DNA of 64,000 bases from Haloarcula salinisoli (lineage in GTDB: Archaea > Halobacteriota > Halobacteria > Halobacteriales > Haloarculaceae): the NCBI RefSeq assembly GCF_019599405.1, contig NZ_RKLQ01000002.1:1245677-1309676 (forward strand), read 5' to 3'. Positions 1-64,000 of the stretch are shown piece by piece. Positions within the stretch are counted from its first letter, which is position 1, and each line of letters opens with the position of its first letter. The notes below the pieces were generated by a model. That model was given only the letters and a program-made list of their open reading frames with translations. It had not been told where the DNA came from and searched no databases. The position numbers and the translations under genes were made by a program.

Positions 1-2
1 AC

Positions 3-860
3 GAGGGGGTGACAGTCGGGCCGGCCGTCCAGGCACTCGCGGCCTTTCTGGGAGACGAGGAACGGTCGGTCCGCCTGACGGCTGCGAAACTGTTCGTGGC
101 TATCGCCCGGTGTGACCCCGACGCTGCCGAGTCGGTGGTACCGCCGCTCCGGGACCGACTCGCAGACGACGAGGAGTTCTATTTCGTCCGTGCCCGGTCG
201 GCCGAGGCGCTGGGATACGTCGCGCTCGAACACACCGAAGCAGTGGCCACTCCCGAAGTCGTCGCGGAGCTGCGTCTCGGGCTCGACTTCGACGAGCCGG
301 AGGTGAAACAGAAACTGGCGAAGGCGCTCGAACACGTCGCCATCGGTGACCCGGGGCGACTCACTCACCAGGTGGCGAAGCTCGCCGACCATCTCGCCGA
401 CGAGGACGAACTCGTCCGCTATCACCTCTGTAGCGCGCTCGCGGCGGTTGGCTGTGCATCCCCGTCGTCGCTGGGGCCAGCGGTCGACCCGCTCTGTGAA
501 CGACTGGCGGACGGGACCCCGCAGGTCAGGGGGCGGGCGGCCGAAGCGCTCGGCGTCTTCGGCCGCGACGCCGACGAGGTGGTGACGGTCCCGTCAGCGG
601 CCGTCGATACGCTACGGTCGGAAACGGACACGGAGACACAGTTTCTCGCCGACCGTGCCCGGTTCGCACTCGATGGGTGGGACGAGGGAGTCGCGTCGGG
701 GGTGGCTGATGATGTTGGCTCCGTCGAGGGGATACGCGAGTCCACGGCCGAGGCCGTAGAAGCGATACGCACACCAGCGGGTGAAGAATGTCCCCACTGC
801 GGCGTCGGACTTCCCGTGGACAGCCCGCCAGTGTGCCCTCGGTGCGGTGCACCCCGTTGA
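3..860 (+). CDS. HEAT-repeat protein with C-terminal zinc ribbon (5' end outside window)
   Basis: The frame is open to the window edge, so the N-terminus is missing; the first in-window start candidate is GTG at 9. The visible ~283 residues are alpha-helical HEAT-type repeats of about 35-40 residues (e.g. a VRLTAAKLFVAIA helix, a VRARSAEALGYVALE helix, a VRGRAAEALGVFGRD helix). They end in a four-cysteine zinc ribbon, CPHCG followed by CPRCG, in the last ~25 residues. HEAT arrays with a zinc ribbon usually act as protein-interaction scaffolds, but nothing here points to a partner. It ends 90 bp before the iron-box promoter of the next locus and is probably a separate transcription unit. Confident on the fold, not on function. 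Confidence 0.75.
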   Translation, partial: EGVTVGPAVQALAAFLGDEERSVRLTAAKLFVAIARCDPDAAESVVPPLRDRLADDEEFYFVRARSAEALGYVALEHTEAVATPEVVAELRLGLDFDEPEVKQKLAKALEHVAIGDPGRLTHQVAKLADHLADEDELVRYHLCSALAAVGCASPSSLGPAVDPLCERLADGTPQVRGRAAEALGVFGRDADEVVTVPSAAVDTLRSETDTETQFLADRARFALDGWDEGVASGVADDVGSVEGIRESTAEAVEAIRTPAGEECPHCGVGLPVDSPPVCPRCGAPR

Positions 861-949
861 GTCGGACGGTTGTGGTGTGTACCGGTACTCGACGCCAGGA
901 CCCGAGAGACCGGGAGCGGATTACAGTACTCCGTATCTAGCTGTCAATC

Positions 950-963
950 TTAGGCTTGCCTAA
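950..963. promoter_or_regulatory. DtxR/IdeR-type iron box A1
   Basis: TTAGGCTTGCCTAA is a palindrome (TTAGGC-nn-GCCTAA) matching the known DtxR/IdeR/Idr consensus, TTAGGnnnnnnCCTAA-like. It lies upstream of a TATA-like stretch at about 974-981 and 36 bp centre-to-centre from a second box (985-1000). It probably binds an iron-dependent DtxR-family repressor that is encoded outside this window. Confidence 0.8.
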
Positions 964-973
964 AATTCGAAAT

Positions 974-981
974 CGATTTAA
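974..981 (+). promoter_or_regulatory. TATA-like element between the two iron boxes
   Basis: The AT-rich CGATTTAA stretch lies 24-31 nt upstream of the ATG at 1005, the usual haloarchaeal TATA-to-start distance. It is held between palindromes 950-963 and 985-1000. The same layout recurs at 7124-7180. It is weaker than the second promoter's TATATATA and is inferred from position. Confidence 0.5.
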
Positions 982-984
982 CGG

Positions 985-1000
985 TTTAGGCTGGCCTAAA
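985..1000. promoter_or_regulatory. DtxR/IdeR-type iron box A2
   Basis: TTTAGGCTGGCCTAAA is a near-perfect 16-bp palindrome with the same half-site as 950-963. It covers the region just upstream of the expected transcription start (ATG at 1005), so a bound repressor would block TFB or polymerase loading. Confidence 0.85.
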
Positions 1001-1004
1001 GGAT

Positions 1005-1061
1005 ATGAAGAGCCCAGCTGCTGGCATGCGGGTATCGACACGACCGGAGGGCGACCGATGA
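1005..1061 (+). CDS. Putative 18-codon leader peptide (uORF)
   Basis: ATG at 1005 opens an 18-codon frame (MKSPAAGMRVSTRPEGDR) whose TGA stop overlaps the ATG of the downstream binding-protein gene in the four bases ATGA (1058-1061). The ATG sits 4 nt after iron box A2. That is the position held by the real leaderless GTG start at 7180 in the sister promoter (3 nt after its box). This suggests the mRNA starts at or near 1005 and the leader is translated and coupled to the binding protein. The match could be chance; the peptide has no recognisable family. Confidence 0.35.
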   Translation: MKSPAAGMRVSTRPEGDR

Positions 1062-2221
1062 CTCGACGAGACGCCAAACTGACCCGGAGAGCGACGCTCA
1101 AATACGGCGGGGCGGTGGCCGCCGGGCTAGCTATGGCCGGTTGTTCGGAGGTCGCCGACACCGGTGGGACGCCGGCGGGAGGTGGGGCGTACACGGCATC
1201 GATTTCCCCGATGGGGGAGGTGTCGTTCGACGAACCACCCGAGACGGTGTTCACGCGGCTCACCCATCACGCGGACATGGCGTTCGCGCTGGGGCGGGGC
1301 GACAGTCTCACCGCGATGCACGCGCCCGACTACTACGACGGGCTCTGGACCCAGTTCGTCGAACGGCTCCCGGGGGTCTCGCTCGACTGGACGGGCCTGT
1401 ACTCCTCCTGGCAGCCCAACAAGGAGAAACTGTACGCGCTCGAGAGCGACGTCCACCTCGCCGACCCGGCGTGGATAACCAAACAGGACGCCTGGAGCGA
1501 ATCCGACATCGACGAGATAGCGTCGAAAGTCTCGCCGTGGTTCGGTAACTCGCTCAGTGACACCCATCAGGAGCCCGCCCCGGCCTACGCCGACGGCTAC
1601 GAGTACTACACCCTCTGGGAACAGTTCGAACTCGTCGCGGAGGCCTTCCGGGAGCGGGAGCGCTACGAGGCGCTGGCTGCGGTCCACGACGACCTGCTAT
1701 CGCATATCGAGGCGGAGTTGCCTGACGAATCCAACCGCCCCTCGGCGGTGATGATAGCCTCCCACCAGATGGAAGAGATATACACTTACACGCTGTCGAA
1801 CCCGGGGTTCCTGACCTCGCACACGCGGCCACTCGGGGCTCGTGACGCCTTCGAGGGGTCGGTCGAATCCGGGAGCACCGTCGACTACGAGACGCTGGTC
1901 GACGCGGACCCCGACGTGATACTGTTCCTCGGGGGCTTCGAACCGGGGACAAGCCTCGCCGAGCGGCGCGAACTGTTTCGGGAGGACCCGGTCGCCTCGG
2001 AGATGACCGCCGTGCAAGAGGAACGCGTCTTCCCGCAGGGCGCGCGCTACCAGGGGCCGATACTCAACCTCTTCCAGCTAGAGATGACCGCCAAACAGCT
2101 CTACCCTGACGTGTTCGGCGAGTGGCCCCGCTACGAGTCCGGCCCGTACCCGGAGATTCCCCGGGACGAACAGCTGTTCGACCGCCAGCGGGTGGCCGAC
2201 GTCATAAACGGGGCTATCTGA
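1058..2221 (+). CDS. Tat lipoprotein substrate-binding protein, iron/siderophore ABC importer (paralogue 1 of 4)
   Basis: Start at ATG 1058 is chosen because it follows GGAGGG (1046-1051) and gives a clean signal. The 387-residue product has a twin-arginine motif TRRATLKYGG (residues 9-18) and a lipobox ending AMAGC with Cys29, so it is exported folded and lipid-anchored outside the membrane. The mature part resembles FecB/FepB-type class III binding proteins, with a VDYETLVDADPDVILFLGG domain-2 segment and a C-terminal YQGPILNLFQLEMTAKQLYP stretch. Three close paralogues lie at 7180-10710. Iron boxes upstream and FecCD/ATPase genes downstream indicate capture of Fe(III)-chelate. The exact ligand is unknown. 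Confidence 0.85.
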   Translation: MTRRDAKLTRRATLKYGGAVAAGLAMAGCSEVADTGGTPAGGGAYTASISPMGEVSFDEPPETVFTRLTHHADMAFALGRGDSLTAMHAPDYYDGLWTQFVERLPGVSLDWTGLYSSWQPNKEKLYALESDVHLADPAWITKQDAWSESDIDEIASKVSPWFGNSLSDTHQEPAPAYADGYEYYTLWEQFELVAEAFRERERYEALAAVHDDLLSHIEAELPDESNRPSAVMIASHQMEEIYTYTLSNPGFLTSHTRPLGARDAFEGSVESGSTVDYETLVDADPDVILFLGGFEPGTSLAERRELFREDPVASEMTAVQEERVFPQGARYQGPILNLFQLEMTAKQLYPDVFGEWPRYESGPYPEIPRDEQLFDRQRVADVINGAI

Positions 2222-2223
2222 GT

Positions 2224-3195
2224 ATGCGTCACACGACTACCGCCGAGTACGACTACGAAGTCGCCGTCGTCGGGGGCGGCCCGGCGGGCGCTTCAGCCGG
2301 CGTCTTCTGCGCTCGCGAGGGGCTGTCGACGGTTATCTTCGACCGTGGTCGCTCCTCGCTCAAGCGCTGTGCCCACCTTGAGAACTACCTCGGCTTCCCC
2401 GAGGGCATCGATATCGAGACGCTGTACGGGCTGTTTCACGACCAGGCCGAGACGGCAGGCTGTACTATCGTCCCGGATATGGTCGAGTCCCTGCGCCGGT
2501 CGGACACTGGCGACGGGTTCGTCGTGGCACTCCAAGACGGGGAGCCAACCACCGCCCGTCGCGTCGTCGCCGCGACGCGCTACGACGGGTCGTACATGCG
2601 CGGGCTGGGCGACGACGACGAAATGTTCGAGACGACCGAGTACGACGGCGAGACCACCGAGTCCTTCGACCGGGGGTATCCGAACCACGACGGGACGACG
2701 CCGGTTCCGGACCTCTACGTGGCGTCGCCCTCCGAGGAGTCCCAGCAAGCCATCACCGCCGCCGGCCGCGGTGCGCGGGTGGCCGGGGAGGTCATCACGG
2801 ACGCTCGGGTCGACGACGGCTGGTGGGAGGCCGTCGCCGAGGGCGTCGACTGGGTCCGACGCGAGGCCGAACTCGACGAGGAGTGGGCCGACCGCGAGGC
2901 GTGGGTCGACTGGTTCGACGAGTACTTCGGTGAAGATGCCCCCGTCGACGTCGGCACCGACCGCTATGAGCGTGTCCGGGAGGCAGCTATCGAGGACAGG
3001 CTCTCGTCGTACATCGAGCCGGACGAGCGGGCTTCGCGGGCCGAGACCGCCCACGAGCACCTGGCCGACCATCTCGACCCCGAGGCGGTCGTCGCCGGCT
3101 GTGACGATGGCGAACTCCTCGACGCGATAGCGGACGACCGCATCGCGGCGTATCTCCACGGGCGCAGTGCGGAGGTGAGCGTCGATGGCGAGTGA
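2224..3195 (+). CDS. FAD-dependent oxidoreductase of the iron-uptake locus
   Basis: Start at ATG 2224, 2 nt after the preceding stop. The 323-residue product has an N-terminal dinucleotide fold, VVGGGPAG (residues 15-22), and a CAHLENYLGFPEG stretch resembling the ENYPGFP region of thioredoxin reductases. The CxxC redox pair of that family is absent. The C-terminal ~120 residues are acidic, tryptophan-rich helices that I do not recognise. Its place inside an iron-boxed ABC operon suggests it reduces the imported Fe(III)-chelate in the cytosol to release iron; this is inference. It overlaps the permease gene by 11 nt, so it is co-translated with the importer. Confidence 0.75.
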   Translation: MRHTTTAEYDYEVAVVGGGPAGASAGVFCAREGLSTVIFDRGRSSLKRCAHLENYLGFPEGIDIETLYGLFHDQAETAGCTIVPDMVESLRRSDTGDGFVVALQDGEPTTARRVVAATRYDGSYMRGLGDDDEMFETTEYDGETTESFDRGYPNHDGTTPVPDLYVASPSEESQQAITAAGRGARVAGEVITDARVDDGWWEAVAEGVDWVRREAELDEEWADREAWVDWFDEYFGEDAPVDVGTDRYERVREAAIEDRLSSYIEPDERASRAETAHEHLADHLDPEAVVAGCDDGELLDAIADDRIAAYLHGRSAEVSVDGE

Positions 3196-4312
3196 AACGC
3201 CGAGTGCGCGGCCGTCGACCCGTCGGGAGCGCTGGCTGGGCTGGTTCGACGGCTCGCTGGCCACGCTCTGTCTGGGGAGCCTGGCCGTCATCGTCGGCGG
3301 CGGGCTCGTCCAGGTGAGCCACGGCGCCTACTCGATGACCATCGCGGAGGCCTGGCGAGCGGTGTTCAATCCGAACGTTATCTTCAGTCTCCGGGCGTGG
3401 GACGCGTTCCTCTGGGGGATGGAGATGCCCGACATGAGCACGGCGAGTCTCATCGTCTGGAATATCCGACTGCCGCGTGTGTTCGTCGCCATGCTGGTGG
3501 GGATGAACCTCGCCGTCTCGGGGGCCATCTTCCAGGCGGTCACGCGCAACGAACTCGCCAGCCCCTTTATTCTGGGCGTCTCCTCCGGGGCGGGGCTGAT
3601 GATTCTGCTCACGCTAGTCGTGTTCACCGGGATGGCCGCGTTCCTGCCGCTGGCGGCCGCCCTGGGCGGCGCTGTTGCCTTCCTCATCGTCTACGCCATC
3701 GCCTGGAAGAACGGCACGTCGCCGGTGCGGCTCGTACTCGCCGGCGTCATCGTCGGGACGATATTCAACTCCTTCCAGACGGCGCTGTTCTTCTTCGCCG
3801 ACGACCTCGGCGTCGTCCAGAGCGCCATCGCGTGGACGACCGGCTCCTTGACCGGCACTGACTGGGAGCAGGTCCGGATGGCGCTGCCCTGGACGGTCAT
3901 CGCGATGGGGCTGGCCCTGGTCGGCTCCCGACAGCTGAACGTGTTGCTGCTGGGCGAGCGGACCGCGAACGCGCTCGGGATGTCCGTCGAGAAGGTCCGA
4001 TTCGCCCTCTCCGGGGTCGCCGTGCTGGCCGCCGCTGCGAGTATCGCTGTCGCCGGTATCGTCGGCTTCGTCGGTCTCATCGTTCCGCATATGGTCCGCA
4101 ACATCGTCGGGAGCGACTACAAGAAGCTCATCGTCGGCTGTATGTTCGCCGGCCCGGCGCTGATGGTGGGGGCCGACGTCGGTGCCCGCCTCGGGATGAG
4201 CGTGCTCGCCGGGTCGGACACCCAGATTCCGGTCGGTATCGTCACCGGGCTGGTCGGCGGGCCATACTTCCTCTACCTGATGCGCCGGCAGGACGAGATG
4301 GGGGAGATTTGA
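3185..4312 (+). CDS. FecCD-family ABC transporter permease
   Basis: A 375-residue multi-pass membrane protein with FecCD/BtuC hallmarks: an RLPRVFVAMLVGMNLAVSG segment, FILGVSSGAG, and near the C-terminus the coupling-helix region VAGIVGFVGLIVPHMVR. About ten membrane helices fit the BtuC fold. It is the only permease of this type in the locus, so it must serve up to four binding proteins, presumably as a homodimer with the ATPase that follows. ATG 3185 lies inside the oxidoreductase gene and its stop overlaps the ATPase start by 1 nt (TGATG). Confidence 0.92.
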   Translation: MASETPSARPSTRRERWLGWFDGSLATLCLGSLAVIVGGGLVQVSHGAYSMTIAEAWRAVFNPNVIFSLRAWDAFLWGMEMPDMSTASLIVWNIRLPRVFVAMLVGMNLAVSGAIFQAVTRNELASPFILGVSSGAGLMILLTLVVFTGMAAFLPLAAALGGAVAFLIVYAIAWKNGTSPVRLVLAGVIVGTIFNSFQTALFFFADDLGVVQSAIAWTTGSLTGTDWEQVRMALPWTVIAMGLALVGSRQLNVLLLGERTANALGMSVEKVRFALSGVAVLAAAASIAVAGIVGFVGLIVPHMVRNIVGSDYKKLIVGCMFAGPALMVGADVGARLGMSVLAGSDTQIPVGIVTGLVGGPYFLYLMRRQDEMGEI

Positions 4313-5181
4313 TGGCTGGGAGACAGCAGGCATCCGAGACCACGGACGAGGGCTCGTCGGGAGCGGCGACGACTGCAGACGATACCGAGCCGAGCGAACT
4401 GGTCGGCGAGAACCTCGCCATCGGCTATCCCGCGACCGACGAACCGGTGGTCGAGTGCGAGCGCGTCCTGCTGCCGGCGGGCGAGGTGACCGCGCTGGTC
4501 GGTCCGAACGGCAGCGGCAAGAGCACGCTCCTGAAGACGATGGCCGACCAGCACCAGCCCGACGACGGCCGAATTCTGCTCGACGGCGAGCGGATTCAGT
4601 CGTTCGGCTCGAAGGCGCTGGCCCGCGAACTCGGCTTGCTCTCACAGGAAAACGAGTCGCCGGGCTCCATCACCGTCGAGGACCTCGTCTATCACGGTCG
4701 CTACCCCCATCGGGCCTTCTTCGAGTCAGTCACCGACGAGGACCGTGACGCGGTCGAGCGCGCCATCGATCTGGCCGGCGTCGCCCACCTCCGCGACAGC
4801 GAGATGAGCAACCTCAGCGGCGGCCAGAAACAGCTGGCCTGGATTGCGATGGTGCTGGCCCAGGAGACCGACGTCCTGTTGCTCGACGAACCGACGACGT
4901 TCCTCGACCTCCATCATCAACTCCGGGTGCTGTCGGTCGTCCGGACGCTGAACCGGGAGGCGGGCGTGACGGTCGGCATCGTGCTCCACGACATCGGCCA
5001 GGCGGCCCGTTTCGCGGACAATCTCGTCGCGATGCAGGACGGCTCGCTGTACGACTGGGGGCCGCCCAACGAAGTCGTAACCGAGCAGCTGCTGGCCGAC
5101 GTGTTCCGCGTCGACGCCGCCGTCGACAGCGAGAGTTCGACCGGGCTACACATCGCGCCCCACAGCGCGATAGAGGAGTGA
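4312..5181 (+). CDS. ABC transporter ATP-binding protein, iron/siderophore type
   Basis: A 289-residue FepC-like ATPase. Walker A GPNGSGKST is at residues 64-72, signature LSGGQ at 168-172, and Walker B VLLLDEP has Asp192-Glu193. ATG 4312 is used because it overlaps the permease stop (TGATG); a TTG 3 nt upstream is less likely. The first ~30 residues are a low-complexity acidic/threonine tail absent from bacterial FepC. It energises the FecCD permease of the same operon. The next ABC gene begins 3 nt after its stop, so five genes from 1058 appear co-transcribed. Confidence 0.93.
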   Translation: MAGRQQASETTDEGSSGAATTADDTEPSELVGENLAIGYPATDEPVVECERVLLPAGEVTALVGPNGSGKSTLLKTMADQHQPDDGRILLDGERIQSFGSKALARELGLLSQENESPGSITVEDLVYHGRYPHRAFFESVTDEDRDAVERAIDLAGVAHLRDSEMSNLSGGQKQLAWIAMVLAQETDVLLLDEPTTFLDLHHQLRVLSVVRTLNREAGVTVGIVLHDIGQAARFADNLVAMQDGSLYDWGPPNEVVTEQLLADVFRVDAAVDSESSTGLHIAPHSAIEE

Positions 5182-5184
5182 CGC

Positions 5185-7128
5185 GTGTCGACCGAGAACG
5201 AGACCGAACTCGACGCGGCGATGGCAGACGTCTCCCGCCCGCTCATCCGACTGTTCCGCAGCTACGGGCGCCCCGAGTGGCGCTGGCTCGCGCTGGGGCT
5301 GGTCACGAGCGCGCTCGCCTACGGCACCGTGCTGGTGACGCCCATCGTACTGGGGACGACCATCGACGCCGTCTTCACCGATGAGTCGGCATACGCGCTC
5401 CCGCTGGTCCCGGCGGCGTGGCTCCCGACCGACCCCGCCGGCCAGTTCTGGCTGTCGGTCGCCATCGTCGGGGTCGCCCTGGGCGGCGGGGCCGTCCTCC
5501 AGTGGGTCCGCGGCGTGGCGATGAACTACTTCGCCCACGGCGTGATGTACGCTATCCGCACCGACGCCTACGAGCGAATGCAACGCCTCGACATGGCCTT
5601 TTTCGACGAGAAGGAGACCGGCGAGATACTCTCCATCCTCAACAACGACACGTCGAATCTGGAGGTGTTCTTCGACAACGCGCTGGGTGACTGCGTCCGT
5701 ATCGGCGTCGTCGTCGTCGGCGTCACCGGCGCGCTGGCGTACACGAACTGGCAGCTCGCGCTGGTGACGCTGGGGGCCGTCCCGCTCCTCGTCGGCTTCA
5801 CGTGGTGGTTCATGCGGGTCATCGAACCCCGCTACGCCGCCCACCGCGAGATAATCGGCGACCTCAACACCCGTATCGAGAACGGACTGAGCGGCGTCGA
5901 ACTCGTCAAGACCGCCGGCACGGAGTCCTACGAGAACGAGCGGGTCCGCGGGGTCTCCCGCGAGGTGTTCGACACGCAGATGGACGTGCTTCGGCTGAGC
6001 TACTTCTACCGGCCGGGGATGGAACTGCTGACCGGCGCGGCGCTGCTCGCGACGTTCGTCATCGGCGGGCTGTGGGTGTTCTCCGGCCCGCCGCTGTTCT
6101 TCTCGGGGGAGCTGACGACCGGCGATTTCGTCGTGTTCATGCTGCTGACCCAGCGCCTCACGGGTCCGATGGCACAGCTCTCGAACATCGTTGACTGGTA
6201 CGAGAACGCCAAGGCGTCGGGCAACCGCATCTGTGGGCTCATGGACGTCCCCGTCGATATCACCGAACCCGCAGAGCCGGCGGCGCTGGGCGATGTCGAC
6301 GGCCGCGTAGCTTTCGACGACGTATCCTTCGGATACGACGACAGCGGGGTGGGAGCCACCCCGGAAGAGTCGACCGGGGAGCGCCGCGACCCGGGAGACG
6401 CCCAGACGGTCCTCGACGGCGTCGACTTCACGGCCGAACCGGGCGACACCGTCGCGCTCGTCGGTGCGACGGGCGCGGGGAAATCGACGGTCGCGAAGCT
6501 CCTCCTGCGGCTGTACGACGTGGACTCCGGCACGATTTCTCTCGACGGTCACGATGTCAGAGACCTCCGGCTGAGCGACCTGCGGGGGGCTATCGGCTAC
6601 GTCAGCCAGGACACCTTCCTGTTCGACGGCACCGTCGCGGAGAACATCCGCTACGGTCGCTTCGATGCCAGCGACGAGGCGGTTCGGGAGGCCGCCCGCG
6701 CCGCCAGCGCTCACGAGTTCATCGAGGACCTCGCCGACGGCTACGAAAGTCGTGTCGGCGAGCGCGGCGTCAAGCTCTCCGGTGGCCAACGACAGCGTAT
6801 CGCCCTCGCGCGGGTGTTACTGCAAGACCCGGAAATCGTCCTGCTGGACGAGGCGACCGCCAGCGTCGACACGGCCACGGAGTACCGCATCCAGCAGTCA
6901 CTGGACCGGCTGACCGCCGACCGAACGACCGTCGCCATCGCCCACCGACTGTCGACCATCCGCGACGCCGACACTATCCTCGTCCTCGAAGACGGCCACA
7001 TCGTCGAACGCGGCGACCACGAGGAACTGCTGGCGGCCGACGGCTTCTACGCGACCCTGTGGCGCGCCCAGGCCGGCGATATCGACGAACTGCCCGACTC
7101 GATAGCCGTCGAGCACGCCAATATTTAG
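5185..7128 (+). CDS. Exporter-fold ABC transporter (fused TMD-NBD), possible siderophore transporter
   Basis: A 647-residue half-transporter with an N-terminal six-helix ABC-exporter domain (residues ~25-340) and a C-terminal ATPase with Walker A GATGAGKST (427-435), Q-loop VSQDTF, signature LSGGQ (531-535) and VLLLDEATASVD. GTG 5185 starts 3 nt after the ATPase stop. Such half-transporters act as dimers, and no partner half-transporter is encoded nearby, so a homodimer is likely. In siderophore loci this fold either exports siderophore or, as in YbtPQ and IrtAB, imports Fe-siderophore. No siderophore biosynthesis gene is visible, which leans towards import. The stop codon lies inside iron box B1. 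Confidence 0.9.
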   Translation: MSTENETELDAAMADVSRPLIRLFRSYGRPEWRWLALGLVTSALAYGTVLVTPIVLGTTIDAVFTDESAYALPLVPAAWLPTDPAGQFWLSVAIVGVALGGGAVLQWVRGVAMNYFAHGVMYAIRTDAYERMQRLDMAFFDEKETGEILSILNNDTSNLEVFFDNALGDCVRIGVVVVGVTGALAYTNWQLALVTLGAVPLLVGFTWWFMRVIEPRYAAHREIIGDLNTRIENGLSGVELVKTAGTESYENERVRGVSREVFDTQMDVLRLSYFYRPGMELLTGAALLATFVIGGLWVFSGPPLFFSGELTTGDFVVFMLLTQRLTGPMAQLSNIVDWYENAKASGNRICGLMDVPVDITEPAEPAALGDVDGRVAFDDVSFGYDDSGVGATPEESTGERRDPGDAQTVLDGVDFTAEPGDTVALVGATGAGKSTVAKLLLRLYDVDSGTISLDGHDVRDLRLSDLRGAIGYVSQDTFLFDGTVAENIRYGRFDASDEAVREAARAASAHEFIEDLADGYESRVGERGVKLSGGQRQRIALARVLLQDPEIVLLDEATASVDTATEYRIQQSLDRLTADRTTVAIAHRLSTIRDADTILVLEDGHIVERGDHEELLAADGFYATLWRAQAGDIDELPDSIAVEHANI

Positions 7129-7139
7129 GGCGGCCTAAA
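7124..7139. promoter_or_regulatory. DtxR/IdeR-type iron box B1 (overlaps upstream stop codon)
   Basis: TTTAGGGCGGCCTAAA is a palindrome with one mismatched pair. It covers the TAG stop (7126-7128) of the ABC exporter gene, so operator and coding end are superimposed. It lies 37 bp centre-to-centre upstream of box B2, nearly the 36 bp seen at the first promoter. Confidence 0.8.
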
Positions 7140-7149
7140 AACCGACGTA

Positions 7150-7160
7150 TTTATATATAT
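7150..7160 (+). promoter_or_regulatory. TATA box for the second iron-regulated unit
   Basis: TTTATATATAT, about 20-30 nt upstream of the GTG start at 7180, fits a leaderless haloarchaeal promoter. It is bracketed by iron boxes B1 and B2 and abuts B2. Confidence 0.75.
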
Positions 7161-7177
7161 TTTAGGCTAGCCTAAAA
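7160..7177. promoter_or_regulatory. DtxR/IdeR-type iron box B2 (perfect 18-bp palindrome)
   Basis: TTTTAGGCTAGCCTAAAA is a perfect palindrome and the best match to the DtxR consensus in the window. It fills the gap between the TATA box and the leaderless GTG start at 7180, so occupancy should block initiation directly. Confidence 0.9.
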
Positions 7178-7179
7178 TC

Positions 7180-8364
7180 GTGAGTGGTAACAAACCGACA
7201 CGCAGAGAGACGATAAAATACGGGAGCGCTGTCGCGGCGGGACTCGGGCTCGCCGGCTGTTCGGACCTCGCGGGCCAATCCGGCTCGGAGGGCGCCACTG
7301 GTACGCCCCGGGAGCCGTGGACCGTCGAGATGCAGCCACGGACGAAGGTCACCTTCGAGTCGGTCCCCGACTCGGCCGTGGTGTATCGGGCCGACTACGC
7401 GGACATGCTCATGGCACTCGGACACGGGGACGCCCTCGTCGGGATGCAAGACACCCAGAGTTTGCCGATGGAAATGCTCGCCGAACTGCCGGGTGTCTCG
7501 GTAGCCACCGGCGATATCACACCGCTTCGGCAGGACGGTGAGTACGACAAAGAGGTGTTCTACGAGATAGACGCCGACCTGCACCTCATCGACCCGAACA
7601 ACGCGAAAAACTACTTCGACTTCGACGAGGCCGACATCACCGACCTGTCCAACAACGTCGCGCCGTGGCTCGGCAGCTTCATCCGCAGACCACAGGCATC
7701 CATCGGCCCGAACTACCCGCACTACACGCTGTACGAGGCCTTCGAGAAGGTCGCAGCCGCCTTCCGGGAGGAGGCACGGTACGAGGCGCTCACGTCGATA
7801 CACGACGAGATGTTGTCGACCATCGAAGCGGAGATTCCCCCGCCCAATGAACGCCCGTCGGTTGGCCTCGCCTTCCTCGTTCCCGGCGAGGATCTCGTCG
7901 GCTCCGGCGTGTTCTATCTCGCCGACCCGACCCAGCCGGGCATGGCGAAAAAACAGTACCGGGACCTCGGCGTGGAAAACGTCTGGGCGCAAGCGGACCT
8001 GAGTACGGACGGCGAGGCCAACTACGAGTCACTTCTGGAAGCGGACCCGGACGTGCTGATATCGCACAACGCGTTTGGCTTCACCGACTCGATAGCGGAC
8101 TTCCAGACGAGTGTCGTCGACGTCATGCGCGAGGATACCCTCGGCAGTCAACTCACGGCCGTACAGAACGACCGCGTCTATCGCGGCGGGAAGAACGTGC
8201 AGGGACCGCTCATCAACCTCTTCCAGACCGAAATCGCAGCCAAACAGATTTACCCCGAGACGTTCGGTGAGTGGCGAGGGCTGGGCGAGATTCCCGAAGA
8301 CGAGCAGCTGTTCGACCGACAGGTCGTCGCGGATATCGTAACCGGAGAGTTCGACGATGAGTGA
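7180..8364 (+). CDS. Tat lipoprotein substrate-binding protein, iron/siderophore ABC importer (paralogue 2 of 4)
   Basis: A 394-residue protein starting at GTG 7180, 2 nt after iron box B2, with no room for a Shine-Dalgarno site; it is likely leaderless. Tat motif TRRETIKYG (residues 7-15), lipobox LGLAGC with Cys27. It shares with its paralogues the FYEIDADLHLIDP segment, the HYTLYEAFEKVAAAFREEARYEA helix region and the C-terminal LINLFQTEIAAKQIYP stretch. It should deliver Fe(III)-chelate to the FecCD permease at 3185. Its own iron-boxed promoter separates its control from the first binding protein. Its 3' end overlaps the next gene by 8 nt. Confidence 0.87.
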   Translation: MSGNKPTRRETIKYGSAVAAGLGLAGCSDLAGQSGSEGATGTPREPWTVEMQPRTKVTFESVPDSAVVYRADYADMLMALGHGDALVGMQDTQSLPMEMLAELPGVSVATGDITPLRQDGEYDKEVFYEIDADLHLIDPNNAKNYFDFDEADITDLSNNVAPWLGSFIRRPQASIGPNYPHYTLYEAFEKVAAAFREEARYEALTSIHDEMLSTIEAEIPPPNERPSVGLAFLVPGEDLVGSGVFYLADPTQPGMAKKQYRDLGVENVWAQADLSTDGEANYESLLEADPDVLISHNAFGFTDSIADFQTSVVDVMREDTLGSQLTAVQNDRVYRGGKNVQGPLINLFQTEIAAKQIYPETFGEWRGLGEIPEDEQLFDRQVVADIVTGEFDDE

Positions 8365-9526
8365 CAACGATACGACACGGACCACACGCAGAGCGACGTT
8401 GAAGTACGGCGCCACGGCCGCCGCTGGCCTGGGACTCGCCGGCTGTTCGGAGTTCGCCGAACAGGCCGGCAGCAATGGGACGCCGACCGGTACCGGTTCT
8501 TCCACGGTGACGATGGAACCGATGGGCACCGTCGCGTTCGATTCGGTCCCCGAGACCTGGATGGCCTACTTCAGCACGTACGGCGACATGGGTATCGCAC
8601 TCGGGCAGGCCGACGGACTCGAGGCGCTCATCTTCTCGGAGAACTGGCCGGACCAGCTGTACGACTCCCTGCCGGGCGTCGACGTCGACATCCCAGGAAC
8701 GCGCCAGCTGATGGGTGAGAGTGGCATCGACAAGGAAGTGTTCTACGAGCTGGAGTGTGACGTCCACCTGTTCGACCCGAACTTCATTCAGGTGCTAGAC
8801 GATAGCTGGACCGACGAGGACCTCGACGATATCGCGACCAACGTCGGCCCCATCGTCGGCAACCAGATACGCCGCCGGGGGGACGATTGGCACGACTACC
8901 GGTACTACTCGCTGTACGAGGCCTTCGAGATAATCGCTCGGGTGTTCCAGGAACGGGAGCGCTACGAGGCGATAAAGACCGTCCACGACGAGTTCATTTC
9001 GTCGTTGCAGGCGGACCTGCCGCCCGAGGACGAGCGACCGGATATCGGCCTCGTTTCGGTCAACTCGAACTTCGAGGACGGGTCGTTCTACACCTACCCT
9101 ATCGGCAGCGAAGGCAACGGAAAAAAGCAGTACCGTGACCTGGGCATCAACGACGCCTTCGCCGAGGAAATCGACGGCGGTTACGCCCAGTGGGACTACG
9201 AGCAACTCCTGGAGGTCGACCCGGACGCGCTGGTGTTTTCCTACGGGTTCTCACACGTCTCGCGAGCCGAGTTCGAGGACCGAATGGAACAGATGCGAGC
9301 GGACGACGTGGGCTCGCGACTCTCGGCGGTTCAGAACGACCGTCTCTACCGCGGCGGGACGGCCTATCAGGGCCCCGTGCTGAACCTCTTGCAGACTGAG
9401 GCCGCCGCAAAGCAGTTCTACCCCGACCAGTTCGGCGCGTGGAACGGGCTGGAGACGCTCGAAGACGCGGACGCACAGCTGTTCGACCACCAGCGAGTTG
9501 CGGACATCATCAACGGAGACATCTGA
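8357..9526 (+). CDS. Tat lipoprotein substrate-binding protein, iron/siderophore ABC importer (paralogue 3 of 4)
   Basis: A 389-residue paralogue with Tat motif TRRATLKYG (residues 10-18) and lipobox LGLAGC with Cys30, followed by a short Gly/Thr linker. It keeps the family segments FYELECDVHLFDP, YSLYEAFEIIARVFQERERYEA and VLNLLQTEAAAKQFYP. ATG 8357 lies inside the preceding gene (8-nt overlap), and its TGA overlaps the next ATG by 1 nt, so paralogues 2-4 form one translationally coupled unit. Tandem duplication is the simplest origin. Differences between paralogues probably reflect different ligands. Confidence 0.87.
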   Translation: MSDNDTTRTTRRATLKYGATAAAGLGLAGCSEFAEQAGSNGTPTGTGSSTVTMEPMGTVAFDSVPETWMAYFSTYGDMGIALGQADGLEALIFSENWPDQLYDSLPGVDVDIPGTRQLMGESGIDKEVFYELECDVHLFDPNFIQVLDDSWTDEDLDDIATNVGPIVGNQIRRRGDDWHDYRYYSLYEAFEIIARVFQERERYEAIKTVHDEFISSLQADLPPEDERPDIGLVSVNSNFEDGSFYTYPIGSEGNGKKQYRDLGINDAFAEEIDGGYAQWDYEQLLEVDPDALVFSYGFSHVSRAEFEDRMEQMRADDVGSRLSAVQNDRLYRGGTAYQGPVLNLLQTEAAAKQFYPDQFGAWNGLETLEDADAQLFDHQRVADIINGDI

Positions 9527-10710
9527 TGAACGACGACGACGTTCGACACGACGCACCGACGCGCCGAGACACCCTGAAGTACGGCGCTGCAGCCGCTGCC
9601 AGTATCGGACTGGCCGGCTGTTCGGAGGTCGCCGAGCAGGCCGGTGGCGGCACGCCGACTGGGACCGGCACGGGGAGCTACACGGTGAACATGGCCCCGA
9701 TGGGCGACGTCGGGTTCGACGGCGTCCCCGAAACGGCGGCCATCTACGACTCCGTCTGGGCCGACCACCTCGTCGCGCTGGGCCAGCAGGACCGAATCGT
9801 CTCGCTTGGCTTCCCGGACCGCTACTTCACCGGCTACTACGAACAGCTCCCGGGCGTGGCCTTCGACACCAGCGACCTCACGTCGATGTTCAACGAGGGG
9901 CTCCCAAAGGAGCTGTTCTACGAGCTGGACGCCGACGTCCACCACATCGACCCCTGTCGGTGGCTCTCTTTCGACTCGGGCTGGAGCCGCGGGGAATTCG
10001 ACGACATCGAGGAGCAGGTCGGCCCGTTCTTCGCGAACCGGTTCAGCCGGGCCCACGCGGACCCGCCGGAAGGGGAGTGTCGTGACGCCTACCAGTTCTA
10101 CAGTGTCTGGGAGCTGGCCGAGAAGATCAGTCAGGTGTATCAGGTCCAGAACCGCGGCGAACAGCTCCGGAGTGTCCGCGAGGAGATGGTCTCGAAGATA
10201 CAGGACCGACTGCCCCCTGCGTCCGAGCGCCCGACCGTCGCCCTCGTAATCTACAACGCCGACGACGAGACGTTCGGGACCTACGAGATCAACGGGCCCG
10301 GGTTCGCCAAAGCGCACTATCGGCCGCTCGAACCCGTTGGCGCGTTTGCCGGGTCAGACGAGACTTACGCAAACAACTACAGCGCCATCGACCTGGAGCA
10401 GATGCTGGAGGTCGACCCCGACGTCATCATCCACCACTGGGACATCGAACCCTCCGACCGGTTCGAGGCGCTGCTGGCGCTGGAAGACGACCCCGTCGGG
10501 AAGAAGCTCACCGCGATTCAGAACGACCGCGTCTACGTCGGCGGGACGCCGATGCAGGGGCCGATTTTCAACCTGTTCCAGCTGGAGACGGCCGCCCAGC
10601 AGATATATCCCGGCGAGTTCGGGGCGTTCCAGGGCGTGGGCGAGATGCCCGAGGAGAACATGCTGTTCGACCGCCAGCGTGTCGCAGATATCATCAACGG
10701 CGACAGTTGA
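9526..10710 (+). CDS. Tat lipoprotein substrate-binding protein, iron/siderophore ABC importer (paralogue 4 of 4)
   Basis: Start at ATG 9526 (overlapping the previous stop, TGATG) gives 394 residues; a frame extending back to 9439 is only read-through within the upstream gene. Tat motif TRRDTLKYG (12-20), lipobox IGLAGC with Cys32. It has the family segments FYELDADVHHIDP and IFNLFQLETAAQQIYP, and two additional cysteines in the mature part (CRW and GECRDAY) not obvious in the other copies. Last gene of the iron-uptake unit; a T6 tract lies 26 nt downstream. Confidence 0.87.
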   Translation: MNDDDVRHDAPTRRDTLKYGAAAAASIGLAGCSEVAEQAGGGTPTGTGTGSYTVNMAPMGDVGFDGVPETAAIYDSVWADHLVALGQQDRIVSLGFPDRYFTGYYEQLPGVAFDTSDLTSMFNEGLPKELFYELDADVHHIDPCRWLSFDSGWSRGEFDDIEEQVGPFFANRFSRAHADPPEGECRDAYQFYSVWELAEKISQVYQVQNRGEQLRSVREEMVSKIQDRLPPASERPTVALVIYNADDETFGTYEINGPGFAKAHYRPLEPVGAFAGSDETYANNYSAIDLEQMLEVDPDVIIHHWDIEPSDRFEALLALEDDPVGKKLTAIQNDRVYVGGTPMQGPIFNLFQLETAAQQIYPGEFGAFQGVGEMPEENMLFDRQRVADIINGDS

Positions 10711-10736
10711 CCCTGCGCGATACCGACGAGGAACCG

Positions 10737-10742
10737 TTTTTT
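10737..10742 (+). terminator. Candidate T-tract terminator after the binding-protein genes
   Basis: Six consecutive T in a GC-rich 186-bp intergenic region, 26 nt past the stop of the last binding-protein gene. Archaeal termination commonly uses such T-runs. There is no strong stem before it; position is the main support. Confidence 0.35.
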
Positions 10743-10896
10743 CGCTACGTACCGACCGCGCCGAGTTGTCCGTCCTGCCGAAGCCACCACGCTGGCGGCC
10801 AGGGTCCGATTTCCTATCGCGCTATACGGTTTACGCGCTCGGCCAAAATCACCCCGAAGGCCAACTCGTAAGGTCGCAGGGAGAGATTCACCACCC

Positions 10897-11982
10897 ATGA
10901 CACTCCGACAACCCCCACTCGCGGGGGTGTACACGGATGCCACGCTCACCGACTTCGGTGGCTGGGAGATGCCTGTCGAGTTCGAGTCGATTCGCGCCGA
11001 ACACACCGCCGTCCGCGAGACGGCCGGGAAGTTCGACGTCTCGCACATGGGCCAGGTGACCGTCTCCGGGCCGGACGCACTGGAACTCACCCAGCGATTG
11101 ACGACAAACGACGTCGCGGCACTCGGCCCCGGCGACGCCCAGTACGCTGGCATCACTGACGAGGACGGTATCCTGCTAGACGACACCGTCGTCTATCGGC
11201 TACCGGCCGAATCGGACGACGACTACCTATTCATCCCGAACGCGGGCCACGACGGGGAGATGGCCGAGCGGTGGGTCAGCCACCGCGAGGAGTGGGGGCT
11301 GACGGCGACGGTGACCAACCGGACAGAAGAGTACGCGATGGTCGCGTTGCAGGGACCACACGCCCAGGCGCTGCTGGCGGCGGAGACTGTACTGGAGCTT
11401 GACTCGCTGGGTCGGTTCGAGGTGGCGAACGGGGTGGTCGCAGGCGTCGAGTGCCTCGTCGCTCGCACCGGCTACACCGGCGAGGACGGCTTCGAGATAC
11501 TCTGCCCTGCGGGGGATGCGGAGACCGTATGGAACGCCGCCGACTGCCAGCCCTGCGGACTCGGCGCGCGGGATACGCTCCGTCTCGAGATGGGCTATCT
11601 GCTCTCGGGCGAGGAGTTCCACCCGCGGGACGAACCTCGGACCCCCTACGAGGCCGACATCGGGTGGACGGTCGCTCTCGATACCGATTTCGTGGGCCGG
11701 GACTCACTGGCCGCCCAGGAACGGGATGGTGTCGGCGAGACACTGGTCGGGGTGGAACTGCTGGACCGCGGGGTCCCGCGTCACGGCTACGAGGTCACCG
11801 ACCTGGACGGTGCGACGCTGGGGCACATCACCAGCGGGACGATGAGTCCGACGCTTGGTGTACCCATCGCGCTGGCCTACCTGCCGACGGAGTACGCCGA
11901 GCCCGAGCGTTCGGTCGAGGTGGTCATCCGCGGCGAACCGAAGGAAGCACGTACCCGGGCGACGCCATTTATCGACAGATGA
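10897..11982 (+). CDS. gcvT: Glycine cleavage system T protein (aminomethyltransferase)
   Basis: A 361-residue GcvT. It takes the aminomethyl group from lipoylated H protein, releases ammonia and makes methylene-tetrahydrofolate (or the haloarchaeal pterin equivalent). Recognisable segments are an [11 protein letters not shown]-terminal motif, a FDVSHMGQV motif, [12 protein letters not shown], and near the end [11 protein letters not shown]. The length matches the family. It overlaps gcvH by 4 nt (ATGA), giving a gcvTH unit. The two P-protein genes that normally follow are displaced ~2.1 kb downstream by an opposite-strand gene. Confidence 0.96.
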
Positions 11983-12359
11983 GTTTCGACGTACCCGAGG
12001 ACCTTCGATATCTGGAATCGCACGAGTGGGTCACCACCGACGACACCGCGCGGGTCGGTATCACCGACTTCGCACAGGACGAACTTGGCGACGTGGTGTT
12101 CGTGGAACTCCCTGCAGAGGGCGACGAACTGACGGCTGGCGAGGATTTCGGCGTCGTGGAGTCCATCAAAGCCGTCTCGGATGTCTACGCGCCCGTCTCA
12201 GGGACCGTCACCGCGGTCAACGAGGCCCTGTTCGACCAGCCGGAACTGGTCAACGAGGACCCCTTCGGCGACGGATGGATGCTCGAGGTCGAACTGGCCG
12301 ACGAGAGCGAACTGGATGAACTGCTAGACGCTGCGGAGTACCGCGACCAGATCGAGTAA
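11979..12359 (+). CDS. gcvH: Glycine cleavage system H protein
   Basis: A 126-residue lipoyl carrier. The lipoylation motif is [18 protein letters not shown] with Lys64 as the modified residue, and the N-terminal SHEWV motif is present. ATG 11979 overlaps the gcvT stop. It shuttles the aminomethyl group between P, T and L proteins. It ends 11 bp from the convergent RDD gene. Confidence 0.97.
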
Positions 12360-12370
12360 CTGGTCGGCGT

Positions 12371-13924
12371 CTACTCCCGGTCGTTTTCCGGTTCCGGCCA
12401 GGTCGATTCGGGTTCCGTAACGGACGAGCCGTCGGAGACGCTCGGCTCGTCCGGAGCTGTGTCTTCGGCTGTCTCCGTGCCATCTCCTGCTGGCCTCGGC
12501 GACGAGTCACCGCTCGATGATATGTGGTCGTCGGGACTGGACTCACCGTCTGTGTCGACCGCAGATGGCTGGTCCGGCCGAGTGTCCACTGTCTCTGCCG
12601 CGTATTCTCGGGCCAGGGACTCCTCGACGACGACGGTCCCGGCAGCCAGATCGCCGATACGGCGACCGTGCCGGTGGCCTTCCGCCAGCAGACCACCGAT
12701 GATGAACGCCACCGGCAGGACGTCGATCCAGCCGGCGAGCGTCCGGACAGCGGCCGAGCGGAGGCCCACGGCGGAGCCGTCGGTGTGTCGTACCCGGAGG
12801 CCCATGCGGTGCTTGCCGAAGGTCCGCCCCCATAGTCCCTCTGAGACCGTATAGTAAGCCATCAGTGGGACGAGCAGTGAAGCGAGCCAGAGGTGACCGA
12901 GATCGACGCCCGAACCGGCGATAACCGGGGCTCCGAAATCGATGTCGAAACCCAGCGGGAGCTTGAGAAACAGTACGACAGCAAGCTCGGCCATCCCTAC
13001 CAACGTAAGTAACCCAACGAGGAGACACCAGTCCAGGAGCCGTGCCTCGACTCGGTCCTCGGCCGTATCGCCGACGTGTCGTAGCAGTGGCTCGTCCTCG
13101 TCGTTCGCTTCGTGGGGGGACGTGTCGACCGGCTCCCCCGTCGCGTCGACGTGGTGCCCCTGGCGTCGCCAGCGCTGGTGGAAGGCGTCGGCCACCGTCA
13201 GGTCTGAACCGTCGACGATATCGAGTAGGTCCGTAACGGTCGATTTCTCGGTCACCAGACAGACCTCGTCGTACTCCTCGTCAGCGACGAGGGCCGCTAC
13301 GTCGTCGAGTAGTCGGTCCGCTTCACCCCGGCCAGCCAGCCCGAACATTACTAATGAACTGACCACGAGGGCCCCGACGGAGAGGCCGTTCAGGTAGCCG
13401 GCGACGAGGAGCCAGAGCGCCGTCGCGAAGCCGACACCGAGGGCCAGTAGGCCGAGACGAGGATAGTCCAGTCGGTTGCGGAGCTGGTCGTGTATCGTCG
13501 TGGTGAGACTGAGGCCGGCCAGCAGGAGCACGGTGTGCCAGTCCCAGACTGCCACAAGGAGCAGGACGGCCCAGTTACAGAGTAGCCACGCCCACTCGCG
13601 CTCGCCGATGCCGGTCAGCGAATGTTCGTCGACGAATTGGACCGGTCTGTCTCCGGCTATCGTCCGGAAAGTCTCCCTATCGAACCGCTCGACACTGCGA
13701 GTCAACAGTAGCTCGAGGGGCGCCCACAGGAAGAGAAACGTGAGCCAGGTACCGATCATCAGGACCGGGAATTTCAGCATCGCTCTGAACTGGTCCCGTA
13801 ACCCGACTGTTTCGCCGTACTGGACTACCAGTGCGTCTTCACCTGACAGAAACCCATCCAGTTCCGTCTGCAGTGACTGGGCGCGGCTAAACGTGAACAT
13901 CCCGAACAAGGTGAGCTTCGACAT
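12371..13924 (-). CDS. RDD-domain membrane protein
   Basis: A 517-residue protein. The RDD domain is at about residues 290-440: a hydrophobic start, then YYTVSEGLWGRTFGKHRMGLRVRHTDG and a GRRIGDLAAGTVVVEE end, the typical RDD signature with three membrane spans. Further hydrophobic segments lie at ~50-75 and ~115-205. The last ~75 residues are a disordered Ser/Asp/Glu/Pro tail. RDD proteins are thought to move or sense ions or compatible solutes, but the role here is unknown. It lies on the opposite strand between gcvH and gcvPA and so interrupts the glycine-cleavage cluster. Confidence 0.8.
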   Translation of the reverse strand: MSKLTLFGMFTFSRAQSLQTELDGFLSGEDALVVQYGETVGLRDQFRAMLKFPVLMIGTWLTFLFLWAPLELLLTRSVERFDRETFRTIAGDRPVQFVDEHSLTGIGEREWAWLLCNWAVLLLVAVWDWHTVLLLAGLSLTTTIHDQLRNRLDYPRLGLLALGVGFATALWLLVAGYLNGLSVGALVVSSLVMFGLAGRGEADRLLDDVAALVADEEYDEVCLVTEKSTVTDLLDIVDGSDLTVADAFHQRWRRQGHHVDATGEPVDTSPHEANDEDEPLLRHVGDTAEDRVEARLLDWCLLVGLLTLVGMAELAVVLFLKLPLGFDIDFGAPVIAGSGVDLGHLWLASLLVPLMAYYTVSEGLWGRTFGKHRMGLRVRHTDGSAVGLRSAAVRTLAGWIDVLPVAFIIGGLLAEGHRHGRRIGDLAAGTVVVEESLAREYAAETVDTRPDQPSAVDTDGESSPDDHISSSGDSSPRPAGDGTETAEDTAPDEPSVSDGSSVTEPESTWPEPENDRE

Positions 13925-14079
13925 ATGTGTCCGAGTCTTATTTGAACATCCAGAACGTCGGAATATGGGTGTTTCGAAGCAGTGAACCCGAATCGGGAGT
14001 AATCCTACGCAAGCGGTCGTGCTAGTGACTCACCAATGTCCGTCAACGGGGCCTTACACCGATATTCGGGACAGCAACT
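13925..14079. other. Promoter-side spacer between RDD gene and gcvPA relic
   Basis: 155 bp with the upstream region of the RDD gene and no coding signal that I can support. Nothing here resembles gcvH sequence, so the relic that follows is limited to the start of gcvPA. Confidence 0.4.
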
Positions 14080-14163
14080 ATGACAAGCCCGTACGCGCCA
14101 CACACGGCGGCGGAGACCGACGACATATTCGACACCGTAGACGCATCGAATCGCTGCTCGACG
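14080..14163 (+). pseudogene. Frameshifted 5' fragment of gcvPA
   Basis: ATG 14080 begins [22 protein letters not shown], closely matching the first residues of the intact gcvPA at 14476 ([20 protein letters not shown]). A net loss of 7 nt then shifts the frame, and the match resumes in another frame as IESLLD against IESLFD. After about 14163 similarity disappears. Nucleotide identity is also clear (e.g. ATGACnAGCCCnTACGCnCC). It is a degraded partial duplicate lying next to the RDD gene. Confidence 0.85.
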
Positions 14164-14234
14164 CCGACGCGTACAGGACTATATCGAGTACCCTGCCGCT
14201 CTCTGTCTACGACTCGGGGCCGGTCCCCGTCTGA

Positions 14235-14475
14235 ACCCGCTCGTTCCGTCGTGGCACGACCGTCTCTGCCGTATATCGCCGTTTTCGGGCGTATCTCCCG
14301 CTGGCAGTCGTCAGACAGCTGTGTCGACTTCTACGAGGTCATAAACCTGATATCGATATATCAAACTCCTCGGCGGCGGGGGTGGTGAATCGAGATAATC
14401 ATATGCGGCCGGCCGCAACTATGCAATATCAATGCCCGCTCGCAGTAGCGCCCCATCCTGTTCTTCACAGCACCC
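14235..14475. other. Intergenic region upstream of gcvPA
   Basis: About 240 bp without a supported gene. It holds an AT-rich GATATCGATATATC stretch at about 14350-14363, a plausible TATA region, and a short GCGGCCGGCCGC palindrome near 14406. I see no glycine riboswitch. Confidence 0.4.
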
Positions 14476-15795
14476 ATGACCAGCCCCTACGCCCCACACA
14501 CCGAGGCCGAGACAGACGCGATGCTCGAGGCCGTCGGTGTCGACGATATCGAATCACTGTTCGACGTCCCCGACTCCGTTGCCTTCGACGGGGAGTTCGG
14601 GATTCCCGCTCACGGCGAGCGGGAGGTCCGTCGGGAGGCGGCCAGACTCCTCGGCCGGAACGACGACCTGACGGAGTTCCTCGGTCGGGGTCACTACACC
14701 CACTACGTCCCCAGCGTGGTCGACGACCTGGCGAGTCGCTCCGAGTTCCTGACCTCGTACACGCAGTACCAGCCAGAGGTCGCCCAGGGGTTCCTGCAGG
14801 CCCTGTTCGAGTACCAGTCGATGCTGGTCGAGCTGACGGGGCTGGACGTCGCCAACTGCTCGATGTACGACGAGGCGACGGCGCTGGGCGAGGCGGCCAC
14901 ACTCTCCCAGCGAGTTCGGTCGGTCTCGGGCGAGACGATTCTGGTGCCCGACCACCTCCGTTCGGGCAAACGCGCAGTGCTGGCAAACTACGCCGACGGC
15001 CCCGGCCTCACGGTGGAGTCGTATCCGATGGCCGACGGGCAGGCCGACGTCGCGGCGCTGGCCGAGCGGATGGACAGCGACGTGGCGCTGGTGTACGCCG
15101 AGACGCCGACGGTCCGGGGTGTAATCGAGGAACGTCTCACCGATATCGGCGAGCTCACCGACGACCACGACGCGCTGTTCTGTCTCGGCTCGGACCCGGT
15201 CGCGCTGGCGCTGCTGGAACGTCCCGCCGACGTCGGCGCCGACGTGGTCGTCGGCGACGCCGCGTCGCTGGGCACCGGCACCGCCTACGGCTTCGGACTG
15301 GGGATGTTCGTCACACGTGAGGAGTACCTCCGGCAGGTTCCCGGCCGGCTCGTCGGTGCGAGCGAGGACAGCGACGGGCGCCGGGCCTACACGCTGACGC
15401 TGCAGACCCGCGAACAGCACATCCGCAAGGAGCGAGCGACCTCGAATATCTGTACGAACCAGGCCTGGGTGGCGCTGCGGGCCGCGATGCACGCCGCCTG
15501 GCTCGGTCCCGACGGACTCGTCGAGCTGGCCGAGGACTGTGTCACCCGGCCACGTGACCTCGCCGAGCGGCTCGACGAGGTTGTCGGGGTCCAGGCGCCG
15601 GTCCACGACGGCCACAACTTCCGGGAGGTCGTCGCCCACACCGACCAGCCCGCCCACGCCGTGGTCGAGGACCTCGCGGCGGAAGGATACGCCGTCCACG
15701 AAATCGGCGAACACCTGATTCAGGTCGCTGCCACGGAGGTGACCGCCGAGGCCGAAGACGGGCTCGTCGGGGCTATCGCGGAGGTGGCGAAATGA
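14476..15795 (+). CDS. gcvPA: Glycine dehydrogenase (decarboxylating) subunit 1
   Basis: A 439-residue N-terminal half of P protein, the split form used by archaea. It contains [15 protein letters not shown] near residue 75 and the [38 protein letters not shown] segment typical of GcvPA. With GcvPB it decarboxylates glycine using PLP and loads the aminomethyl group on GcvH. The stop overlaps gcvPB by 4 nt (ATGA). A broken copy of its first 30 codons lies 400 bp upstream. Confidence 0.96.
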
Positions 15796-17219
15796 CCGAA
15801 TACACGCAAGCGAGCTGGACCGACGAGGACGGCGACCGCTACGAGCCCCTGCTCTCGGAGAAGGCGTCGAAGACGGTCGATATCGAGGACTCGCCGCTGC
15901 CCGACGACCTGACGCGGGACTCGCTCGAACTGCCCGCCCCAGCGGAGCCGGAGCTGGCCCGCCACTACACCCGCCTCTCCCAGATGAACTACGGCGTCGA
16001 GAGCGGGCCGTTCCCGCTTGGCTCCTGTACGATGAAGTACAACCCCTCCTTCACCGAGGATATCGCGGCCCTCCCGGCGGCCGCCGTCCACCCGGACCGG
16101 CCCGACCGCACGGTCCAGGGGACGCTCGGCCTCTCTCACCGGCTGCAGGACTACCTGGGTCGTATCGGCGGGATGGACGCGGTGACACTGCAGCCCCCGG
16201 CCGGCGCTGCCGGGGAGTTTACCGGTATCCAGATCGCGAAGGCCTACCACCAGCACAACGACGACGACCGCTCGGAGGTCGTCATCCCGGACTCGGCCCA
16301 CGGGACCAACTTCGCCACGGCGGCGATGGCGGGCTACGACGTCGTCGAACTGCCAAGTGGCGAGGACGGCCGCGTCGACATCGAGGCCCTCGAAGCGGCC
16401 GTCAGCGATGAGACGGCGGCGCTCATGCTGACGAACCCCAACACGCTCGGACTCTTCGAGCGCGACATCGAGCACGTCGCCGACATCGTCCACGACGCGG
16501 GCGGGCTGCTGTACTACGACGGGGCGAACCTCAACGCCCTCCTGGGGCGAGCCCGGCCCGGCGACATGGGCTTCGACGTGATGCACTACAACGTCCACAA
16601 GACGTTCGCGACGCCCCACGGCGGCGGTGGCCCGGGCGCCGGCCCGGTCGGCGTCACCGAGGAACTGGCGCCGTTCCTGCCGGACCCTCACGTCAGACAG
16701 AGCGACGGCGGCTACGAGTACTACAGCCCCGACCACTCCATCGGGAAGGTCCACGGCTACTACGGCAACTGGCCGGTGCTCGTGAAGGCCTTCGCCTACA
16801 TCACCAGGCTGGGTGATTCCGGGCTCGCGGACGCCAGCGCGAAGGCCGTGCTGAACGCGAACTACCTCGCCCAGCAAATTCCCTACGAGGTGCCCTTCGG
16901 CCCCTTCCACCATGAGTTCGTCGCCAGCGCGGCGCCCCAGGACGCCGCCGACGTGGCCAAGGGAATGCTCGACCACGGCGTCCACCCGCCGACGACGAAG
17001 TGGCCCGAAATCGTCGACGAGGCGCTGATGACCGAGCCGACCGAGGGCGAGAGCCAGCGGTCGCTCGACCAGCTGGCCGCTGCCTTCGAGGCCGTCCACG
17101 GCGAGTCCGACGGCACCCTGGCAGCGTCCCCGACGCGGACCGCGGCCGGGCGCATCGACCAGGTCTCGGCGGCCAGAAATCCACGACTCTCCTGGCAGGC
17201 GCTCGGTTCCGACGACTGA
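15792..17219 (+). CDS. gcvPB: Glycine dehydrogenase (decarboxylating) subunit 2
   Basis: A 475-residue C-terminal half of P protein carrying the cofactor site: [16 protein letters not shown], with Lys270 the expected PLP Schiff base. It also has the substrate-channel motif [11 protein letters not shown]. Translationally coupled to gcvPA by an ATGA overlap; completes the glycine cleavage enzyme with gcvT/gcvH. The L protein is not in the window. Confidence 0.97.
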
Positions 17220-17274
17220 TAATGCCGACCGCCCATTTATGTGAGTGTAGCGGGCAGTACAGGTACTGACGCGT

Positions 17275-20200
17275 ATGTCCGAGCAGGCAGTCATCCTCCA
17301 CGTCCGCCCCGACTCCGCCGCTGACGGCGGTGTCTCACAGCCACTGTCCGACCGGACGAATCGGCCAGTTCGGACGGCGAGTTCGCCAGCGGAGGCGCTC
17401 GAGGTCCTCGCGGCGACCGGCGTCGCCGCCGCTGTCTGTGACCACGCCCCGGAGGACGGGCTCGACGGACTCGCGGTCCTCGACGCGATTCGTGGGGACT
17501 ACCCGGAGCTGCCGGTACTGCTGTGTACCCACGAACCCGACGGCCGCGTGGCCGCCGAGGCGACGCGGCTCGACGTGACCGAATACGTCCCCCGGAGCGA
17601 GGTCGAGCCCGCGGACCGGGTTCGGGAACTGGTTCGCGAGGACTCGGGCCGCGCGCTTGCGGGGACCCGCGAGCGGGAGCTGGAACGAAACAACGAGTAC
17701 TTGCAACGGCTTACTACGCTGGCATCTGTAGAACCACACACCGATGACGAGATAATCGAGCGCGTGCTCGAACTCGGTGCCGACAGGCTCGACCTCTCGC
17801 TTGGCTACCTGAGCCGCATCGAGGGGAGCAACTACGAGGTCGTCTCGGTCGTCGGCGACCACGACGTCATAGAGGCGGGCACCACGACCGAACTGGCAAA
17901 CACCTACTGCCGGCGCATCGCCGACGGGCCGGACAGCTTCGGCGTCACCGACGCGGTCGCGGAGGGGTTGGAGGACGATGCCGCCTACCAGATGTCGGGG
18001 CTGGCCTGCTATCTCGGCGGGAAGGTCGTGGTCAACGGTGAACTGTACGGCACGCTCTGTTTCGCCGACGAGGAGCCCCGCTCCGAACCGTTCTCCGAGA
18101 GCGAGCAGACGTTCACGAAGCTGCTGGCCGAGTGGACGAGCCGGGAACTCGAACGCCGCCAGCGAAGCGCCACCCTCGAACAGTACGAGAACGTCATCGA
18201 GGCCGTCGACGACGGCATCTACGCCCTCGACGAGACGGGCCACTTCGAGCTGGTCAACGACGCGATGACGGAGCTGACCGGCTACAGCGAGTCGGCGCTG
18301 CTGGGCGCGCACACCAGCCACATCAAGTCCGACGAGGTCGTCCAGCGGGCCGAATCTATCGTCCGGGAGATGATATTCGACGAGCGCGAGGGCGACGAGG
18401 AGACGTTCGACCTGGCGATACAGCGGGCCGACGGCTCAGCGTTCCCCGCCGAGGACCATATGACGCTGCTGTGGGACGACGACGGCGAGTGGTTCGAGGG
18501 GACCGCCGGTATCATTCGCGACATCACCGCCCAGAAGGAACGTGACCAGCGGCTCTCGGGGCTACTGGATACGACACGGTCGCTGATGCAGGCCCACACT
18601 GCCGAGGCCGTCGCCGAGACGGTCGTCGCGGCCGCCGAATCCGAGCTGGGCTTTGACCTGAACCTCGTCCGGCTGTACGACGAGGAGACCGACACGCTCG
18701 ACCCGGTCGCCGGGACCAACAGGATGCCCGACCGGCCGGTGTACGACGCCGACGAGGCGTACCCGGGCGAGGCCTACCAGCGCGGTGAGACCGTCCGTGT
18801 CGAGGATTTCGCCGACGTAGAGAACTACGACGACCGGGACGCGAACGCGGCGATGTACGTCCCGCTCGACGACCACGGCGTTTTGAGCGTCGCCACCTAC
18901 GACCAGGAGCAGTTCTCCGACGCGGACGTCTCGGTCGCCGAAATCCTCGCCTCGAACGCGGCGGCCGCTCTGGACCGTGTCGAACGCGAGCAGGACCTCT
19001 TGCGCTACGAGACTGTCATGGAGAACGTCCGTGACATGGTGTACGTCCTCGACGACGACGGCCAGTTCCAGCTCGTCACCGAGCCGCTGGCCGACTGGCT
19101 GGGCTACGAGCGTACGGACCTGTACGGCCGCCACCCGCGGGCCGTTCTCGACGACGAGTCCGTCGCCGCCTTCGCGAGACAGATTCGGGAGCTCCGCGAG
19201 ACCGACGGGGGCGGGACGGTACGGATGGAGACGACCCTGTACACTGCCGACGGCGAGGGTCGCCCGGTCGAGATAGAGGTCTCGCTCATCGACGAGGCCG
19301 GGTTCCGCGGCACCGCCGGCGTCGTCCGCGACCGGACGGAGCTGGAACAGACCCGCGAGGAACTGCGCGACGAGCGGGACCGCTTCTCGTACCTGTTCAA
19401 CAACCTCCCGGACGCCGTCGTCGAGACGGAGTTCACCGAGGACACGCCGCTCGTCCGCTCGGTGAATCCCGCCTTCACAGAGGTGTTCGGACTCGACCGG
19501 CGGACCGTCCTCGACGGCGATCTCAACGAATACATCCTTCCGCCGAGCGACGACGCACACCGGGAAGCCGACCGACTCGACGAACGAGGTGCCGACGGGG
19601 AGACCGTCCAGGCCGAAATCCGCCGTCGCACCGCCGACGGGTTCCGTGATTTCCTCTTCCGAGGCGTCCCCTACCGCCGGGACGACGGCCGCGTCTGGAG
19701 CTTCGGCATCTACACCGACATCACCGACCAGAAAGAACGCGAACGACGCCTCGAGGTGCTCAACCGCGTGTTGCGACACAACCTTCGGAACGACCTGACG
19801 GTCGTGCTCGGGCTCGCCGACGAACTCTACGAGCGGACCGACGACGAGACGTTCCGCTCGCTGCTCGAACGGCTCCTCGGGAAGGCCGAACAGATAGCCT
19901 CGCTCAGCGACCGCGCCCGCGAGATAGAGCGCTCGGTCCGCCGTGACGACGCCGACACGGCGCCGCTTGATGTCACCGAACTCGTCGACGGCGTCGCCAC
20001 GCGGTACGCCCAGCAGTACGACGCGTCCGTGGACATTTCGGTGCCGGAGATGGCCGTGATGGCGGGCGATGGCCGCCTGGAGCAGGTCGTGGGCGAGCTG
20101 CTCGAAAACAGCGTCGAACACGCCGGCGAGGCCCCCGCGGTGTCCGTCGACGTCGACCCGTCCCCGGAGACGGTGTCGGTCACCGTCACCGACGACGGCC

Positions 20201-20388
20201 CGGGAATCCCGGACCACGAACTCGACGTGTTGACCGGGAGCGAACCAATCACCCAGCTGAGCCACGGGAGCGGGCTGGGCCTGTGGCTCGTCATCTGGGT
20301 GACCGAATCCTACGGCGGGACCGTGCGATTCGAGAACACGGCCGACGGCGCGTCGGTCACGCTGACGCTCCCCCGGACCGACAGCTAG
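17275..20388 (+). CDS. Multi-sensor histidine kinase (receiver-like, GAF, PAS, GAF, PAS, PAS, kinase)
   Basis: A 1037-residue soluble sensor kinase without membrane spans. Order: receiver-like domain (1-120, with AVCDHAPEDGLDG in the phosphoacceptor region), coiled linker, GAF (~145-290), PAS (~300-425, VNDAMTELTGYSESALLGA), GAF (~430-575), PAS (~580-690), PAS (~700-815, VNPAFTEVFGLD), then an H-box RHNLRND with His835 and an ATPase domain with VTDDGPGIPDHELD and GSGLGLWLV. The RHNLRND form is typical of the haloarchaeal HTR-like kinases. Signals are probably cytosolic (redox, light or small ligand). The response-regulator gene on the other strand overlaps its 3' end by 4 nt. Confidence 0.9.
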   Translation: MSEQAVILHVRPDSAADGGVSQPLSDRTNRPVRTASSPAEALEVLAATGVAAAVCDHAPEDGLDGLAVLDAIRGDYPELPVLLCTHEPDGRVAAEATRLDVTEYVPRSEVEPADRVRELVREDSGRALAGTRERELERNNEYLQRLTTLASVEPHTDDEIIERVLELGADRLDLSLGYLSRIEGSNYEVVSVVGDHDVIEAGTTTELANTYCRRIADGPDSFGVTDAVAEGLEDDAAYQMSGLACYLGGKVVVNGELYGTLCFADEEPRSEPFSESEQTFTKLLAEWTSRELERRQRSATLEQYENVIEAVDDGIYALDETGHFELVNDAMTELTGYSESALLGAHTSHIKSDEVVQRAESIVREMIFDEREGDEETFDLAIQRADGSAFPAEDHMTLLWDDDGEWFEGTAGIIRDITAQKERDQRLSGLLDTTRSLMQAHTAEAVAETVVAAAESELGFDLNLVRLYDEETDTLDPVAGTNRMPDRPVYDADEAYPGEAYQRGETVRVEDFADVENYDDRDANAAMYVPLDDHGVLSVATYDQEQFSDADVSVAEILASNAAAALDRVEREQDLLRYETVMENVRDMVYVLDDDGQFQLVTEPLADWLGYERTDLYGRHPRAVLDDESVAAFARQIRELRETDGGGTVRMETTLYTADGEGRPVEIEVSLIDEAGFRGTAGVVRDRTELEQTREELRDERDRFSYLFNNLPDAVVETEFTEDTPLVRSVNPAFTEVFGLDRRTVLDGDLNEYILPPSDDAHREADRLDERGADGETVQAEIRRRTADGFRDFLFRGVPYRRDDGRVWSFGIYTDITDQKERERRLEVLNRVLRHNLRNDLTVVLGLADELYERTDDETFRSLLERLLGKAEQIASLSDRAREIERSVRRDDADTAPLDVTELVDGVATRYAQQYDASVDISVPEMAVMAGDGRLEQVVGELLENSVEHAGEAPAVSVDVDPSPETVSVTVTDDGPGIPDHELDVLTGSEPITQLSHGSGLGLWLVIWVTESYGGTVRFENTADGASVTLTLPRTDS

Positions 20389-20753
20389 GTTGCCGCGCGT
20401 ATCTTCTCGGCCAGTTCGCTGTACTGTTCGGTCCCAGTCCCTTTCTGGACGAATCCGGTCACGCCGGCCTCGTCGGCCGCCGGCCGGACGTCGTCGGGCT
20501 CGCGGGCGCTAAAGAGGAGAAAGGGGAGCGACCGGTCCCGGTCCCGCAGTTCCCCACACAGTTCCAGCCCGTCGAGACGCGGCATCTTGTAGTCGCTGAC
20601 GACCACGTCGTACTCCCCCGAAAGCGCCATCTCCAGTCCCGTCTCCGGGTCGGCTTCGCTGGTCACGTCGAGGTCGTCCTCCTGTTCCAGAAAGGTCTGG
20701 ACGATTTCGAGCACGTCACTGTCCTCGTCGACCAGGAGAACGTCGATACTCAT
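20385..20753 (-). CDS. Single-domain response regulator (CheY-like receiver)
   Basis: A 122-residue receiver with no output domain. Phosphoacceptor Asp54 is in VVVSDYKMPRLDG, the acidic pocket is VDEDSD (Asp9-Asp13), the switch Ser lies in LLFSARE, and the conserved Lys in FVQKGTG. It converges tail-to-tail on the histidine kinase gene with a 4-nt overlap, which suggests the kinase as partner, though they are not co-transcribed. It may pass phosphate on or act by protein contact. Confidence 0.92.
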   Translation of the reverse strand: MSIDVLLVDEDSDVLEIVQTFLEQEDDLDVTSEADPETGLEMALSGEYDVVVSDYKMPRLDGLELCGELRDRDRSLPFLLFSAREPDDVRPAADEAGVTGFVQKGTGTEQYSELAEKIRAAT

Positions 20754-20791
20754 CTACGCCTCTTTCTCCCTTCTGAAATAAAAATCTACGG

Positions 20792-20989
20792 TCACTGCAT
20801 CGACGTCAGATCGACGACCGCTCCGTAATCCACACTCAGCCACGTCGACATCCGCACGTCACCAGTCGCGTCTGGCGGATAGATGGTACAGCGGTCCGGT
20901 CCGTCCGCGTAGCGAACGACGGTCAGTGACAGGTCCACGGCCGGTCGGTCGGTGGCGGCCGTGGCCATCCCCTCGGGGTCCAGGCTCAT
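20792..20989 (-). CDS. Small haloarchaeal protein, DUF7511-like
   Basis: A 65-residue protein ending in CTIYPPDATGDVRMSTWLSVDYGAVVDLTSMQ. The RMSTWL...D.GAVVDL ending matches my recollection of the haloarchaeal DUF7511 family, of unknown function. An alternative start is the internal ATG at residue 8. It is separated from the response regulator by 38 bp on the same strand and could share its transcript. Confidence 0.7.
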   Translation of the reverse strand: MSLDPEGMATAATDRPAVDLSLTVVRYADGPDRCTIYPPDATGDVRMSTWLSVDYGAVVDLTSMQ

Positions 20990-21058
20990 CCTGTATGTAG
21001 GCCGACCGAGGGGACGGATAAAACCGCTTCTAAGACCTCTCAGTACGGCTATATAGGG

Positions 21059-21229
21059 TTATGCGCTCTGGGCCGTGTCGACCTCGCCGTCGATGCGGAC
21101 GAAGCCGTAATCGCATTCGCCGCAGTGCCACTTGACCTTCTGCCCGAGATGCATCCTCGTGCTGGCGACCTTCCAGAACTCGCTGTACTCCTCGCACTTC
21201 GGGCAGTAGTGCTCCAGTTCGAGACTCAT
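21059..21229 (-). CDS. Small zinc-ribbon protein (conserved in haloarchaea)
   Basis: A 56-residue protein from ATG 21229: MSLELEHYCPKCEEYSEFWK, then a CGECDYGFVRI segment. The two CxxC pairs (CPKC and CGEC) form a zinc ribbon. A longer frame reaching 21358 exists, but its extra 43 residues look non-coding. Such mini zinc-finger proteins are common in haloarchaea and mostly uncharacterised. The inverted-repeat element begins 130 bp upstream. Confidence 0.75.
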   Translation of the reverse strand: MSLELEHYCPKCEEYSEFWKVASTRMHLGQKVKWHCGECDYGFVRIDGEVDTAQSA

Positions 21230-21359
21230 GCCACCGTCTTGTGTGTGGGTGCCATTGAAGCTCCCGGTTCTAGAAACTGAATCAGGTTCTGGAATCGCTG
21301 CTCCCACCGTATGCCAAACTACACTCGGTAACAGCGACGCGACCGTTTCTTCATACACC

Positions 21360-21638
21360 CAGAAAGCCCCGGCGAGCTACACTCGGGAGGCTCGCTGTCG
21401 TCCGAAAGGCGCGCAGCGCCTTTCGTGATCACGAAAATCTTCGATTTTCGAACGACGGGCCTCGCTCACTACGTTCGCTGTGGTCCTTATGATCTGAAAA
21501 TCGCCACCGGCGATTTTCATCATCGCGAGGGAACGAAGTTCCCTCGGAGATCGCGAATCTTCGATTCGCTCACTCCCGCAAGAGCTCCGCTCTTGCGAGG
21601 ACGTCGCCTGCCGTCGTGTAGCTCGCCGCCCCTTTCAG
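21360..21638. mobile_element. MITE-like element with 23-bp imperfect inverted ends and six internal hairpins
   Basis: The left end 21360-21382 and the reverse complement of 21616-21638 match at 19 of 23 positions. Mismatches are mainly a CCC/GGG block just inside the AAAG. The same ends, with the same CCC/GGG block, delimit the element at 59071-59185. The left 40 bp (AGAAAGCCCCGGCG, then CTCGGG, then CTCGCTGT) are shared by both copies. Between the ends lie six small hairpins with 3-nt loops: 21403-21425, 21432-21450, 21495-21519, 21526-21546, 21554-21568, 21577-21597. No transposase is encoded. It could be a non-autonomous mobile element or a structured RNA. Confidence 0.6.
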
Positions 21639-21680
21639 TCCCACCCCGTGGACCAGCCGACCGGGCGGGACTGAAAGGGG
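21629..21680. repeat. 14-bp inverted repeat at the right end of the element
   Basis: CCCCTTTCAGTCCC (21629-21642) and its exact complement GGGACTGAAAGGGG (21667-21680) are separated by 24 nt. The left arm overlaps the right end of the element at 21360-21638, so this could be a second, partial copy of the end in inverted orientation. Confidence 0.7.
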
Positions 21681-21739
21681 CCGGACGCGTGGCGGCTTCT
21701 TCGCGCGGCACCGCCGCGTGAATGGTCCGCGGGAGTCGT

Positions 21740-22006
21740 CCGAAAATCTCCGATTTTCGGGAGTGAGCGAATCGGAGATTCGCGATCTGTGCAAGACCTT
21801 CGGTCTTGCAGCATCACGAGAGAGCTCCGCTCTCTCGGACGACTTCGCTCCCTCGCTATCGCCGCCACGTTAGACGAGGTGGGCACAGCCGACCTCGCGC
21901 TCAGGGAGCGAGACGATGTAAGCACGCGAGCGAAGCGAGCGCGCGCAGCGAGTTGCAGCCAGAGAGGGACCGGAGGTCCCTCAAGCAGTCGGCGCGAAGC
22001 GCCGAC
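21740..22006. repeat. Array of short perfect hairpins with 3-nt loops
   Basis: Further hairpins of the same design follow the element: 21740-21760 (CCGAAAATC, loop TCC), 21767-21783 (GCGAATC, loop GGA), 21790-21810 (TGCAAGACC, loop TTC), 21817-21837 (CGAGAGAGC, loop TCC), 21964-21982 (GAGGGACC, loop GGA), 21988-22006 (GTCGGCGC, loop GAA). Stems are 7-9 bp and perfect; loops are always three bases, nearly always TTC, GAA, TCC or GGA. Stem sequences differ, so this is not a simple tandem repeat. No coding frame is convincing here. It lies 70 bp upstream of msrA. Confidence 0.75.
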
Positions 22007-22076
22007 CAGAGGCCACCCTGTCAACCTCAGCTGCTAGACCCGAACAGGCAAACCGTCAGCCCACGTATCACACGCC

Positions 22077-22745
22077 ATGACCACAGTCGAGGACGACCAG
22101 CCGACACTCACGGCACTCGACGTCGACGCCGAGGCCCTGCCGCCCGCTGACACCGAGACGGCGACGTTCGGGATGGGCTGTTTCTGGGGGCCGGACGCCC
22201 GCTTCGGAGCGACGGTGGGCGTCGTTCGCACACGCGTCGGCTACGCTGGGGGGACGGAGCCGAACCCGAGCTACTACTCGCTGGGCGACCACACCGAGGT
22301 CGTGCAGGTCGAGTACGACCCCGAAACACTCGACTATTCGGACCTGCTGGACGTGTTCTGGGCGAACCACAACCCCTTCGGTGGCGCTCACAAGCGCCAG
22401 TATCGGGGCGTCGTGCTGGTCCACGACGACGGCCAGCGCGAGACGGCCGAGGACACGAAAGCGGCCCTCGAAGACCGGACGGGCCAGTCCGTCGAGACGG
22501 CCATCGAGTCGCTCGACTCGTTCACCCCGGCGGAGGACTACCACCAGAAGTACGAGCTCCGGTCGACGCCGGTGCTGGGCGACGAGCTGGAAGATCTCTA
22601 CGGGCCGGCGCTGGTCGATTCGACCGTCGCGGCGCGGCTGAACGGCTTCGTCGCGGGTCACGGCGACGCCGACCAGCGCGAGGCCCTGCTCTCCGATATC
22701 GCGCTCTCGCCGGCGGCGCTGTCCGAACTCGAACGACGGCTCTAA
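22077..22745 (+). CDS. msrA: Peptide-methionine (S)-S-oxide reductase
   Basis: A 222-residue MsrA that repairs oxidised methionine. The catalytic motif FGMGCFWG has Cys35; other MsrA marks are GVVRTRVGYAGG, the HTEVVQVEYDP segment, FWANHNP and EDYHQKYELR. It has an acidic N-terminal extension of ~25 residues and a longer C-terminus than bacterial enzymes, as in other haloarchaea. The hairpin array immediately upstream leaves only ~70 bp for its promoter. Confidence 0.95.
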   Translation: MTTVEDDQPTLTALDVDAEALPPADTETATFGMGCFWGPDARFGATVGVVRTRVGYAGGTEPNPSYYSLGDHTEVVQVEYDPETLDYSDLLDVFWANHNPFGGAHKRQYRGVVLVHDDGQRETAEDTKAALEDRTGQSVETAIESLDSFTPAEDYHQKYELRSTPVLGDELEDLYGPALVDSTVAARLNGFVAGHGDADQREALLSDIALSPAALSELERRL

Positions 22746-22806
22746 CCGAGTGCCATCGTCGACCGCTGGACGAGAGTATAAATCCGTGGCGTCCCCAGCC
22801 ACGAAC

Positions 22807-23343
22807 ATGACCATCTACACCGGCCGCGGCGACCAGGGCCAGACCGACCTGCGGACGATGGACCGCGTCTCGAAAGACTCCCGACGCATCGAGGCATATG
22901 GCACCGTCGACGAGGTCAACGCGCTGGTCGGCGTCGTTCGTCCGACGGGGTACGACGATATCGACGACGACCTGCGGACCATCCAGAACCACCTCCACAT
23001 CGTCCAGGCGGATTTCGCGAACCCCAGTCCCGGTGAGGACGACCCACAGATAACCGAGGAACACGTCGATTCCATCGAGGACATGATAGACGAGGCCGAC
23101 GAGGAACTGGACGCGCTGGAGTCGTTCATCCTGCCCTCGGGTTCGGAACCGGGCGCGAAGCTCCACCACGCCCGCGCCGTCTGTCGCCGCGCCGAGCGGC
23201 GCTGTGTCTCGCTGGCCGCCGAGGAGGCCGGCGTCAACGGGACGGCCATCATCTATCTCAACCGGCTCTCTGATACGCTGTTTACCCTCGCGCGGCTGGT
23301 CAACAAGCGCGAAGGGGTCCGGGAGGAGAGCCCGGAGTACTGA
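22807..23343 (+). CDS. pduO: ATP:cob(I)alamin adenosyltransferase (PduO type)
   Basis: A 178-residue enzyme that transfers adenosyl from ATP to cob(I)alamin. Hallmarks are TIYTGRGDQGQT at the N-terminus (ATP site), SRRIEAYGTVDEVNALVG, and CRRAERRC plus NRLSDTLFTLARLVN near the end. ATG 22807 is used; an upstream in-frame start at 22750 would add a non-conserved 19 residues. It processes cobalamin brought in by the btuF/btuCD importer 5-8 kb downstream, though the two are not in one operon. Confidence 0.94.
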   Translation: MTIYTGRGDQGQTDLRTMDRVSKDSRRIEAYGTVDEVNALVGVVRPTGYDDIDDDLRTIQNHLHIVQADFANPSPGEDDPQITEEHVDSIEDMIDEADEELDALESFILPSGSEPGAKLHHARAVCRRAERRCVSLAAEEAGVNGTAIIYLNRLSDTLFTLARLVNKREGVREESPEY

Positions 23344-23427
23344 CAGCGCGGAGTATTGTGGTCGAACCGCGGGGAGACGCTGGGGGCCTGCGAGTCAGCG
23401 CGGACCGAGCGCCACACTCTGTAGTGT

Positions 23428-23604
23428 TCAGTTAGCGGCTTCGACAAGCACGTCCCCGTCCTCTTCGCGGACCTCGAAGCCCCGCGAGCGGAGCTCCGAG
23501 GCCAGCTTCCCGGTGCCTACGCCGCCGTAGGCCGCGGCCTGTTCCAGACCGAGAGTTCCGCCGTAGTACAGCGTCAGCGCCGTCGTGAGGGAGGTGTATG
23601 ACAT
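23428..23604 (-). CDS. 58-residue conserved haloarchaeal protein, DUF7317-like
   Basis: ATG at 23604 (reverse strand) gives MSYTSLTTALTLYYGGTLGL, continuing EQAAAYGGVGTGKLASELRS and RGFEVREEDG and ending EAAN. It resembles small haloarchaeal proteins with a homeodomain-like helix-turn-helix (DUF7317, from memory): the EQAA..GG....KL..ELR.RG pattern reads as an HTH. It is below the usual minimum gene length and easily missed. An AT-rich region upstream (GTATTAAAG at ~23634) is a plausible promoter. Function unknown, possibly DNA-binding. Confidence 0.7.
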   Translation of the reverse strand: MSYTSLTTALTLYYGGTLGLEQAAAYGGVGTGKLASELRSRGFEVREEDGDVLVEAAN

Positions 23605-23828
23605 CGTTTCTTCGTCTGGTACGTAACGCGACTAGGTATTAAAGTTTCTCAGACAATAAGTAGCACAGCTTTGCTGTTAGTGGTTGTATAATAGCAACTC
23701 TAGACAAGAGAAACCAAAATATCTGGACGTACGTCTTGGTAGGCGGTCGGCACAGTCGCCCGGCTCCGTGTTCGTCCTGCGCCGGCCGGGTTCGCAATAG
23801 CAAAGTGACCGGCCCGGAACGGTGAACT

Positions 23829-24803
23829 ATGAAAGCGACCGCGAAGGCTCACCCCATTCAGGGGCTGGTGAAGTACCACGGGATGCGCGACGAACAGCGG
23901 CGGATGCCGTACCACGACAGCATCTCGGTCAGCACGGCGCCGAGCCGGACGAAGACCACCGTCGAGTTCGACGCCTCCCTCGACGGCGACGAGTACGTCA
24001 TCGACGGCGAGACGGTCGAGGGCCGGGGTGCCGAGCGAATCGACTCGGTCGTCGACCACGTCCGCGAGCTGGCCGGTATCGACGACCCGGTTCGCTTCGA
24101 GTCGACCAACGACTTCCCGACGAACATCGGTTTTGGCTCCTCCTCGTCGGGCTTTGCCGCGGCGGCGACGGCACTGGTCGAGGCCGCCGGCCTCGACATG
24201 ACTCACCCCGAGATATCCACGGTCGCGCGCCGGGGCTCCGCTTCGGCCGCTCGCGCCGTCACGGGTGCGTTCTCCCACCTCAAGACCGGCGTCAACGACC
24301 AGGACTGTCGCAGCGAGCGCATCGAGACCGACCTCGAAGACGACCTGCGCATCGTCGCCGGGATGGTCCCCTCCTACAAGGAGACCGAAGCCGCCCACAA
24401 GGAGGCCGCCGACAGCCACATGTTCCAGGCCCGGATGGCCCACATCCAGTACCAGATTTCGGATATGCGGGACGCCCTGTACGACGCCGACTTCGCTCGG
24501 GCGTTCGAGCTGGCCGAACACGACTCGCTGTCGCTGGCCGCGACGACGATGACCGGCCCCGCCGGCTGGGTGTACTGGCAGCCCCGGACCATCGAGATTT
24601 TCAACACCGTCCGAGCGCTCCGCGACGAGGAGGACATCCCGGTGTACTTCTCGGTCGACACCGGCGCGAGCACCTATGTGAATACGACCGCCGAGTACGT
24701 CGACCGCGTCGAGGAAGCGGTCGCGGACTGTGGCGTCGACACCCGTATCTGGGAGGTCGGCGGACCCGCGAAAGTGCTGGACGAATCCGACGCGCTGTTC
24801 TGA
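23829..24803 (+). CDS. mvaD: Mevalonate-pathway decarboxylase (phosphomevalonate / diphosphomevalonate decarboxylase)
   Basis: A 324-residue GHMP-superfamily enzyme. It opens with KATAKAHPIQGLVKYHG, matching the AxAnIAlvKYwGK start of the family, and has the NIGFGSSSSGFAAAATAL glycine/serine loop near residue 100. In haloarchaea this enzyme was shown (Haloferax volcanii) to act on phosphomevalonate, making isopentenyl phosphate for archaeal lipids; the substrate here is assumed by relationship. No other isoprenoid gene adjoins it. Confidence 0.9.
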   Translation: MKATAKAHPIQGLVKYHGMRDEQRRMPYHDSISVSTAPSRTKTTVEFDASLDGDEYVIDGETVEGRGAERIDSVVDHVRELAGIDDPVRFESTNDFPTNIGFGSSSSGFAAAATALVEAAGLDMTHPEISTVARRGSASAARAVTGAFSHLKTGVNDQDCRSERIETDLEDDLRIVAGMVPSYKETEAAHKEAADSHMFQARMAHIQYQISDMRDALYDADFARAFELAEHDSLSLAATTMTGPAGWVYWQPRTIEIFNTVRALRDEEDIPVYFSVDTGASTYVNTTAEYVDRVEEAVADCGVDTRIWEVGGPAKVLDESDALF

Positions 24804-24897
24804 AACCGAGTCCCCTGTTCTGCAACAGCTTTAATCTGTGAGATACGCCGAAATAAACTCGTGCCTCTCTTCCGAACGAGTCGACCTGCAATACCGT

Positions 24898-24927
24898 CCG
24901 CTAGTGGCGCGAACCGACCACTGGCGG
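24898..24927. repeat. Imperfect hairpin in intergenic region
   Basis: CCGCTAGTGG and CCACTGGCGG form a 10-bp arm pair with one mismatch around a 10-nt loop, in the 267-bp gap after mvaD. It could be a terminator stem or the end of a lost element. No coding signal is seen in this gap; the promoter of the next gene (AATTTAAAATAC, ~25037-25048) is at its far end. Confidence 0.4.
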
Positions 24928-25070
24928 GCGTCTCAGAGGTCGCTAGTTCCACGAGTCGCGTGCAAGATATGAGGTGCGGTTGCCGCAGGGGTTCCACTCG
25001 GTTATCGACGGTAGCGAACGGTCAGTGCAGACGAATAATTTAAAATACAGTTCGGCTAAGTTAGTAGCAC

Positions 25071-25670
25071 ATGGGTGTTTCAGCTGACTACCCAGTGGCT
25101 ATTTTTGTTGTCTATACTGCGGTCGCTGTAGCGTTCGGGCCAGATATTCTCCGAGAGATACGTCATCGGCGTTCCGGTGCTGGAACTGCCACAGTACGGG
25201 ACGGGAGGTCGAAACAGGTCATCGGTGTTGCCGGTGGTAGCGGTGTCCTCACAGGTGCTGTCGCCGTTGATCTGGTCCCTTCACTGACCGTTCTTGGAGA
25301 CGTTCGCATCGCTGTCGTGGCCGGGATCGTCGTTCTGTTCGTCGGTGCTGGAGTTCGACAGTACGCGGTGCGAACATTGGACGACTACTTTACGAGCGCC
25401 GTCCAGATACACCAGGGCCAGCAGGTCGTCGATACAGGTCCGTATCGATGGGTTCGACACCCGTCTTACACTGGAGGGATCGTGATGTACACCGGGATAG
25501 GTCTCATTTTCAACAACTGGGTCAGCCTCACCACGATTGTCGGCTTGCTCTTGATAGCGTATCTCTATCGCATTCGCATCGAGGAGCGCGCCCTCTCCGA
25601 AGAACTCGGCGAGCCATACCGGGAGTATTTGGAACGCACACCCTATCGACTGGTCCCCTATCTGTGGTGA
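25071..25670 (+). CDS. Isoprenylcysteine carboxyl methyltransferase-like membrane protein
   Basis: A 199-residue membrane protein with about five hydrophobic spans. The C-terminal half has the ICMT/PEMT signature: TGPYRWVRHPSYTGGIVMYTGIGLIFNNW, then RIRIEERALSEELGEPYREYLERTPYRLVPYLW. These motifs bind S-adenosylmethionine at the membrane. The substrate in archaea is unknown. The sequence is visibly less GC-rich than its neighbours and uses more A/T third positions, which suggests more recent acquisition. The TATA-like AATTTAAAATAC lies 23-34 nt upstream of ATG. Confidence 0.82.
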   Translation: MGVSADYPVAIFVVYTAVAVAFGPDILREIRHRRSGAGTATVRDGRSKQVIGVAGGSGVLTGAVAVDLVPSLTVLGDVRIAVVAGIVVLFVGAGVRQYAVRTLDDYFTSAVQIHQGQQVVDTGPYRWVRHPSYTGGIVMYTGIGLIFNNWVSLTTIVGLLLIAYLYRIRIEERALSEELGEPYREYLERTPYRLVPYLW

Positions 25671-25828
25671 ATCTGGTTCACCGCTACTGGCCACGCCGCC
25701 GAAACGATTGCGTCTCGCTCGCGTTTTCGGCGAGCGCCAGCAAGCCCGCCCTCCGAGTGGTGGAGTCGCTTCAGGTCCACCGTCCGTTCGGAAACAACAT
25801 TATCCCCGTTCAGTCCTAATCCCGGGCA

Positions 25829-27028
25829 ATGCAAGTCGCCGTTTTCGGTGCCGGCTACGCCGGTCTGACGCTCGCGCGAACGCTCGAACGGACCCTCCCA
25901 AGCGACGTCGACCTGGTCGTCGTCGACGAGTCACAGGACCACCTGGTCCAGCACGAACTCCACCGCGTCGTTCGCCGGCCGTCGCTGGCCGACGAGATAA
26001 CTGTCTCCCTCACGGACGCGCTCGACTGTGCGGTTCGGCAGGCGACCGTCACCGACCTCGACGCCGACGCGGGGGTGGCCACCCTCGAAACCCCCGGCGG
26101 AGCCGAGGAGACCCTCGACTACGACGTGGGCGCGGTGTGTCTGGGCGCACGGACCGCCTTCTACGGGCTGGATGGGGTCCGCGAGCACGCGACGCCGCTG
26201 AAACGGCTCGCCGACGCCCGCGAGATACGCCGTACATTCCTCGACCTGGCCGACGGCGACCGCGTCGTCGTCGGCGGCGCGGGTCTGTCGGGCGTGCAGG
26301 TCGCCGGCGAACTCGCCGCGCTGGCTGGTGAGAAAGGGCTGGACGTCGAGGTCTGCCTGCTCGAACAGGAGCCCGAGGTCGCCCCCGCCTTCCCGGCCGC
26401 GTTCCAGCGTGCGGTCCACGACGCCCTGCTCGACGCTGGGGTGTCGGTGCGGACCGGTACGGCCGTCGAGCGCGCCGACGCGGAGACCATCACGCTCACG
26501 ACCGGGAGCGACCTCGACTACGACCAGTTCGTCTGGACCGGCGGCATCCAGGGGTCGCCGGCACTGGACGACGACCGCCCGGTCGTGCGCGCGGACCTCC
26601 GGCTTGGCACATCGACGTTCGCCGTTGGTGACACGGCCCGCGTCGTCGATAGCGACGGGGAAGCCGTTCCGGCCAGCGCGTCGGCGGCCATCCGGGAGGC
26701 CAGCGTGGCCGCCGAGAACATCGAGCGACTGGTCGACCACCGCCGCGAGGACGCGGGCGGGTTCGAGCCGCGGCTCGCTCGCTACCGGTTCGACGTGCCC
26801 GGCTGGCTGGTCTCTGTCGGCGACGACGCCGTGGCGAAGGTGGGGCCGACAGTCCTGACGGGGCGACCGGCACTGGCGCTCAAGACGACCGTCGGCGCGG
26901 GCTATCTGGGCAGCGTCGGCGCGATACAGGAGGCGACGGACCTCGTCCGTGCGGAACTGGGCATCGGCGAGGAGGCGGCCGCCGACCCGGAGCCGGAGGA
27001 CATCGTCGACGTTTCGCAGGCGGAGTAG
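25829..27028 (+). CDS. NDH-2-like FAD/NAD(P)-dependent dehydrogenase
   Basis: A 399-residue flavoprotein with two dinucleotide folds: FAD site FGAGYAG (residues 6-12) and an NAD(P) site VVVGGAGLSGVQVAGELA near residues 147-164. A later SAAIREASVAAENIERL segment and the general layout match the type II NADH dehydrogenase / sulfide-quinone reductase group. The sulfide-quinone reductase cysteines are not evident, so an NADH:quinone dehydrogenase role is preferred. It abuts the convergent GNAT gene with no gap. Confidence 0.85.
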   Translation: MQVAVFGAGYAGLTLARTLERTLPSDVDLVVVDESQDHLVQHELHRVVRRPSLADEITVSLTDALDCAVRQATVTDLDADAGVATLETPGGAEETLDYDVGAVCLGARTAFYGLDGVREHATPLKRLADAREIRRTFLDLADGDRVVVGGAGLSGVQVAGELAALAGEKGLDVEVCLLEQEPEVAPAFPAAFQRAVHDALLDAGVSVRTGTAVERADAETITLTTGSDLDYDQFVWTGGIQGSPALDDDRPVVRADLRLGTSTFAVGDTARVVDSDGEAVPASASAAIREASVAAENIERLVDHRREDAGGFEPRLARYRFDVPGWLVSVGDDAVAKVGPTVLTGRPALALKTTVGAGYLGSVGAIQEATDLVRAELGIGEEAAADPEPEDIVDVSQAE

Positions 27029-28120
27029 CTACCCGGTGTCGAGTTCGAGGAACGTCGTCGACCAGTTATCGTCGTCGGTGAGTCGGACCTCCTGGGGCGC
27101 CCAGGAGTCCAGTGCCCGGACGAGATGTGCGCGGCCGTCGCGGAGATACGACAGCGGCGGCTCTCCCTCGCGGTAGAACCCCTGGGCCCGGAGGACGGGG
27201 CCGGGAATCGTCGATGGTGCGACGAAGAGGTCGGAACTCGGATAGCTCTCCCGTACCTCGGCCAGCAACGCCCCGAGCAACTGCTCGCGGTCCTCGTGGT
27301 CGGTCAGTGGCACCACGTCGGCCACTCTGGTCGTCTCCGGCCCGTACAGCTTTCCCGGCGGTGTCCGCGCGACGACGATGGCCGCGCGCTCGTTACCGGA
27401 CTCGCCCACGAAAGCCGAATAGTTCCAGTTCGGATTCGAGAGCCGCCACCGGTAGAAGGCCGGGTCCCGACGAGCGTGAATCGTCGCCGGCGCGGTGTCG
27501 GCGTAAATGGATGCCAGCGTCTCGACCGGGACCGACTCCTCGTAGTGGACGGACACCGCTGCGGACGTGGTTGCCTGCCGGTCGCGGAGGCGGTTGTGTG
27601 CCGAGACCAGCCCCGTGGCGACGGTGCCGGCGAGCCGGCGGCCCGGTGCCGTGGTTTGGGCGGAAAGCAGCGGCCTGACGTGCTCGACGCGGTAGGCGAC
27701 CGGGACGGTCCCGACCCGTCGCCAGCCCAGCTTCCGGTTGCCCCGCAGGGTCACCTCGTTCGGGAAGTTGAAGAAGAATGCGTGCTCTCGGTTCTCGTAG
27801 CGATCGATGGCCCGCTCGGTCATCCGCGTGAACAGCCCCTGCCGTCGGTGGTCCGGGTGGACCATGGTGTCACAGGGCTGGAGGGCGGGGTACTGCTCCC
27901 CAGCGACAACCATCGGGAGCGCGAAGAAAGCGCGCGCGCCGACCAGGTCGCCGTCCGCCGTGGCGACGACTATGGGGACGTGGTCGACGTAGGGGTTCGA
28001 GACGTACTTCCAGTCGAACCACTCCGGGCTGTGCTGCCAGGAGTCCAGCACGTCGGCGTAGAGGTCGATGAACTGCGCTCTGTCGACTGGTCGGTACCAG
28101 CGGATATTGTAGGTTGACAT
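27029..28120 (-). CDS. GNAT-family N-acetyltransferase
   Basis: A 363-residue protein from ATG 28120 (MSTYNIRWYRPVDRAQFIDLY); an in-frame extension to 28213 looks non-coding. The acetyl-CoA site is in MVHPDHRRQGLFTRMTERAI (residues ~80-100), followed by FFFNFPNEVTLRGNRKLGWRRVG, the usual GNAT end. A second, weaker GNAT-like half follows, as in bi-domain enzymes. Substrate unknown. It ends flush with the convergent dehydrogenase gene. Confidence 0.85.
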   Translation of the reverse strand: MSTYNIRWYRPVDRAQFIDLYADVLDSWQHSPEWFDWKYVSNPYVDHVPIVVATADGDLVGARAFFALPMVVAGEQYPALQPCDTMVHPDHRRQGLFTRMTERAIDRYENREHAFFFNFPNEVTLRGNRKLGWRRVGTVPVAYRVEHVRPLLSAQTTAPGRRLAGTVATGLVSAHNRLRDRQATTSAAVSVHYEESVPVETLASIYADTAPATIHARRDPAFYRWRLSNPNWNYSAFVGESGNERAAIVVARTPPGKLYGPETTRVADVVPLTDHEDREQLLGALLAEVRESYPSSDLFVAPSTIPGPVLRAQGFYREGEPPLSYLRDGRAHLVRALDSWAPQEVRLTDDDNWSTTFLELDTG

Positions 28121-28291
28121 AGGAAACAGCGCGCGCAGTTCGACGGGCACGATGCTTGTTATAACATACTTGCAGCAGGGGTCTGGCCTGACCGCGAACA
28201 TAATCCGGGCCATCGCTCCCTACGGCGACCTTACGGGTCGTAGTAGGGACGTGGCCGGCGAGTAATCGTGGTATCACGTGGCCGTGACGGG

Positions 28292-29341
28292 TCAGCGGCG
28301 ACGGGCGAGGAGGGCCGTCGCGAGGACGGCGACGACTCCACCGACGGCGGTGAAGCCGGGACCGCTCCCGCCAGAGGTGTCACCGTCGACCGTCGCAGGG
28401 GTTGCGCCCTCGACGGCCGAACGCTGGACGTAGACACTCTCGTCGTACCTGTCTGGGTAGAGCTGCCGGGTCACGTTGTGGACACCGTTGACCACGCTCC
28501 GGGGCGCCGGCTGGCTCATGTCACGTTCCCGCACGGTGACGACCGCGTTCTCCTGGCCGGCCGTCGTGCTGGCGTATGGTTCCTCGTCGACGAGGTAGCC
28601 AGTTTGCTCGTGGAGCACGAGATTGTCGGGGTCCAGCTGGAGTAGCACCTCGTCGTTCAACTGCGGGTACTGGGTGTACTCGCTGGCGGCGTTGTCGGCG
28701 CCGGCGGTGGAAAGCACCGCGTCGATGAAGGTGTCGGAGGCAGCGACGTAGCCGCTACCCAGTGGGTAGAGCACGTCGGGACGGTCCTCCACGTCTTCGG
28801 TCAGGTTCCCGACGGCGTCGACGTTGGCGGTCATCCACGCGTTGGTATCGGCGGCACCCTGGCAGTTACCGGTCAGGCGCCCGATACGCGTGGTCGCCTC
28901 GCGGATGTCCTCGATGTCGGTGGGCGATGGGAGGTGGTACACCGTCAACCCGGCGTCGCGGAGTCCCTGGACGTCACCGGCACTGGAGTTGGGCGCGATG
29001 ACGAGGTCCGGGTTCGTCCCGGCGACCTTCTCGCGGCTCACGCCGAAGCCGGCCGAGACGTTCGTCCGGCTTGCAGAGCCCTCCAGATACGAGGCGTACT
29101 GGGTGAGACCGACCACCTGGTCGCGGCCGCCTATCTCCCACATCGTCTGGGCGGCCGAGGGGTTCGTCGTCACCACCCGGTCGGGTCGCTCCTCGATTGT
29201 CACTTCGGTCCCGGTCGCGTCGGTCAGCGTCACCGGGAACGAACAGTTCTGGCCGGACTGGCCCGCGCTCGCGGCCGCCGGCGTGGCCGCCAGCGACGCG
29301 AACACGAGCAGGCCGGCAACGAGTATCACGAGTCGTCGCAT
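28292..29341 (-). CDS. btuF: Cobalamin ABC transporter substrate-binding protein with PGF-CTERM anchor
   Basis: A 349-residue BtuF-like protein. It has a Sec signal peptide (residues 1-25, LVILVAGLLVFASLAATPAAA), a class III binding-protein body (TEVTIEERPDRVVTTNPSAAQTMWEIG, later GTNPDLVIAPNSSAGDVQGLRDAG), a Gly/Ser linker, and a C-terminal sorting signal GPGFTAVGGVVAVLATALLARRR, i.e. a PGF-CTERM tail replaced by a lipid by archaeosortase. It is transcribed divergently from btuC and btuD, its membrane partners. The product captures vitamin B12 or a corrinoid outside the cell. Confidence 0.92.
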   Translation of the reverse strand: MRRLVILVAGLLVFASLAATPAAASAGQSGQNCSFPVTLTDATGTEVTIEERPDRVVTTNPSAAQTMWEIGGRDQVVGLTQYASYLEGSASRTNVSAGFGVSREKVAGTNPDLVIAPNSSAGDVQGLRDAGLTVYHLPSPTDIEDIREATTRIGRLTGNCQGAADTNAWMTANVDAVGNLTEDVEDRPDVLYPLGSGYVAASDTFIDAVLSTAGADNAASEYTQYPQLNDEVLLQLDPDNLVLHEQTGYLVDEEPYASTTAGQENAVVTVRERDMSQPAPRSVVNGVHNVTRQLYPDRYDESVYVQRSAVEGATPATVDGDTSGGSGPGFTAVGGVVAVLATALLARRR

Positions 29342-29366
29342 CGTCCCTACCGCTGACGGCGAACAA

Positions 29367-29376
29367 TAAATATTTA
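29367..29376. promoter_or_regulatory. Palindromic TATA element shared by divergent btuF and btuC
   Basis: TAAATATTTA is a perfect 10-bp palindrome, the only AT-rich stretch in the 59-bp btuF-btuC gap. Its right edge is 25 nt from the btuC GTG (29401) and its left edge 26 nt from the btuF ATG (29341). Both are the standard distance for leaderless haloarchaeal transcription, so one element can serve both directions. Confidence 0.7.
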
Positions 29377-29400
29377 CCTACTGCAAGTGGGTTTTCAGAC

Positions 29401-30471
29401 GTGCGAACCCACCGAAAGACGGCCGTCTGGTCGGTCGCGCTCACGGCACTGCTCGCCCTCGTCGTCACGGCGAGCGCCGCGGTGGGCCCGGTGTGGATTC
29501 CGCCCGACGTCGTGGCCCAGGTCCTCCTCAACGCTATCGTGGTGCCGACGGCCTTCGACGTCTCCGGGACGGCCATCGACGTGACGACCCAGCCGGTCTT
29601 TCGGTTCCGCGTCTCGCGGCTCCAGCGACTCATCGTCATGAACGTTCGGCTCCCGCGCATCCTGCTCGCCGCCGTGGTCGGCTTCGCGCTCGCCGCGGCC
29701 GGCACTATCATGCAGGGCATCTTCCGCAATCCGATGGCCGACCCCTCCATCATCGGCGTCTCCTCGGGCGCGGCGGTCGGTGCCGTCGGCTTCATCGTCG
29801 TCGGCGGAACGCTCCCCTTCGGACTGGGGCTTCGGGCGGCCGCCTTCGCCGGGGCGCTGGTCTCGGCCTTCGGCGTCTACCTCATCGCGACCGAGGGCGG
29901 CCGGACGCCCGTGGCGACCCTGCTGCTCGCGGGCGTCGCCGTCCAGACGTTCCTGGGTGCGGCCGTCTCCTTTCTCCTGCTCAACGCCGGCGAGAGCATC
30001 CGCCGGGCGCTGTTCTGGCTGATGGGCCACCTCAAGGGGGCCGCGTGGCCGGAGGTCTGGTCCAGCCTCGCGCTGGTCGCTGTCCCCTTCGCACTCTTGC
30101 TCGTCTACGCCCGTGACCTGAACGTCATGCTGCTGGGCGAGGAGGACGCCCAGAGCCTGGGTATCGAGGTCGAGCGCACGAAACGGATACTGCTCGCGCT
30201 GGCCTCCCTGGCCACCGCCGCGGGCGTCGCCGTCGCCGGTATCATCGGCTTCGTCGGGCTCATCGTCCCCCACGTGATGCGACTGCTCGTGGGGCCGGAC
30301 CACCGCATCTTGCTGCCCACGTCGGCACTGGCCGGGGCCTCCTTCCTCGTGGCGACGGATACGCTGGCCCGCTCGGGCAGCACGGAACTGCCGGTGGGCA
30401 TCGTCACAGCTGCGCTCGGCGCGCCCTTCTTCCTCTACCTGCTACGAAAGCGGGAGGTCCACGAGCTGTGA
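29401..30471 (+). CDS. btuC: Cobalamin ABC transporter permease
   Basis: GTG 29401 is chosen because it lies 25 nt after the TATA palindrome and gives a charged start (RTHRKTAVWSV) just before the first helix; an in-frame extension to 29197 overlaps btuF and is rejected. The 356-residue FecCD/BtuC protein has VRLPRILLAAVVGFALAAAG, SIIGVSSGAAVGAVGF and the coupling region GIIGFVGLIVPHVMRLLVG. It overlaps btuD by 4 nt (GTGA). It forms the B12 channel. Confidence 0.92.
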   Translation: MRTHRKTAVWSVALTALLALVVTASAAVGPVWIPPDVVAQVLLNAIVVPTAFDVSGTAIDVTTQPVFRFRVSRLQRLIVMNVRLPRILLAAVVGFALAAAGTIMQGIFRNPMADPSIIGVSSGAAVGAVGFIVVGGTLPFGLGLRAAAFAGALVSAFGVYLIATEGGRTPVATLLLAGVAVQTFLGAAVSFLLLNAGESIRRALFWLMGHLKGAAWPEVWSSLALVAVPFALLLVYARDLNVMLLGEEDAQSLGIEVERTKRILLALASLATAAGVAVAGIIGFVGLIVPHVMRLLVGPDHRILLPTSALAGASFLVATDTLARSGSTELPVGIVTAALGAPFFLYLLRKREVHEL

Positions 30472-31745
30472 GCGACCCTGCCCCGAGACCGGACGGCCAC
30501 GACGGCGAGCCGATTCCGATGCTCAGCGCCGAGGACATCTCGGTGTCGCTGGGCGGGACGCAGATACTCTCTGACGTGTCGCTGACGGCGGAGTGTGGCG
30601 ACGTCGTCGGCCTCGTCGGCCCGAACGGCGCCGGCAAGACGACGACGCTCCGGTTGCTCCGGGCGACGCTCTCGCCCGACAGCGGCACCGTTCGCGTCGC
30701 CGGCGACCCAATCGACGGGCTCTCCTCGAAGCAGGTGAGCCAGCGGGTCGCCAGCACGCCACAGGCGACGGAGCTGTCCTTCGAGTTCACCGTCCGGCAG
30801 GCGGTCGAGATGGGTCGGACCCCCCATCTCGGCCGGTTCGAGCGGGCCGACAGCGGCGACCGCGAGGTCGTCGCGGCGGCGATGGAACGGGTGGACGTGG
30901 CCCGCTTTGCCGACCGCCCCGTCACCTCGCTGTCCGGCGGTGAGCGCCAGCGGGTGCTGCTGGCCCGCGCCCTCGCCCAGGAGACGCCCGTCCTGTTGCT
31001 CGACGAGCCCACCTCGAACCTCGACATCAACCACGCCGTCAACACGCTGGAGCTGGTCGCCGACCTCGCTCGTGAGGGCAAGACCGCCGTCGCGGCCATC
31101 CACGACCTGAACCTCGCCGCGCGGTACTGCGACGAACTCGTCTTGCTGGCCGGCGGCGAGGTCCGCGCGGCGGGCCCGCCACGCGAGGTACTGACCACGC
31201 CGACGCTCCGGGACGCGTTCGACGCCGAGACGCTCGTCACCGGCCAGCCCGCCACCGACGCGCCGCTGGTGACCGCCCTCGCCGACCGCGACCCGCTCGA
31301 CCGGACCGTCCACGTCGTCGGCACCGGCGGGCAGGCCGCCGGCGCCCTGACCCGACTGGTCGCCGTCGGTGCGACCGTCTCCGTCGGCGTCGTGCCAACG
31401 GGCGACGCGGCCGCCGAGCGGGCCCGCGACCTGGACTGCGAGGCCGTCACGGTGCCGCCGTTTGCCGGCGTCGATGGCAACTCCGTCTCGCGGGCGACCG
31501 AGCTGGCCCGGGCGGCCGACGCCGTCGTGGTCGCCGGGGACGTGGGTGACGCCAACGAGTCCGTCGTCGCGGCGGCGCGGCGGCTGGTCGCTGTCGACGG
31601 CGAAGGCGTACCCGCCATCGACTCCCCGCGGACGATAGTGGCGACCGTCGACGAACTCCCGGCGGCCGTCGCGGGGGTCGCCACTCGCAACGGCGGGCCG
31701 GACGCGGAGCGCCGCGTCGAGTCGAGCAAACAGCAAGACCGATAG
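30468..31745 (+). CDS. btuD: Cobalamin ABC transporter ATP-binding protein with C-terminal extension
   Basis: 425 residues from GTG 30468 (overlapping the btuC stop). The first ~260 residues are a BtuD/FepC ATPase: GPNGAGKTT, LSGGERQ, VLLLDEPTSNLDI. The remaining ~165 residues form an extra alpha/beta domain (VHVVGTGGQAAGALTRLVAVGATVSVGVV, later VVVAGDVGDANESVVAAARRLV) absent from bacterial BtuD. Halobacterium BtuD is also longer than bacterial BtuD, so the extension seems a haloarchaeal trait. It may sense ligand or regulate transport; its function is not known to me. Confidence 0.9.
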   Translation: MSDPAPRPDGHDGEPIPMLSAEDISVSLGGTQILSDVSLTAECGDVVGLVGPNGAGKTTTLRLLRATLSPDSGTVRVAGDPIDGLSSKQVSQRVASTPQATELSFEFTVRQAVEMGRTPHLGRFERADSGDREVVAAAMERVDVARFADRPVTSLSGGERQRVLLARALAQETPVLLLDEPTSNLDINHAVNTLELVADLAREGKTAVAAIHDLNLAARYCDELVLLAGGEVRAAGPPREVLTTPTLRDAFDAETLVTGQPATDAPLVTALADRDPLDRTVHVVGTGGQAAGALTRLVAVGATVSVGVVPTGDAAAERARDLDCEAVTVPPFAGVDGNSVSRATELARAADAVVVAGDVGDANESVVAAARRLVAVDGEGVPAIDSPRTIVATVDELPAAVAGVATRNGGPDAERRVESSKQQDR

Positions 31746-31767
31746 CGGTCTGGGTCCTACCCCGCCC

Positions 31768-34131
31768 GTGGACGACACTATCGCGTGGCTGCGGGGCCGG
31801 CCCTACTACGAGGGCCAGATAGTCGACGAGCGGACGGTCCCCGGCCGGGCGGCGACGACCGCCGACTGCGACCTCGACTCGCGTCTGGCCGGTGTCCTCG
31901 CCGACGAGGGCATCACCGACCTTTACACCCACCAGACCGCCGCTATCGATGGCGTCCGGGACGGCGACAACGTCGTCCTCGCGACCGAGACCGCGAGCGG
32001 CAAGAGCCTCGCCTACACGGTGCCCGCCTTCGAGCGGGCGCTGGACCGACGGGCGACGACGCTCTACGTCGCCCCGCAGGTCGCGCTCATCAACGACCAG
32101 ACGGAGACGCTCTCGGAACTGGCACAGGGGCTGGGCTTTGCCTCGGGGGTCTCTGTCGCCCAGTACACCGGCCGCCAGTCGAAAAGCGAGAAAGAGGCCA
32201 TCCGTGAGCGCCAGCCCACCGTCCTGCTGACGACGCCGGATATGCTCCACTACGGTATCCTGCCCCACGCCCACCGGCTGTGGGACTGGTTCTTCTCGCG
32301 GCTGGAGACCGTCGTCATAGACGAGGTCCACGGCTATCGGGGCATCTTCGGGAGTCACGTCTCGCTGGTGATGCGGCGACTCGCCCGCATCGCCGAGCGT
32401 TTCGACAGCGACCCCGAGTGGGTCTGCTGTTCGGCGACCATCGGGAACCCGGTCGAACACGCCGCCACCGTCACCGGACAGCCCGACGACTCCTTCGTGC
32501 TGGTCGACGAGGACACCTCCGCCAGCGGGCCGCGCCACTGGCTGCTGTGGAACCCGCCCGAATACGAGGCCGGGGACGGGTGGGGCAGCGGCCGCCGCAA
32601 ATCCAGCCACGTCGAGACCAAGCGGCTGTTCGTCGACCTCGTCGAGCGCGGGCTCCAGACGGTGGTCTTTGCCGGCTCGCGCCAGACCGCCGAGCGCTAC
32701 GCGGGCGACAGCGCCGACGAACTCCGCTCGCGGGGCCACCACGACCTCGCCGACGGCGTGGGCGCGTATCAGGCAGCACTCACCAACGAGAAACGCCGCG
32801 AGCTGGAGTCGCGCCTGCAGTCGGGCGACCTCCGTGGCGTCTGGTCGACCAGTGCGCTGGAACTGGGCGTCGACGTGGGCGGGCTCGACGCCGTGCTCAT
32901 CGACGGCTACCCCGGCACGCGGATGCGGGCCTTCCAGCAGGCCGGTCGCGCCGGTCGGGGGACCGACCCCGCGCTGGTCGCGCTGGTCGGCGGCGAGGAC
33001 CAGCTCGACCAGTACGTCCTGCGAAACCCCGAAACGCTGTTCGAGAAACCGGCCGAGCAGGCGGTCACGAACCCGGAAAACGACCAGCTGCTGCCAGACC
33101 ACGTGCTCGCGGCGGCGGGCGAGAACTGGCTCTCGGCCGACGACGACCGCCACTTCGGCCCGACGTTTCCCGATATCGTGGCGGACCTCGAATCGGCGGA
33201 CAAGCTCGAGCGCCGGAGCACGGACCAGGGGATTCGGTGGACGTCGAACGGCCGGCCCCACCACGACATGAGCCTCCGGACGGTTGACGACCGCGAGGTG
33301 AAACTGGTCGCGAAGGGCGACGTCATCGCCCGCCTGCCCTTCGAGGACGCCCTCAGGGACGCCCATCCCGGCGCCGTCTACCACCACCAGGGGCGCCGCT
33401 ACGAGGTGACCGACCTTGACCTCTCGGCCGGCGTCGCACAGCTCGACCGGACGTGGGCCGACTTCTACACCCGCGTCCTTCACGACAAGACCATCACCGT
33501 CGAGGCCGACCTGCAGGAGCGCCCCCTCCCCACGCGGGAAGACGTGCCCGTCCGCTTTGCCTCGGTGACGATGCGCAAGCAGATTACGGGCTACGAGCGC
33601 CGCGACGGCTCCTCGGGGGAGGTACTGGGCCAGCGCCCGCTCGACCTCCCCGAGACCAGCCTGGAGACCAAAGCGATGTACTACACGGTGCCCGAGGACC
33701 TCCACGCCGAGATTCTCGCCGGGGAGTACGGGGCGCCGACCGACGGAGCGACGGGCGAGGCCGCCACCGACGGCGGGAGCGGTGATTTCCCCGGCTCGAT
33801 TCACGCCGCCGAACACGCCATGATATCGATGTTCCCCTTCGAGTATCTCTGTGACCGGGGCGACATCGGAGGCCTGTCGACGCCGCTGCATCCTCATACC
33901 GGCGAGCCGACCATCTTCATCTACGACGGCTACCCCGGTGGTATCGGCCTGAACAGAGCGGCCTATCACGACGTGACGCCGCTGATGGAGACCACGCTGT
34001 CGATGCTCCGGTCCTGTGACTGTGCGTCGGGCTGTCCGGCCTGCGTGCAGTCGCCCCACTGTGGCAACGCCAACGACCCGCTGGACAAACACGGCGCCGT
34101 CCACCTGCTGGACGGATTGACGGGCAACTGA
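31768..34131 (+). CDS. MrfA/Hrq1-like DEAD/DEAH helicase with DUF1998 domain
   Basis: 787 residues from GTG 31768. An SF2 helicase core has motif I TETASGKS (73-80), motif II DEVH (185-188) and motif VI QQAGRAGRG (~390-398). The C-terminal DUF1998 zinc region has CDCASGCPACVQSPHC around residues 750-765. This architecture defines the Hrq1/MrfA family (B. subtilis YprA/MrfA acts on mitomycin-type crosslinks; yeast Hrq1 is RecQ4-like). A DNA-repair role is inferred. It lies 22 bp after btuD and may share its transcript. Confidence 0.92.
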   Translation: MDDTIAWLRGRPYYEGQIVDERTVPGRAATTADCDLDSRLAGVLADEGITDLYTHQTAAIDGVRDGDNVVLATETASGKSLAYTVPAFERALDRRATTLYVAPQVALINDQTETLSELAQGLGFASGVSVAQYTGRQSKSEKEAIRERQPTVLLTTPDMLHYGILPHAHRLWDWFFSRLETVVIDEVHGYRGIFGSHVSLVMRRLARIAERFDSDPEWVCCSATIGNPVEHAATVTGQPDDSFVLVDEDTSASGPRHWLLWNPPEYEAGDGWGSGRRKSSHVETKRLFVDLVERGLQTVVFAGSRQTAERYAGDSADELRSRGHHDLADGVGAYQAALTNEKRRELESRLQSGDLRGVWSTSALELGVDVGGLDAVLIDGYPGTRMRAFQQAGRAGRGTDPALVALVGGEDQLDQYVLRNPETLFEKPAEQAVTNPENDQLLPDHVLAAAGENWLSADDDRHFGPTFPDIVADLESADKLERRSTDQGIRWTSNGRPHHDMSLRTVDDREVKLVAKGDVIARLPFEDALRDAHPGAVYHHQGRRYEVTDLDLSAGVAQLDRTWADFYTRVLHDKTITVEADLQERPLPTREDVPVRFASVTMRKQITGYERRDGSSGEVLGQRPLDLPETSLETKAMYYTVPEDLHAEILAGEYGAPTDGATGEAATDGGSGDFPGSIHAAEHAMISMFPFEYLCDRGDIGGLSTPLHPHTGEPTIFIYDGYPGGIGLNRAAYHDVTPLMETTLSMLRSCDCASGCPACVQSPHCGNANDPLDKHGAVHLLDGLTGN

Positions 34132-34133
34132 AC

Positions 34134-34997
34134 TCAGTCCGAGACCTCGGGCGCGGGATCGTGGACGGCCAGGTCGCCAGTCACGTCGTGCTGGGTCGTC
34201 TCACTCAGGTCGATTCCCGCCGTGCGACACTCCTCGTTGACCCGGCGGACGAACGTCGATCGCACGGCCGGGAGTCGGTTCCGGCGCTCGTTGGGAATCC
34301 AGACCCGACCGACGACGAGGACCGCGGTCGAACCGAGTTCGCTGACACCGACGATGGGTTCTGGTTTCTCGAGGACGTGGTCCAGTTCGCGTGCGACGTC
34401 CCTGACGATGGTCTCGAGCGCCGAAACGTCGGTGTCGTAGGGGATGCCGAACTCGTAGGAGATGCCGATAGGGCCCGTCGAGGTCCGGTTGGTCACCGTC
34501 CCGGTCGCCAGTTCGGTGTTCGGGACGACGATGCGTTCGTTGTTCGGCGTCCGAACCCGCGTCACCCGCAGGTCGATGTCGACGATGACGCCGCGCTTGC
34601 CGTCCCACTCGATGGTGTCGCCGACGTTCAGGTCCGGGTCGGTGACGATGAACGCGCCCGAGACGAAGTTCCCGAGGACGTCCTGTGCGGCCAGGCCGAC
34701 GGCGACGGTGAGCCCGGCAGCGACGAGGGTAGACCCCGCGAGCGCGCCGCGAAAGCCCGCGGCCTGCGCGGCGGCGACGAGGGTCACGCCGATGACGAGG
34801 AGGTGGGTCGCACTCCCGAGCGCGCTCTGTACGGTCCGGTCGATACCCGACCGGGAGAGCCCCCAGCGAACCGCCGGGACGACGAGCAACCGACCGACGA
34901 GATACACCGTCGCGGCGACGACGAGGAAGGTCGCGCCGTCTTGGGCGAGCTGTGCGTACACGGAGGCGAGATCGACACTCGGGACGGGCAACTGCAT
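34134..34997 (-). CDS. MscS-family mechanosensitive channel
   Basis: 287 residues from ATG 34997. Three membrane helices lie in the first ~120 residues. The pore helix is AAGLTVAVGLAAQDVLGNFVSGAFI, then the MscS beta domain VGDTIEWDGKRGVIVDIDLRVTRVRTPNNERIVVPNTEL, and a soluble vestibule. It opens on membrane tension to release solutes during hypo-osmotic shock, relevant for a halophile. An upstream in-frame start (35051) adds 18 residues with no helix and is less likely. It ends 2 nt from the convergent helicase gene. Confidence 0.93.
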   Translation of the reverse strand: MQLPVPSVDLASVYAQLAQDGATFLVVAATVYLVGRLLVVPAVRWGLSRSGIDRTVQSALGSATHLLVIGVTLVAAAQAAGFRGALAGSTLVAAGLTVAVGLAAQDVLGNFVSGAFIVTDPDLNVGDTIEWDGKRGVIVDIDLRVTRVRTPNNERIVVPNTELATGTVTNRTSTGPIGISYEFGIPYDTDVSALETIVRDVARELDHVLEKPEPIVGVSELGSTAVLVVGRVWIPNERRNRLPAVRSTFVRRVNEECRTAGIDLSETTQHDVTGDLAVHDPAPEVSD

Positions 34998-35059
34998 AGG
35001 GGCCTTTCCGGGGCCCACATCATGAATCCCGGTTGCCGGACTCCGCTCCAACCGGGACG

Positions 35060-36067
35060 CTACGCCCCTGAGAACCGCTCGAAGACGGACCAGGAGGGGT
35101 CGCTCTCCGGGGCCGAGCGGCGCTCACCGTCGACGAAGACGCCCTCGCCGTCGGTCACCGTCCCCACCACCGCGGCCGGCGTCCCGCGGTCATCGAGCGC
35201 ATCGACGACCGCCTCGCCATGGCTGGATTCGACCGTACACAGCAACGTTCCGGCGCTCGTGACCGTCCACGGGTCCACCTCGATGGCCTCACACACCGTC
35301 GCGACGCCCGGTGCGAGGGGCATCGCGTCGGCCTCGATATCGAACCGGACGCCCGCGCCGCTGGCCATCTCGACGAGGCCACCCGCGATACCGCCCTCCG
35401 TCGCGTCGTGCATCGCGGTGACCCCGTCCGTCTCGAACGCTGTGCGGGCGTCTGCGACGGCCGCGATATCTGCGACGCGCTCCTGTGCGGTCGCGACAGT
35501 CTCCGGTGGGAGACCGAGCTGTTCGGGATACAGCGTCGCCAGCAGGCCGGTGACCTCCGCGGCCGGACCGGTCGTCACGACGATGTCGTCGCCGGGCGCG
35601 GCGCCGTCCGGCCGGACGATATCGTCGTGGTCCCCGACCCCCAGTACCGTCGCGCCGCCGACCCAGGAGCTGTCGATGCCGGGATAGCGGGCGGTGTGGC
35701 CCGAGACGATGCTCACGCCGAGGCGGTCGGCGTGGTCCGCGAGACCAGTCCAGAGTGCTTCGAGGTTGTCGTCGCTCCACGACGGCGGCAGCGTCAGGTT
35801 GACGGCGAGGTGCGTGGGTGCAATGCCGGAGACCGCGACGTCGGTCAGCACGATTTCCAGCGCCAGCCGGCCGGCCCGCCGCCAGCCCAGTTCCGGCAGG
35901 ATAGAGATGGGGTCGGTCGCGACGACGACCGCCCGCTCGCCGATATCGAGGACGCCGAAGTCGACGCCGTGGCGCGGGCCGACCGCCACGTCCTCCCGGT
36001 TGGCCCCCAGATTGGGGTAGATGACGTCCCGGAAGGTCTCCGCATCTATCTTTCCGAGGTCGCTCAT
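35060..36067 (-). CDS. AIR synthase / HypE-like protein
   Basis: A 335-residue protein of the PurM/HypE/ThiL/SelD superfamily. N-terminal VVVATDPISILPELGWRRAGRLALEIVLTDVAVSGIAP matches the HypE ATP-binding half; GVTAMHDATEGGIAGGLVEMA is the C-terminal half signature. No hydrogenase maturation genes are nearby, so the true reaction (ATP-dependent activation of an unknown acyl or carboxamide group) is not known. Such orphan HypE-like genes are common in haloarchaea. Confidence 0.88.
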   Translation of the reverse strand: MSDLGKIDAETFRDVIYPNLGANREDVAVGPRHGVDFGVLDIGERAVVVATDPISILPELGWRRAGRLALEIVLTDVAVSGIAPTHLAVNLTLPPSWSDDNLEALWTGLADHADRLGVSIVSGHTARYPGIDSSWVGGATVLGVGDHDDIVRPDGAAPGDDIVVTTGPAAEVTGLLATLYPEQLGLPPETVATAQERVADIAAVADARTAFETDGVTAMHDATEGGIAGGLVEMASGAGVRFDIEADAMPLAPGVATVCEAIEVDPWTVTSAGTLLCTVESSHGEAVVDALDDRGTPAAVVGTVTDGEGVFVDGERRSAPESDPSWSVFERFSGA

Positions 36068-36169
36068 TGTCCGACAGTCGACTCTGTGACTCTAAAGCCC
36101 CTCGTTGTCGGACGCTCACGAGACGCTACGGAACCGACCCGCGACAGCGTCCCAGCTCCCACGGTGTCA

Positions 36170-38530
36170 CTACCACGGTGGACCGGCCAGCGGTCGGTCC
36201 TCCTGATGTCGGTGGTATTTCTCGGCGAACGCATCGAAGACCTCCCGGTCTGTGATGTGGTAGAGACCGCGGTGTGCCCGGTCGAAGACACCGGCCAGGG
36301 TGTCGGTCGTTATCCCGTCGACGAGCCGGAGTTTCGCGCCTTTCGACAGGCTGTCACAGAGGAGTGCGTCCCAGACTTCGCGGGGCTCACCGAGCAAATC
36401 GGCCGCTCTCAGGCCAGCCCGAGCGAGTCGCGGGTCCTGCTCACGGAGCGCCTCCCGGAGACTCGTCTTGACAGTATCGGTCAGCTCCTGGTCCGGGTGT
36501 GTCGCTATGACGGACGCGACGCCAGTGAGTGCACTACTGCGGACGTACGGATTCCGGTTGGAGAGGTGTGCCTCGAAATACCTTCGGTCGGCAACAGCGA
36601 CAGAGGCACCCAGTCCGGCGAGGGCGGCACCAACCGTCTGGGGCGATTCCCACTTATCCACGACGTCACGGAGTAGTTCGGGGCCAGCGGGACCGCCGCT
36701 CACGGCCGTCGCTGCGGCACGGCGACGGGCGGGAGAGGGCGCGCCAAACAGGCTGTGGAGCCGTGTCGCTTCGGCCGGGAACGAGTCCCCGCAGTCAGCC
36801 CACGCGACCCGGAGGGCCTCGCCGACAGCGTCGAGCTCGCGCTTGGCTGTCGCAGCCATGAGTCTGTCGAGGAGATAGCCGGCGTACTGGGCCGCCATCT
36901 CCGGGTTATCCTGTAGCGCCTCGATGGCTGCAACACGGACCCGCTCGCTCGGGTCAGTCAAACCCATCCGAACTCGCTCACGGGAGAACGCGCCCCCTCG
37001 TTCCAGGGCCCAGGCTGCTCCGGCACGGACGGCCGGCGTCGAGCCAGTGGCCAGCGCATCGACCAGAACCGGGACAGCCTCTTCGGGCTCTGGCCAGATT
37101 GCAGCAGAGAGCGCTTTTGCCACGGCGAGCGCGACACTCGTGTCTCGATGCCCGAGCAGTGGGTAGAGCGCCTCGAACTGCGAACTGCATGGGTATGGAG
37201 TCTCTCGCAGCGCCTGCGCAGCGGCTGCCCGAACGTCGGCACCGTCGTGGGTCAGCCCATCCGCGAAGAGGTCGACTGCACCGACCCGCCCGGCGGCATC
37301 CATCACTGCAACGAGGACTCGCTCCGACTCCTCGCGGCCGAAGCACCGCCCCAGAACTGTCGAAACCTCCGTTCGGAATTCGTAGTCGCCGTTAGTCGGT
37401 GCAAGCGAGTCGAGAGCTCTGGCCCGCACCCGTGGCCGCGGGTCGTCCCGGACCCGCACTGTGAGGTCGCGGGCGACTGCCCGGCTACTGGCGTCGTCCA
37501 GTCGGGACGTGGCTGCGTAGCGGACCCTGTGGTCGTCGGCCGTCAGGGCCGTACGGACCGCAGCGAAGTCGTCACCCTCGTCGGGGACCGAGAGTGAACT
37601 CCGGAGCAGTTCGGCCCGAGCGGCTGGCTCTTCGTGACGAAACGGGTCGCCCCTGACTGGGAGCCGGTCGAGGTGGTCCATCGAGAGAACGTCCTCCCGG
37701 TCGAGCGTTCGAATCGCGCTGGCACGCACCCGGGGAACGTCGTCGGCCAGTCGCGTGACGATGTACGCTCGTTTCTCCTCGTAGTGGGTTGCTGACCGAC
37801 GCAGCAAGCGCCGACCGCTGTCCTGTCTCGGCGTCCACCCGTCCAGCCCGCTCAGCGCCTCGAACCATTCGTTCGGTGCGGTCCCGTCGAACGACAGCGG
37901 CGGGTCGGGGAGGCGGCCGGTCGCGTACGGTCCCGAATGGTCTCTCTCGGAGAGTGTCATGGTGGCGTCCCGATAGCTGGCGGGCGCGACGACCACGACC
38001 GAGCCGTTCTCGTACTCCCTGACCGCGAGCGCCGGGAGCTCGAAGAGCCGGTCGCGGCCGATACGGTCGACCAGTGACGGTCCGAACAGGGAGGCGATAC
38101 TCGACCGTCGCCAGGTCTCCGGCCCGACCCAGAGCGGCGGACGGGCGTGGTTCGGTGTGGCATGGCCGTACTCACAGCCGAGTGCGTCGAAGAGCGGGGC
38201 GACGTGGGCCAGTCGGTCCAGAATTAGTCGCGGTTTCGAAGACCGGCCGAGCCAGAAACCGAAGGTATGCTTCTCGACCTCTGGCCGGTATTCATGATGT
38301 ATTACGTTTGCCAGCGTCGTTCCGAGTGAGTCGAGGATTTCCTGGCTGTTCCGTGGTTGAATATCGACCGAGACTTGCCAGCGGTCGTTTGCCGTAATCG
38401 TCTCGATGACGTCCGCTCTATTTGTGACGGAGAGGGCGGGGAGGTCTCTGACCGTATCCAGCAGCGTGCGCACGAAGCCGGCATCTATCGGCTCGTCGCG
38501 GTGAATCTCGAGGATCTGGTCGAGCCCCAT
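36170..38530 (-). CDS. Large HEAT-repeat protein with unknown N-terminal domain
   Basis: 786 residues from ATG 38530 (MGLDQILEIHRDEPIDAGF); a longer start at 38617 would add a non-acidic 29 residues. The first ~270 residues form an alpha/beta domain I do not recognise (e.g. FGFWLGRSSKPRLILDRLAHVAPLFDALGC). The rest is a long array of HEAT/PBS-lyase-type repeats (RVRASAIRTL, RVRARALDSL, VRAAAAQALRE, VRAGAAWALE, RVRVAAIEALQD), each ~30 residues. A scaffold or sensor role is likely, without a known partner. It stands alone between the HypE-like gene and the thiamine operon. Confidence 0.8.
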   Translation of the reverse strand: MGLDQILEIHRDEPIDAGFVRTLLDTVRDLPALSVTNRADVIETITANDRWQVSVDIQPRNSQEILDSLGTTLANVIHHEYRPEVEKHTFGFWLGRSSKPRLILDRLAHVAPLFDALGCEYGHATPNHARPPLWVGPETWRRSSIASLFGPSLVDRIGRDRLFELPALAVREYENGSVVVVAPASYRDATMTLSERDHSGPYATGRLPDPPLSFDGTAPNEWFEALSGLDGWTPRQDSGRRLLRRSATHYEEKRAYIVTRLADDVPRVRASAIRTLDREDVLSMDHLDRLPVRGDPFRHEEPAARAELLRSSLSVPDEGDDFAAVRTALTADDHRVRYAATSRLDDASSRAVARDLTVRVRDDPRPRVRARALDSLAPTNGDYEFRTEVSTVLGRCFGREESERVLVAVMDAAGRVGAVDLFADGLTHDGADVRAAAAQALRETPYPCSSQFEALYPLLGHRDTSVALAVAKALSAAIWPEPEEAVPVLVDALATGSTPAVRAGAAWALERGGAFSRERVRMGLTDPSERVRVAAIEALQDNPEMAAQYAGYLLDRLMAATAKRELDAVGEALRVAWADCGDSFPAEATRLHSLFGAPSPARRRAAATAVSGGPAGPELLRDVVDKWESPQTVGAALAGLGASVAVADRRYFEAHLSNRNPYVRSSALTGVASVIATHPDQELTDTVKTSLREALREQDPRLARAGLRAADLLGEPREVWDALLCDSLSKGAKLRLVDGITTDTLAGVFDRAHRGLYHITDREVFDAFAEKYHRHQEDRPLAGPPW

Positions 38531-38731
38531 ATTCCACAGAACCGAACCGGTACAAAAAAGATTCTGACGGTCTGGTAATCGCTCCCACTGGCGAGGAACG
38601 AAGCTCGGGGCAGTCATTAGGCCCGCTTCCTGCTGCGGACGGCGATTCCCGCGGTCAACGGCTGGTAGTCGACTTCGCTGTTAGCGGGTGAACTCCTGGG
38701 AGGTCAGCGACGAGTGGCGGACTCGATACGC

Positions 38732-39784
38732 TCACAGCACCTGCGTGTCGGCCGCGTCGAACCGAAGCGTGACGTCACCTGCGGGTTGCTCTGCCGCCGC
38801 CGTCTTGACCTCGACCCGCCGGTCCTGCCACCGGCAGTGGGCCCGGTAGGCGTCCCCGAGGAACTCGACGGTTTCCACTGTCGCTTCGAGCGTGGAATCC
38901 GGCGACCCCGCGCCGTTCGCTCCGCCGACAACGGTGATAGCTTCGGGCCGCACCGCCACGGTCACCGACTCGCCCGCCGATACGCCAGCGTCCGCCGCTA
39001 GGGGGAGCGTCGCCCCATCGACAGCGACGCCCATCCCATCGTCCGTTACGGTGCCGTCGAAGAGGTTGTTGTCGCCGACGAACTCGGCCACGAAGCGGGA
39101 GGCGGGGTCCCGATAGACGGTTTCGGGTGCCGCGACCTGCTCGACGTTGCCGCCGTGCATCACCGCGACGCGGTCGGACAGCGCCAGCGCCTCGGCCTGG
39201 TCGTGGGTGACGTAGATGGTCGTAATCGACAGTTCCTGCTGGATGGTCTTTATCTGGACCCGGAGCTGTTTGCGCAGTTTCGCGTCCAGGGCCGACAGCG
39301 GCTCGTCGAGCAAGAGCACGTCGGGTTCGGGCGCGAGCGCGCGGGCCAGCGCGATGCGCTGCTGTTGGCCGCCCGAGAGCTGCTCGGGCGAGCGGTCGGC
39401 GACACCGGAAAGGTCGACGAGGTCCAGTAGCTCGGCCACGCGCTCGTCCTCGCTGCGGCCCTCGATATCGTGAAAGCGCAGGCCGTAGGCGACGTTCTCG
39501 TGGACGCTCATGTGCGGGAACAGGGCGTAGTTCTGGAACACCATCCCGACGTTGCGCGCTTCTGGCGGGGCCGATGTCACGTCCCGGCCGTCGATGGCGA
39601 CGCTGCCGTCGGCCCCCTCGGTCAGGCCGGCGATGGAGCGAAGCATCGTCGTCTTCCCACACCCCGACGGCCCGACGAGGGTGAAGAACTCCCCGGCCTC
39701 GATGGACAGCGAGACGTCTCCCAGTGCGGTCACGCCGTCGAAGACGACCCGCATCCCCTCGACCTCGACGCCGGGCTCGTTCAT
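38732..39784 (-). CDS. thiQ: ABC transporter ATP-binding protein, thiamine-type operon
   Basis: 350 residues from ATG 39784, overlapping the permease stop by 4 nt. Walker A GPSGCGKTT, signature LSGGQQQ, VLLLDEPLSALD, then a C-terminal TOBE domain (from ~residue 235, FVGDNNLFDGTV). This is the POT/CUT-1 type seen with binding-protein-dependent permeases of the thiamine/iron/spermidine group. The operon's binding protein is ThiB-like, so a thiamine or thiamine-phosphate role is inferred. The frame is open ~1 kb further upstream, but that is shadow sequence within thiP. Confidence 0.88.
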   Translation of the reverse strand: MNEPGVEVEGMRVVFDGVTALGDVSLSIEAGEFFTLVGPSGCGKTTMLRSIAGLTEGADGSVAIDGRDVTSAPPEARNVGMVFQNYALFPHMSVHENVAYGLRFHDIEGRSEDERVAELLDLVDLSGVADRSPEQLSGGQQQRIALARALAPEPDVLLLDEPLSALDAKLRKQLRVQIKTIQQELSITTIYVTHDQAEALALSDRVAVMHGGNVEQVAAPETVYRDPASRFVAEFVGDNNLFDGTVTDDGMGVAVDGATLPLAADAGVSAGESVTVAVRPEAITVVGGANGAGSPDSTLEATVETVEFLGDAYRAHCRWQDRRVEVKTAAAEQPAGDVTLRFDAADTQVL

Positions 39785-41475
39785 TGGTTCCACCCGGTCC
39801 CGACGCGGTCGATGAGTACGAAGCTGACGGTCGTCACCGCGAGCAAGACGGTGCCCATGGCCGTCGCCGGGCCGAGGTTCGGGCCGAGCGAGCGGTTGCC
39901 GGTGTAGCGTTCGAGCGCGACCGGCATCGTCGCGCTGTCGACGCCCTCGGCCAGCAGCACCGTCGAGTCGAACTCGCCGACGCTGATGGCGAAGGCGAAG
40001 GCCGCGCCGGCGATGAGCGCTGGGACGACCAGCGGCAGTTCGATATCGACCAGCGCCGTGGTTCGGTCCGCACCCAGGGCTCGGGCGGCGTCGACGAGCC
40101 GGTCGTCGATGCTCCCCAGCGCCGGCGTGACGTTGCGCGAGACGAAGGGGTAGGCCGCGACGGCGTGGGCGGCGACGATGGCGACAGGACCGGTGACGGT
40201 GATACGGTAGCCAAATAGCGTCGTCCCGAAGACGAGGGTGCGGAGCATTCCGAGCCCGAGGACGATGCCGCTGACGGCCAGAGGCGCCGTCAGCAGGGCC
40301 TCCCAGAGTCGGGAGCCGCGACGCTCTCGGGTCGCGACGACGGAGACGACGACGCCCATCGGCAGGGCGAGCAAGAGTGCGCCAGCGCCAAAGAGCAGCG
40401 AGTTCGTTATCGCGGGCAGCGGGCGAGTCGTTCCCGCCGCAGTCGAGGCCTGCTGGGCGAGCAGGAACTCGTAGTACCGGAGCGTGAGGGCCCCGTCGGG
40501 GGTGGTGACACTTTCGACGACCAGGCTCACCAGTGGTCCGACAAACAGCACCAGCGCCGCGCCGACGTAGGCAAAGAGCGCCAGCCGCTTCGGGTCGACC
40601 AGCGACCGCCAGCCGGCGAACAGTGGGGTCCGGGCCCGGCCACGCGATTCGCCGCGCGCATTCAGCTGCGTGGCCTCGAAGCGCAGGTAGACGTATATCA
40701 GCCCCAGCGAGAGCGCGGTCTCGATGGCCCCCAGCGTGGCCGCCTCGGCCAGGTCGAGACTCTGGACGCGGGCGAACAGCCACACCTCGACGGTCGAGAG
40801 CTGGAGCCCGCCCAGTGCCAGCACGATGGGGAAGGACATGAACGTGAAGATGAAGGTGAGCACCGACGCGGTCAGCAGGGCCGGCAGGAGCTGTGGCAGC
40901 GTCACGTCACGGAACGCCCGCAGGGGGGTCGCCCCGAGGGTTCGCGCGGTCTCGACGCGGGCCGGGTCGACCGACTCCCAGGCGGCCGTCACCAGCCGCG
41001 TGACCAGCGGCGCGTTGTAGAAGGCATGCGCCAGCACGATGATTTCGAGCGTAAAGGTTAGTTCGACGGGCCCCAGCCCGACCACGGCGAGCACGTCGTT
41101 TACCAGTCCCGTCCGGCCGAACATCGCCAGAAAGCCGACAGCGACCATGATAGAGGGAAGGACGAAGGGGAGGATGGTTACCGAGCGGAGGAACCGCCGG
41201 CCGGGGAACTCGAAGCGTGCGAGGAGATAGGCCCCGGGGAGCCCGACGACGACGCTGGCGACAGTCGACAGCAGCGCCTGGTAGGCGGTAAACGCAAACA
41301 GGTCGTGGTAGAAGGGGTCACCGAGTACCGAGACGAGGGGCGCGAGCGTGGGCCGGCCGGCGTCGGAGACGGCGCTGGCGAGCACGCTCCCGACGGGGTA
41401 GTAGAACACCACGACGAGCGTCGCCAGCGTGGCGGCGACGCCGACCGGGAGCGCCCGGCCGTCCCGCAGGACCAT
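39781..41475 (-). CDS. thiP: ABC transporter permease with two fused transmembrane domains, thiamine-type
   Basis: 564 residues with ~12 membrane helices and two copies of the binding-protein-dependent permease motif: ETARTLGATPLRAFRDVTLPQLLP in the first half and DAARALGADRTTALVDIELPLVVPA in the second. Such fused double permeases are typical of ThiP and FbpB. It abuts the binding-protein gene upstream and overlaps the ATPase gene by 4 nt, giving a three-gene operon. Confidence 0.9.
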   Translation of the reverse strand: MVLRDGRALPVGVAATLATLVVVFYYPVGSVLASAVSDAGRPTLAPLVSVLGDPFYHDLFAFTAYQALLSTVASVVVGLPGAYLLARFEFPGRRFLRSVTILPFVLPSIMVAVGFLAMFGRTGLVNDVLAVVGLGPVELTFTLEIIVLAHAFYNAPLVTRLVTAAWESVDPARVETARTLGATPLRAFRDVTLPQLLPALLTASVLTFIFTFMSFPIVLALGGLQLSTVEVWLFARVQSLDLAEAATLGAIETALSLGLIYVYLRFEATQLNARGESRGRARTPLFAGWRSLVDPKRLALFAYVGAALVLFVGPLVSLVVESVTTPDGALTLRYYEFLLAQQASTAAGTTRPLPAITNSLLFGAGALLLALPMGVVVSVVATRERRGSRLWEALLTAPLAVSGIVLGLGMLRTLVFGTTLFGYRITVTGPVAIVAAHAVAAYPFVSRNVTPALGSIDDRLVDAARALGADRTTALVDIELPLVVPALIAGAAFAFAISVGEFDSTVLLAEGVDSATMPVALERYTGNRSLGPNLGPATAMGTVLLAVTTVSFVLIDRVGTGWNQ

Positions 41476-42510
41476 TCAGTTGCTCACTATCTCGCGGGCC
41501 CAGTCCTCTATCCAGCCGTCGACGTTGCCGGCGAGTTCGTCGTAGCTGAACGTTACGGGTTCGGGCGGTTCCAGGGCGTACTTGCCGAAGTCGCCGCCCG
41601 GTTCGACGCCCTCGACGGCGGGGAACTGGACGTTGTTCACGGCGATTTGCTTCTGGGCCGCCTCGGTGAGCATGAACGACATGAACTCACGCGCAAGCTC
41701 GGGGTTGTCGGCGTCTGCGAACTGCGCCATCCCCTCGGGGTTCGCGTACCCCTGGTCGTTGAGGAAGCCGACCTGGTGTCGCGACATATCGACGCCTTCG
41801 CCGTGGTAGTACACCTGGTCCGTGGAGTAGGAGACGACCATCGGCGCCTCCTCGTTCGTGTAGGCGTTATACGCCGGCTCCCAGTCCGAGAGAATCTGCA
41901 CGCCGTTGTCCGAGAGGTCCCGCCAGTAATCGAGATAGTTGTCGGCGCCCTTCTCGTGGATGGTCCACAGCAGGAAGGCCCGACCGGGGTCGGACTGCTG
42001 GGCGTTCTGAGCGATGAGTCCGTCCTCGTAGGCCGGCTCCAGCAGGGCGTCGAAGGTCCCGGGATTCTCTACTTCGCCCTCGTCATAGACGAGACTGATG
42101 TAGCCCGTGTCGTAGGGGACGGCGCGGTCCTCGGGGTCGAAGTTCAGCCTGGACTTCACCGAGTCGGCGCCCTCGACGTCCGCCGTCGCGAACAGCTGTT
42201 CGTCCAGTTGCTCGTCCGCACGGACGAGCTCGACGGTGTTCAGGCCGACGTAGAGGTCGGCACCGACCGGCGCGCCCTCGGACTTGCGCTGGATGAACTG
42301 GTTGACGCCGTTCTCGGGCGTCTTGAACTCCACCGTCGCGTCGTGCTCGTCCTCGAACGCCGATTTGAGCCAGTTGCCCGCCGAGTCCTCGCCGGTAAAG
42401 GAAGAGTACGTCGCGACCGTGAGTGTGGTTTCCGATTGGCCGCCGCTGCAGCCAGCTACTGCGATGGCACTCCCAGCGCCGACTCCGGAGAGGAACGTCC
42501 GTCGTTTCAT
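41476..42510 (-). CDS. thiB: Thiamine-type ABC transporter substrate-binding protein
   Basis: 344 residues. MKRRTFLSGVGAGSAIAVAGC gives a Tat-like KRRTFL motif and a lipobox ending at Cys21, so it is a membrane-anchored lipoprotein. The body follows ThiB/TbpA: TLTVATYSSFTGEDS near the start, RAVPYDTGYISLVYDEGEVENPGTFDALLEP, DPGRAFLLWTIHEKGADNYLDYWRDL, and MVVSYSTDQVYYHGE. It binds thiamine or a derivative; iron-binding tyrosine pairs of FbpA are not obvious. First gene of the operon. Confidence 0.85.
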   Translation of the reverse strand: MKRRTFLSGVGAGSAIAVAGCSGGQSETTLTVATYSSFTGEDSAGNWLKSAFEDEHDATVEFKTPENGVNQFIQRKSEGAPVGADLYVGLNTVELVRADEQLDEQLFATADVEGADSVKSRLNFDPEDRAVPYDTGYISLVYDEGEVENPGTFDALLEPAYEDGLIAQNAQQSDPGRAFLLWTIHEKGADNYLDYWRDLSDNGVQILSDWEPAYNAYTNEEAPMVVSYSTDQVYYHGEGVDMSRHQVGFLNDQGYANPEGMAQFADADNPELAREFMSFMLTEAAQKQIAVNNVQFPAVEGVEPGGDFGKYALEPPEPVTFSYDELAGNVDGWIEDWAREIVSN

Positions 42511-42526
42511 ACCTCGGTGGTTACAC

Positions 42527-42539
42527 CAAGTAATACTTG
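42527..42539 (-). promoter_or_regulatory. 13-bp palindrome at the promoter of the thiamine-type operon
   Basis: CAAGTATTACTTG (reverse strand) is a perfect 6-1-6 inverted repeat. It lies 17-29 nt upstream of the thiB ATG, i.e. on the TATA position. It is a good candidate operator, perhaps for a haloarchaeal thiamine regulator. There is no TPP riboswitch: no CUGAGA...ACCUGA...pattern with matching stems in the 107-bp gap. Confidence 0.5.
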
Positions 42540-42617
42540 AACCCTCGCTTTCCCACTCAGGTCAGTTTCACGGCGCTCTCGACGGTAAAAACTTCGCGGG
42601 ATGTCTCCCGGTTCCTC

Positions 42618-43466
42618 TTACTCCCACAGGTCGGGGAACTGGCGTTCGACGTATGGGCCGAGCGGGTCCGACTCCGCCCAGAGCGCCTCGAAGAGGTCAC
42701 GTCCCCACTGGACCGCCGATTCAGTCTCCGAGACGAACAGGGCGGTGGTGCCAGCGACCGAGCGGTCGGCCGCCCCACTCCCGGCCTGTCGCTCCGTCGC
42801 GCCCTCGCTCACCGCGGGCAGCTCGAACTTCAGTTTCTCGTCGGTGACGACCGACGCGAACTGGGAGTCTGTCAGTCGGAGCGTCGCCGGGTCCATGTTG
42901 TTTAGCTCCTCGCGGTGACCGTCCCTGTACCGCTGGAAGCTGACGTCGATTGCTTCCCGGGTGACCAGCAAGCGCGTCTCCGGATGTGTGGGGATGGCCT
43001 CCTGGTGGCGCCGCGAGTAGTACGGCGTCGTGAGTTCACAGTAGTCGGCCGATTCGAGCATACTGATGGCGACGTCCTCGCATCTGTTGGGCTCCTGGGG
43101 GACGTCGCGGACGATTTCGTACTCACCAATCTCCGGCAGTCGCCGACGGAACGCCGACGGGATGACGTCGATTCGATGGTTCTTCCAGAACGCCGGGTCC
43201 GTCGCACGAAATTCCTCCGCGGACAGCCACTCCGAGACGCTGTCGGCGACGAGGTGTCCGTGCGCGGTGGGTTCCCAGCCCTCGTCGCCCTCGGTGAGCA
43301 GACCGCGGCCTCTGAGCGTGGAGAGCGCGTCGTAGACTGCGGAGTCGCTCGCATCGACTCCGGACAGAAGCGTATCGGTCGGTGTCGGGCGCTCGGACAC
43401 TCGAAGCACAATTTCCGTCCGTACCGACGACGTGAGGACGAACTCGTTTGGCGACTGGGACGGCAT
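42618..43466 (-). CDS. Winged-helix transcriptional regulator with FilR1-type domain
   Basis: 282 residues. The N-terminal ~90 residues are a winged HTH (VLRVSERPTPTDTLLSGVDASDSAVYDALSTLRGRGLLTEGDEGWEPTAHG), then a FilR1/DUF1724 ligand domain (IDVIPSAFRRRLPEIGEYEIVRD, ... FVSETESAVQWGRDLFEALW). The family is widespread in haloarchaea and methanogens. It lies between the thiamine-type operon (same strand, downstream) and the divergent GMC oxidoreductase, and could control either. The ligand is unknown. Confidence 0.85.
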   Translation of the reverse strand: MPSQSPNEFVLTSSVRTEIVLRVSERPTPTDTLLSGVDASDSAVYDALSTLRGRGLLTEGDEGWEPTAHGHLVADSVSEWLSAEEFRATDPAFWKNHRIDVIPSAFRRRLPEIGEYEIVRDVPQEPNRCEDVAISMLESADYCELTTPYYSRRHQEAIPTHPETRLLVTREAIDVSFQRYRDGHREELNNMDPATLRLTDSQFASVVTDEKLKFELPAVSEGATERQAGSGAADRSVAGTTALFVSETESAVQWGRDLFEALWAESDPLGPYVERQFPDLWE

Positions 43467-43616
43467 TGTCTCTATTCCCGTAGCCGTCGCACTTAAATTA
43501 TCAGATTACACACCCAACGGACCAGACGCCTATCGGGTGAGCGCTCACCAACCAGTTCACCGCTCTTCCAGGAGATACTGCGGGGTTTAAGTCCGTAGTG
43601 ACGTGCATGAAATAAC

Positions 43617-45209
43617 ATGGCAAATGTGGGCGGCGGAACCTACGACTACGTGATAGTCGGTGCTGGGCCGGCGGGCTGTGTGCTCGCGAATCGGCTCTCG
43701 GCCGACGGGGACCGGGTGCTGCTACTGGAGGCGGGCAAACCGGACGAGAAGCGAGAGATCGGCATCCCGGCGGCGTTCGTGGAGTTGTTCAACTCCGATG
43801 TCGACTGGGCGTACGACACCGAGCCCCAGACGGAACTGAACGACCGGGAACTCTACTGGCCCCGCGGGAAGACCCTCGGGGGGTCGAGTTCGATCAACGC
43901 GATGATCTACGCTCGCGGCCAGCCCGAAGACTACGACCACTGGGCCGAACTCGGAAACGACGGCTGGGCGTACGAGGACGTCCTGGACTACTTCAAGCGG
44001 GCCGAACACAACGAACGCGGCAGCTCAGAGTACCACGGGACCGGCGGGCCGCGGAACGTGGCCGACCACCAGTCGCCAAACGTTCTCAGCGAGGCCTTCG
44101 TCGAGGCGGGACAGGCGGTCGGACTCCGACACAACGAGGATTTCAACGCCGGCGACCAGTCCGGTGTCGGCCTCTATCAGGTGACCCAGAAGGACGGCGA
44201 GCGCCACAGCGCCGCCGATGCCTACCTGAAGCCGGTTCTGGACCGGTCGAACCTGACCGCTGTGACCGGTGCGCAGGTGACGCGTGTTCGGTTCGACGGG
44301 CGGGCGGCGGTCGGTGTCGAGTACGTTCGTGACGGGAGCGACGAACCGAAGACGGTCGACGCCAGCGAGGAAGTGATTCTCTCGGCGGGCGCTATCAACT
44401 CTCCGCAACTGCTCATGCTGTCGGGTATCGGGCCAGCGGACCACCTCACGGACCACGACATTTCGGTCGTCAACGAGCTCTCCGGTGTCGGCCGGAACCT
44501 CCAGGACCATCTCAACGTCAAGGTCAACTACGCCTGCGAGAAGCCGGTCTCCCTCGAGGGGGCGGAATCGCTGTGGAACCTGCTGAAGTATCTGGTGCTG
44601 AAACGAGGGCCGCTTACCTCGAACGTCGCGGAGGGTGGCGGCTTCGTCTCGGTAACTGATGAGGATGACCGACCCGACATCCAGCTCCACTTCGGGCCCT
44701 CGTACTCCGTCAACCACGGGTTCGACAATCCCGACGGCCACGGCTTCTGGCTGAGTGCGCTTCGGCTTCGCCCGGAGAGCCGCGGTCGGATAACGCTGCG
44801 CTCGGCGGACCCGCTCGACGAGCCGTGCATCGACCCGCAGTATCTCACCGAGGGAAAAGACCTGGAGATACTGCTCGAAGGGGTCAAACTGGTCCGCGAG
44901 ATTCTGCAGTCCGAGCCCTTCGACGAGTACCGCGGCAGGGAGGTGTCTCCGGGACCCGATGTCCAGTCGGACGAACAGCTAATCGAACACATCCGAGAGG
45001 CAGCGGAGACGCTCTACCACCCTGTCGGCACCTGCAAGATGGGTGAGGACGATATGGCGGTGGTCGACGACCGTCTCGCCGTCCACGGGGTCGATGGACT
45101 GCGCGTCGTCGACGCCTCGGTCATGCCGACGATTACCAGCGGGAACACGGACGCCCCGACGACCATGCTAGCTGAGAAGGCGGCCGACCACATTCTAAGC
45201 CGTCGGTAG
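43617..45209 (+). CDS. GMC-family oxidoreductase (choline/alcohol dehydrogenase-like)
   Basis: 530 residues. FAD-binding DYVIVGAGPAGCVLANRLS at the N-terminus, GMC signature 1 GKTLGGSSSINAMIYARGQPEDYD (~residue 87), signature 2 EEVILSAGAINSPQLLMLSGIG (~255), and the C-terminal catalytic pair in LYHPVGTCKMG and NTDAPTTM. It is closest in style to choline dehydrogenase BetA. Substrate could be choline (to glycine betaine osmolyte) or another alcohol; no betB partner is adjacent. It is divergent from the FilR1 regulator. Confidence 0.92.
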   Translation: MANVGGGTYDYVIVGAGPAGCVLANRLSADGDRVLLLEAGKPDEKREIGIPAAFVELFNSDVDWAYDTEPQTELNDRELYWPRGKTLGGSSSINAMIYARGQPEDYDHWAELGNDGWAYEDVLDYFKRAEHNERGSSEYHGTGGPRNVADHQSPNVLSEAFVEAGQAVGLRHNEDFNAGDQSGVGLYQVTQKDGERHSAADAYLKPVLDRSNLTAVTGAQVTRVRFDGRAAVGVEYVRDGSDEPKTVDASEEVILSAGAINSPQLLMLSGIGPADHLTDHDISVVNELSGVGRNLQDHLNVKVNYACEKPVSLEGAESLWNLLKYLVLKRGPLTSNVAEGGGFVSVTDEDDRPDIQLHFGPSYSVNHGFDNPDGHGFWLSALRLRPESRGRITLRSADPLDEPCIDPQYLTEGKDLEILLEGVKLVREILQSEPFDEYRGREVSPGPDVQSDEQLIEHIREAAETLYHPVGTCKMGEDDMAVVDDRLAVHGVDGLRVVDASVMPTITSGNTDAPTTMLAEKAADHILSRR

Positions 45210-45220
45210 CCGTACTTCGC

Positions 45221-45634
45221 TTACCCGACCCGCTCGTCCAGAATCAACCGGGTCTTCGTACTCACCACTTCCTCGAGCTCCCGCGCTCTGGTGATGAGCT
45301 CGTTGACCGCGCCGGTGTCGGCCGCGTCGACGACGACGACGATGTCCTCCTCGCCCGAGACCTGCCAGACGAAGTCGACGGCGGGCCACTCCGCGATGTG
45401 GTCGGTGACGGCCTCGGTGTCGACGTTGACGTCCACGCCGACCTCTATCATGGACTTGACGTTGCCGGTGCGGGTCGCGACGGTGAAGCGCTCGATGATG
45501 CCGTCGTCGACGAGGCGGTCGACGCGGTTGCGCACCGTCCCCTCGGAGGTCCCAACCTGGTCCGCGATCTCCGTGTAGGGCGTGCGGGCGTCCCGCCGGA
45601 GTATCGACAGTATCTCTCTGTCCAGTTCGTCCAT
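45221..45634 (-). CDS. Lrp/AsnC-family transcriptional regulator, divergent from carA
   Basis: 137 residues from ATG 45634 (MDELDREILSILRRDARTPY); a GTG 24 nt upstream is possible. N-terminal HTH TEIADQVGTSEGTVRNRVDRLVDDGIIERF and C-terminal RAM/ligand domain (VDFVWQVSGEEDIVVVVDA). It faces carA across a 102-bp gap holding a 17-bp palindrome, and the same palindrome occurs before carB, so it is the natural candidate to control both genes. It converges with the GMC gene, 11 bp apart. Confidence 0.92.
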   Translation of the reverse strand: MDELDREILSILRRDARTPYTEIADQVGTSEGTVRNRVDRLVDDGIIERFTVATRTGNVKSMIEVGVDVNVDTEAVTDHIAEWPAVDFVWQVSGEEDIVVVVDAADTGAVNELITRARELEEVVSTKTRLILDERVG

Positions 45635-45669
45635 GGAGATACGAAGCTTCCGCTCCACCCGACTTGAGG

Positions 45670-45686
45670 ATTACGAAAATCGTAAC
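45670..45686. promoter_or_regulatory. Candidate Lrp operator between lrp and carA
   Basis: ATTACGA-AAA-TCGTAAC is a 7-3-7 inverted repeat centred 59 nt upstream of the carA ATG and 44 nt upstream of the lrp ATG. A matching 7-3-7 element precedes carB (52071-52087). An extra TCGTAAT half-site touches the carA start codon (45732-45738). Confidence 0.65.
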
Positions 45687-45736
45687 TCGGCTTCGAAAGC
45701 AATCCTTATGCCGGCCAGTCCTGTACGCATCTCGTA

Positions 45737-46783
45737 ATGGCTGATGCATACGTAGCGCTGGAGGGGGACCGTGTCATCGAGGCGCGTGCCCGCGCTCCGG
45801 GGACGACACGCGGTGAGGTCGTGTTCACAACCGCCTACACCGGGTACGAGGAGAGCCTGACCGACCCGTCCTACGAGGAGCAGATTCTCACGTTCTCCTA
45901 CCCGCTCATCGGGAACTACGGTGTCCGGGAGGAGCGCTTCGAAGACGACCGCGTCCACCCGCGTGGCGTCGTCGCCCGCGAACTCACCGACGACGTGGCC
46001 GAGTGGCTCGAAAGCGAAGGTGTGCCCGCCGTCGACCACCTCGACACCCGGGACATCGTCACCGAGATTCGCGACGAAGGGGCGATGAAATGCGGTATCG
46101 CCGCCGGTCCCGACGTGACCGAGCAGGACGCACTGGACGAGCTCCACCAGTGCAAGCACATGTCCGACCACGTCGACATCGGCGCGCAGGTCTCCGTCGA
46201 GGCGGTCGAGACCTACAACGAGGACGGCGACGGGGCCACCGTCGCCCTGGTCGACTGCGGCGCGAAGGGCTCTATCATGAGCTCGCTGGTCGAACGCGAC
46301 GCCGTCGTCCACGTCTTCCCGTACGACGCCAGCGAGGACGACATCGCCGAGGTCGACCCCGACCTCCTCTTTATTTCGAACGGGCCCGGCGACCCCCAGA
46401 ACTTCGGACAGGCCGGCGAACTCGTCGAGACTTACGTCGGTGAGGTGCCCCTGGCGGGCATCTGTCTCGGCCAGCAGGTCGTCGCCAACGCGCTGGGCGG
46501 CGAGACCGAGAAGATGGAGTTCGGCCACCGCGGCGTCAACCAGCCAGTCCGTGACCTGCGTACCAACCAGGTCGTGATGACGACCCAGAACCACGGGTAT
46601 ACGGTTGCGGACCCCGGTGACAAACTCGACGTGACGCAGGTCAACGTCAACGACGACACGCCCGAGGGTCTGGAGAACGACGAGCTGGGGATCATCACGC
46701 GCCAGTACCACCCCGAAGCGAATCCGGGGCCACACGACTCGCTTGGCTTCTTCGACGACGTGCTGGCGATGGCCGAGGAGTAG
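45737..46783 (+). CDS. carA: Carbamoyl-phosphate synthase small subunit (glutaminase)
   Basis: 348 residues. N-terminal CarA domain (ALEGDRVIEARARAPGTTRGEVVFTTAYTGYEESLTDPSYEEQILTFSYPLIGNYG region) and a class I glutaminase with nucleophile Cys243 in AGICLGQQVV, plus QNHGYTV and RQYHPEANPGP carrying the His-Glu of the triad. It supplies ammonia to CarB for carbamoyl phosphate, feeding pyrimidines and arginine. carB is not adjacent: it lies 2 kb away, pointing towards carA. Confidence 0.97.
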   Translation: MADAYVALEGDRVIEARARAPGTTRGEVVFTTAYTGYEESLTDPSYEEQILTFSYPLIGNYGVREERFEDDRVHPRGVVARELTDDVAEWLESEGVPAVDHLDTRDIVTEIRDEGAMKCGIAAGPDVTEQDALDELHQCKHMSDHVDIGAQVSVEAVETYNEDGDGATVALVDCGAKGSIMSSLVERDAVVHVFPYDASEDDIAEVDPDLLFISNGPGDPQNFGQAGELVETYVGEVPLAGICLGQQVVANALGGETEKMEFGHRGVNQPVRDLRTNQVVMTTQNHGYTVADPGDKLDVTQVNVNDDTPEGLENDELGIITRQYHPEANPGPHDSLGFFDDVLAMAEE

Positions 46784-46971
46784 GCTCGCGGTTTCGTTTT
46801 CTTCGGCTTTGTTGAACCACTCAGAAGCTGACAAATTCCGCTCTTTGCGGTCAATACAGAGCGTATAGCAACCGTTTCAGATGATCGGCCCGAACCTATG
46901 TCTGGGACTGCGCTCTGCGCTCGTCAGTATGGGCACCAGCGCTATATTGGAATCATGACATATACTTGATA
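46784..46971. other. Intergenic region at the left edge of the AT-richer islet
   Basis: 188 bp without a gene. Base composition drops here compared with carA. A GACAAATTCCGCTCTTTGCGGTCAATAC-type stretch near 46830 reminded me of haloarchaeal insertion-sequence ends, but no inverted end or transposase could be found. TATA-like CATATACTTG lies just before the next ATG. Confidence 0.35.
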
Positions 46972-47628
46972 ATGGCTACCGAAGCGACATTTACCATTCC
47001 GGCCGACCAGTTTCCCTTGGGAACCTTGTTCAAACAATTACCGGGTGTGACAGTCGAACTGGAGCGAATCATTCCGGCCCAAGACGTCGTGGTTCCCTAT
47101 TTCTGGGTTCGTGGGACTGCCGTTGAGGACATCGAAGAAGCGTTTCACGACCATCCGGGCGTGAAGAAGATCCAGCTGGTTGATTCCGTCGAAGACGAGT
47201 ATCTGTTGCGCGTCGAGTGGACGCTGGAGTACGATGGCGTCATCAGCACACTGATGGAAACGGGGGTTCCCCTGATTAAAGCGGTTGGCACGAACGAGGG
47301 GTGGACGTTCGATATTCGGGGTGATGACCGACGTGACATCGCGGCGTTCCAAGAACGCTGTCGGGAGAAAGACATCTCGATTATGCTCACTAAACTGCAC
47401 GCACTTACCCCAATTGACTCGGAGACTCAAGCGGCACTCACCGACACTCAGCAGGAAGCACTGGTGCTCGCCTACGAGCGGGGGTACTTCAACACGCCTC
47501 GTGACGTGAAAATGGTAGATATTGGCGACGAACTCGGCATTTCACAGCAGGCAGTCGCTTCACGGCTCCGACGTGGAATTAGTGCGATTCTCGGCAGTAC
47601 ACTGGCCGACTCCGACCCACCAGAGTGA
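46972..47628 (+). CDS. Bacterio-opsin-activator-type HTH-10 regulator
   Basis: 218 residues from ATG 46972 (a TTG two codons earlier is rejected). The N-terminal ~140 residues are a Bat-like ligand-binding region (VDSVEDEYLLRVEWTLEYDGVISTLMETGVPLIKAVGTNEGWTF segment). The C-terminus is the HTH-10 domain: LTDTQQEALVLAYERGYFNTPRD, then LGISQQAVASRLRRGI. This family is abundant in haloarchaea and often sits beside HalOD1 proteins, as here. Target genes unknown. Composition is less GC-rich than the car genes on either side. Confidence 0.88.
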   Translation: MATEATFTIPADQFPLGTLFKQLPGVTVELERIIPAQDVVVPYFWVRGTAVEDIEEAFHDHPGVKKIQLVDSVEDEYLLRVEWTLEYDGVISTLMETGVPLIKAVGTNEGWTFDIRGDDRRDIAAFQERCREKDISIMLTKLHALTPIDSETQAALTDTQQEALVLAYERGYFNTPRDVKMVDIGDELGISQQAVASRLRRGISAILGSTLADSDPPE

Positions 47629-47696
47629 GAAGAGCTTAAAAATAGATTGTATAGTCCAAAGGAGGGGTGATGACCTTAGACATTTTATATGTATGT

Positions 47697-48047
47697 ATGA
47701 GTAGCGCACCTACTCTCGACACGGTGCTTGATGTCTGTGGACATAAGCATCGCCGTATCGTCCTTGCGACACTCGCAAATCAGCGACAGTCATTGTCGAT
47801 AGATGACCTGACAAACGCAATCATCAAACATAATCATCACCTGTCGTGGACAGAGATTGATGACGAGACAGTCAAACAGATTCACATCGGCCTATACCAA
47901 GTCCATCTTCCGAAATTGACCGATTCTGGGTTTATCGAATACGATCCTGAGCGGAAAGTGGCAGAATTAACAACCCAAGCCGGACGGGAAGACTCCCACC
48001 TGTCGGCCATCCTCGCTGAGGATTCTGACCTCCCAATTACTCATTGA
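47697..48047 (+). CDS. Winged-HTH protein, DUF7344-like
   Basis: 116 residues from ATG 47697 (SSAPTLDTVLDVCGHKHRRIVLATLANQRQSLSIDDLTNAI); an ATG at 47670 preceded by GGAGG would add 9 unconserved residues and cannot be excluded. The CGHKHRRIVLATL start and the HxGLYQVHLPKLTDSGFIEYDPER wing match the haloarchaeal DUF7344 winged-helix family. Probably DNA-binding. It lies between the HTH-10 gene and the HalOD1-like gene, same strand, 5 bp from the latter. Confidence 0.82.
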   Translation: MSSAPTLDTVLDVCGHKHRRIVLATLANQRQSLSIDDLTNAIIKHNHHLSWTEIDDETVKQIHIGLYQVHLPKLTDSGFIEYDPERKVAELTTQAGREDSHLSAILAEDSDLPITH

Positions 48048-48052
48048 TACGT

Positions 48053-48322
48053 ATGACTGACCAAACGCGATTCCACTATGAGCCAGGTGACGCTGAACCA
48101 TTAAGCACGGCGATTGTCAGTGCAGTTGCAATAGCTCATAACGAGAACGTACTTGATCAAAAATGGATTTTAGCCAACGACATCAATCCCGACGCACTTG
48201 ACGCCCTATTTTTCGACGGGAAGCCAAATATGCGCCTCACGTTCGAAGCGGACGCCTCTACAGTCACTGTAGACGTGGATGATCAAGGGCAATTCGATAT
48301 CGAAATAGAGTCACATCGGTAG
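48053..48322 (+). CDS. HalOD1-type output domain protein
   Basis: 89 residues from ATG 48053 (MTDQTRFHYEPGDAEPLSTAIVSAVA). It shows the HalOD1 pattern: a polar start, SxAIVxAVA helix, then a LDALFFDGKPNMRLTFEADASTVTVD strand region. HalOD1 domains are thought to be outputs of haloarchaeal signalling. It follows the DUF7344-like gene by 5 bp, so the two are co-transcribed. Confidence 0.8.
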   Translation: MTDQTRFHYEPGDAEPLSTAIVSAVAIAHNENVLDQKWILANDINPDALDALFFDGKPNMRLTFEADASTVTVDVDDQGQFDIEIESHR

Positions 48323-48479
48323 ATAAGCAGAGCTACTGACCGTCTGTTTCATACGAGAGTTTATCTGAAAAATAGGATTTCAACGGACTCTGTTCTTTGG
48401 CTACGTTTACACGCAGACCGGTCTCCTCGACTGACGAAAGCTGGACGGTGGGATGACTGTCCCGTTGCGTACTGCGACA
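48323..48479. other. Downstream spacer of the regulatory islet
   Basis: 157 bp with no gene I can support. It is AT-richer near 48340-48400, then grades into the GC-rich hairpin region beside carB. Confidence 0.35.
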
Positions 48480-48756
48480 AAATCGTGTGCCTGTAGTCGG
48501 CGCTCTCGCTACGCCTCGCGGGTCGCTGCGCGCTCGCGGCTCCGCCGCTCACTATCGAGGCGCAAAGGGCCTCGCTCTCCCCGCTCGCGTTTTCCGAGGA
48601 ATCTCGCTTCGGTCGGTTCCTCGCTACTGCTCTCCGGCTCCCGCTTGGTCGCCGGTTCGCTTTCGAGGTCGGCGCTGCGCGCCGACCTCGCTACTGCTCC
48701 ACGGCTCGTTTCACTCGCCGTTCCGCTTCGAGGTCGCTCACTCCGTTCGGGCTCTC
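48480..48756. repeat. GC-rich hairpin region downstream of carB
   Basis: 277 bp flanking the carB stop. It holds a perfect 12-bp stem with a 3-nt TGC loop (48664-48690, CGAGGTCGGCGC arm), GCGGC-TCC-GCCGC (48536-48548), and CGAGGAA/TTCCTCG arms (48595-48601, 48617-48623). Phrases such as CGCTACTGCTC and CTCGCTACGC recur. The 3-nt-loop design matches the array at 21403-22006, although the inverted-repeat ends seen at 21360 and 59071 are absent. No coding frame is convincing. Confidence 0.6.
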
Positions 48757-51700
48757 CTACTCACTACCCCACTGACGGGCCGTCTTCGGCCGCTCGCTGA
48801 TGGCCTGCACCGCGAGTGGCTGGTCGGCGGAGTTGATGGCCTCCAGGGCCGCTTCGGTGCTCTCGCGGGTCGAGAAGTACGTCACGGTCTCCTCGACGCA
48901 GGCTTCGAGCACGTCGCGGTCCCGGGAAGCGACCAGGTCGATGTCGCCCGCCTGGATGGCCTCGACGACGGCCTCGGTGTCCTCGAAGTCGTCGAGGCTC
49001 ACCACGTCGAAGTGGTCTTCGTAGCCACGCACCCCGAAGTCGACCAGCGCAGTGCCTTCGAGCGGGATATCCTTCCCGACGCACATCTGGGCCTTCTGGT
49101 AGGCCTTGCCGAAGGAGCCGGCGGTGCCCATGACCTCGCCGGTCGACTTCATCTCGGGGCCGAGACGCGGGTCCGAGCCCGGCAGGCGGTCGAAGGGCAG
49201 GACGACCTCCTTGACCGAGACCTGTTCGGGGATCTGCTCCTCGATGTCCAGCTCGGCCAGGCTCTCGCCGGCCATGACGCGGGCGGCGATTTTCGCAATC
49301 GGGACGCCCGTCGTCTTCGAGATGAACGGCACGGTACGGGACGAGCGCGGGTTCGCCTCCAGGACGTAGACCTCGCCGTCACGCACGGCGAGCTGGACGT
49401 TCAGCAGGCCGACGGTGTCGAGCGCGTCGGCGATGTCCTCGGTGACCTCGCGGATGCGGGGCATCACGTCCTTGATCTCCTGGGAGCGAGGCGGAATCAT
49501 ACACGCCGAGTCGCCCGAATGGACCCCGGCGGTCTCGACGTGTTCCATCACGCCGCCGATGAGCACGTCGTCCTCGTCGGCGACGGCGTCGACGTCGAGC
49601 TCGACGGCGTCGGCGAGGAACTCGTCGACCAGGATGGGCTTGTCCGGGGAGACACGCACTGCCTCCTCGATGTACGTCTCCAGGTCGTCGTCGTTGTAGA
49701 CGACGTCCATCGCACGCCCACCGAGGACGTAGGACGGGCGCACCAGCACCGGGTAGCCGATGTCGTGGGCCAACTCCAGTGCTTCCTCCTTGCTCGTCGC
49801 CGTGCCACCCTCGGCCTGTGCGATGCCGAGTTCGTCCATCAGCTTGTTGAAGCGGTCGCGGTCCTCGGCTAAGTCCATCGCCTCGACGCTCGTTCCGAGA
49901 ATCTCGCAGTCGAGGTCGCGCCGGGCCAGTTCGTCCTCCAGGGGTTCGCCGATGTCGACGGAGGTCTGGCCACCGAACTGGACCATCACGCCGTCGGCAC
50001 CCGTCGACTCGGCCACGTCGGCGACCTCCTCGGCTGTGACGGGCTCGAAGAAGAGTCCGTCGGAGGTGTCGTAGTCCGTCGACACCGTTTCGGGGTTGTT
50101 GTTGACGACGTGGGCGTCGATGCCCATCGCCTCCAGGGCCTGGACAGCGTGGACCGAGCAGTAGTCGAACTCCACGCCCTGGCCGATGCGGATGGGGCCG
50201 CCGCCGACCACGACGACGCTCTCGACCTCTGGGTCGACCAGCAGTTCGTTGCGGTCGATGCCCGAGATTGGGTCACGCGTCGAGTAGTAGTACGGCGTCG
50301 TCGCCTCGAACTCGCCGGCGCAGGTGTCGACGAGCTTGTAGTCCCGGTGGACTGTCTCGCTCTCGACGTCCTCTATCTGGACGCCGCTCCCGTCCGTGGC
50401 TGCCTCGATTTCCGCCTCGCCGTCGTCGTCGCTGTCCAGCCCGGCGGGCAGCCACGAGACGTGGGTGTCGTTGAACTCACCGCCCGCGAGGGCTGTGATT
50501 TCCTGGTCGGTGAAGCCGGCCGCCGCGGCGGTCTCGTAGTCGCCCGCGATGGCGGCCTCCGCCGCGTCGGCGACCTCCTCGAAGCGCTCGACGTACCACT
50601 CGTGGATGTCGGTCAGTTCGACAACCTCCTCGACGGTGTAGCCACGGAGGAACGCCTCGAAGATGGCGTACGGGCGGTCGGGCGAGGGACGCACCAGATA
50701 CTCTTCTTCGAGCTCGTCGTCGCCGACCGTTTCGAAGTCAACGGCGGGGTTGTACTCCGAGGAGCGCAGTGCCTTCAGCAGCGATTCGGGGAAGGTTCGG
50801 CCGATGGACATCGCCTCGCCCGTCGACTTCATCGCCGTCGACAGCTCGAAGTCGGTGTCGGTGAACTTGTCGATGGGCCAGCGCGGCACTTTGGTGACGA
50901 TGTAGTCGATGGCCGGCTCGAAGGCGGCCGTGGTCTCGCCGGTAATCTCGTTTTCTATCTCGTGGAGGCGTTTGCCCAGCGCGACCTTCGCGGTGACGCG
51001 GGCGATGGGGTAGCCCGTCGCCTTCGACGCGAGCGCGGAGGAGCGCGAAACTCGGGGGTTCACCTCGACGACGCGGTACTCGCCGCCGGGGGTGCCGTCG
51101 TCGCGCCAGGCGTGCTGGATGTTACAGCCGCCCTGGATGCCGAGTTCGCGGATGACCTTCAGCGCGGAGTCACGCATCTGCTGGTGGCCCTCGTCGGGGA
51201 TGACCTGCGAGGGCGTGACGACGGTAGACTCCCCGGTGTGGATGCCCATCGGGTCGATGTTCTCCATGTTGCAGATGATGATACAGGAGTCGTCGGCGTC
51301 GCGCATGACCTCGTACTCCAGTTCGACCCAGCCGGAGATGGACTCGGTGATGAGCACTTCCGAGTTCCGTGAGAGGCGAAGTCCTTTGCGCACACGCTCG
51401 ACGAGCTCTTCGAAGTCGTCGACGACGCCGGAGCCGGAGCCACCCAGCGTGTAGGTTGTGCGGGCGATGACCGGGAGGCCGCCGACCTCGTCGACTGCGT
51501 CCTGGATGCGCTCGCGGAAGTTTGCCTCGTCGAAGTCCGTGACCGACTCGTCCTCGTCGAGTGAGATGGTGGTCGAGCGGGGGACCGGCTCACCGATTTT
51601 CTCCATGCGCTGGCGGAACAGCTCGCGGTCCTCGGTGGCGTAGATGGTGTCCAGCGGCGTCCCCATCACGTCGACGTCGTACTCCTCTAAGACGCCCTCC

Positions 51701-52008
51701 TCGGCGAGTTCTGCGGTGACGTTGAGGCCGGTCTGGCCGCCCAGACCGGCGATGACGCCGTCCGGGTTCTCCTTCCGGATGATCTCGGTGATGGCCTCGG
51801 TGTTGATGGGTTCGAGGTACACCTTGTCGGCCATGTCCGGGTCGGTCATGATGGTCGCCGGATTGGAGTTGACCAGTACCACGCGCGCGCCCTCCTCCTG
51901 GAGGGCCCGACAGGCCTGGGCGCCGGAGTAGTCGAATTCGGCTGCCTGGCCGATCTTGATGGGGCCGCTCCCGATAAGCAGAATTGTGCGGTCTTCCTCG
52001 GCTGTCAT
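48757..52008 (-). CDS. carB: Carbamoyl-phosphate synthase large subunit
   Basis: 1083 residues with two homologous halves. N-terminal half: ILLIGSGPIKIGQAAEFDYSG and the first ATP-grasp domain (carboxy-phosphate step). Second half: VVVVGGGPIRIGQGVEFDYC and the second ATP-grasp (carbamate phosphorylation). The end is a methylglyoxal-synthase-like allosteric domain. Length matches the family (~1070). It faces carA across the regulatory islet, so carA and carB are convergent and separately promoted. A 17-bp palindrome related to the carA operator lies upstream. Confidence 0.97.
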   Translation of the reverse strand: MTAEEDRTILLIGSGPIKIGQAAEFDYSGAQACRALQEEGARVVLVNSNPATIMTDPDMADKVYLEPINTEAITEIIRKENPDGVIAGLGGQTGLNVTAELAEEGVLEEYDVDVMGTPLDTIYATEDRELFRQRMEKIGEPVPRSTTISLDEDESVTDFDEANFRERIQDAVDEVGGLPVIARTTYTLGGSGSGVVDDFEELVERVRKGLRLSRNSEVLITESISGWVELEYEVMRDADDSCIIICNMENIDPMGIHTGESTVVTPSQVIPDEGHQQMRDSALKVIRELGIQGGCNIQHAWRDDGTPGGEYRVVEVNPRVSRSSALASKATGYPIARVTAKVALGKRLHEIENEITGETTAAFEPAIDYIVTKVPRWPIDKFTDTDFELSTAMKSTGEAMSIGRTFPESLLKALRSSEYNPAVDFETVGDDELEEEYLVRPSPDRPYAIFEAFLRGYTVEEVVELTDIHEWYVERFEEVADAAEAAIAGDYETAAAAGFTDQEITALAGGEFNDTHVSWLPAGLDSDDDGEAEIEAATDGSGVQIEDVESETVHRDYKLVDTCAGEFEATTPYYYSTRDPISGIDRNELLVDPEVESVVVVGGGPIRIGQGVEFDYCSVHAVQALEAMGIDAHVVNNNPETVSTDYDTSDGLFFEPVTAEEVADVAESTGADGVMVQFGGQTSVDIGEPLEDELARRDLDCEILGTSVEAMDLAEDRDRFNKLMDELGIAQAEGGTATSKEEALELAHDIGYPVLVRPSYVLGGRAMDVVYNDDDLETYIEEAVRVSPDKPILVDEFLADAVELDVDAVADEDDVLIGGVMEHVETAGVHSGDSACMIPPRSQEIKDVMPRIREVTEDIADALDTVGLLNVQLAVRDGEVYVLEANPRSSRTVPFISKTTGVPIAKIAARVMAGESLAELDIEEQIPEQVSVKEVVLPFDRLPGSDPRLGPEMKSTGEVMGTAGSFGKAYQKAQMCVGKDIPLEGTALVDFGVRGYEDHFDVVSLDDFEDTEAVVEAIQAGDIDLVASRDRDVLEACVEETVTYFSTRESTEAALEAINSADQPLAVQAISERPKTARQWGSE

Positions 52009-52070
52009 TACCCGTTTCGAGCCTACACATCGTAATAAGCCCGGCGAAACGGTACGCTTCTCGAAGCTCG

Positions 52071-52087
52071 ATTTCGAATATCGTAAT
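52071..52087. promoter_or_regulatory. Candidate Lrp operator upstream of carB
   Basis: ATTTCGA-ATA-TCGTAAT is a 7-3-7 inverted repeat with one mismatch, centred 71 nt upstream of carB. It matches the carA element (ATTACGA-n3-TCGTAAC). Another TCGTAAT half-site lies at 52030-52036, nearer the start codon. Confidence 0.55.
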
Positions 52088-52118
52088 GCGAGGCGGTCAC
52101 ACGGGGGAGACTGACACC

Positions 52119-52349
52119 CTACTGGCTCTCGCCGGTGATGTCGTACCGGTAGGGCTGGTCCCGGATGACCTCGACTTCGCCGGTCTGGGCCCGCCGGCCC
52201 AGGACCGTGGCGACTCGGTGGGCACTGTCGAACTCCTCGCCCTCCTCGTCCAGCAGCTCCAGAATCTCGCGGGCCGTCAGGGGGCCGTCTGCGTCGGCGT
52301 CGTCAAGCACCGCCTGGATGCGCTCGAACTCGCCGTGACGGATGGCCAT
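52119..52349 (-). CDS. Small winged-helix-like haloarchaeal protein
   Basis: 76 residues from ATG 52349 (MAIRHGEFERIQAVLDDADADGPLTAREILELLDEEGEEFDSAHRVATVLGRRAQTGEVEVIRDQPYRYDIT). The helix-helix-wing pattern (LTAREILELL, HRVATVLGRRAQ, then VEVIRDQPYRYDI beta hairpin) looks like a winged helix. No family name can be given with confidence. TATA-like GTTATATGG (reverse) lies 23-31 nt upstream, preceded by a perfect hairpin palindrome. Confidence 0.72.
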   Translation of the reverse strand: MAIRHGEFERIQAVLDDADADGPLTAREILELLDEEGEEFDSAHRVATVLGRRAQTGEVEVIRDQPYRYDITGESQ

Positions 52350-52383
52350 ATCTCCGTACAATAGCCCGAACCCCATATAACAC

Positions 52384-52403
52384 CGTCAGACTGCTGTCTG
52401 ACG
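52384..52403. promoter_or_regulatory. Perfect 8-bp inverted repeat upstream of the small winged-helix gene
   Basis: CGTCAGAC-TGCT-GTCTGACG sits directly upstream of the TATA region of the 76-residue gene, a usual place for an activator or repressor site. If that small protein binds DNA, autoregulation through this site is possible. Confidence 0.45.
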
Positions 52404-52596
52404 CCGTTTTCGGCGAAATCGAGGGACGGCGTCCGGACTCGTTCTGCGGATTGTTGTCATACGCTGTCGGCGCTCACGTCAAACAACCATCAGGTTATTA
52501 CCATCTAATACCACCGACTGTCGGGGTGGCTCTTTGGGCTCTACCAGCGGCGAGACAGCCCACTCACACAGGTGAGTCGCGTTCGCCCTCGACGAT

Positions 52597-53133
52597 TCAG
52601 ACCGCCGAGTCGTGCTCGTCCTCGAAATCACGCTCTGCCCGGTACTGGTCGACGAAGGCACCGATGTCGAACTCAAGCATCTGTTCCTCGAACTCGGCGG
52701 CCATCTCGTCGTCCTCGGCGTGGGAGACGGCGTGGTCCATCAACTCGACGATAAGTTCGACGACGATTTCGTGGAGCCGTCGGGCGTCGAAGTCGGTGAC
52801 CCAGGCCATCGAGAAGCCGACGGCGCCGTCCTCCGTCGCGTCTGCCACGGCTACCTTGTCAGGGAACTCCTCGATGACCACACCCATCAGGTGTGCGATA
52901 GTGAACTCTTCGTGGTCGTCGGCCGGCTCGATGGTCTCGGTGAGCACCTGCTCTAAGAACTCCGGGACGAAGCGGGCCAGCGGATGCATGTCCATGACGA
53001 CGGCGTGACTCGCCCCACAGGCGCAGTCGTATTCGCGCATCCCCAGGTCGAGGTCGTCGTGGGTGGAGACGACCTTGCCACAGGGGAGTTCGAGCTCGGA
53101 CTCGCGCCCGCCGGGCACGCGCGGTTCTGCCAT
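52597..53133 (-). CDS. DUF5815-like haloarchaeal protein
   Basis: 178 residues. The N-terminal half has a zinc-type pattern (LPCGKVVSTHDD, then YDCACGASHAVVMDMHP). The rest is helical and acidic (EEFTIAHLMGVVIEEFPDKVAVADATEDGAVGFSMAWVTDFDARRLHEIVVELIVELMDHAVSHAEDD). It matches what I recall of the haloarchaeal DUF5815 family. Function unknown. Upstream of the next genes on the same strand but with its own short promoter region. Confidence 0.8.
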   Translation of the reverse strand: MAEPRVPGGRESELELPCGKVVSTHDDLDLGMREYDCACGASHAVVMDMHPLARFVPEFLEQVLTETIEPADDHEEFTIAHLMGVVIEEFPDKVAVADATEDGAVGFSMAWVTDFDARRLHEIVVELIVELMDHAVSHAEDDEMAAEFEEQMLEFDIGAFVDQYRAERDFEDEHDSAV

Positions 53134-53190
53134 TGCCCTCCCTAAACCGGTGGCGGGGTTAAAGCCCGCGATACGCCCATGTCGGGGCTC

Positions 53191-54000
53191 TCATCGGAAC
53201 TTCCCGCCGCGTATCTGGACGTAGGCGTCGGTCACGGCCGCGATGCTGAACGTGCTCAGGACGGTCCCGAGCGCGACGTGGACGAGCTCTCCGACCTGGG
53301 TGACGGTAGCGTTGCCCGCCAGCCCCAGATACGACGCCACCATGGGTGCAAGGCCGACGAGAGCCCCGCCAAGCCCGAGCAGGGCCAGCAGTCCGAGAAT
53401 CGGGACCGGTTCCGTGAGAAACCGTCGGACGCTCTTCCGGACTGCCTCCCGGGCACCGGCCTCGGTCAGGGCGAGCTCCTGGCGGAGATAGACCGTCACA
53501 CCGACGAGGAGCAGCGAGACGACGCTGACGGCCTGTGTGGTGCGAGCCATCGCCTCGACACCGCTGGGCGCCCACAACAGCGGGACCACTTCTGTGAGGC
53601 CAAACACCAGGAGTGTGAACCCGCCGGCGACGGCGAGAAACACCGGCAGCCGCTTGACGGGGTCGGGGGGCGACCTGAGAGAGAGGTCCGCGAACTGCTG
53701 GATAGCCCAGAACCGAATCGCCTCGCCCGCGAAAACGGCGAGAACCGCAAGCGGAGCGAGTATCCAGAGCGGTAGTTCGAACTGGAGCAGTTCCCACCCG
53801 ACCTGTGACTCGATGCCGATGGTCCGGGGGGTCCTGTAACCACTCCCCCGGAGTACCACGAGCAGATCCTCTCGGAACGACGTGACGACGCCACTGTAGA
53901 CGAGATTAAACACCAGCAGGACTGCGAGGACCTTTCGTCCCGTCCTGCTCGTGAGGTCGTCGTAGCCGGTCTGGAGGGCACGACGGACGTCCAGGACCAT
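53191..54000 (-). CDS. Tandem paralogous membrane protein, copy 1
   Basis: 269 residues from ATG 54000; the frame continues upstream to 54105, but that part is non-coding promoter. About six membrane helices. Shared family marks: start VLDVRRALQTGYDDLTS, RFWAIQQFADLSL near residue 85, VTVYLRQELALTEAGAREAVRKSVRRFLTEPVPILGLLALLGL, and the end FSIAAVTDAYVQIR. The same blocks appear in copies 2 and 3. Family unknown to me; the ends face the cytosol, suggesting assembly partners. Its own TATA lies 20-28 nt upstream. Confidence 0.8.
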   Translation of the reverse strand: MVLDVRRALQTGYDDLTSRTGRKVLAVLLVFNLVYSGVVTSFREDLLVVLRGSGYRTPRTIGIESQVGWELLQFELPLWILAPLAVLAVFAGEAIRFWAIQQFADLSLRSPPDPVKRLPVFLAVAGGFTLLVFGLTEVVPLLWAPSGVEAMARTTQAVSVVSLLLVGVTVYLRQELALTEAGAREAVRKSVRRFLTEPVPILGLLALLGLGGALVGLAPMVASYLGLAGNATVTQVGELVHVALGTVLSTFSIAAVTDAYVQIRGGKFR

Positions 54001-54019
54001 ATTACGCTGTAGAAATGCT

Positions 54020-54040
54020 GGAATTAATATCTGCTGCTTC
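54020..54040 (-). promoter_or_regulatory. Promoter of membrane-protein copy 1 (duplicated with the gene)
   Basis: The reverse-strand CAGCAGATATTAATTCC stretch has its ATTAAT about 23-28 nt upstream of ATG 54000, fitting a leaderless start. It is nearly identical to the copy-2 promoter (54932-54952), differing in two positions over 21 bp. Confidence 0.6.
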
Positions 54041-54101
54041 TGGGTTCGGACGAACTGTGGCCGTGGACGGTCCGGTGGGCAGAGGCCGCGGTGCAGGTCG
54101 G

Positions 54102-54911
54102 TCAATCGGCGTCCGGCGCTCCGTCGCGAACCTGCAGATACGCGTCGGTAATCGTCGCAACGGAGAACGTGCTCAGGGCCCCAAATAGGACGCGATTGAG
54201 CGCCTCGAGGAACAGCGATGGGGTGGTGCCGACCCGCACTGTGACGAGACGGCTCACCACTGCACCCGGGAGCAGCAGTAGCTGTCCCAGCATGGCAAGC
54301 AGGAGGAGGAGTCCGAAGATGGGGACCGGAGCCTCACGGAATCGGGCCACGCTGTTGCGTACCGTCTCGGTGCTTCCGGCCGCCGTCAGTGCGAGCTCCT
54401 GTCGGAGGTAGACGGTAACGAGGAGGACCGGAGCGACTGCGACTGAAACGACCATCGAGAGCTGTACTCCCATCTGGAAGCCCTGGCTGACCAGGACGAG
54501 CGGGAGGACCTGTCTAACGGCGTATACGAACAGCGCGACCCCGCCAGCGACTGCGACGAGGACACGGCCCCGCTCGCGCAGTGTCGGGGCCGGGATATCG
54601 GCGAACTGCTGGATGGCCCAGAACCGAACCCCCTCGTGAGCGACGACGGCGGCGACAGTCAGCGCGACGAGCACTGCCAGCGGGAACTCGAGGGCAAGCC
54701 ACTCGACGTCGAACGGCGCCTGGAAATAGACCCCGGACTGGATGGCTGGCCGACCGCTCACAATCTGGGTCAGCAGCCGCTGCCGAAACGACTGACTCAC
54801 GGCGCCGTAGGCGACGTTGGACACCAGTAGGACCGAGAAGACGTTCAGGCCGGCCGTACTCGTGAGGCCGTCGTAGCCGGCCTGGAGGGCTCGACGGATG
54901 TCGAGGGCCAT
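54102..54911 (-). CDS. Tandem paralogous membrane protein, copy 2
   Basis: 269 residues, the same length as copy 1. Same block pattern: ALDIRRALQAGYDGLTS start, EGVRFWAIQQFADIPAP, VTVYLRQELALTAAGSTETVRNSVARFREAPVPIFGLLLLLAML, and FSVATITDAYLQVR end. About six membrane helices. Copy 1 and copy 2 are closer to each other than to copy 3. No recognised domain. Confidence 0.8.
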   Translation of the reverse strand: MALDIRRALQAGYDGLTSTAGLNVFSVLLVSNVAYGAVSQSFRQRLLTQIVSGRPAIQSGVYFQAPFDVEWLALEFPLAVLVALTVAAVVAHEGVRFWAIQQFADIPAPTLRERGRVLVAVAGGVALFVYAVRQVLPLVLVSQGFQMGVQLSMVVSVAVAPVLLVTVYLRQELALTAAGSTETVRNSVARFREAPVPIFGLLLLLAMLGQLLLLPGAVVSRLVTVRVGTTPSLFLEALNRVLFGALSTFSVATITDAYLQVRDGAPDAD

Positions 54912-54931
54912 ATTCCGCCGTCGGAAGAGGG

Positions 54932-54952
54932 GGAATTAATAACTGCTGGTTC
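54932..54952 (-). promoter_or_regulatory. Promoter of membrane-protein copy 2 (duplicated with the gene)
   Basis: The reverse-strand CAGCAGTTATTAATTCC has its TATA-like core ~22-28 nt upstream of ATG 54911 and nearly matches 54020-54040. Each copy therefore has its own leaderless promoter rather than sharing one operon promoter. Confidence 0.6.
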
Positions 54953-54982
54953 AGTGGCCGGGCGGACTGGTGTCCCGACCGT

Positions 54983-55801
54983 TCAGGCCGCGGACTCGCG
55001 GGCACTCGCCCGGACCTGCAGGTACGCGTCCGTGACCACAGCGACACCGAGCACCTGGAAGACAGTCCCCAGGAGCGTCGCCAGGAGCCGCGAGACGATA
55101 GTGAGGACGGTATCAGTAGCGCCGAGAAACCCAACGAGCAGCCCGGGGAGGCTCCCGAGCAGGCCGAACAGCCCCAGTATCACCAGCAGGACGATGATGG
55201 AGACGGGGTCGTCGAGGAACCGCGCGACGCTGTTTCGTACTGTCGCGCCGTAGCCGTCGTCGTTGAGCGCTATCTCCTGACGGAGATAGACGAAGACCGT
55301 CACCAGAACGAGCCCGCCCAGCGGCCCGGCTATCGACCCGACGAGCGTGGTCGCCAGGCCGCCGAGCTGGCCGACGACCGGCAGGACCGACTGGAACAGC
55401 AGCGTCGTCAGGGCAATCGTCCCACCGAGGACGACCGCCATGACGGCCCGGTCGCCCAGCCCGCCCGTCGCGGTCTCTGCGGGGCCGGCGAAGGTCCGAA
55501 TCGCCCAGTATCGGACCAGTTCCCCGGCGAGGGCGACCACGACGACCAGCACGGCGGTCACCGGGAGCCCGACGCCCAGCGCGAACGGCGAGGTGCCACC
55601 GAACGACTCGATGGCCGCTCGCTGCTCGGCGGTGTAGACACCGCTCTCGAACACGAGCGTCAGTAGCTCCGCTGCCAGACTCTCGTTGACTACGAGCGAG
55701 CCGAGGCTGTACAGGAGGAACACTGCCCCGACGAGGAGGCCGTCCTCACTCGTGACGGCGTCGATACCACTACGGAGGGCGTCACCGATATCCAGGGACA
55801 T
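54983..55801 (-). CDS. Tandem paralogous membrane protein, copy 3
   Basis: 272 residues. More diverged but with the same frame: SLDIGDALRSGIDAVTS start, GELVRYWAIRTFAGPAE, VFVYLRQEIALNDDGYGATVRNSVARFLDDPVSIIVLLVILGL, and VAVVTDAYLQVR end. About six membrane helices. Its promoter (CTAATAAAA near 55826) is not similar to the other two. Likely the older member of the triplet, or the one under least constraint to match. Function unknown. Confidence 0.8.
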   Translation of the reverse strand: MSLDIGDALRSGIDAVTSEDGLLVGAVFLLYSLGSLVVNESLAAELLTLVFESGVYTAEQRAAIESFGGTSPFALGVGLPVTAVLVVVVALAGELVRYWAIRTFAGPAETATGGLGDRAVMAVVLGGTIALTTLLFQSVLPVVGQLGGLATTLVGSIAGPLGGLVLVTVFVYLRQEIALNDDGYGATVRNSVARFLDDPVSIIVLLVILGLFGLLGSLPGLLVGFLGATDTVLTIVSRLLATLLGTVFQVLGVAVVTDAYLQVRASARESAA

Positions 55802-55854
55802 ATGGAATTATCCCCGGCTATACCTAATAAAACATCAACTCGCCACCGATAGCG

Positions 55855-56274
55855 CTACGGCCAGTCGTCGCGTTCCTCGTCCGCCTCGTTGGCCGTCGCC
55901 TCGGGTGCCTGTGGTTCGCCCAGTTCCCAGTCGGCCGCTTCGGCAGCGTTCTCGACGGGGAGGAACTCCCAGTCGGTCGCCTCGGCCAGGTCGGCGTCGG
56001 CCTCGCCGCTCCCGACGAAGACGTACCGGTCCGTGTCGAACTGCTCTTTGACGTTCACGAGACTCTCTTCGCGGCCGCGGGGCCCCGAGAAGAAGTCCTG
56101 TCTGATGCGGTGTTTCCGCGTGAAGTTCGTCACGACGTAGGTGGGCTGTTCGGAGATGACGCCGACGTACTCGGACCATTGGCGCGCGTCGGTGAACACG
56201 CTGTCCGGGTAGGCAAGCTCTTTGAGGGCGTCGAGGTCGAACGCGAGTGTCATATCGCCGCTGCCGCCGTCCAT
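55855..56274 (-). CDS. DUF7124-like haloarchaeal protein
   Basis: 139 residues: MDGGSGDMTLAFDLDALKELAYPDSVFTDARQWSEYVGVISEQPTYVVTNFTRKHRIRQDFFSGPRG with a variable acidic tail. It resembles the haloarchaeal DUF7124 family from memory. ATG 56274 is kept over the internal ATG at residue 8 because the MDGGSGDMTLAFDLDALK start is typical. A much longer open frame crossing it on the same strand is a GC artefact. Function unknown. Confidence 0.78.
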   Translation of the reverse strand: MDGGSGDMTLAFDLDALKELAYPDSVFTDARQWSEYVGVISEQPTYVVTNFTRKHRIRQDFFSGPRGREESLVNVKEQFDTDRYVFVGSGEADADLAEATDWEFLPVENAAEAADWELGEPQAPEATANEADEERDDWP

Positions 56275-56340
56275 AGAGGTAGCTCCGCCCCGTGTCGAAA
56301 AAAGGGCGTCGTTCCCGTTCGGGTTCGCCGGCAGTCGACG

Positions 56341-56961
56341 TTACACGTCGAGATGCGTCGTGTCGCCGGAGAACGCCAGTTCCCAGTTGCCTCGGTTCCG
56401 ATCGAGGCGGGTCACCCCACACAGCGGCGCGTCGACACCGTCGGCCGACCCGACGAGTCCGTCGACCACGCCGCCCACGGTGAGCCCGTGCCCGACGAGC
56501 AGCAGCGAGCCGTCGGTGTCCGCCGCGATCTGCCGGGCGACGTTCCCGGCCCGGGTCATCGCCGCCTCGTGGCTCTCGGGGAACTCGGGGACGAGATAGG
56601 AGTCGTGGTCGAGGGTTATTGGGTCGAACCACTCCGCGAGGTGTTCCTGGGGGACGGTCTCGGGGTCGGCGTCGAACCACTCGGCGTTGCGGTGTTCGCC
56701 CAGCCCCGGCTCCAGCAGGGCGTCGTTGCCCGTCTCGCGGCATATCTCCTCTGCGGTCTCGGCCGTCCTGAGGAACGGCGAGGCGTACACCGCGTCGAGG
56801 TGGATGCCCGCCTCGACGAACCGACGCCCGGTCCGCCAGGCCGCCCATCGGCCGAGGTCTGTCAGCGGCGGGTCGTGGACGCGGTCGGCGTGGTCCTGCC
56901 ACGAGGGGTCGACGCTGTCCTGTCGCTGGCCGTGTCTGACGACCCAGACGGTGTCTGCCAT
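56341..56961 (-). CDS. Histidine-phosphatase superfamily protein
   Basis: 206 residues. Catalytic motif VVRHGQ with His10 (R9-H10-G11), DPPLTDLGRWAA, VYASPFLRTAETAEEIC, and the second histidine in LLLVGHGLTVGG. A phosphoglycerate-mutase-like phosphatase, intracellular, substrate unknown. It is 66 bp from the DUF7124-like gene on the same strand. Confidence 0.9.
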   Translation of the reverse strand: MADTVWVVRHGQRQDSVDPSWQDHADRVHDPPLTDLGRWAAWRTGRRFVEAGIHLDAVYASPFLRTAETAEEICRETGNDALLEPGLGEHRNAEWFDADPETVPQEHLAEWFDPITLDHDSYLVPEFPESHEAAMTRAGNVARQIAADTDGSLLLVGHGLTVGGVVDGLVGSADGVDAPLCGVTRLDRNRGNWELAFSGDTTHLDV

Positions 56962-57176
56962 GTGTGTCAGGGTCTACGATAGTCAGCAACATGGCTCTGG
57001 TGAATCCCTGAACGATGTCGGTTTCACGTGAAGTCCCGAGAGGGACTGGATTTGCTGAGCCAGATGCCACAGATATCTGGGGAATCGGTCCCGTTGTGAA
57101 TCACTCAGACGGCCTGACGCTAGTAGATGGATTGACAGAACGAAAAGCGCTTAAGATATGTACAAAAGACGTAGAT

Positions 57177-57386
57177 ATGCTTGGCAATTTTGCTGGATTA
57201 CTGGCCCTCTTATTTTCTACTGTACTTCAGATATCCCTCACGCTCTGGGTGTATCGGGATGCCGAAAAACACAATCCAGCAACGCAGTTCGATTGGGCGT
57301 TTGTAACGTTATTTACCGGCCCTATCGGATTTTATGTGTATTACTCGATTGGACGTAACATTGCCGAGCAAACTGACGCGCCGTAA
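57177..57386 (+). CDS. Small membrane protein with two spans
   Basis: 69 residues from ATG 57177: LGNFAGLLALLFSTVLQISLTLWVYRDAEKHNP, then FDWAFVTLFTGPIGFYVYYSIGRN. Two membrane helices with the WVYRDAEKHNP loop between them, typical of small haloarchaeal membrane proteins next to a TTAAGATA promoter 19-26 nt upstream. The frame is open from 57015, but the extra residues are not convincing. Lower GC than neighbours. Confidence 0.65.
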   Translation: MLGNFAGLLALLFSTVLQISLTLWVYRDAEKHNPATQFDWAFVTLFTGPIGFYVYYSIGRNIAEQTDAP

Positions 57387-57422
57387 ACAAGCTGAGCGAT
57401 AGCTGTACACGCGCGTCCTGTC

Positions 57423-57641
57423 TTATCGCCGGTACTGCTCTTGTTCGTCCAGCATCTCGGCTTTCTCCTGTATCTGGGCCATCTCGCGGGCGGCCTCCCC
57501 GCGGCCGCCGTCCGGCCCGTGGCCGTAGTTGACCGACCAGTCCAGCAGCGAGCCGGTGAACTGGCTCTCATCGCCGCCCTCGGTGCCGTCGTCCTCACCG
57601 GACAGTGCCGCCAGGAGCCGCCGGAGCAGTAGCCTGGTCAT
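57423..57641 (-). CDS. Small conserved hypothetical protein
   Basis: 72 residues from ATG 57641: TRLLLRRLLAALSGEDDGTEGGDESQFTGSLLDWSVNYGHGPDGGRGEAAREMAQIQEKAEMLDEQEQYRR. A short basic/hydrophobic N-terminal helix, an acidic glycine linker and a coiled-coil-like C-terminus. Family not recognised. It converges on the small membrane protein gene and lies on the same strand as the flavoprotein that precedes it. Confidence 0.65.
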   Translation of the reverse strand: MTRLLLRRLLAALSGEDDGTEGGDESQFTGSLLDWSVNYGHGPDGGRGEAAREMAQIQEKAEMLDEQEQYRR

Positions 57642-57717
57642 GAGCGAACGTTCGAAGCGAACGTACAAAAAGACAACGGGAAATTTGAAATAATCCGCAA
57701 ACGGAAGCGATTGTGCG

Positions 57718-58968
57718 CTATTCAGCAGGTGGCGCGGTGTTGGCCTTCACTTCTTCCAGGTCGACGTCTTTCTCCAGAAGCAGTTCCTTCTGGTCTGCGA
57801 CCTGGCGTTCCTCGCGGATGAGCTTCTTGTACTTGGACTGCTGGGAGAGGTCGCCGATGAGCACGCCGCCGATGAGCTGGCCGTTCTCGAAGGCGAGGCG
57901 GCGCCACTCGCTGTCGGAGTACTTGGCCTCGGCCTCGTCGTCGCCCCGTGCGGGGTGGCCAAAGGAGAGGAACGGGAAGTCGAAGTGGGTAATCGAATAG
58001 GAGGAGACCCAGCGGAACTCCTTGGCCTCTGCGTCTTCGACCATGTTCTTCCCGGCGACCGAGCCCTGCTCCTTTGCCGAGCCCCAGGCGCCGTTCTGGG
58101 CGCGGGCGTTGAGGATGGTGTCGTAGAACTGGGTGAGGTCGCCCGCCGCGTAGATGTCCTCGACGTTGGTCTGCATGTACTCGTCGACGACGATGCCGTC
58201 GTCCTCCTCGATGCCGGCGCCGTCGAGGAACTCCGTGTTGAAGTTCAGCCCGATGGCGACGCCGGCCCACTCGCCGTCGAACGCCTCGCCGTTGGGGTCG
58301 ACGGCCCCGGAGACGTGGCCGTCGTCGTCGACCTCAAAGCGGTCAACGCCCGAATCGAAGACGGGCTCGACGCCGTTCTCGCGGAGGGCGTCGTGGATAA
58401 TCTCGGCGCCGTCGGCCGAGAGCGCGTAGCGCCACCAGCGGTCGCCGCGCATCAGATACTTCGCGTCGATGCCCTGGGCCGCACAGACGGCCGCGAGGTC
58501 GATACCCAGCAGCCCAGCGCCGACGATGATACCCTGGTCTGACTCCTCGGCGTGCTCGCGGATGCCGCGGGCGTCCTCGAACGTCCAGAAGTGGTGGATG
58601 CCGTCGGCGTCGCTGTTCTCGACGGGGAGCTGTGCCGGGGTGCCGCCGGTCGCGATAAGCAGCTTGTCGTACTCGTAGGTCTCGCCCTTGTGCGTGTGAA
58701 TCTCGTGGGCGACCGGCTCGATGTCCGTGACGTGGGTGTTGAGCTGGAGGTCGATGTCGCGCTCGTCGTACCACTCGGGCTCGTGGATGGAGATGGGGGC
58801 CTCGGGCAGTTTCCCCTTCGCGAACTCCTTGATGAGAATCCGGTTGTAGAGGGCCTCTCCCTCGTCGGTGATGACGGTCACTGATGCGTCAGGGTCGGCT
58901 TCCCTGATGGTCTCGGCCGCGGAGGCTCCCGCGATACCGTCCCCGATAATCACGTGCGACGTGCTCAT
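57718..58968 (-). CDS. FAD-dependent oxidoreductase of the NirB/rubredoxin reductase type
   Basis: 416 residues. FAD site HVIIGDGIAGASAAETIRE (G9-x-G11-x-x-G14), EALYNRILIKEFAKGKLPE, an NAD(P) site DQGIIVGAGLLGIDLAAVCAAQGI near residue 145-165, and VVDEYMQTNVEDIYAAGDLTQF, the usual active-site domain end. It resembles the FAD subunit of nitrite reductase large subunit or rubredoxin reductase. No electron-carrier gene is adjacent, so the acceptor is unknown. Confidence 0.88.
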   Translation of the reverse strand: MSTSHVIIGDGIAGASAAETIREADPDASVTVITDEGEALYNRILIKEFAKGKLPEAPISIHEPEWYDERDIDLQLNTHVTDIEPVAHEIHTHKGETYEYDKLLIATGGTPAQLPVENSDADGIHHFWTFEDARGIREHAEESDQGIIVGAGLLGIDLAAVCAAQGIDAKYLMRGDRWWRYALSADGAEIIHDALRENGVEPVFDSGVDRFEVDDDGHVSGAVDPNGEAFDGEWAGVAIGLNFNTEFLDGAGIEEDDGIVVDEYMQTNVEDIYAAGDLTQFYDTILNARAQNGAWGSAKEQGSVAGKNMVEDAEAKEFRWVSSYSITHFDFPFLSFGHPARGDDEAEAKYSDSEWRRLAFENGQLIGGVLIGDLSQQSKYKKLIREERQVADQKELLLEKDVDLEEVKANTAPPAE

Positions 58969-59070
58969 GTTCGGGGGCTTCGGTACGACGCCTAATGTGG
59001 ATTGCTATCTGGGTATCGTTTGCGATATTGGCTAGCAACGGCTGTCGGTGCTGGCCTACGGACTGTTGGG
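58969..59070. other. Promoter-side spacer of the flavoprotein gene
   Basis: About 100 bp with no gene. It contains the upstream sequence of the flavoprotein; the inverted-repeat element begins at 59071. Confidence 0.35.
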
Positions 59071-59185
59071 AGCCAGAAAGCCCCGGCGGGCTACGCTCGG
59101 GGGACTCGCTGTGGTCCTCACTCGCTTCGCTCGTTGCGGTCCTTGTGTCGTCCGCCTTCGCGTAGCCCACCGCCCCTTTCTGGCT
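59071..59185. mobile_element. MITE-like element with ~26-bp inverted ends (second copy)
   Basis: The left end 59071-59096 (AGCCAGAAAG, three mismatched bases, then CGG.GGGCTACGC) matches the reverse complement of 59160-59185 at 22 of 26 positions. The CCC/GGG mismatch block is the same as at 21360-21638. The interior has CTCACTCGCTTCGCTCGTTGCGGTCC, related to the other copy, but lacks its hairpins, so this copy is shorter (115 bp). It lies upstream of the DUF6149-like gene. Confidence 0.65.
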
Positions 59186-59307
59186 GTTCACGCCCCTGTT
59201 GGCTGTCACTACTAACGGGTCGTTCTGACTGTCTATATCCACAGTTCCGCACGCTCTCACTATCGCTAGCGAGCCTTTCAAGACGCTCGAATCCTAACGC
59301 TCGGGCG
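59186..59307. other. Promoter region of the DUF6149-like gene
   Basis: 122 bp without a gene. Contains moderately AT-rich TGTCTATATCCACAG near 59230-59244 that could be a TATA region. Nothing else supported. Confidence 0.35.
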
Positions 59308-59886
59308 ATGAAACTCCGTCAGAACGTCAAACACTTCGCGGCCAAGCAGGCACTGACGCTGCCGGTCGTCGGCGAGAAGGTCAACGACAAGCTGGTCGGG
59401 ATGCACACGGATATCTTCGCGGGGAAGGCCGACCCCGACCGGGCCGACGAGCGCCGGGACCACCTGGACGACTTCTTCGACGCGACGATGGACACCTACG
59501 TCGCCGCGCTCGAAGACGGGTTCCCTGAGGCCGAGGCCCGCGAGATAACCCACGTCCAGGCCAACTTCGACTTCTACAACCACGGCTGGACGGAGATGAT
59601 GGAGTTCCCGGCCGACGAACTCCAGGCCCACTACGACCGCTACGAGACGTTCTTCGGGAAACACGGCATCACCATCTCGGACCCGCTGGGCGAGTTCCGC
59701 CCCGCGGGTGGCATCGCCGAGGCTCCCTCCACGCCCGATAAATTGGAGAACCCGGAACACCCCCACGCAGTGGGCGGGTTCGCCGACGACGCCTACGTCG
59801 AGACCGAGGACGGCGAACTCGTCGTCGGTGGCCAGGCGGAACCGGCGGACGTCGACCCGAGCGAGGCCCCCGGCGTCGACGAGTAG
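59308..59886 (+). CDS. DUF6149-like haloarchaeal protein
   Basis: 192 residues from ATG 59308: KLRQNVKHFAAKQALTLPVVGEKVNDKLVGMHTDIFAGKADPDRADERRDHLDDFFDATMDTYVAALEDGFPEAEAREITHVQANFDFYNHGWTEMMEFPADEL. A helical conserved core with a variable acidic C-terminus. It resembles the haloarchaeal DUF6149 family as I remember it. Function unknown. Confidence 0.78.
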   Translation: MKLRQNVKHFAAKQALTLPVVGEKVNDKLVGMHTDIFAGKADPDRADERRDHLDDFFDATMDTYVAALEDGFPEAEAREITHVQANFDFYNHGWTEMMEFPADELQAHYDRYETFFGKHGITISDPLGEFRPAGGIAEAPSTPDKLENPEHPHAVGGFADDAYVETEDGELVVGGQAEPADVDPSEAPGVDE

Positions 59887-59967
59887 TCCACCGCGGACTG
59901 AGCGCCGCTTTATTTTCGAAACAGTCGAAAGAAATTTACCACAGTCTAACAGACAACCGACGAGTGG

Positions 59968-61128
59968 ATGGGTAACTGGTACTGGCGCGCTAAGGTGGCT
60001 ATCGCCGATAACTACAGCGCGCTCGTCGTCGTCGCGGTGCTCGTCTGCGCTCTCGGGGGCTATCTGACGTTCACGGCCGCCGGCAGTGGCGCCACAGAGA
60101 CGGCAGTCCGGGAGACGGATTCCTGGCAATCGAGCGGCGAGTTCACGCACCGGGCGACGGTCGTCAACGGGACGGCGGCCTTCGAGCGGGGGGCGGTCCT
60201 GCGGAACCGTTCGGTCTACTTCCTGCGTGTGACGCCGATTCTCGACGGTACCTTCGTCTACGGCTTCGGGGCGACCGGCAGCGGCGACCTCGACGTGAAC
60301 ACGTCGGTCGCGTTGCGCTATCAGTCGGTGTCGCCGGCCAACGAGGGCAACCAGACGGTGTACTGGCGCGTGGAGCGGCCGCTGAACCGTTCGACGGCGA
60401 CGCTCTCACCGGGCGAACGGACGCGGACGCCGTTCTCTGTGAACGTGAGCGCCGCCGCGGCTGAGGCCGAGCGCATCGACGCCCAGCTCGGCGGGACACC
60501 CGGCGACGTAGAAGTCACGGTCCTCGCCCGCGTACGCATCGACGGGACTCGGAACGGCCAGCAGGTACGGACGACGCGGGTCTACCGGACCCGACTCGTC
60601 CCGTCGGACGGCACCTACGAGGTGCGAAACGACGAGCCGAGGACAGAGTCTGGGCACCAGACCGTCCGTCGAACGGTTCCGGACGGGTCGGACTCGCTCG
60701 GCTCGACTGCCGGGCCGGCACTGCTCGTCGTCGGCCTCGCCGGAATGGGGGGACTGGGGCTGTTCCGTCGGTCGGAGCACTTCACCGTCACAGACGCCCA
60801 GCGTGAGCTGTCGTCCTACGAGCGCGAACGCGAGGAGTTCGACGAGTGGATAACGGCCGGCCGGCTCCCAGAATCGACGTTCGAGGACAGCCGCATCAAG
60901 GTGGATTCGCTGGCGGGGCTGGTCGACGTCGCCATCGACTCCGAGCGGCGGGTCATCGAAGACACCGAGCGGGACGTCTACGTCGTCCTCGCCGACGGCT
61001 ATCGGTACATCTACTACCCACCGAAAGGAGCCTCACTGGTTGACGACGGCGAGTCGGGAGACACCGAGCGCGGGCGTCCACCATCTATGGACGGGACGGA
61101 CGACGGCGCTGGCGGGGGCCCGTTGTAG
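59968..61128 (+). CDS. DUF5305-like membrane-anchored extracellular protein
   Basis: 386 residues. N-terminal span ~18-40 (ALVVVAVLVCALGGYLTFTA), a ~200-residue beta-rich external domain with Ser/Thr-rich, potentially glycosylated segments, a second span ~245-263 (AGPALLVVGLAGMGGLGLF), then a ~110-residue cytosolic tail. This is the layout of DUF5305 proteins, often found next to archaeal signal peptidase genes; none is in this window. Role unknown. Confidence 0.8.
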   Translation: MGNWYWRAKVAIADNYSALVVVAVLVCALGGYLTFTAAGSGATETAVRETDSWQSSGEFTHRATVVNGTAAFERGAVLRNRSVYFLRVTPILDGTFVYGFGATGSGDLDVNTSVALRYQSVSPANEGNQTVYWRVERPLNRSTATLSPGERTRTPFSVNVSAAAAEAERIDAQLGGTPGDVEVTVLARVRIDGTRNGQQVRTTRVYRTRLVPSDGTYEVRNDEPRTESGHQTVRRTVPDGSDSLGSTAGPALLVVGLAGMGGLGLFRRSEHFTVTDAQRELSSYEREREEFDEWITAGRLPESTFEDSRIKVDSLAGLVDVAIDSERRVIEDTERDVYVVLADGYRYIYYPPKGASLVDDGESGDTERGRPPSMDGTDDGAGGGPL

Positions 61129-61131
61129 GCG

Positions 61132-62460
61132 TTACTCGGCGCTCGTCGACTCGCGCCCGTCGATGCGGTCGGCCACTTCGTAGCCGGCGACGATACCGCC
61201 GTTGAGGGACCGTTCGGGGTACTGGGCCTCGGAGGCCATCCCGGCGTAGTAGACACCGTCGGCGACCTCGTCGGCGAGGTCGTACGGGACGACCATATCC
61301 AGATAGCCGCGCTCGTACACCGGTGCAGTGCGGGGGTTGCGGGCGGTCTGCACCCAGTTGACCGACTCGCGGTCGAACTCGGGGAACAGCGATTCGATGC
61401 CCGAGAGCCACGTTTCCCGTACTTCGTCGTCGTCCTGCTGCCAGAGGTCCTCCTCTGGGGACTGGATGTAGCGGGCGACATAGAGGAGGTGTTCGCCGCC
61501 GTAGCGCTCGCGCTCGACGAAGTTCGTGTGCTCGATGAGCGCGCCGAAGGGCGCCTCGTCGGCGATGTTGAGCCAGTACGTATCCAGCAGGGGCTCGTCC
61601 ATGCTGATGACCGAGCAGACGGTCCCCTGGAAGTCTATCTCACAGGGGTAGCCAGTGAGGTCTTCGAGGACGTTGGGCATCGCCGCGACGACGACGTCGT
61701 CGACGTCGTGTGTGGTCTCGCCGTCCCCGTCGTCGGCGGTGAGGCCGCTGACCGCGCCGTAGTCGGTCAGGACGTCGGTCACGCGGGTGCCCGTCTCGAT
61801 GTTCTCGCGGCCGACGGCCTCGACGAGAGCGTCCAGCAGACGCCCGAAGCCGCCGTCCAGATAGCCCAGAATCTCGCCGTTGAGGATGTCCCGCTCGCCG
61901 CGGAACTTGATGCGGCCAAGCAGCCAGGCGGCGCTGACGTCGCCCTTGCGGGAGCCGAACTTCGCGTCCAGCAGCGGCTCGAAGAAGGTCTCGTAGACGT
62001 TCTGTGTGGTGTGGTCGCGGACGAACTCCTCGACGGGGATGTCCTCGAAGTCCTCGAGTTTCTCGTAGGTGTCGAACTTCGGAACGCCGCCCCGAACGTC
62101 GATATCGAGCGTGAGCATCCCCAGCCGGAACTTGTCGTAGAAGCTCAGGTGGGGGAAGGCGAGAATCTCCCAGGGCTTGTCCATCGGGTGGACGACGCCG
62201 TCGACGTAGTAGCCGTTCTCGCCGATGCGCCACTCGACGTCATCGCCCAGGCCCAGTTCCTCGGCGAGTTCGACGATGGTCTCCTCCGATTTCGAGAGGT
62301 GGTGGTAGAACTTCTCGATGGGGTCGCCGGCCGTCTCGTACACCGCGGCCAGGCCCCCCAGGTCCTCGCTGGCCTCGAAGACGCGGACCTCGTGTCCGCG
62401 CTGTTGGAGCCGATACGCCGCTGCAAGGCCTGCGACACCGCCACCGACGACACCGATCAT
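61132..62460 (-). CDS. FAD-dependent amine oxidase / protoporphyrinogen-oxidase-like protein
   Basis: 442 residues. N-terminal FAD fold VVGGGVAGLAAAYRLQQRGHEVRVFEASEDLGGLAAVYETAGDPIEKFYHHL, central substrate region, and a GIESLFPEFDRESVNWVQTARNPRTAPVY motif, then a C-terminal FAD piece (ERSLNGGIVAGYEVAD). Family includes protoporphyrinogen oxidase, phytoene-type and sugar-mutase-like flavoproteins. A carotenoid or polysaccharide role cannot be told apart. It converges on the DUF5305-like gene, 3 bp apart. Confidence 0.87.
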   Translation of the reverse strand: MIGVVGGGVAGLAAAYRLQQRGHEVRVFEASEDLGGLAAVYETAGDPIEKFYHHLSKSEETIVELAEELGLGDDVEWRIGENGYYVDGVVHPMDKPWEILAFPHLSFYDKFRLGMLTLDIDVRGGVPKFDTYEKLEDFEDIPVEEFVRDHTTQNVYETFFEPLLDAKFGSRKGDVSAAWLLGRIKFRGERDILNGEILGYLDGGFGRLLDALVEAVGRENIETGTRVTDVLTDYGAVSGLTADDGDGETTHDVDDVVVAAMPNVLEDLTGYPCEIDFQGTVCSVISMDEPLLDTYWLNIADEAPFGALIEHTNFVERERYGGEHLLYVARYIQSPEEDLWQQDDDEVRETWLSGIESLFPEFDRESVNWVQTARNPRTAPVYERGYLDMVVPYDLADEVADGVYYAGMASEAQYPERSLNGGIVAGYEVADRIDGRESTSAE

Positions 62461-62487
62461 ACAACCCGGTTTTAGTTGTCGTGGGAT

Positions 62488-64000
62488 TTAGTTTGCGTTT
62501 CGGTCGCCGGGACTCGCCACGGCGGTGTCCGGGCTGGACTCCGCGTCGGCCCGCTGGAACTCCAGGATGGCGATAGCGCCACGCGGATGGTTGTCCTCGT
62601 ACCACACCTTCCCGCCGTAGAGGTCCATCATCACCGAGACGAAGTACAGGCCGAAGCCGCCGGCGGTCTGGTCGTTGGAGATGGAGCGTTCGAACATCGT
62701 CGTCTTCAGTTCGTCGCTGATGCCGGGGCCGTTGTCGGCGACCCGGACCTGTATCCAGTCGCCGGCGCCCTGGGTGTCGATTTCGACGCGGGGCTCGTCG
62801 CTGGTGTTGTGTTCGACAGCGTTCTCGACGACGCTCTCGAGCACCGCCTCGGCGAGGTGGTTCGCGAGGATGTGCTCGTCGTCTATCTCCACGTCGACCG
62901 CGACGTCGCCCTCCCGGTCGACCGCGCTCTCGACGGCCGCCTGGACTGTGGCCGACAGCGAGATGGCGTCGAGCCGTTCGCTCTCGCTTGCGGTCACCGT
63001 CTCGTTGATGTCCTTGATGGCGTCGCTCATCTCGGTGAGGCGCTCACACCACTCGGTGATGCTGTCGATGTGGTGTGTTTCCGCCTCGCTCACGCTGTGG
63101 CGCAGGTGGTCGGCCCGGCCCTGGACCACGAGCATGGCGTTGCGCAGCGAGTGTCTGAGAACGCCGTTGAAGAACGCTATCTGCTCGTTGCGCCGCTTGA
63201 CCGACGTGCGGCTCCCGCGAAGCTCGCGCTGGCGCTGGAGCTGTTCGAGGGCGACCTGTGTGGTCTGGGCGAGTATCCGGGCGTACTGCTGGTCCTCGGT
63301 GGCGTAGCTGTCGTCGGCCGAAGCGATGGCCAGCACGCCGTGGTCACCCATCGGCAACATCAGCGCCCGTTCCATGGGGGCACCACAGTCGTCACACTCG
63401 GCGATTCGTTGCTCTCCGCTCTCGTAGGTCTGCCACAGCTCGTGGTCCGGCGACGTCTCGGAGTCGATAGAGAGCGACGCCATGGACTCGCGGACGACGT
63501 CGCTGACGGACGCTGGTTCGAGAGTGCCCTCGTCGGTCGCCAGGAAGACGGCGGCGGCGTTCTGGTCTAGCACCCGCGTCGCAAAGCGCACGGTTAAGTC
63601 GGCGACCGTCTCGGGCTGGTCGGCCTCGATGAACTGCCTGGTGGCGGCCTGCAGCGCCTCCAGCCGGTCCTGGCGTCGCTGCTGACCGGTGACCTCCCGC
63701 AAGACGACCAGCCGACCGCGAACGCCATCGTGCTGGTCCGTGATGGGGCTGGTCTGGGGGTCGTAGTACGACAGCGGGTCACCCACCGCGAACACCTCGT
63801 CGCGCTCGACGTCGTCGAGCAGCCCCTCGCGGACCGACTCGACGGGGCGACTCCCCGGGTCGTCGGTCCCCAGCAGCGACGCCGCGGCCGCGTTGTAATC
63901 GATGATGCGGTCCTCGGTGTCGAGCGCGAGCACGGGGTCTGGAAGCTCGTCGACGAGCAGGTCGCCGGCAAGCGGGGTGACCGAGACGAAGTCGTACCGC
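62488..64000 (-). CDS. Sensor histidine kinase (5' end outside window)
   Basis: Open to the window edge. About 504 residues are visible, starting in RYDFVSVTPLAGDLLVDELPDPVLALDTEDRIIDYNAAAASLLG, which is the PAS start after a 7TM-type N-terminal kinase region, so a membrane sensor domain is probably upstream. Then PAS, GAF (~150-300), H-box VLRHSLRNAMLVV and an ATPase domain (VADNGPGISDELK, ..., GGFGLYFV). A GTG at 63933 is only an internal codon. No regulator is adjacent. Confident on class. Confidence 0.9.
   Translation of the reverse strand, partial: RYDFVSVTPLAGDLLVDELPDPVLALDTEDRIIDYNAAAASLLGTDDPGSRPVESVREGLLDDVERDEVFAVGDPLSYYDPQTSPITDQHDGVRGRLVVLREVTGQQRRQDRLEALQAATRQFIEADQPETVADLTVRFATRVLDQNAAAVFLATDEGTLEPASVSDVVRESMASLSIDSETSPDHELWQTYESGEQRIAECDDCGAPMERALMLPMGDHGVLAIASADDSYATEDQQYARILAQTTQVALEQLQRQRELRGSRTSVKRRNEQIAFFNGVLRHSLRNAMLVVQGRADHLRHSVSEAETHHIDSITEWCERLTEMSDAIKDINETVTASESERLDAISLSATVQAAVESAVDREGDVAVDVEIDDEHILANHLAEAVLESVVENAVEHNTSDEPRVEIDTQGAGDWIQVRVADNGPGISDELKTTMFERSISNDQTAGGFGLYFVSVMMDLYGGKVWYEDNHPRGAIAILEFQRADAESSPDTAVASPGDRNAN

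Follow-up and report, generated by a model that had tools for sequence, protein, structure and literature searches.

What kind of sequence contains a dozen different hairpins, each perfectly paired and each closed by a loop of exactly three bases? This question is raised by a stretch of the Haloarcula salinisoli genome (the window, 64,000 nucleotides in length), in which twelve such hairpins, with stems of 7-11 bp, lie between positions 21403 and 22006. All twelve were recovered where they had been described from the sequence alone (Table 1). Ten of the loops belong, as reported, to the TTC/GAA/TCC/GGA set (TTC three times, GAA twice, TCC three times and GGA twice), the other two being GCA and ACC. 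Chance and base composition are ruled out as the source of the array by dinucleotide shuffles of the region, which gave a mean of 0.096 hairpins and a maximum of one in 1000 runs, compared with 12 observed. A tandem-repeat finder reports nothing in the region, in agreement with the earlier statement that the array is not a simple tandem repeat. It is unlikely that the array is an assembly artefact, because the same architecture recurs in the complete chromosome of Haloarcula rara and in many independent genomes.

The sequence-only reading regarded the array as free-standing and without a known feature type. This view has to be abandoned, as the array corresponds to the enlarged arms of a single copy of a non-coding element that is dispersed in the Halobacteria. 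The proposed continuation of the array at 48536-48690 holds only in part: a perfect 12-bp hairpin with a TGC loop (48664-48690) and the palindrome GCGGC-TCC-GCCGC are indeed present, but the covariance model of the family (R1, see below) has no match there. The TGC hairpin is housed in an intergenic stretch of the CTCGCT type (48490-48750) that is rich in palindromes.

Architecture of the dispersed element

A genome search with the array region returned 117 matches at approximately 40 places that share one plan, consisting of a terminal 15-mer (CAGCCAGAAAGCCCC), an arm with a 12-bp closing stem, then a palindromic centre (CCCCTTTCAGTCCC...GGGACTGAAAGGGG), another arm and the 15-mer in inverted orientation. 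Each half is a stem-loop module of about 110 bp with the arrangement 5'-GGGYGGGACTGAAAGGGGC–stem–loops–stem'–GGGGCTTTC. Haloarcula copies mostly comprise two modules in inverted orientation; across genera the single module is the usual form (90 of the 108 sampled). Covariance model R1, which was built from 56 modules, mostly from genera other than Haloarcula, detects 105 modules in this Haloarcula genome.

Forty copies in the same genome are bounded by inverted 15-mers. These are mostly 133-419 bp long, the shortest being 73 bp, and the distance from end to centre is nearly constant in many of them, at about 100 bp. Triloop hairpins of at least 8 bp are absent from 18 of the 40, and the longer copies hold hairpins within their arms. 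A spacing of 45 bp is found both in the centre of the element and in tandem end repeats. For example, the terminal 15-mer is repeated outward with an exact 45-bp period five times in L041 (2998-3192) and six times in L042 (3035-3274), and analogues of this tandem repeat with 53-57 bp are seen in other genera (L083, L089). The terminal repeats sit within a further variable stretch, which often ends at CTAG.

The preference for loops of three bases extends to 41 elements of this genome, which contain 67 perfect triloop hairpins with stems of at least 8 bp, a density of 5.66 per kb inside the elements versus 0.17 per kb outside. Perfect hairpins with stems of this length and loops of 2, 4, 6, 8 or 10 bases are entirely lacking in the same 41 elements, and we read the counts at loops of 5, 7 and 9 as the same triloop stems with their inner pairs opened. 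The closing pair is C-G in 66 of the 67, and 49 triloops have the sequence GNA on one strand. Triloops of the C-GNA-G type have an unusually high stability in DNA.

Table 1. Coordinates of the element copy, its hairpins and a second module in the window
Feature	Position	Strand	Basis and remarks
Whole element copy	21356..22006		Architecture common to ~40 places in the genome; right terminal repeat lost, right end approximate
Left terminal 15-mer CACCCAGAAAGCCCC (1 mismatch to CAGCCAGAAAGCCCC)	21356..21370	+	Motif scan; profile of 159 terminal repeats
Left base stem, 5' side GGCGAGCTACAC	21371..21382	+	Sequence reading; stem covaries in all arms
Left base stem, 3' side GTGTAGCTCGCC	21616..21627	+	Sequence reading; stem covaries in all arms
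Left module, folded strand minus, begins GGGTGGGACTGAAAGGGGC at 21646	21362..21646	-	Model R1 (21570-21646, E 2e-4; 21362-21434, E 0.14); alignment split by large hairpin inserts
Central palindrome, left half CCCCTTTCAGTCCC	21629..21642	+	Motif scan; 19-mer in 146/292 Halobacteria genomes
Central palindrome, right half GGGACTGAAAGGGG	21667..21680	+	Motif scan
Right module, decayed	21663..21953	+	Model R1 (21663-21700, E 7e-4; 21913-21953, E 0.012); keeps 5' motif (21663-21681) and conserved inner loop motif (21913-21953), 3' end gone; intact orthologue in G002
Hairpin 1, 10 bp, loop GCA	21403..21425		
Hairpin 2, 8 bp, loop TTC	21432..21450		
Hairpin 3, 11 bp, loop ACC	21495..21519		
Hairpin 4, 9 bp, loop GAA	21526..21546		
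Hairpin 5, 7 bp, loop TTC	21553..21569		
Hairpin 6, 9 bp, loop TCC	21577..21597		
Hairpin 7, 9 bp, loop TCC	21740..21760		
Hairpin 8, 7 bp, loop GGA	21767..21783		
Hairpin 9, 9 bp, loop TTC	21790..21810		
Hairpin 10, 9 bp, loop TCC (GGA in 95%-identical paralogue)	21817..21837		
Hairpin 11, 8 bp, loop GGA	21964..21982		
Hairpin 12, 8 bp, loop GAA	21988..22006		
Second module, single, intact, same family	59076..59190	-	Model R1, 99 bits, E 8e-19

A covarying fold with strand asymmetry

The arms of the element maintain pairing in stems of many different sequences. In total, 130 arms contain 104 distinct 12-bp base stems, and pairing in these stems is 91% within a copy versus about 50% when partners are swapped between copies. 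Analysis of 56 modules with RNAalifold identified 26 pairs, 23 of which show double-sided changes. Paired cells account for 93.0%, compared with 67.4% after shuffling, and 338 cells are doubly changed, compared with 105 in shuffled and 52-89 in slid structures; none of 500 shuffles reached the observed value in either case (the cells in these covariation counts, as in the wobble counts that follow, are sequences and not independent events). On the GGGACTGAAAGGGG strand, G-T exceeds A-C by 71:10 in other genera (p 2e-12); the ratio is 11:5 in Haloarcula itself, which is non-significant. The fold as a whole has a ratio of 61:21, and modules known from the model alone have one of 8:1. Symmetry between the strands would be expected from a constraint on the duplex only or from a palindrome of purely mutational origin, and it therefore appears that a single strand of GGGACTGAAAGGGG polarity folds, RNA being most likely and single-stranded DNA possible. 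In the inner helices and the base stem, however, an apparent tolerance of G-T could also result from strand-biased mutation (deamination).

Read from the alignment, CGA facing GAG forms an apparent tandem G-A step. The module also has four conserved G-tracts (GGGYGGG...GGGG...GGGG). Conservation of these tracts is largely a product of the way in which modules were selected, but they are also retained in 16 of 16 model-found modules from genome G027 (L240-L255). It is conceivable that the four tracts form a G-quadruplex in a potassium-rich cell. The covariation and the strand-specific excess of G-T argue for the earlier suggestion of an encoded structured RNA in the case of the underlying module. 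A known RNA family was rejected as the identity of the element, since Rfam 15 gave no matches at the gathering score over the element or over five module-bearing plasmid loci, and the core motifs of the element were not found in the literature searched. The module offers a covarying RNA-like fold.

Distribution in the Halobacteria

The central 19-mer is present as an exact match in 146 of 292 Halobacteria genomes, representing 50 of 77 genera, and a reversed control 19-mer has no hits in the same 292 genomes. When a named genome collection was searched, all of the 19-mer matches, among the matches listed, were haloarchaeal. Model R1 matches six of the seven Halobacteria genomes in a sample of the phylum and none of the 53 genomes from outside the Halobacteria. 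Genome G027, which lacks the exact 19-mer, yields 58 matches to the covariance model. Modules in this genome (L240-L255) are preceded by a further conserved region of about 100 bp (CACGCGCGAGGGAGTCG...CGACGAGGCTGGGGAGG) and followed by repeats of TGGGGCTTCGG. The element has not been catalogued hitherto; the exact motif alone detects it in half of the 292 haloarchaeal genomes and the covariance model adds one genome without the motif, providing annotators with a route to recognition of the module. It is possible that some of the unusual palindromic sequence between haloarchaeal genes derives from this element.

Haloarchaeal genomes contain as many as roughly one hundred copies. The number of copies per genome is patchy between close relatives, ranging from 0 to more than 50, and some relatives are without any exact 15-mer. 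A viral origin was rejected after searches of viral contigs and phages gave no matches. The element is also found on plasmids. Several plasmid loci (L221-L224 and L226) possess a single module located approximately 460-620 bp upstream of a conserved gene encoding an OB-fold (RPA-like) protein, often with an adjacent gene encoding an HNH_repeat endonuclease, and the module ends a conserved structured non-coding stretch. The RPA-like gene was rejected as a driver of the element, as copy-rich genomes have no full-length version of it.

Turnover at orthologous sites

Flanking sequences were traced for 13 copies in four relatives. At several sites the flanks are contiguous without the element in G002, G008, G004 or G023, and the gap at element-free sites reaches past the 15-mers. 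The flanks of the window copy are contiguous in G008 and G010, where the compared stretches carry none of the motifs; in the sister species G002 the element at the same site is intact and bears two triloop hairpins, versus 12 in the window copy. The "empty" sites, which lack clean junctions, could have arisen by loss.

CTAG is an uncommon sequence in this genome and is over-represented at a distance of 35-54 bp beyond the terminal 15-mers. In two orthologous pairs of G000 and G002 (sites E1 and E13), the sequences remain highly similar as far as the CTAG at either end, and only the conserved motifs align well between the two CTAGs. A check for target-site duplication found CTAG at the boundaries of replaced sequence, with no clean empty site containing a single CTAG. 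At the orthologous sites L001/L042 and L010/L075, the sequences of the two Haloarcula species are similar outside two CTAGs and unalignable between them, which recalls the deletion-coupled insertions of Haloquadratum (PMC3119063).

Optional triloop hairpins and inversion of their loops

The leaf hairpins are optional, being absent from 67 of 95 Haloarcula arms. They are almost free of mismatches (among 9-bp leaf hairpins, 53 are perfect versus 3 with one internal mismatch) and show no clear strand asymmetry. Where homologous Haloarcula hairpins differ at one stem pair, the change is double-sided and preserves pairing in 74 cases, compared with 26 in which pairing is broken.

Loops can also be compared between copies. 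The window copy is identical to a paralogue (C1:456974-457155) at 173 of 182 positions (95%). Two exact triloop inversions, TCC to or from GGA and ACC to or from GGT, make up six of the nine mismatched positions, the stems beside the loops being unchanged. A TCC/GGA inversion is also seen in a second pair, with 98.6% identical context; these inversions represent few independent pairs, with one genome per species compared. Of the comparisons in contexts of at least 93% identity, 35 show the same loop and 37 show different loops, some pairs being counted both ways. Among diverged pairs, the two loops are reverse complements of each other in 19 of the 39 cases in which three-base loops differ. 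This was rejected as an overall excess of inversion, as we estimate that about one third would be expected by chance given that the loops are mostly GNA or TNC; we rely on the near-identical pairs because this bias explains most of the class-switched loops in diverged ones.

Template switching in RNA genes leaves a described footprint of perfect stems maintained by double-sided changes and of inverted loops beside an unchanged stem (PMC8794818). The changes in the present hairpins correspond to this footprint, suggesting a similar event. The templated inversion during replication that had been proposed for the array is accordingly supported for the small hairpins by the inversions in near-identical copies and the perfect stems. 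Template switching of this kind is known from phylogenies of rRNA genes (PMC8794818), whereas here there are serial, optional insertions of hairpins in a dispersed repeat. With so many paralogous hairpins, this system could allow a direct measurement in prokaryotes of template-switch mutation, with its perfect stems and inverted loops.

Relationship to known repeat families

ERIC, BOX and Correia elements are, like the present element, short, non-coding, intergenic and palindromic, with many dispersed copies and no transposase of their own; stable folded transcripts are predicted and, as in BOX, the internal units are modular (PMC10969869). In contrast to these families, the present element is confined to the Halobacteria, has two inverted modules around a palindrome and optional perfect triloop hairpins, and has terminal repeats embedded in additional variable sequence that frequently runs to a CTAG. 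As in miniature inverted-repeat elements, short non-coding dispersed copies have inverted terminal repeats and are present or absent at orthologous sites. Membership of the ERIC/BOX/Correia group is provisional, because neither a target duplication nor a parent transposon was found (the transposase families examined being Y1 and TnpB).

Two repeat types from haloarchaea offer a closer comparison. The PATEs of Haloquadratum are similar to the ends of IS605-type elements and are devoid of inverted terminal repeats, and the SMRs of the same genus have inverted repeats and homogeneous copies and insert into PATEs (PMC3119063). The present element is similar to both in being a transposase-free haloarchaeal palindromic repeat with core deletions, heterogeneous ends and sites that differ in sequence among relatives (PMC3119063). 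Unlike PATEs, it has inverted 15-mers at both ends, and it falls outside their definition because of these inverted terminal repeats and because there is no consistent association with IS605. An IS605/PATE origin was rejected, as paired motifs lie beside only one of the 13 TnpB/TnpA loci surveyed in this genome, where they belong to a complete element in the vicinity. Dispersed hairpins and inverted pairs are also features of REP/BIME sequences with their RAYT transposases (PMC2817692). REPs are 20-40 bp long with a GTAG or CGTC foot (PMC3733652), whereas the present module is about 110 nt long with other motifs. The locus of the single Y1_Tnp gene in this genome contains no motif of the element.

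Possible origin and function

We consider it likely that this is a palindromic mobile element, non-autonomous and similar in kind to ERIC/BOX, that folds as a single strand and has had its arms expanded by template-switched hairpins. For such an element to spread or act, a single strand, most likely a transcript (GGGYGGGACUGAAAGGGGC...GGGGCUUUC), would have to fold; transcription and a mobilising enzyme are both postulated parts of this proposal. Small perfect C-NNN-G hairpins would be inserted optionally in the arms, where putative template switching at hairpins during DNA copying would keep the two sides complementary and flip the loop. More tentatively, the module may be a new structured RNA, class-wide in the Halobacteria and characterised by the four G-tracts and apparent tandem G-A, with selfish or regulatory spread via RNA or single-stranded DNA and with arms that record template switching by which perfect triloop hairpins are built and flipped.

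Alternatively, the module might be a non-coding or cis-regulatory RNA of the host that has been multiplied, so that copy number would track host use and the hairpins would be neutral expansion segments. The covarying fold, with conserved unpaired motifs that include the apparent tandem G-A step, and the strand asymmetry of wobble are consistent with this, as is the finding that 39 of 62 single modules have a downstream gene in the same direction. However, this bias in orientation is weak, and we rejected it as a rule for the modules; inverted pairs leave one module antisense, copy number varies from 0 to more than 50 among close relatives and the element is missing or replaced at orthologous sites, all of which make a host RNA unlikely. 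A purely mutational palindrome, in which template switching or quasi-palindrome correction maintains inverted repeats in DNA with no selected fold, is more doubtful still. It fits the triloop inversions and the leaf hairpins, which are diverse yet overwhelmingly perfect and without clear strand asymmetry, but does not account for the excess of wobble pairs on one strand of single modules, for the fixed core spacing or for the unpaired motifs conserved across genera.

Highly improbable, in our view, is that the inverted 15-mers and 30-bp spacers are DNA sites for a host protein involved in nucleoid organisation, recombination or segregation. The invariance of the 15-mers, the spacing of 45 bp shared by the centre and the tandem end repeats, and the enrichment of CTAG at a set distance are compatible with such sites, but covarying stems and strand-specific wobble are not required by binding sites alone, and the exact 15-mer is missing from some relatives.

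A separate observation concerns the copy at L005 (7530-7892). Its left and right flanks are widely separated and oppositely oriented in both G002 and G008, and this element may therefore sit at a rearrangement breakpoint.
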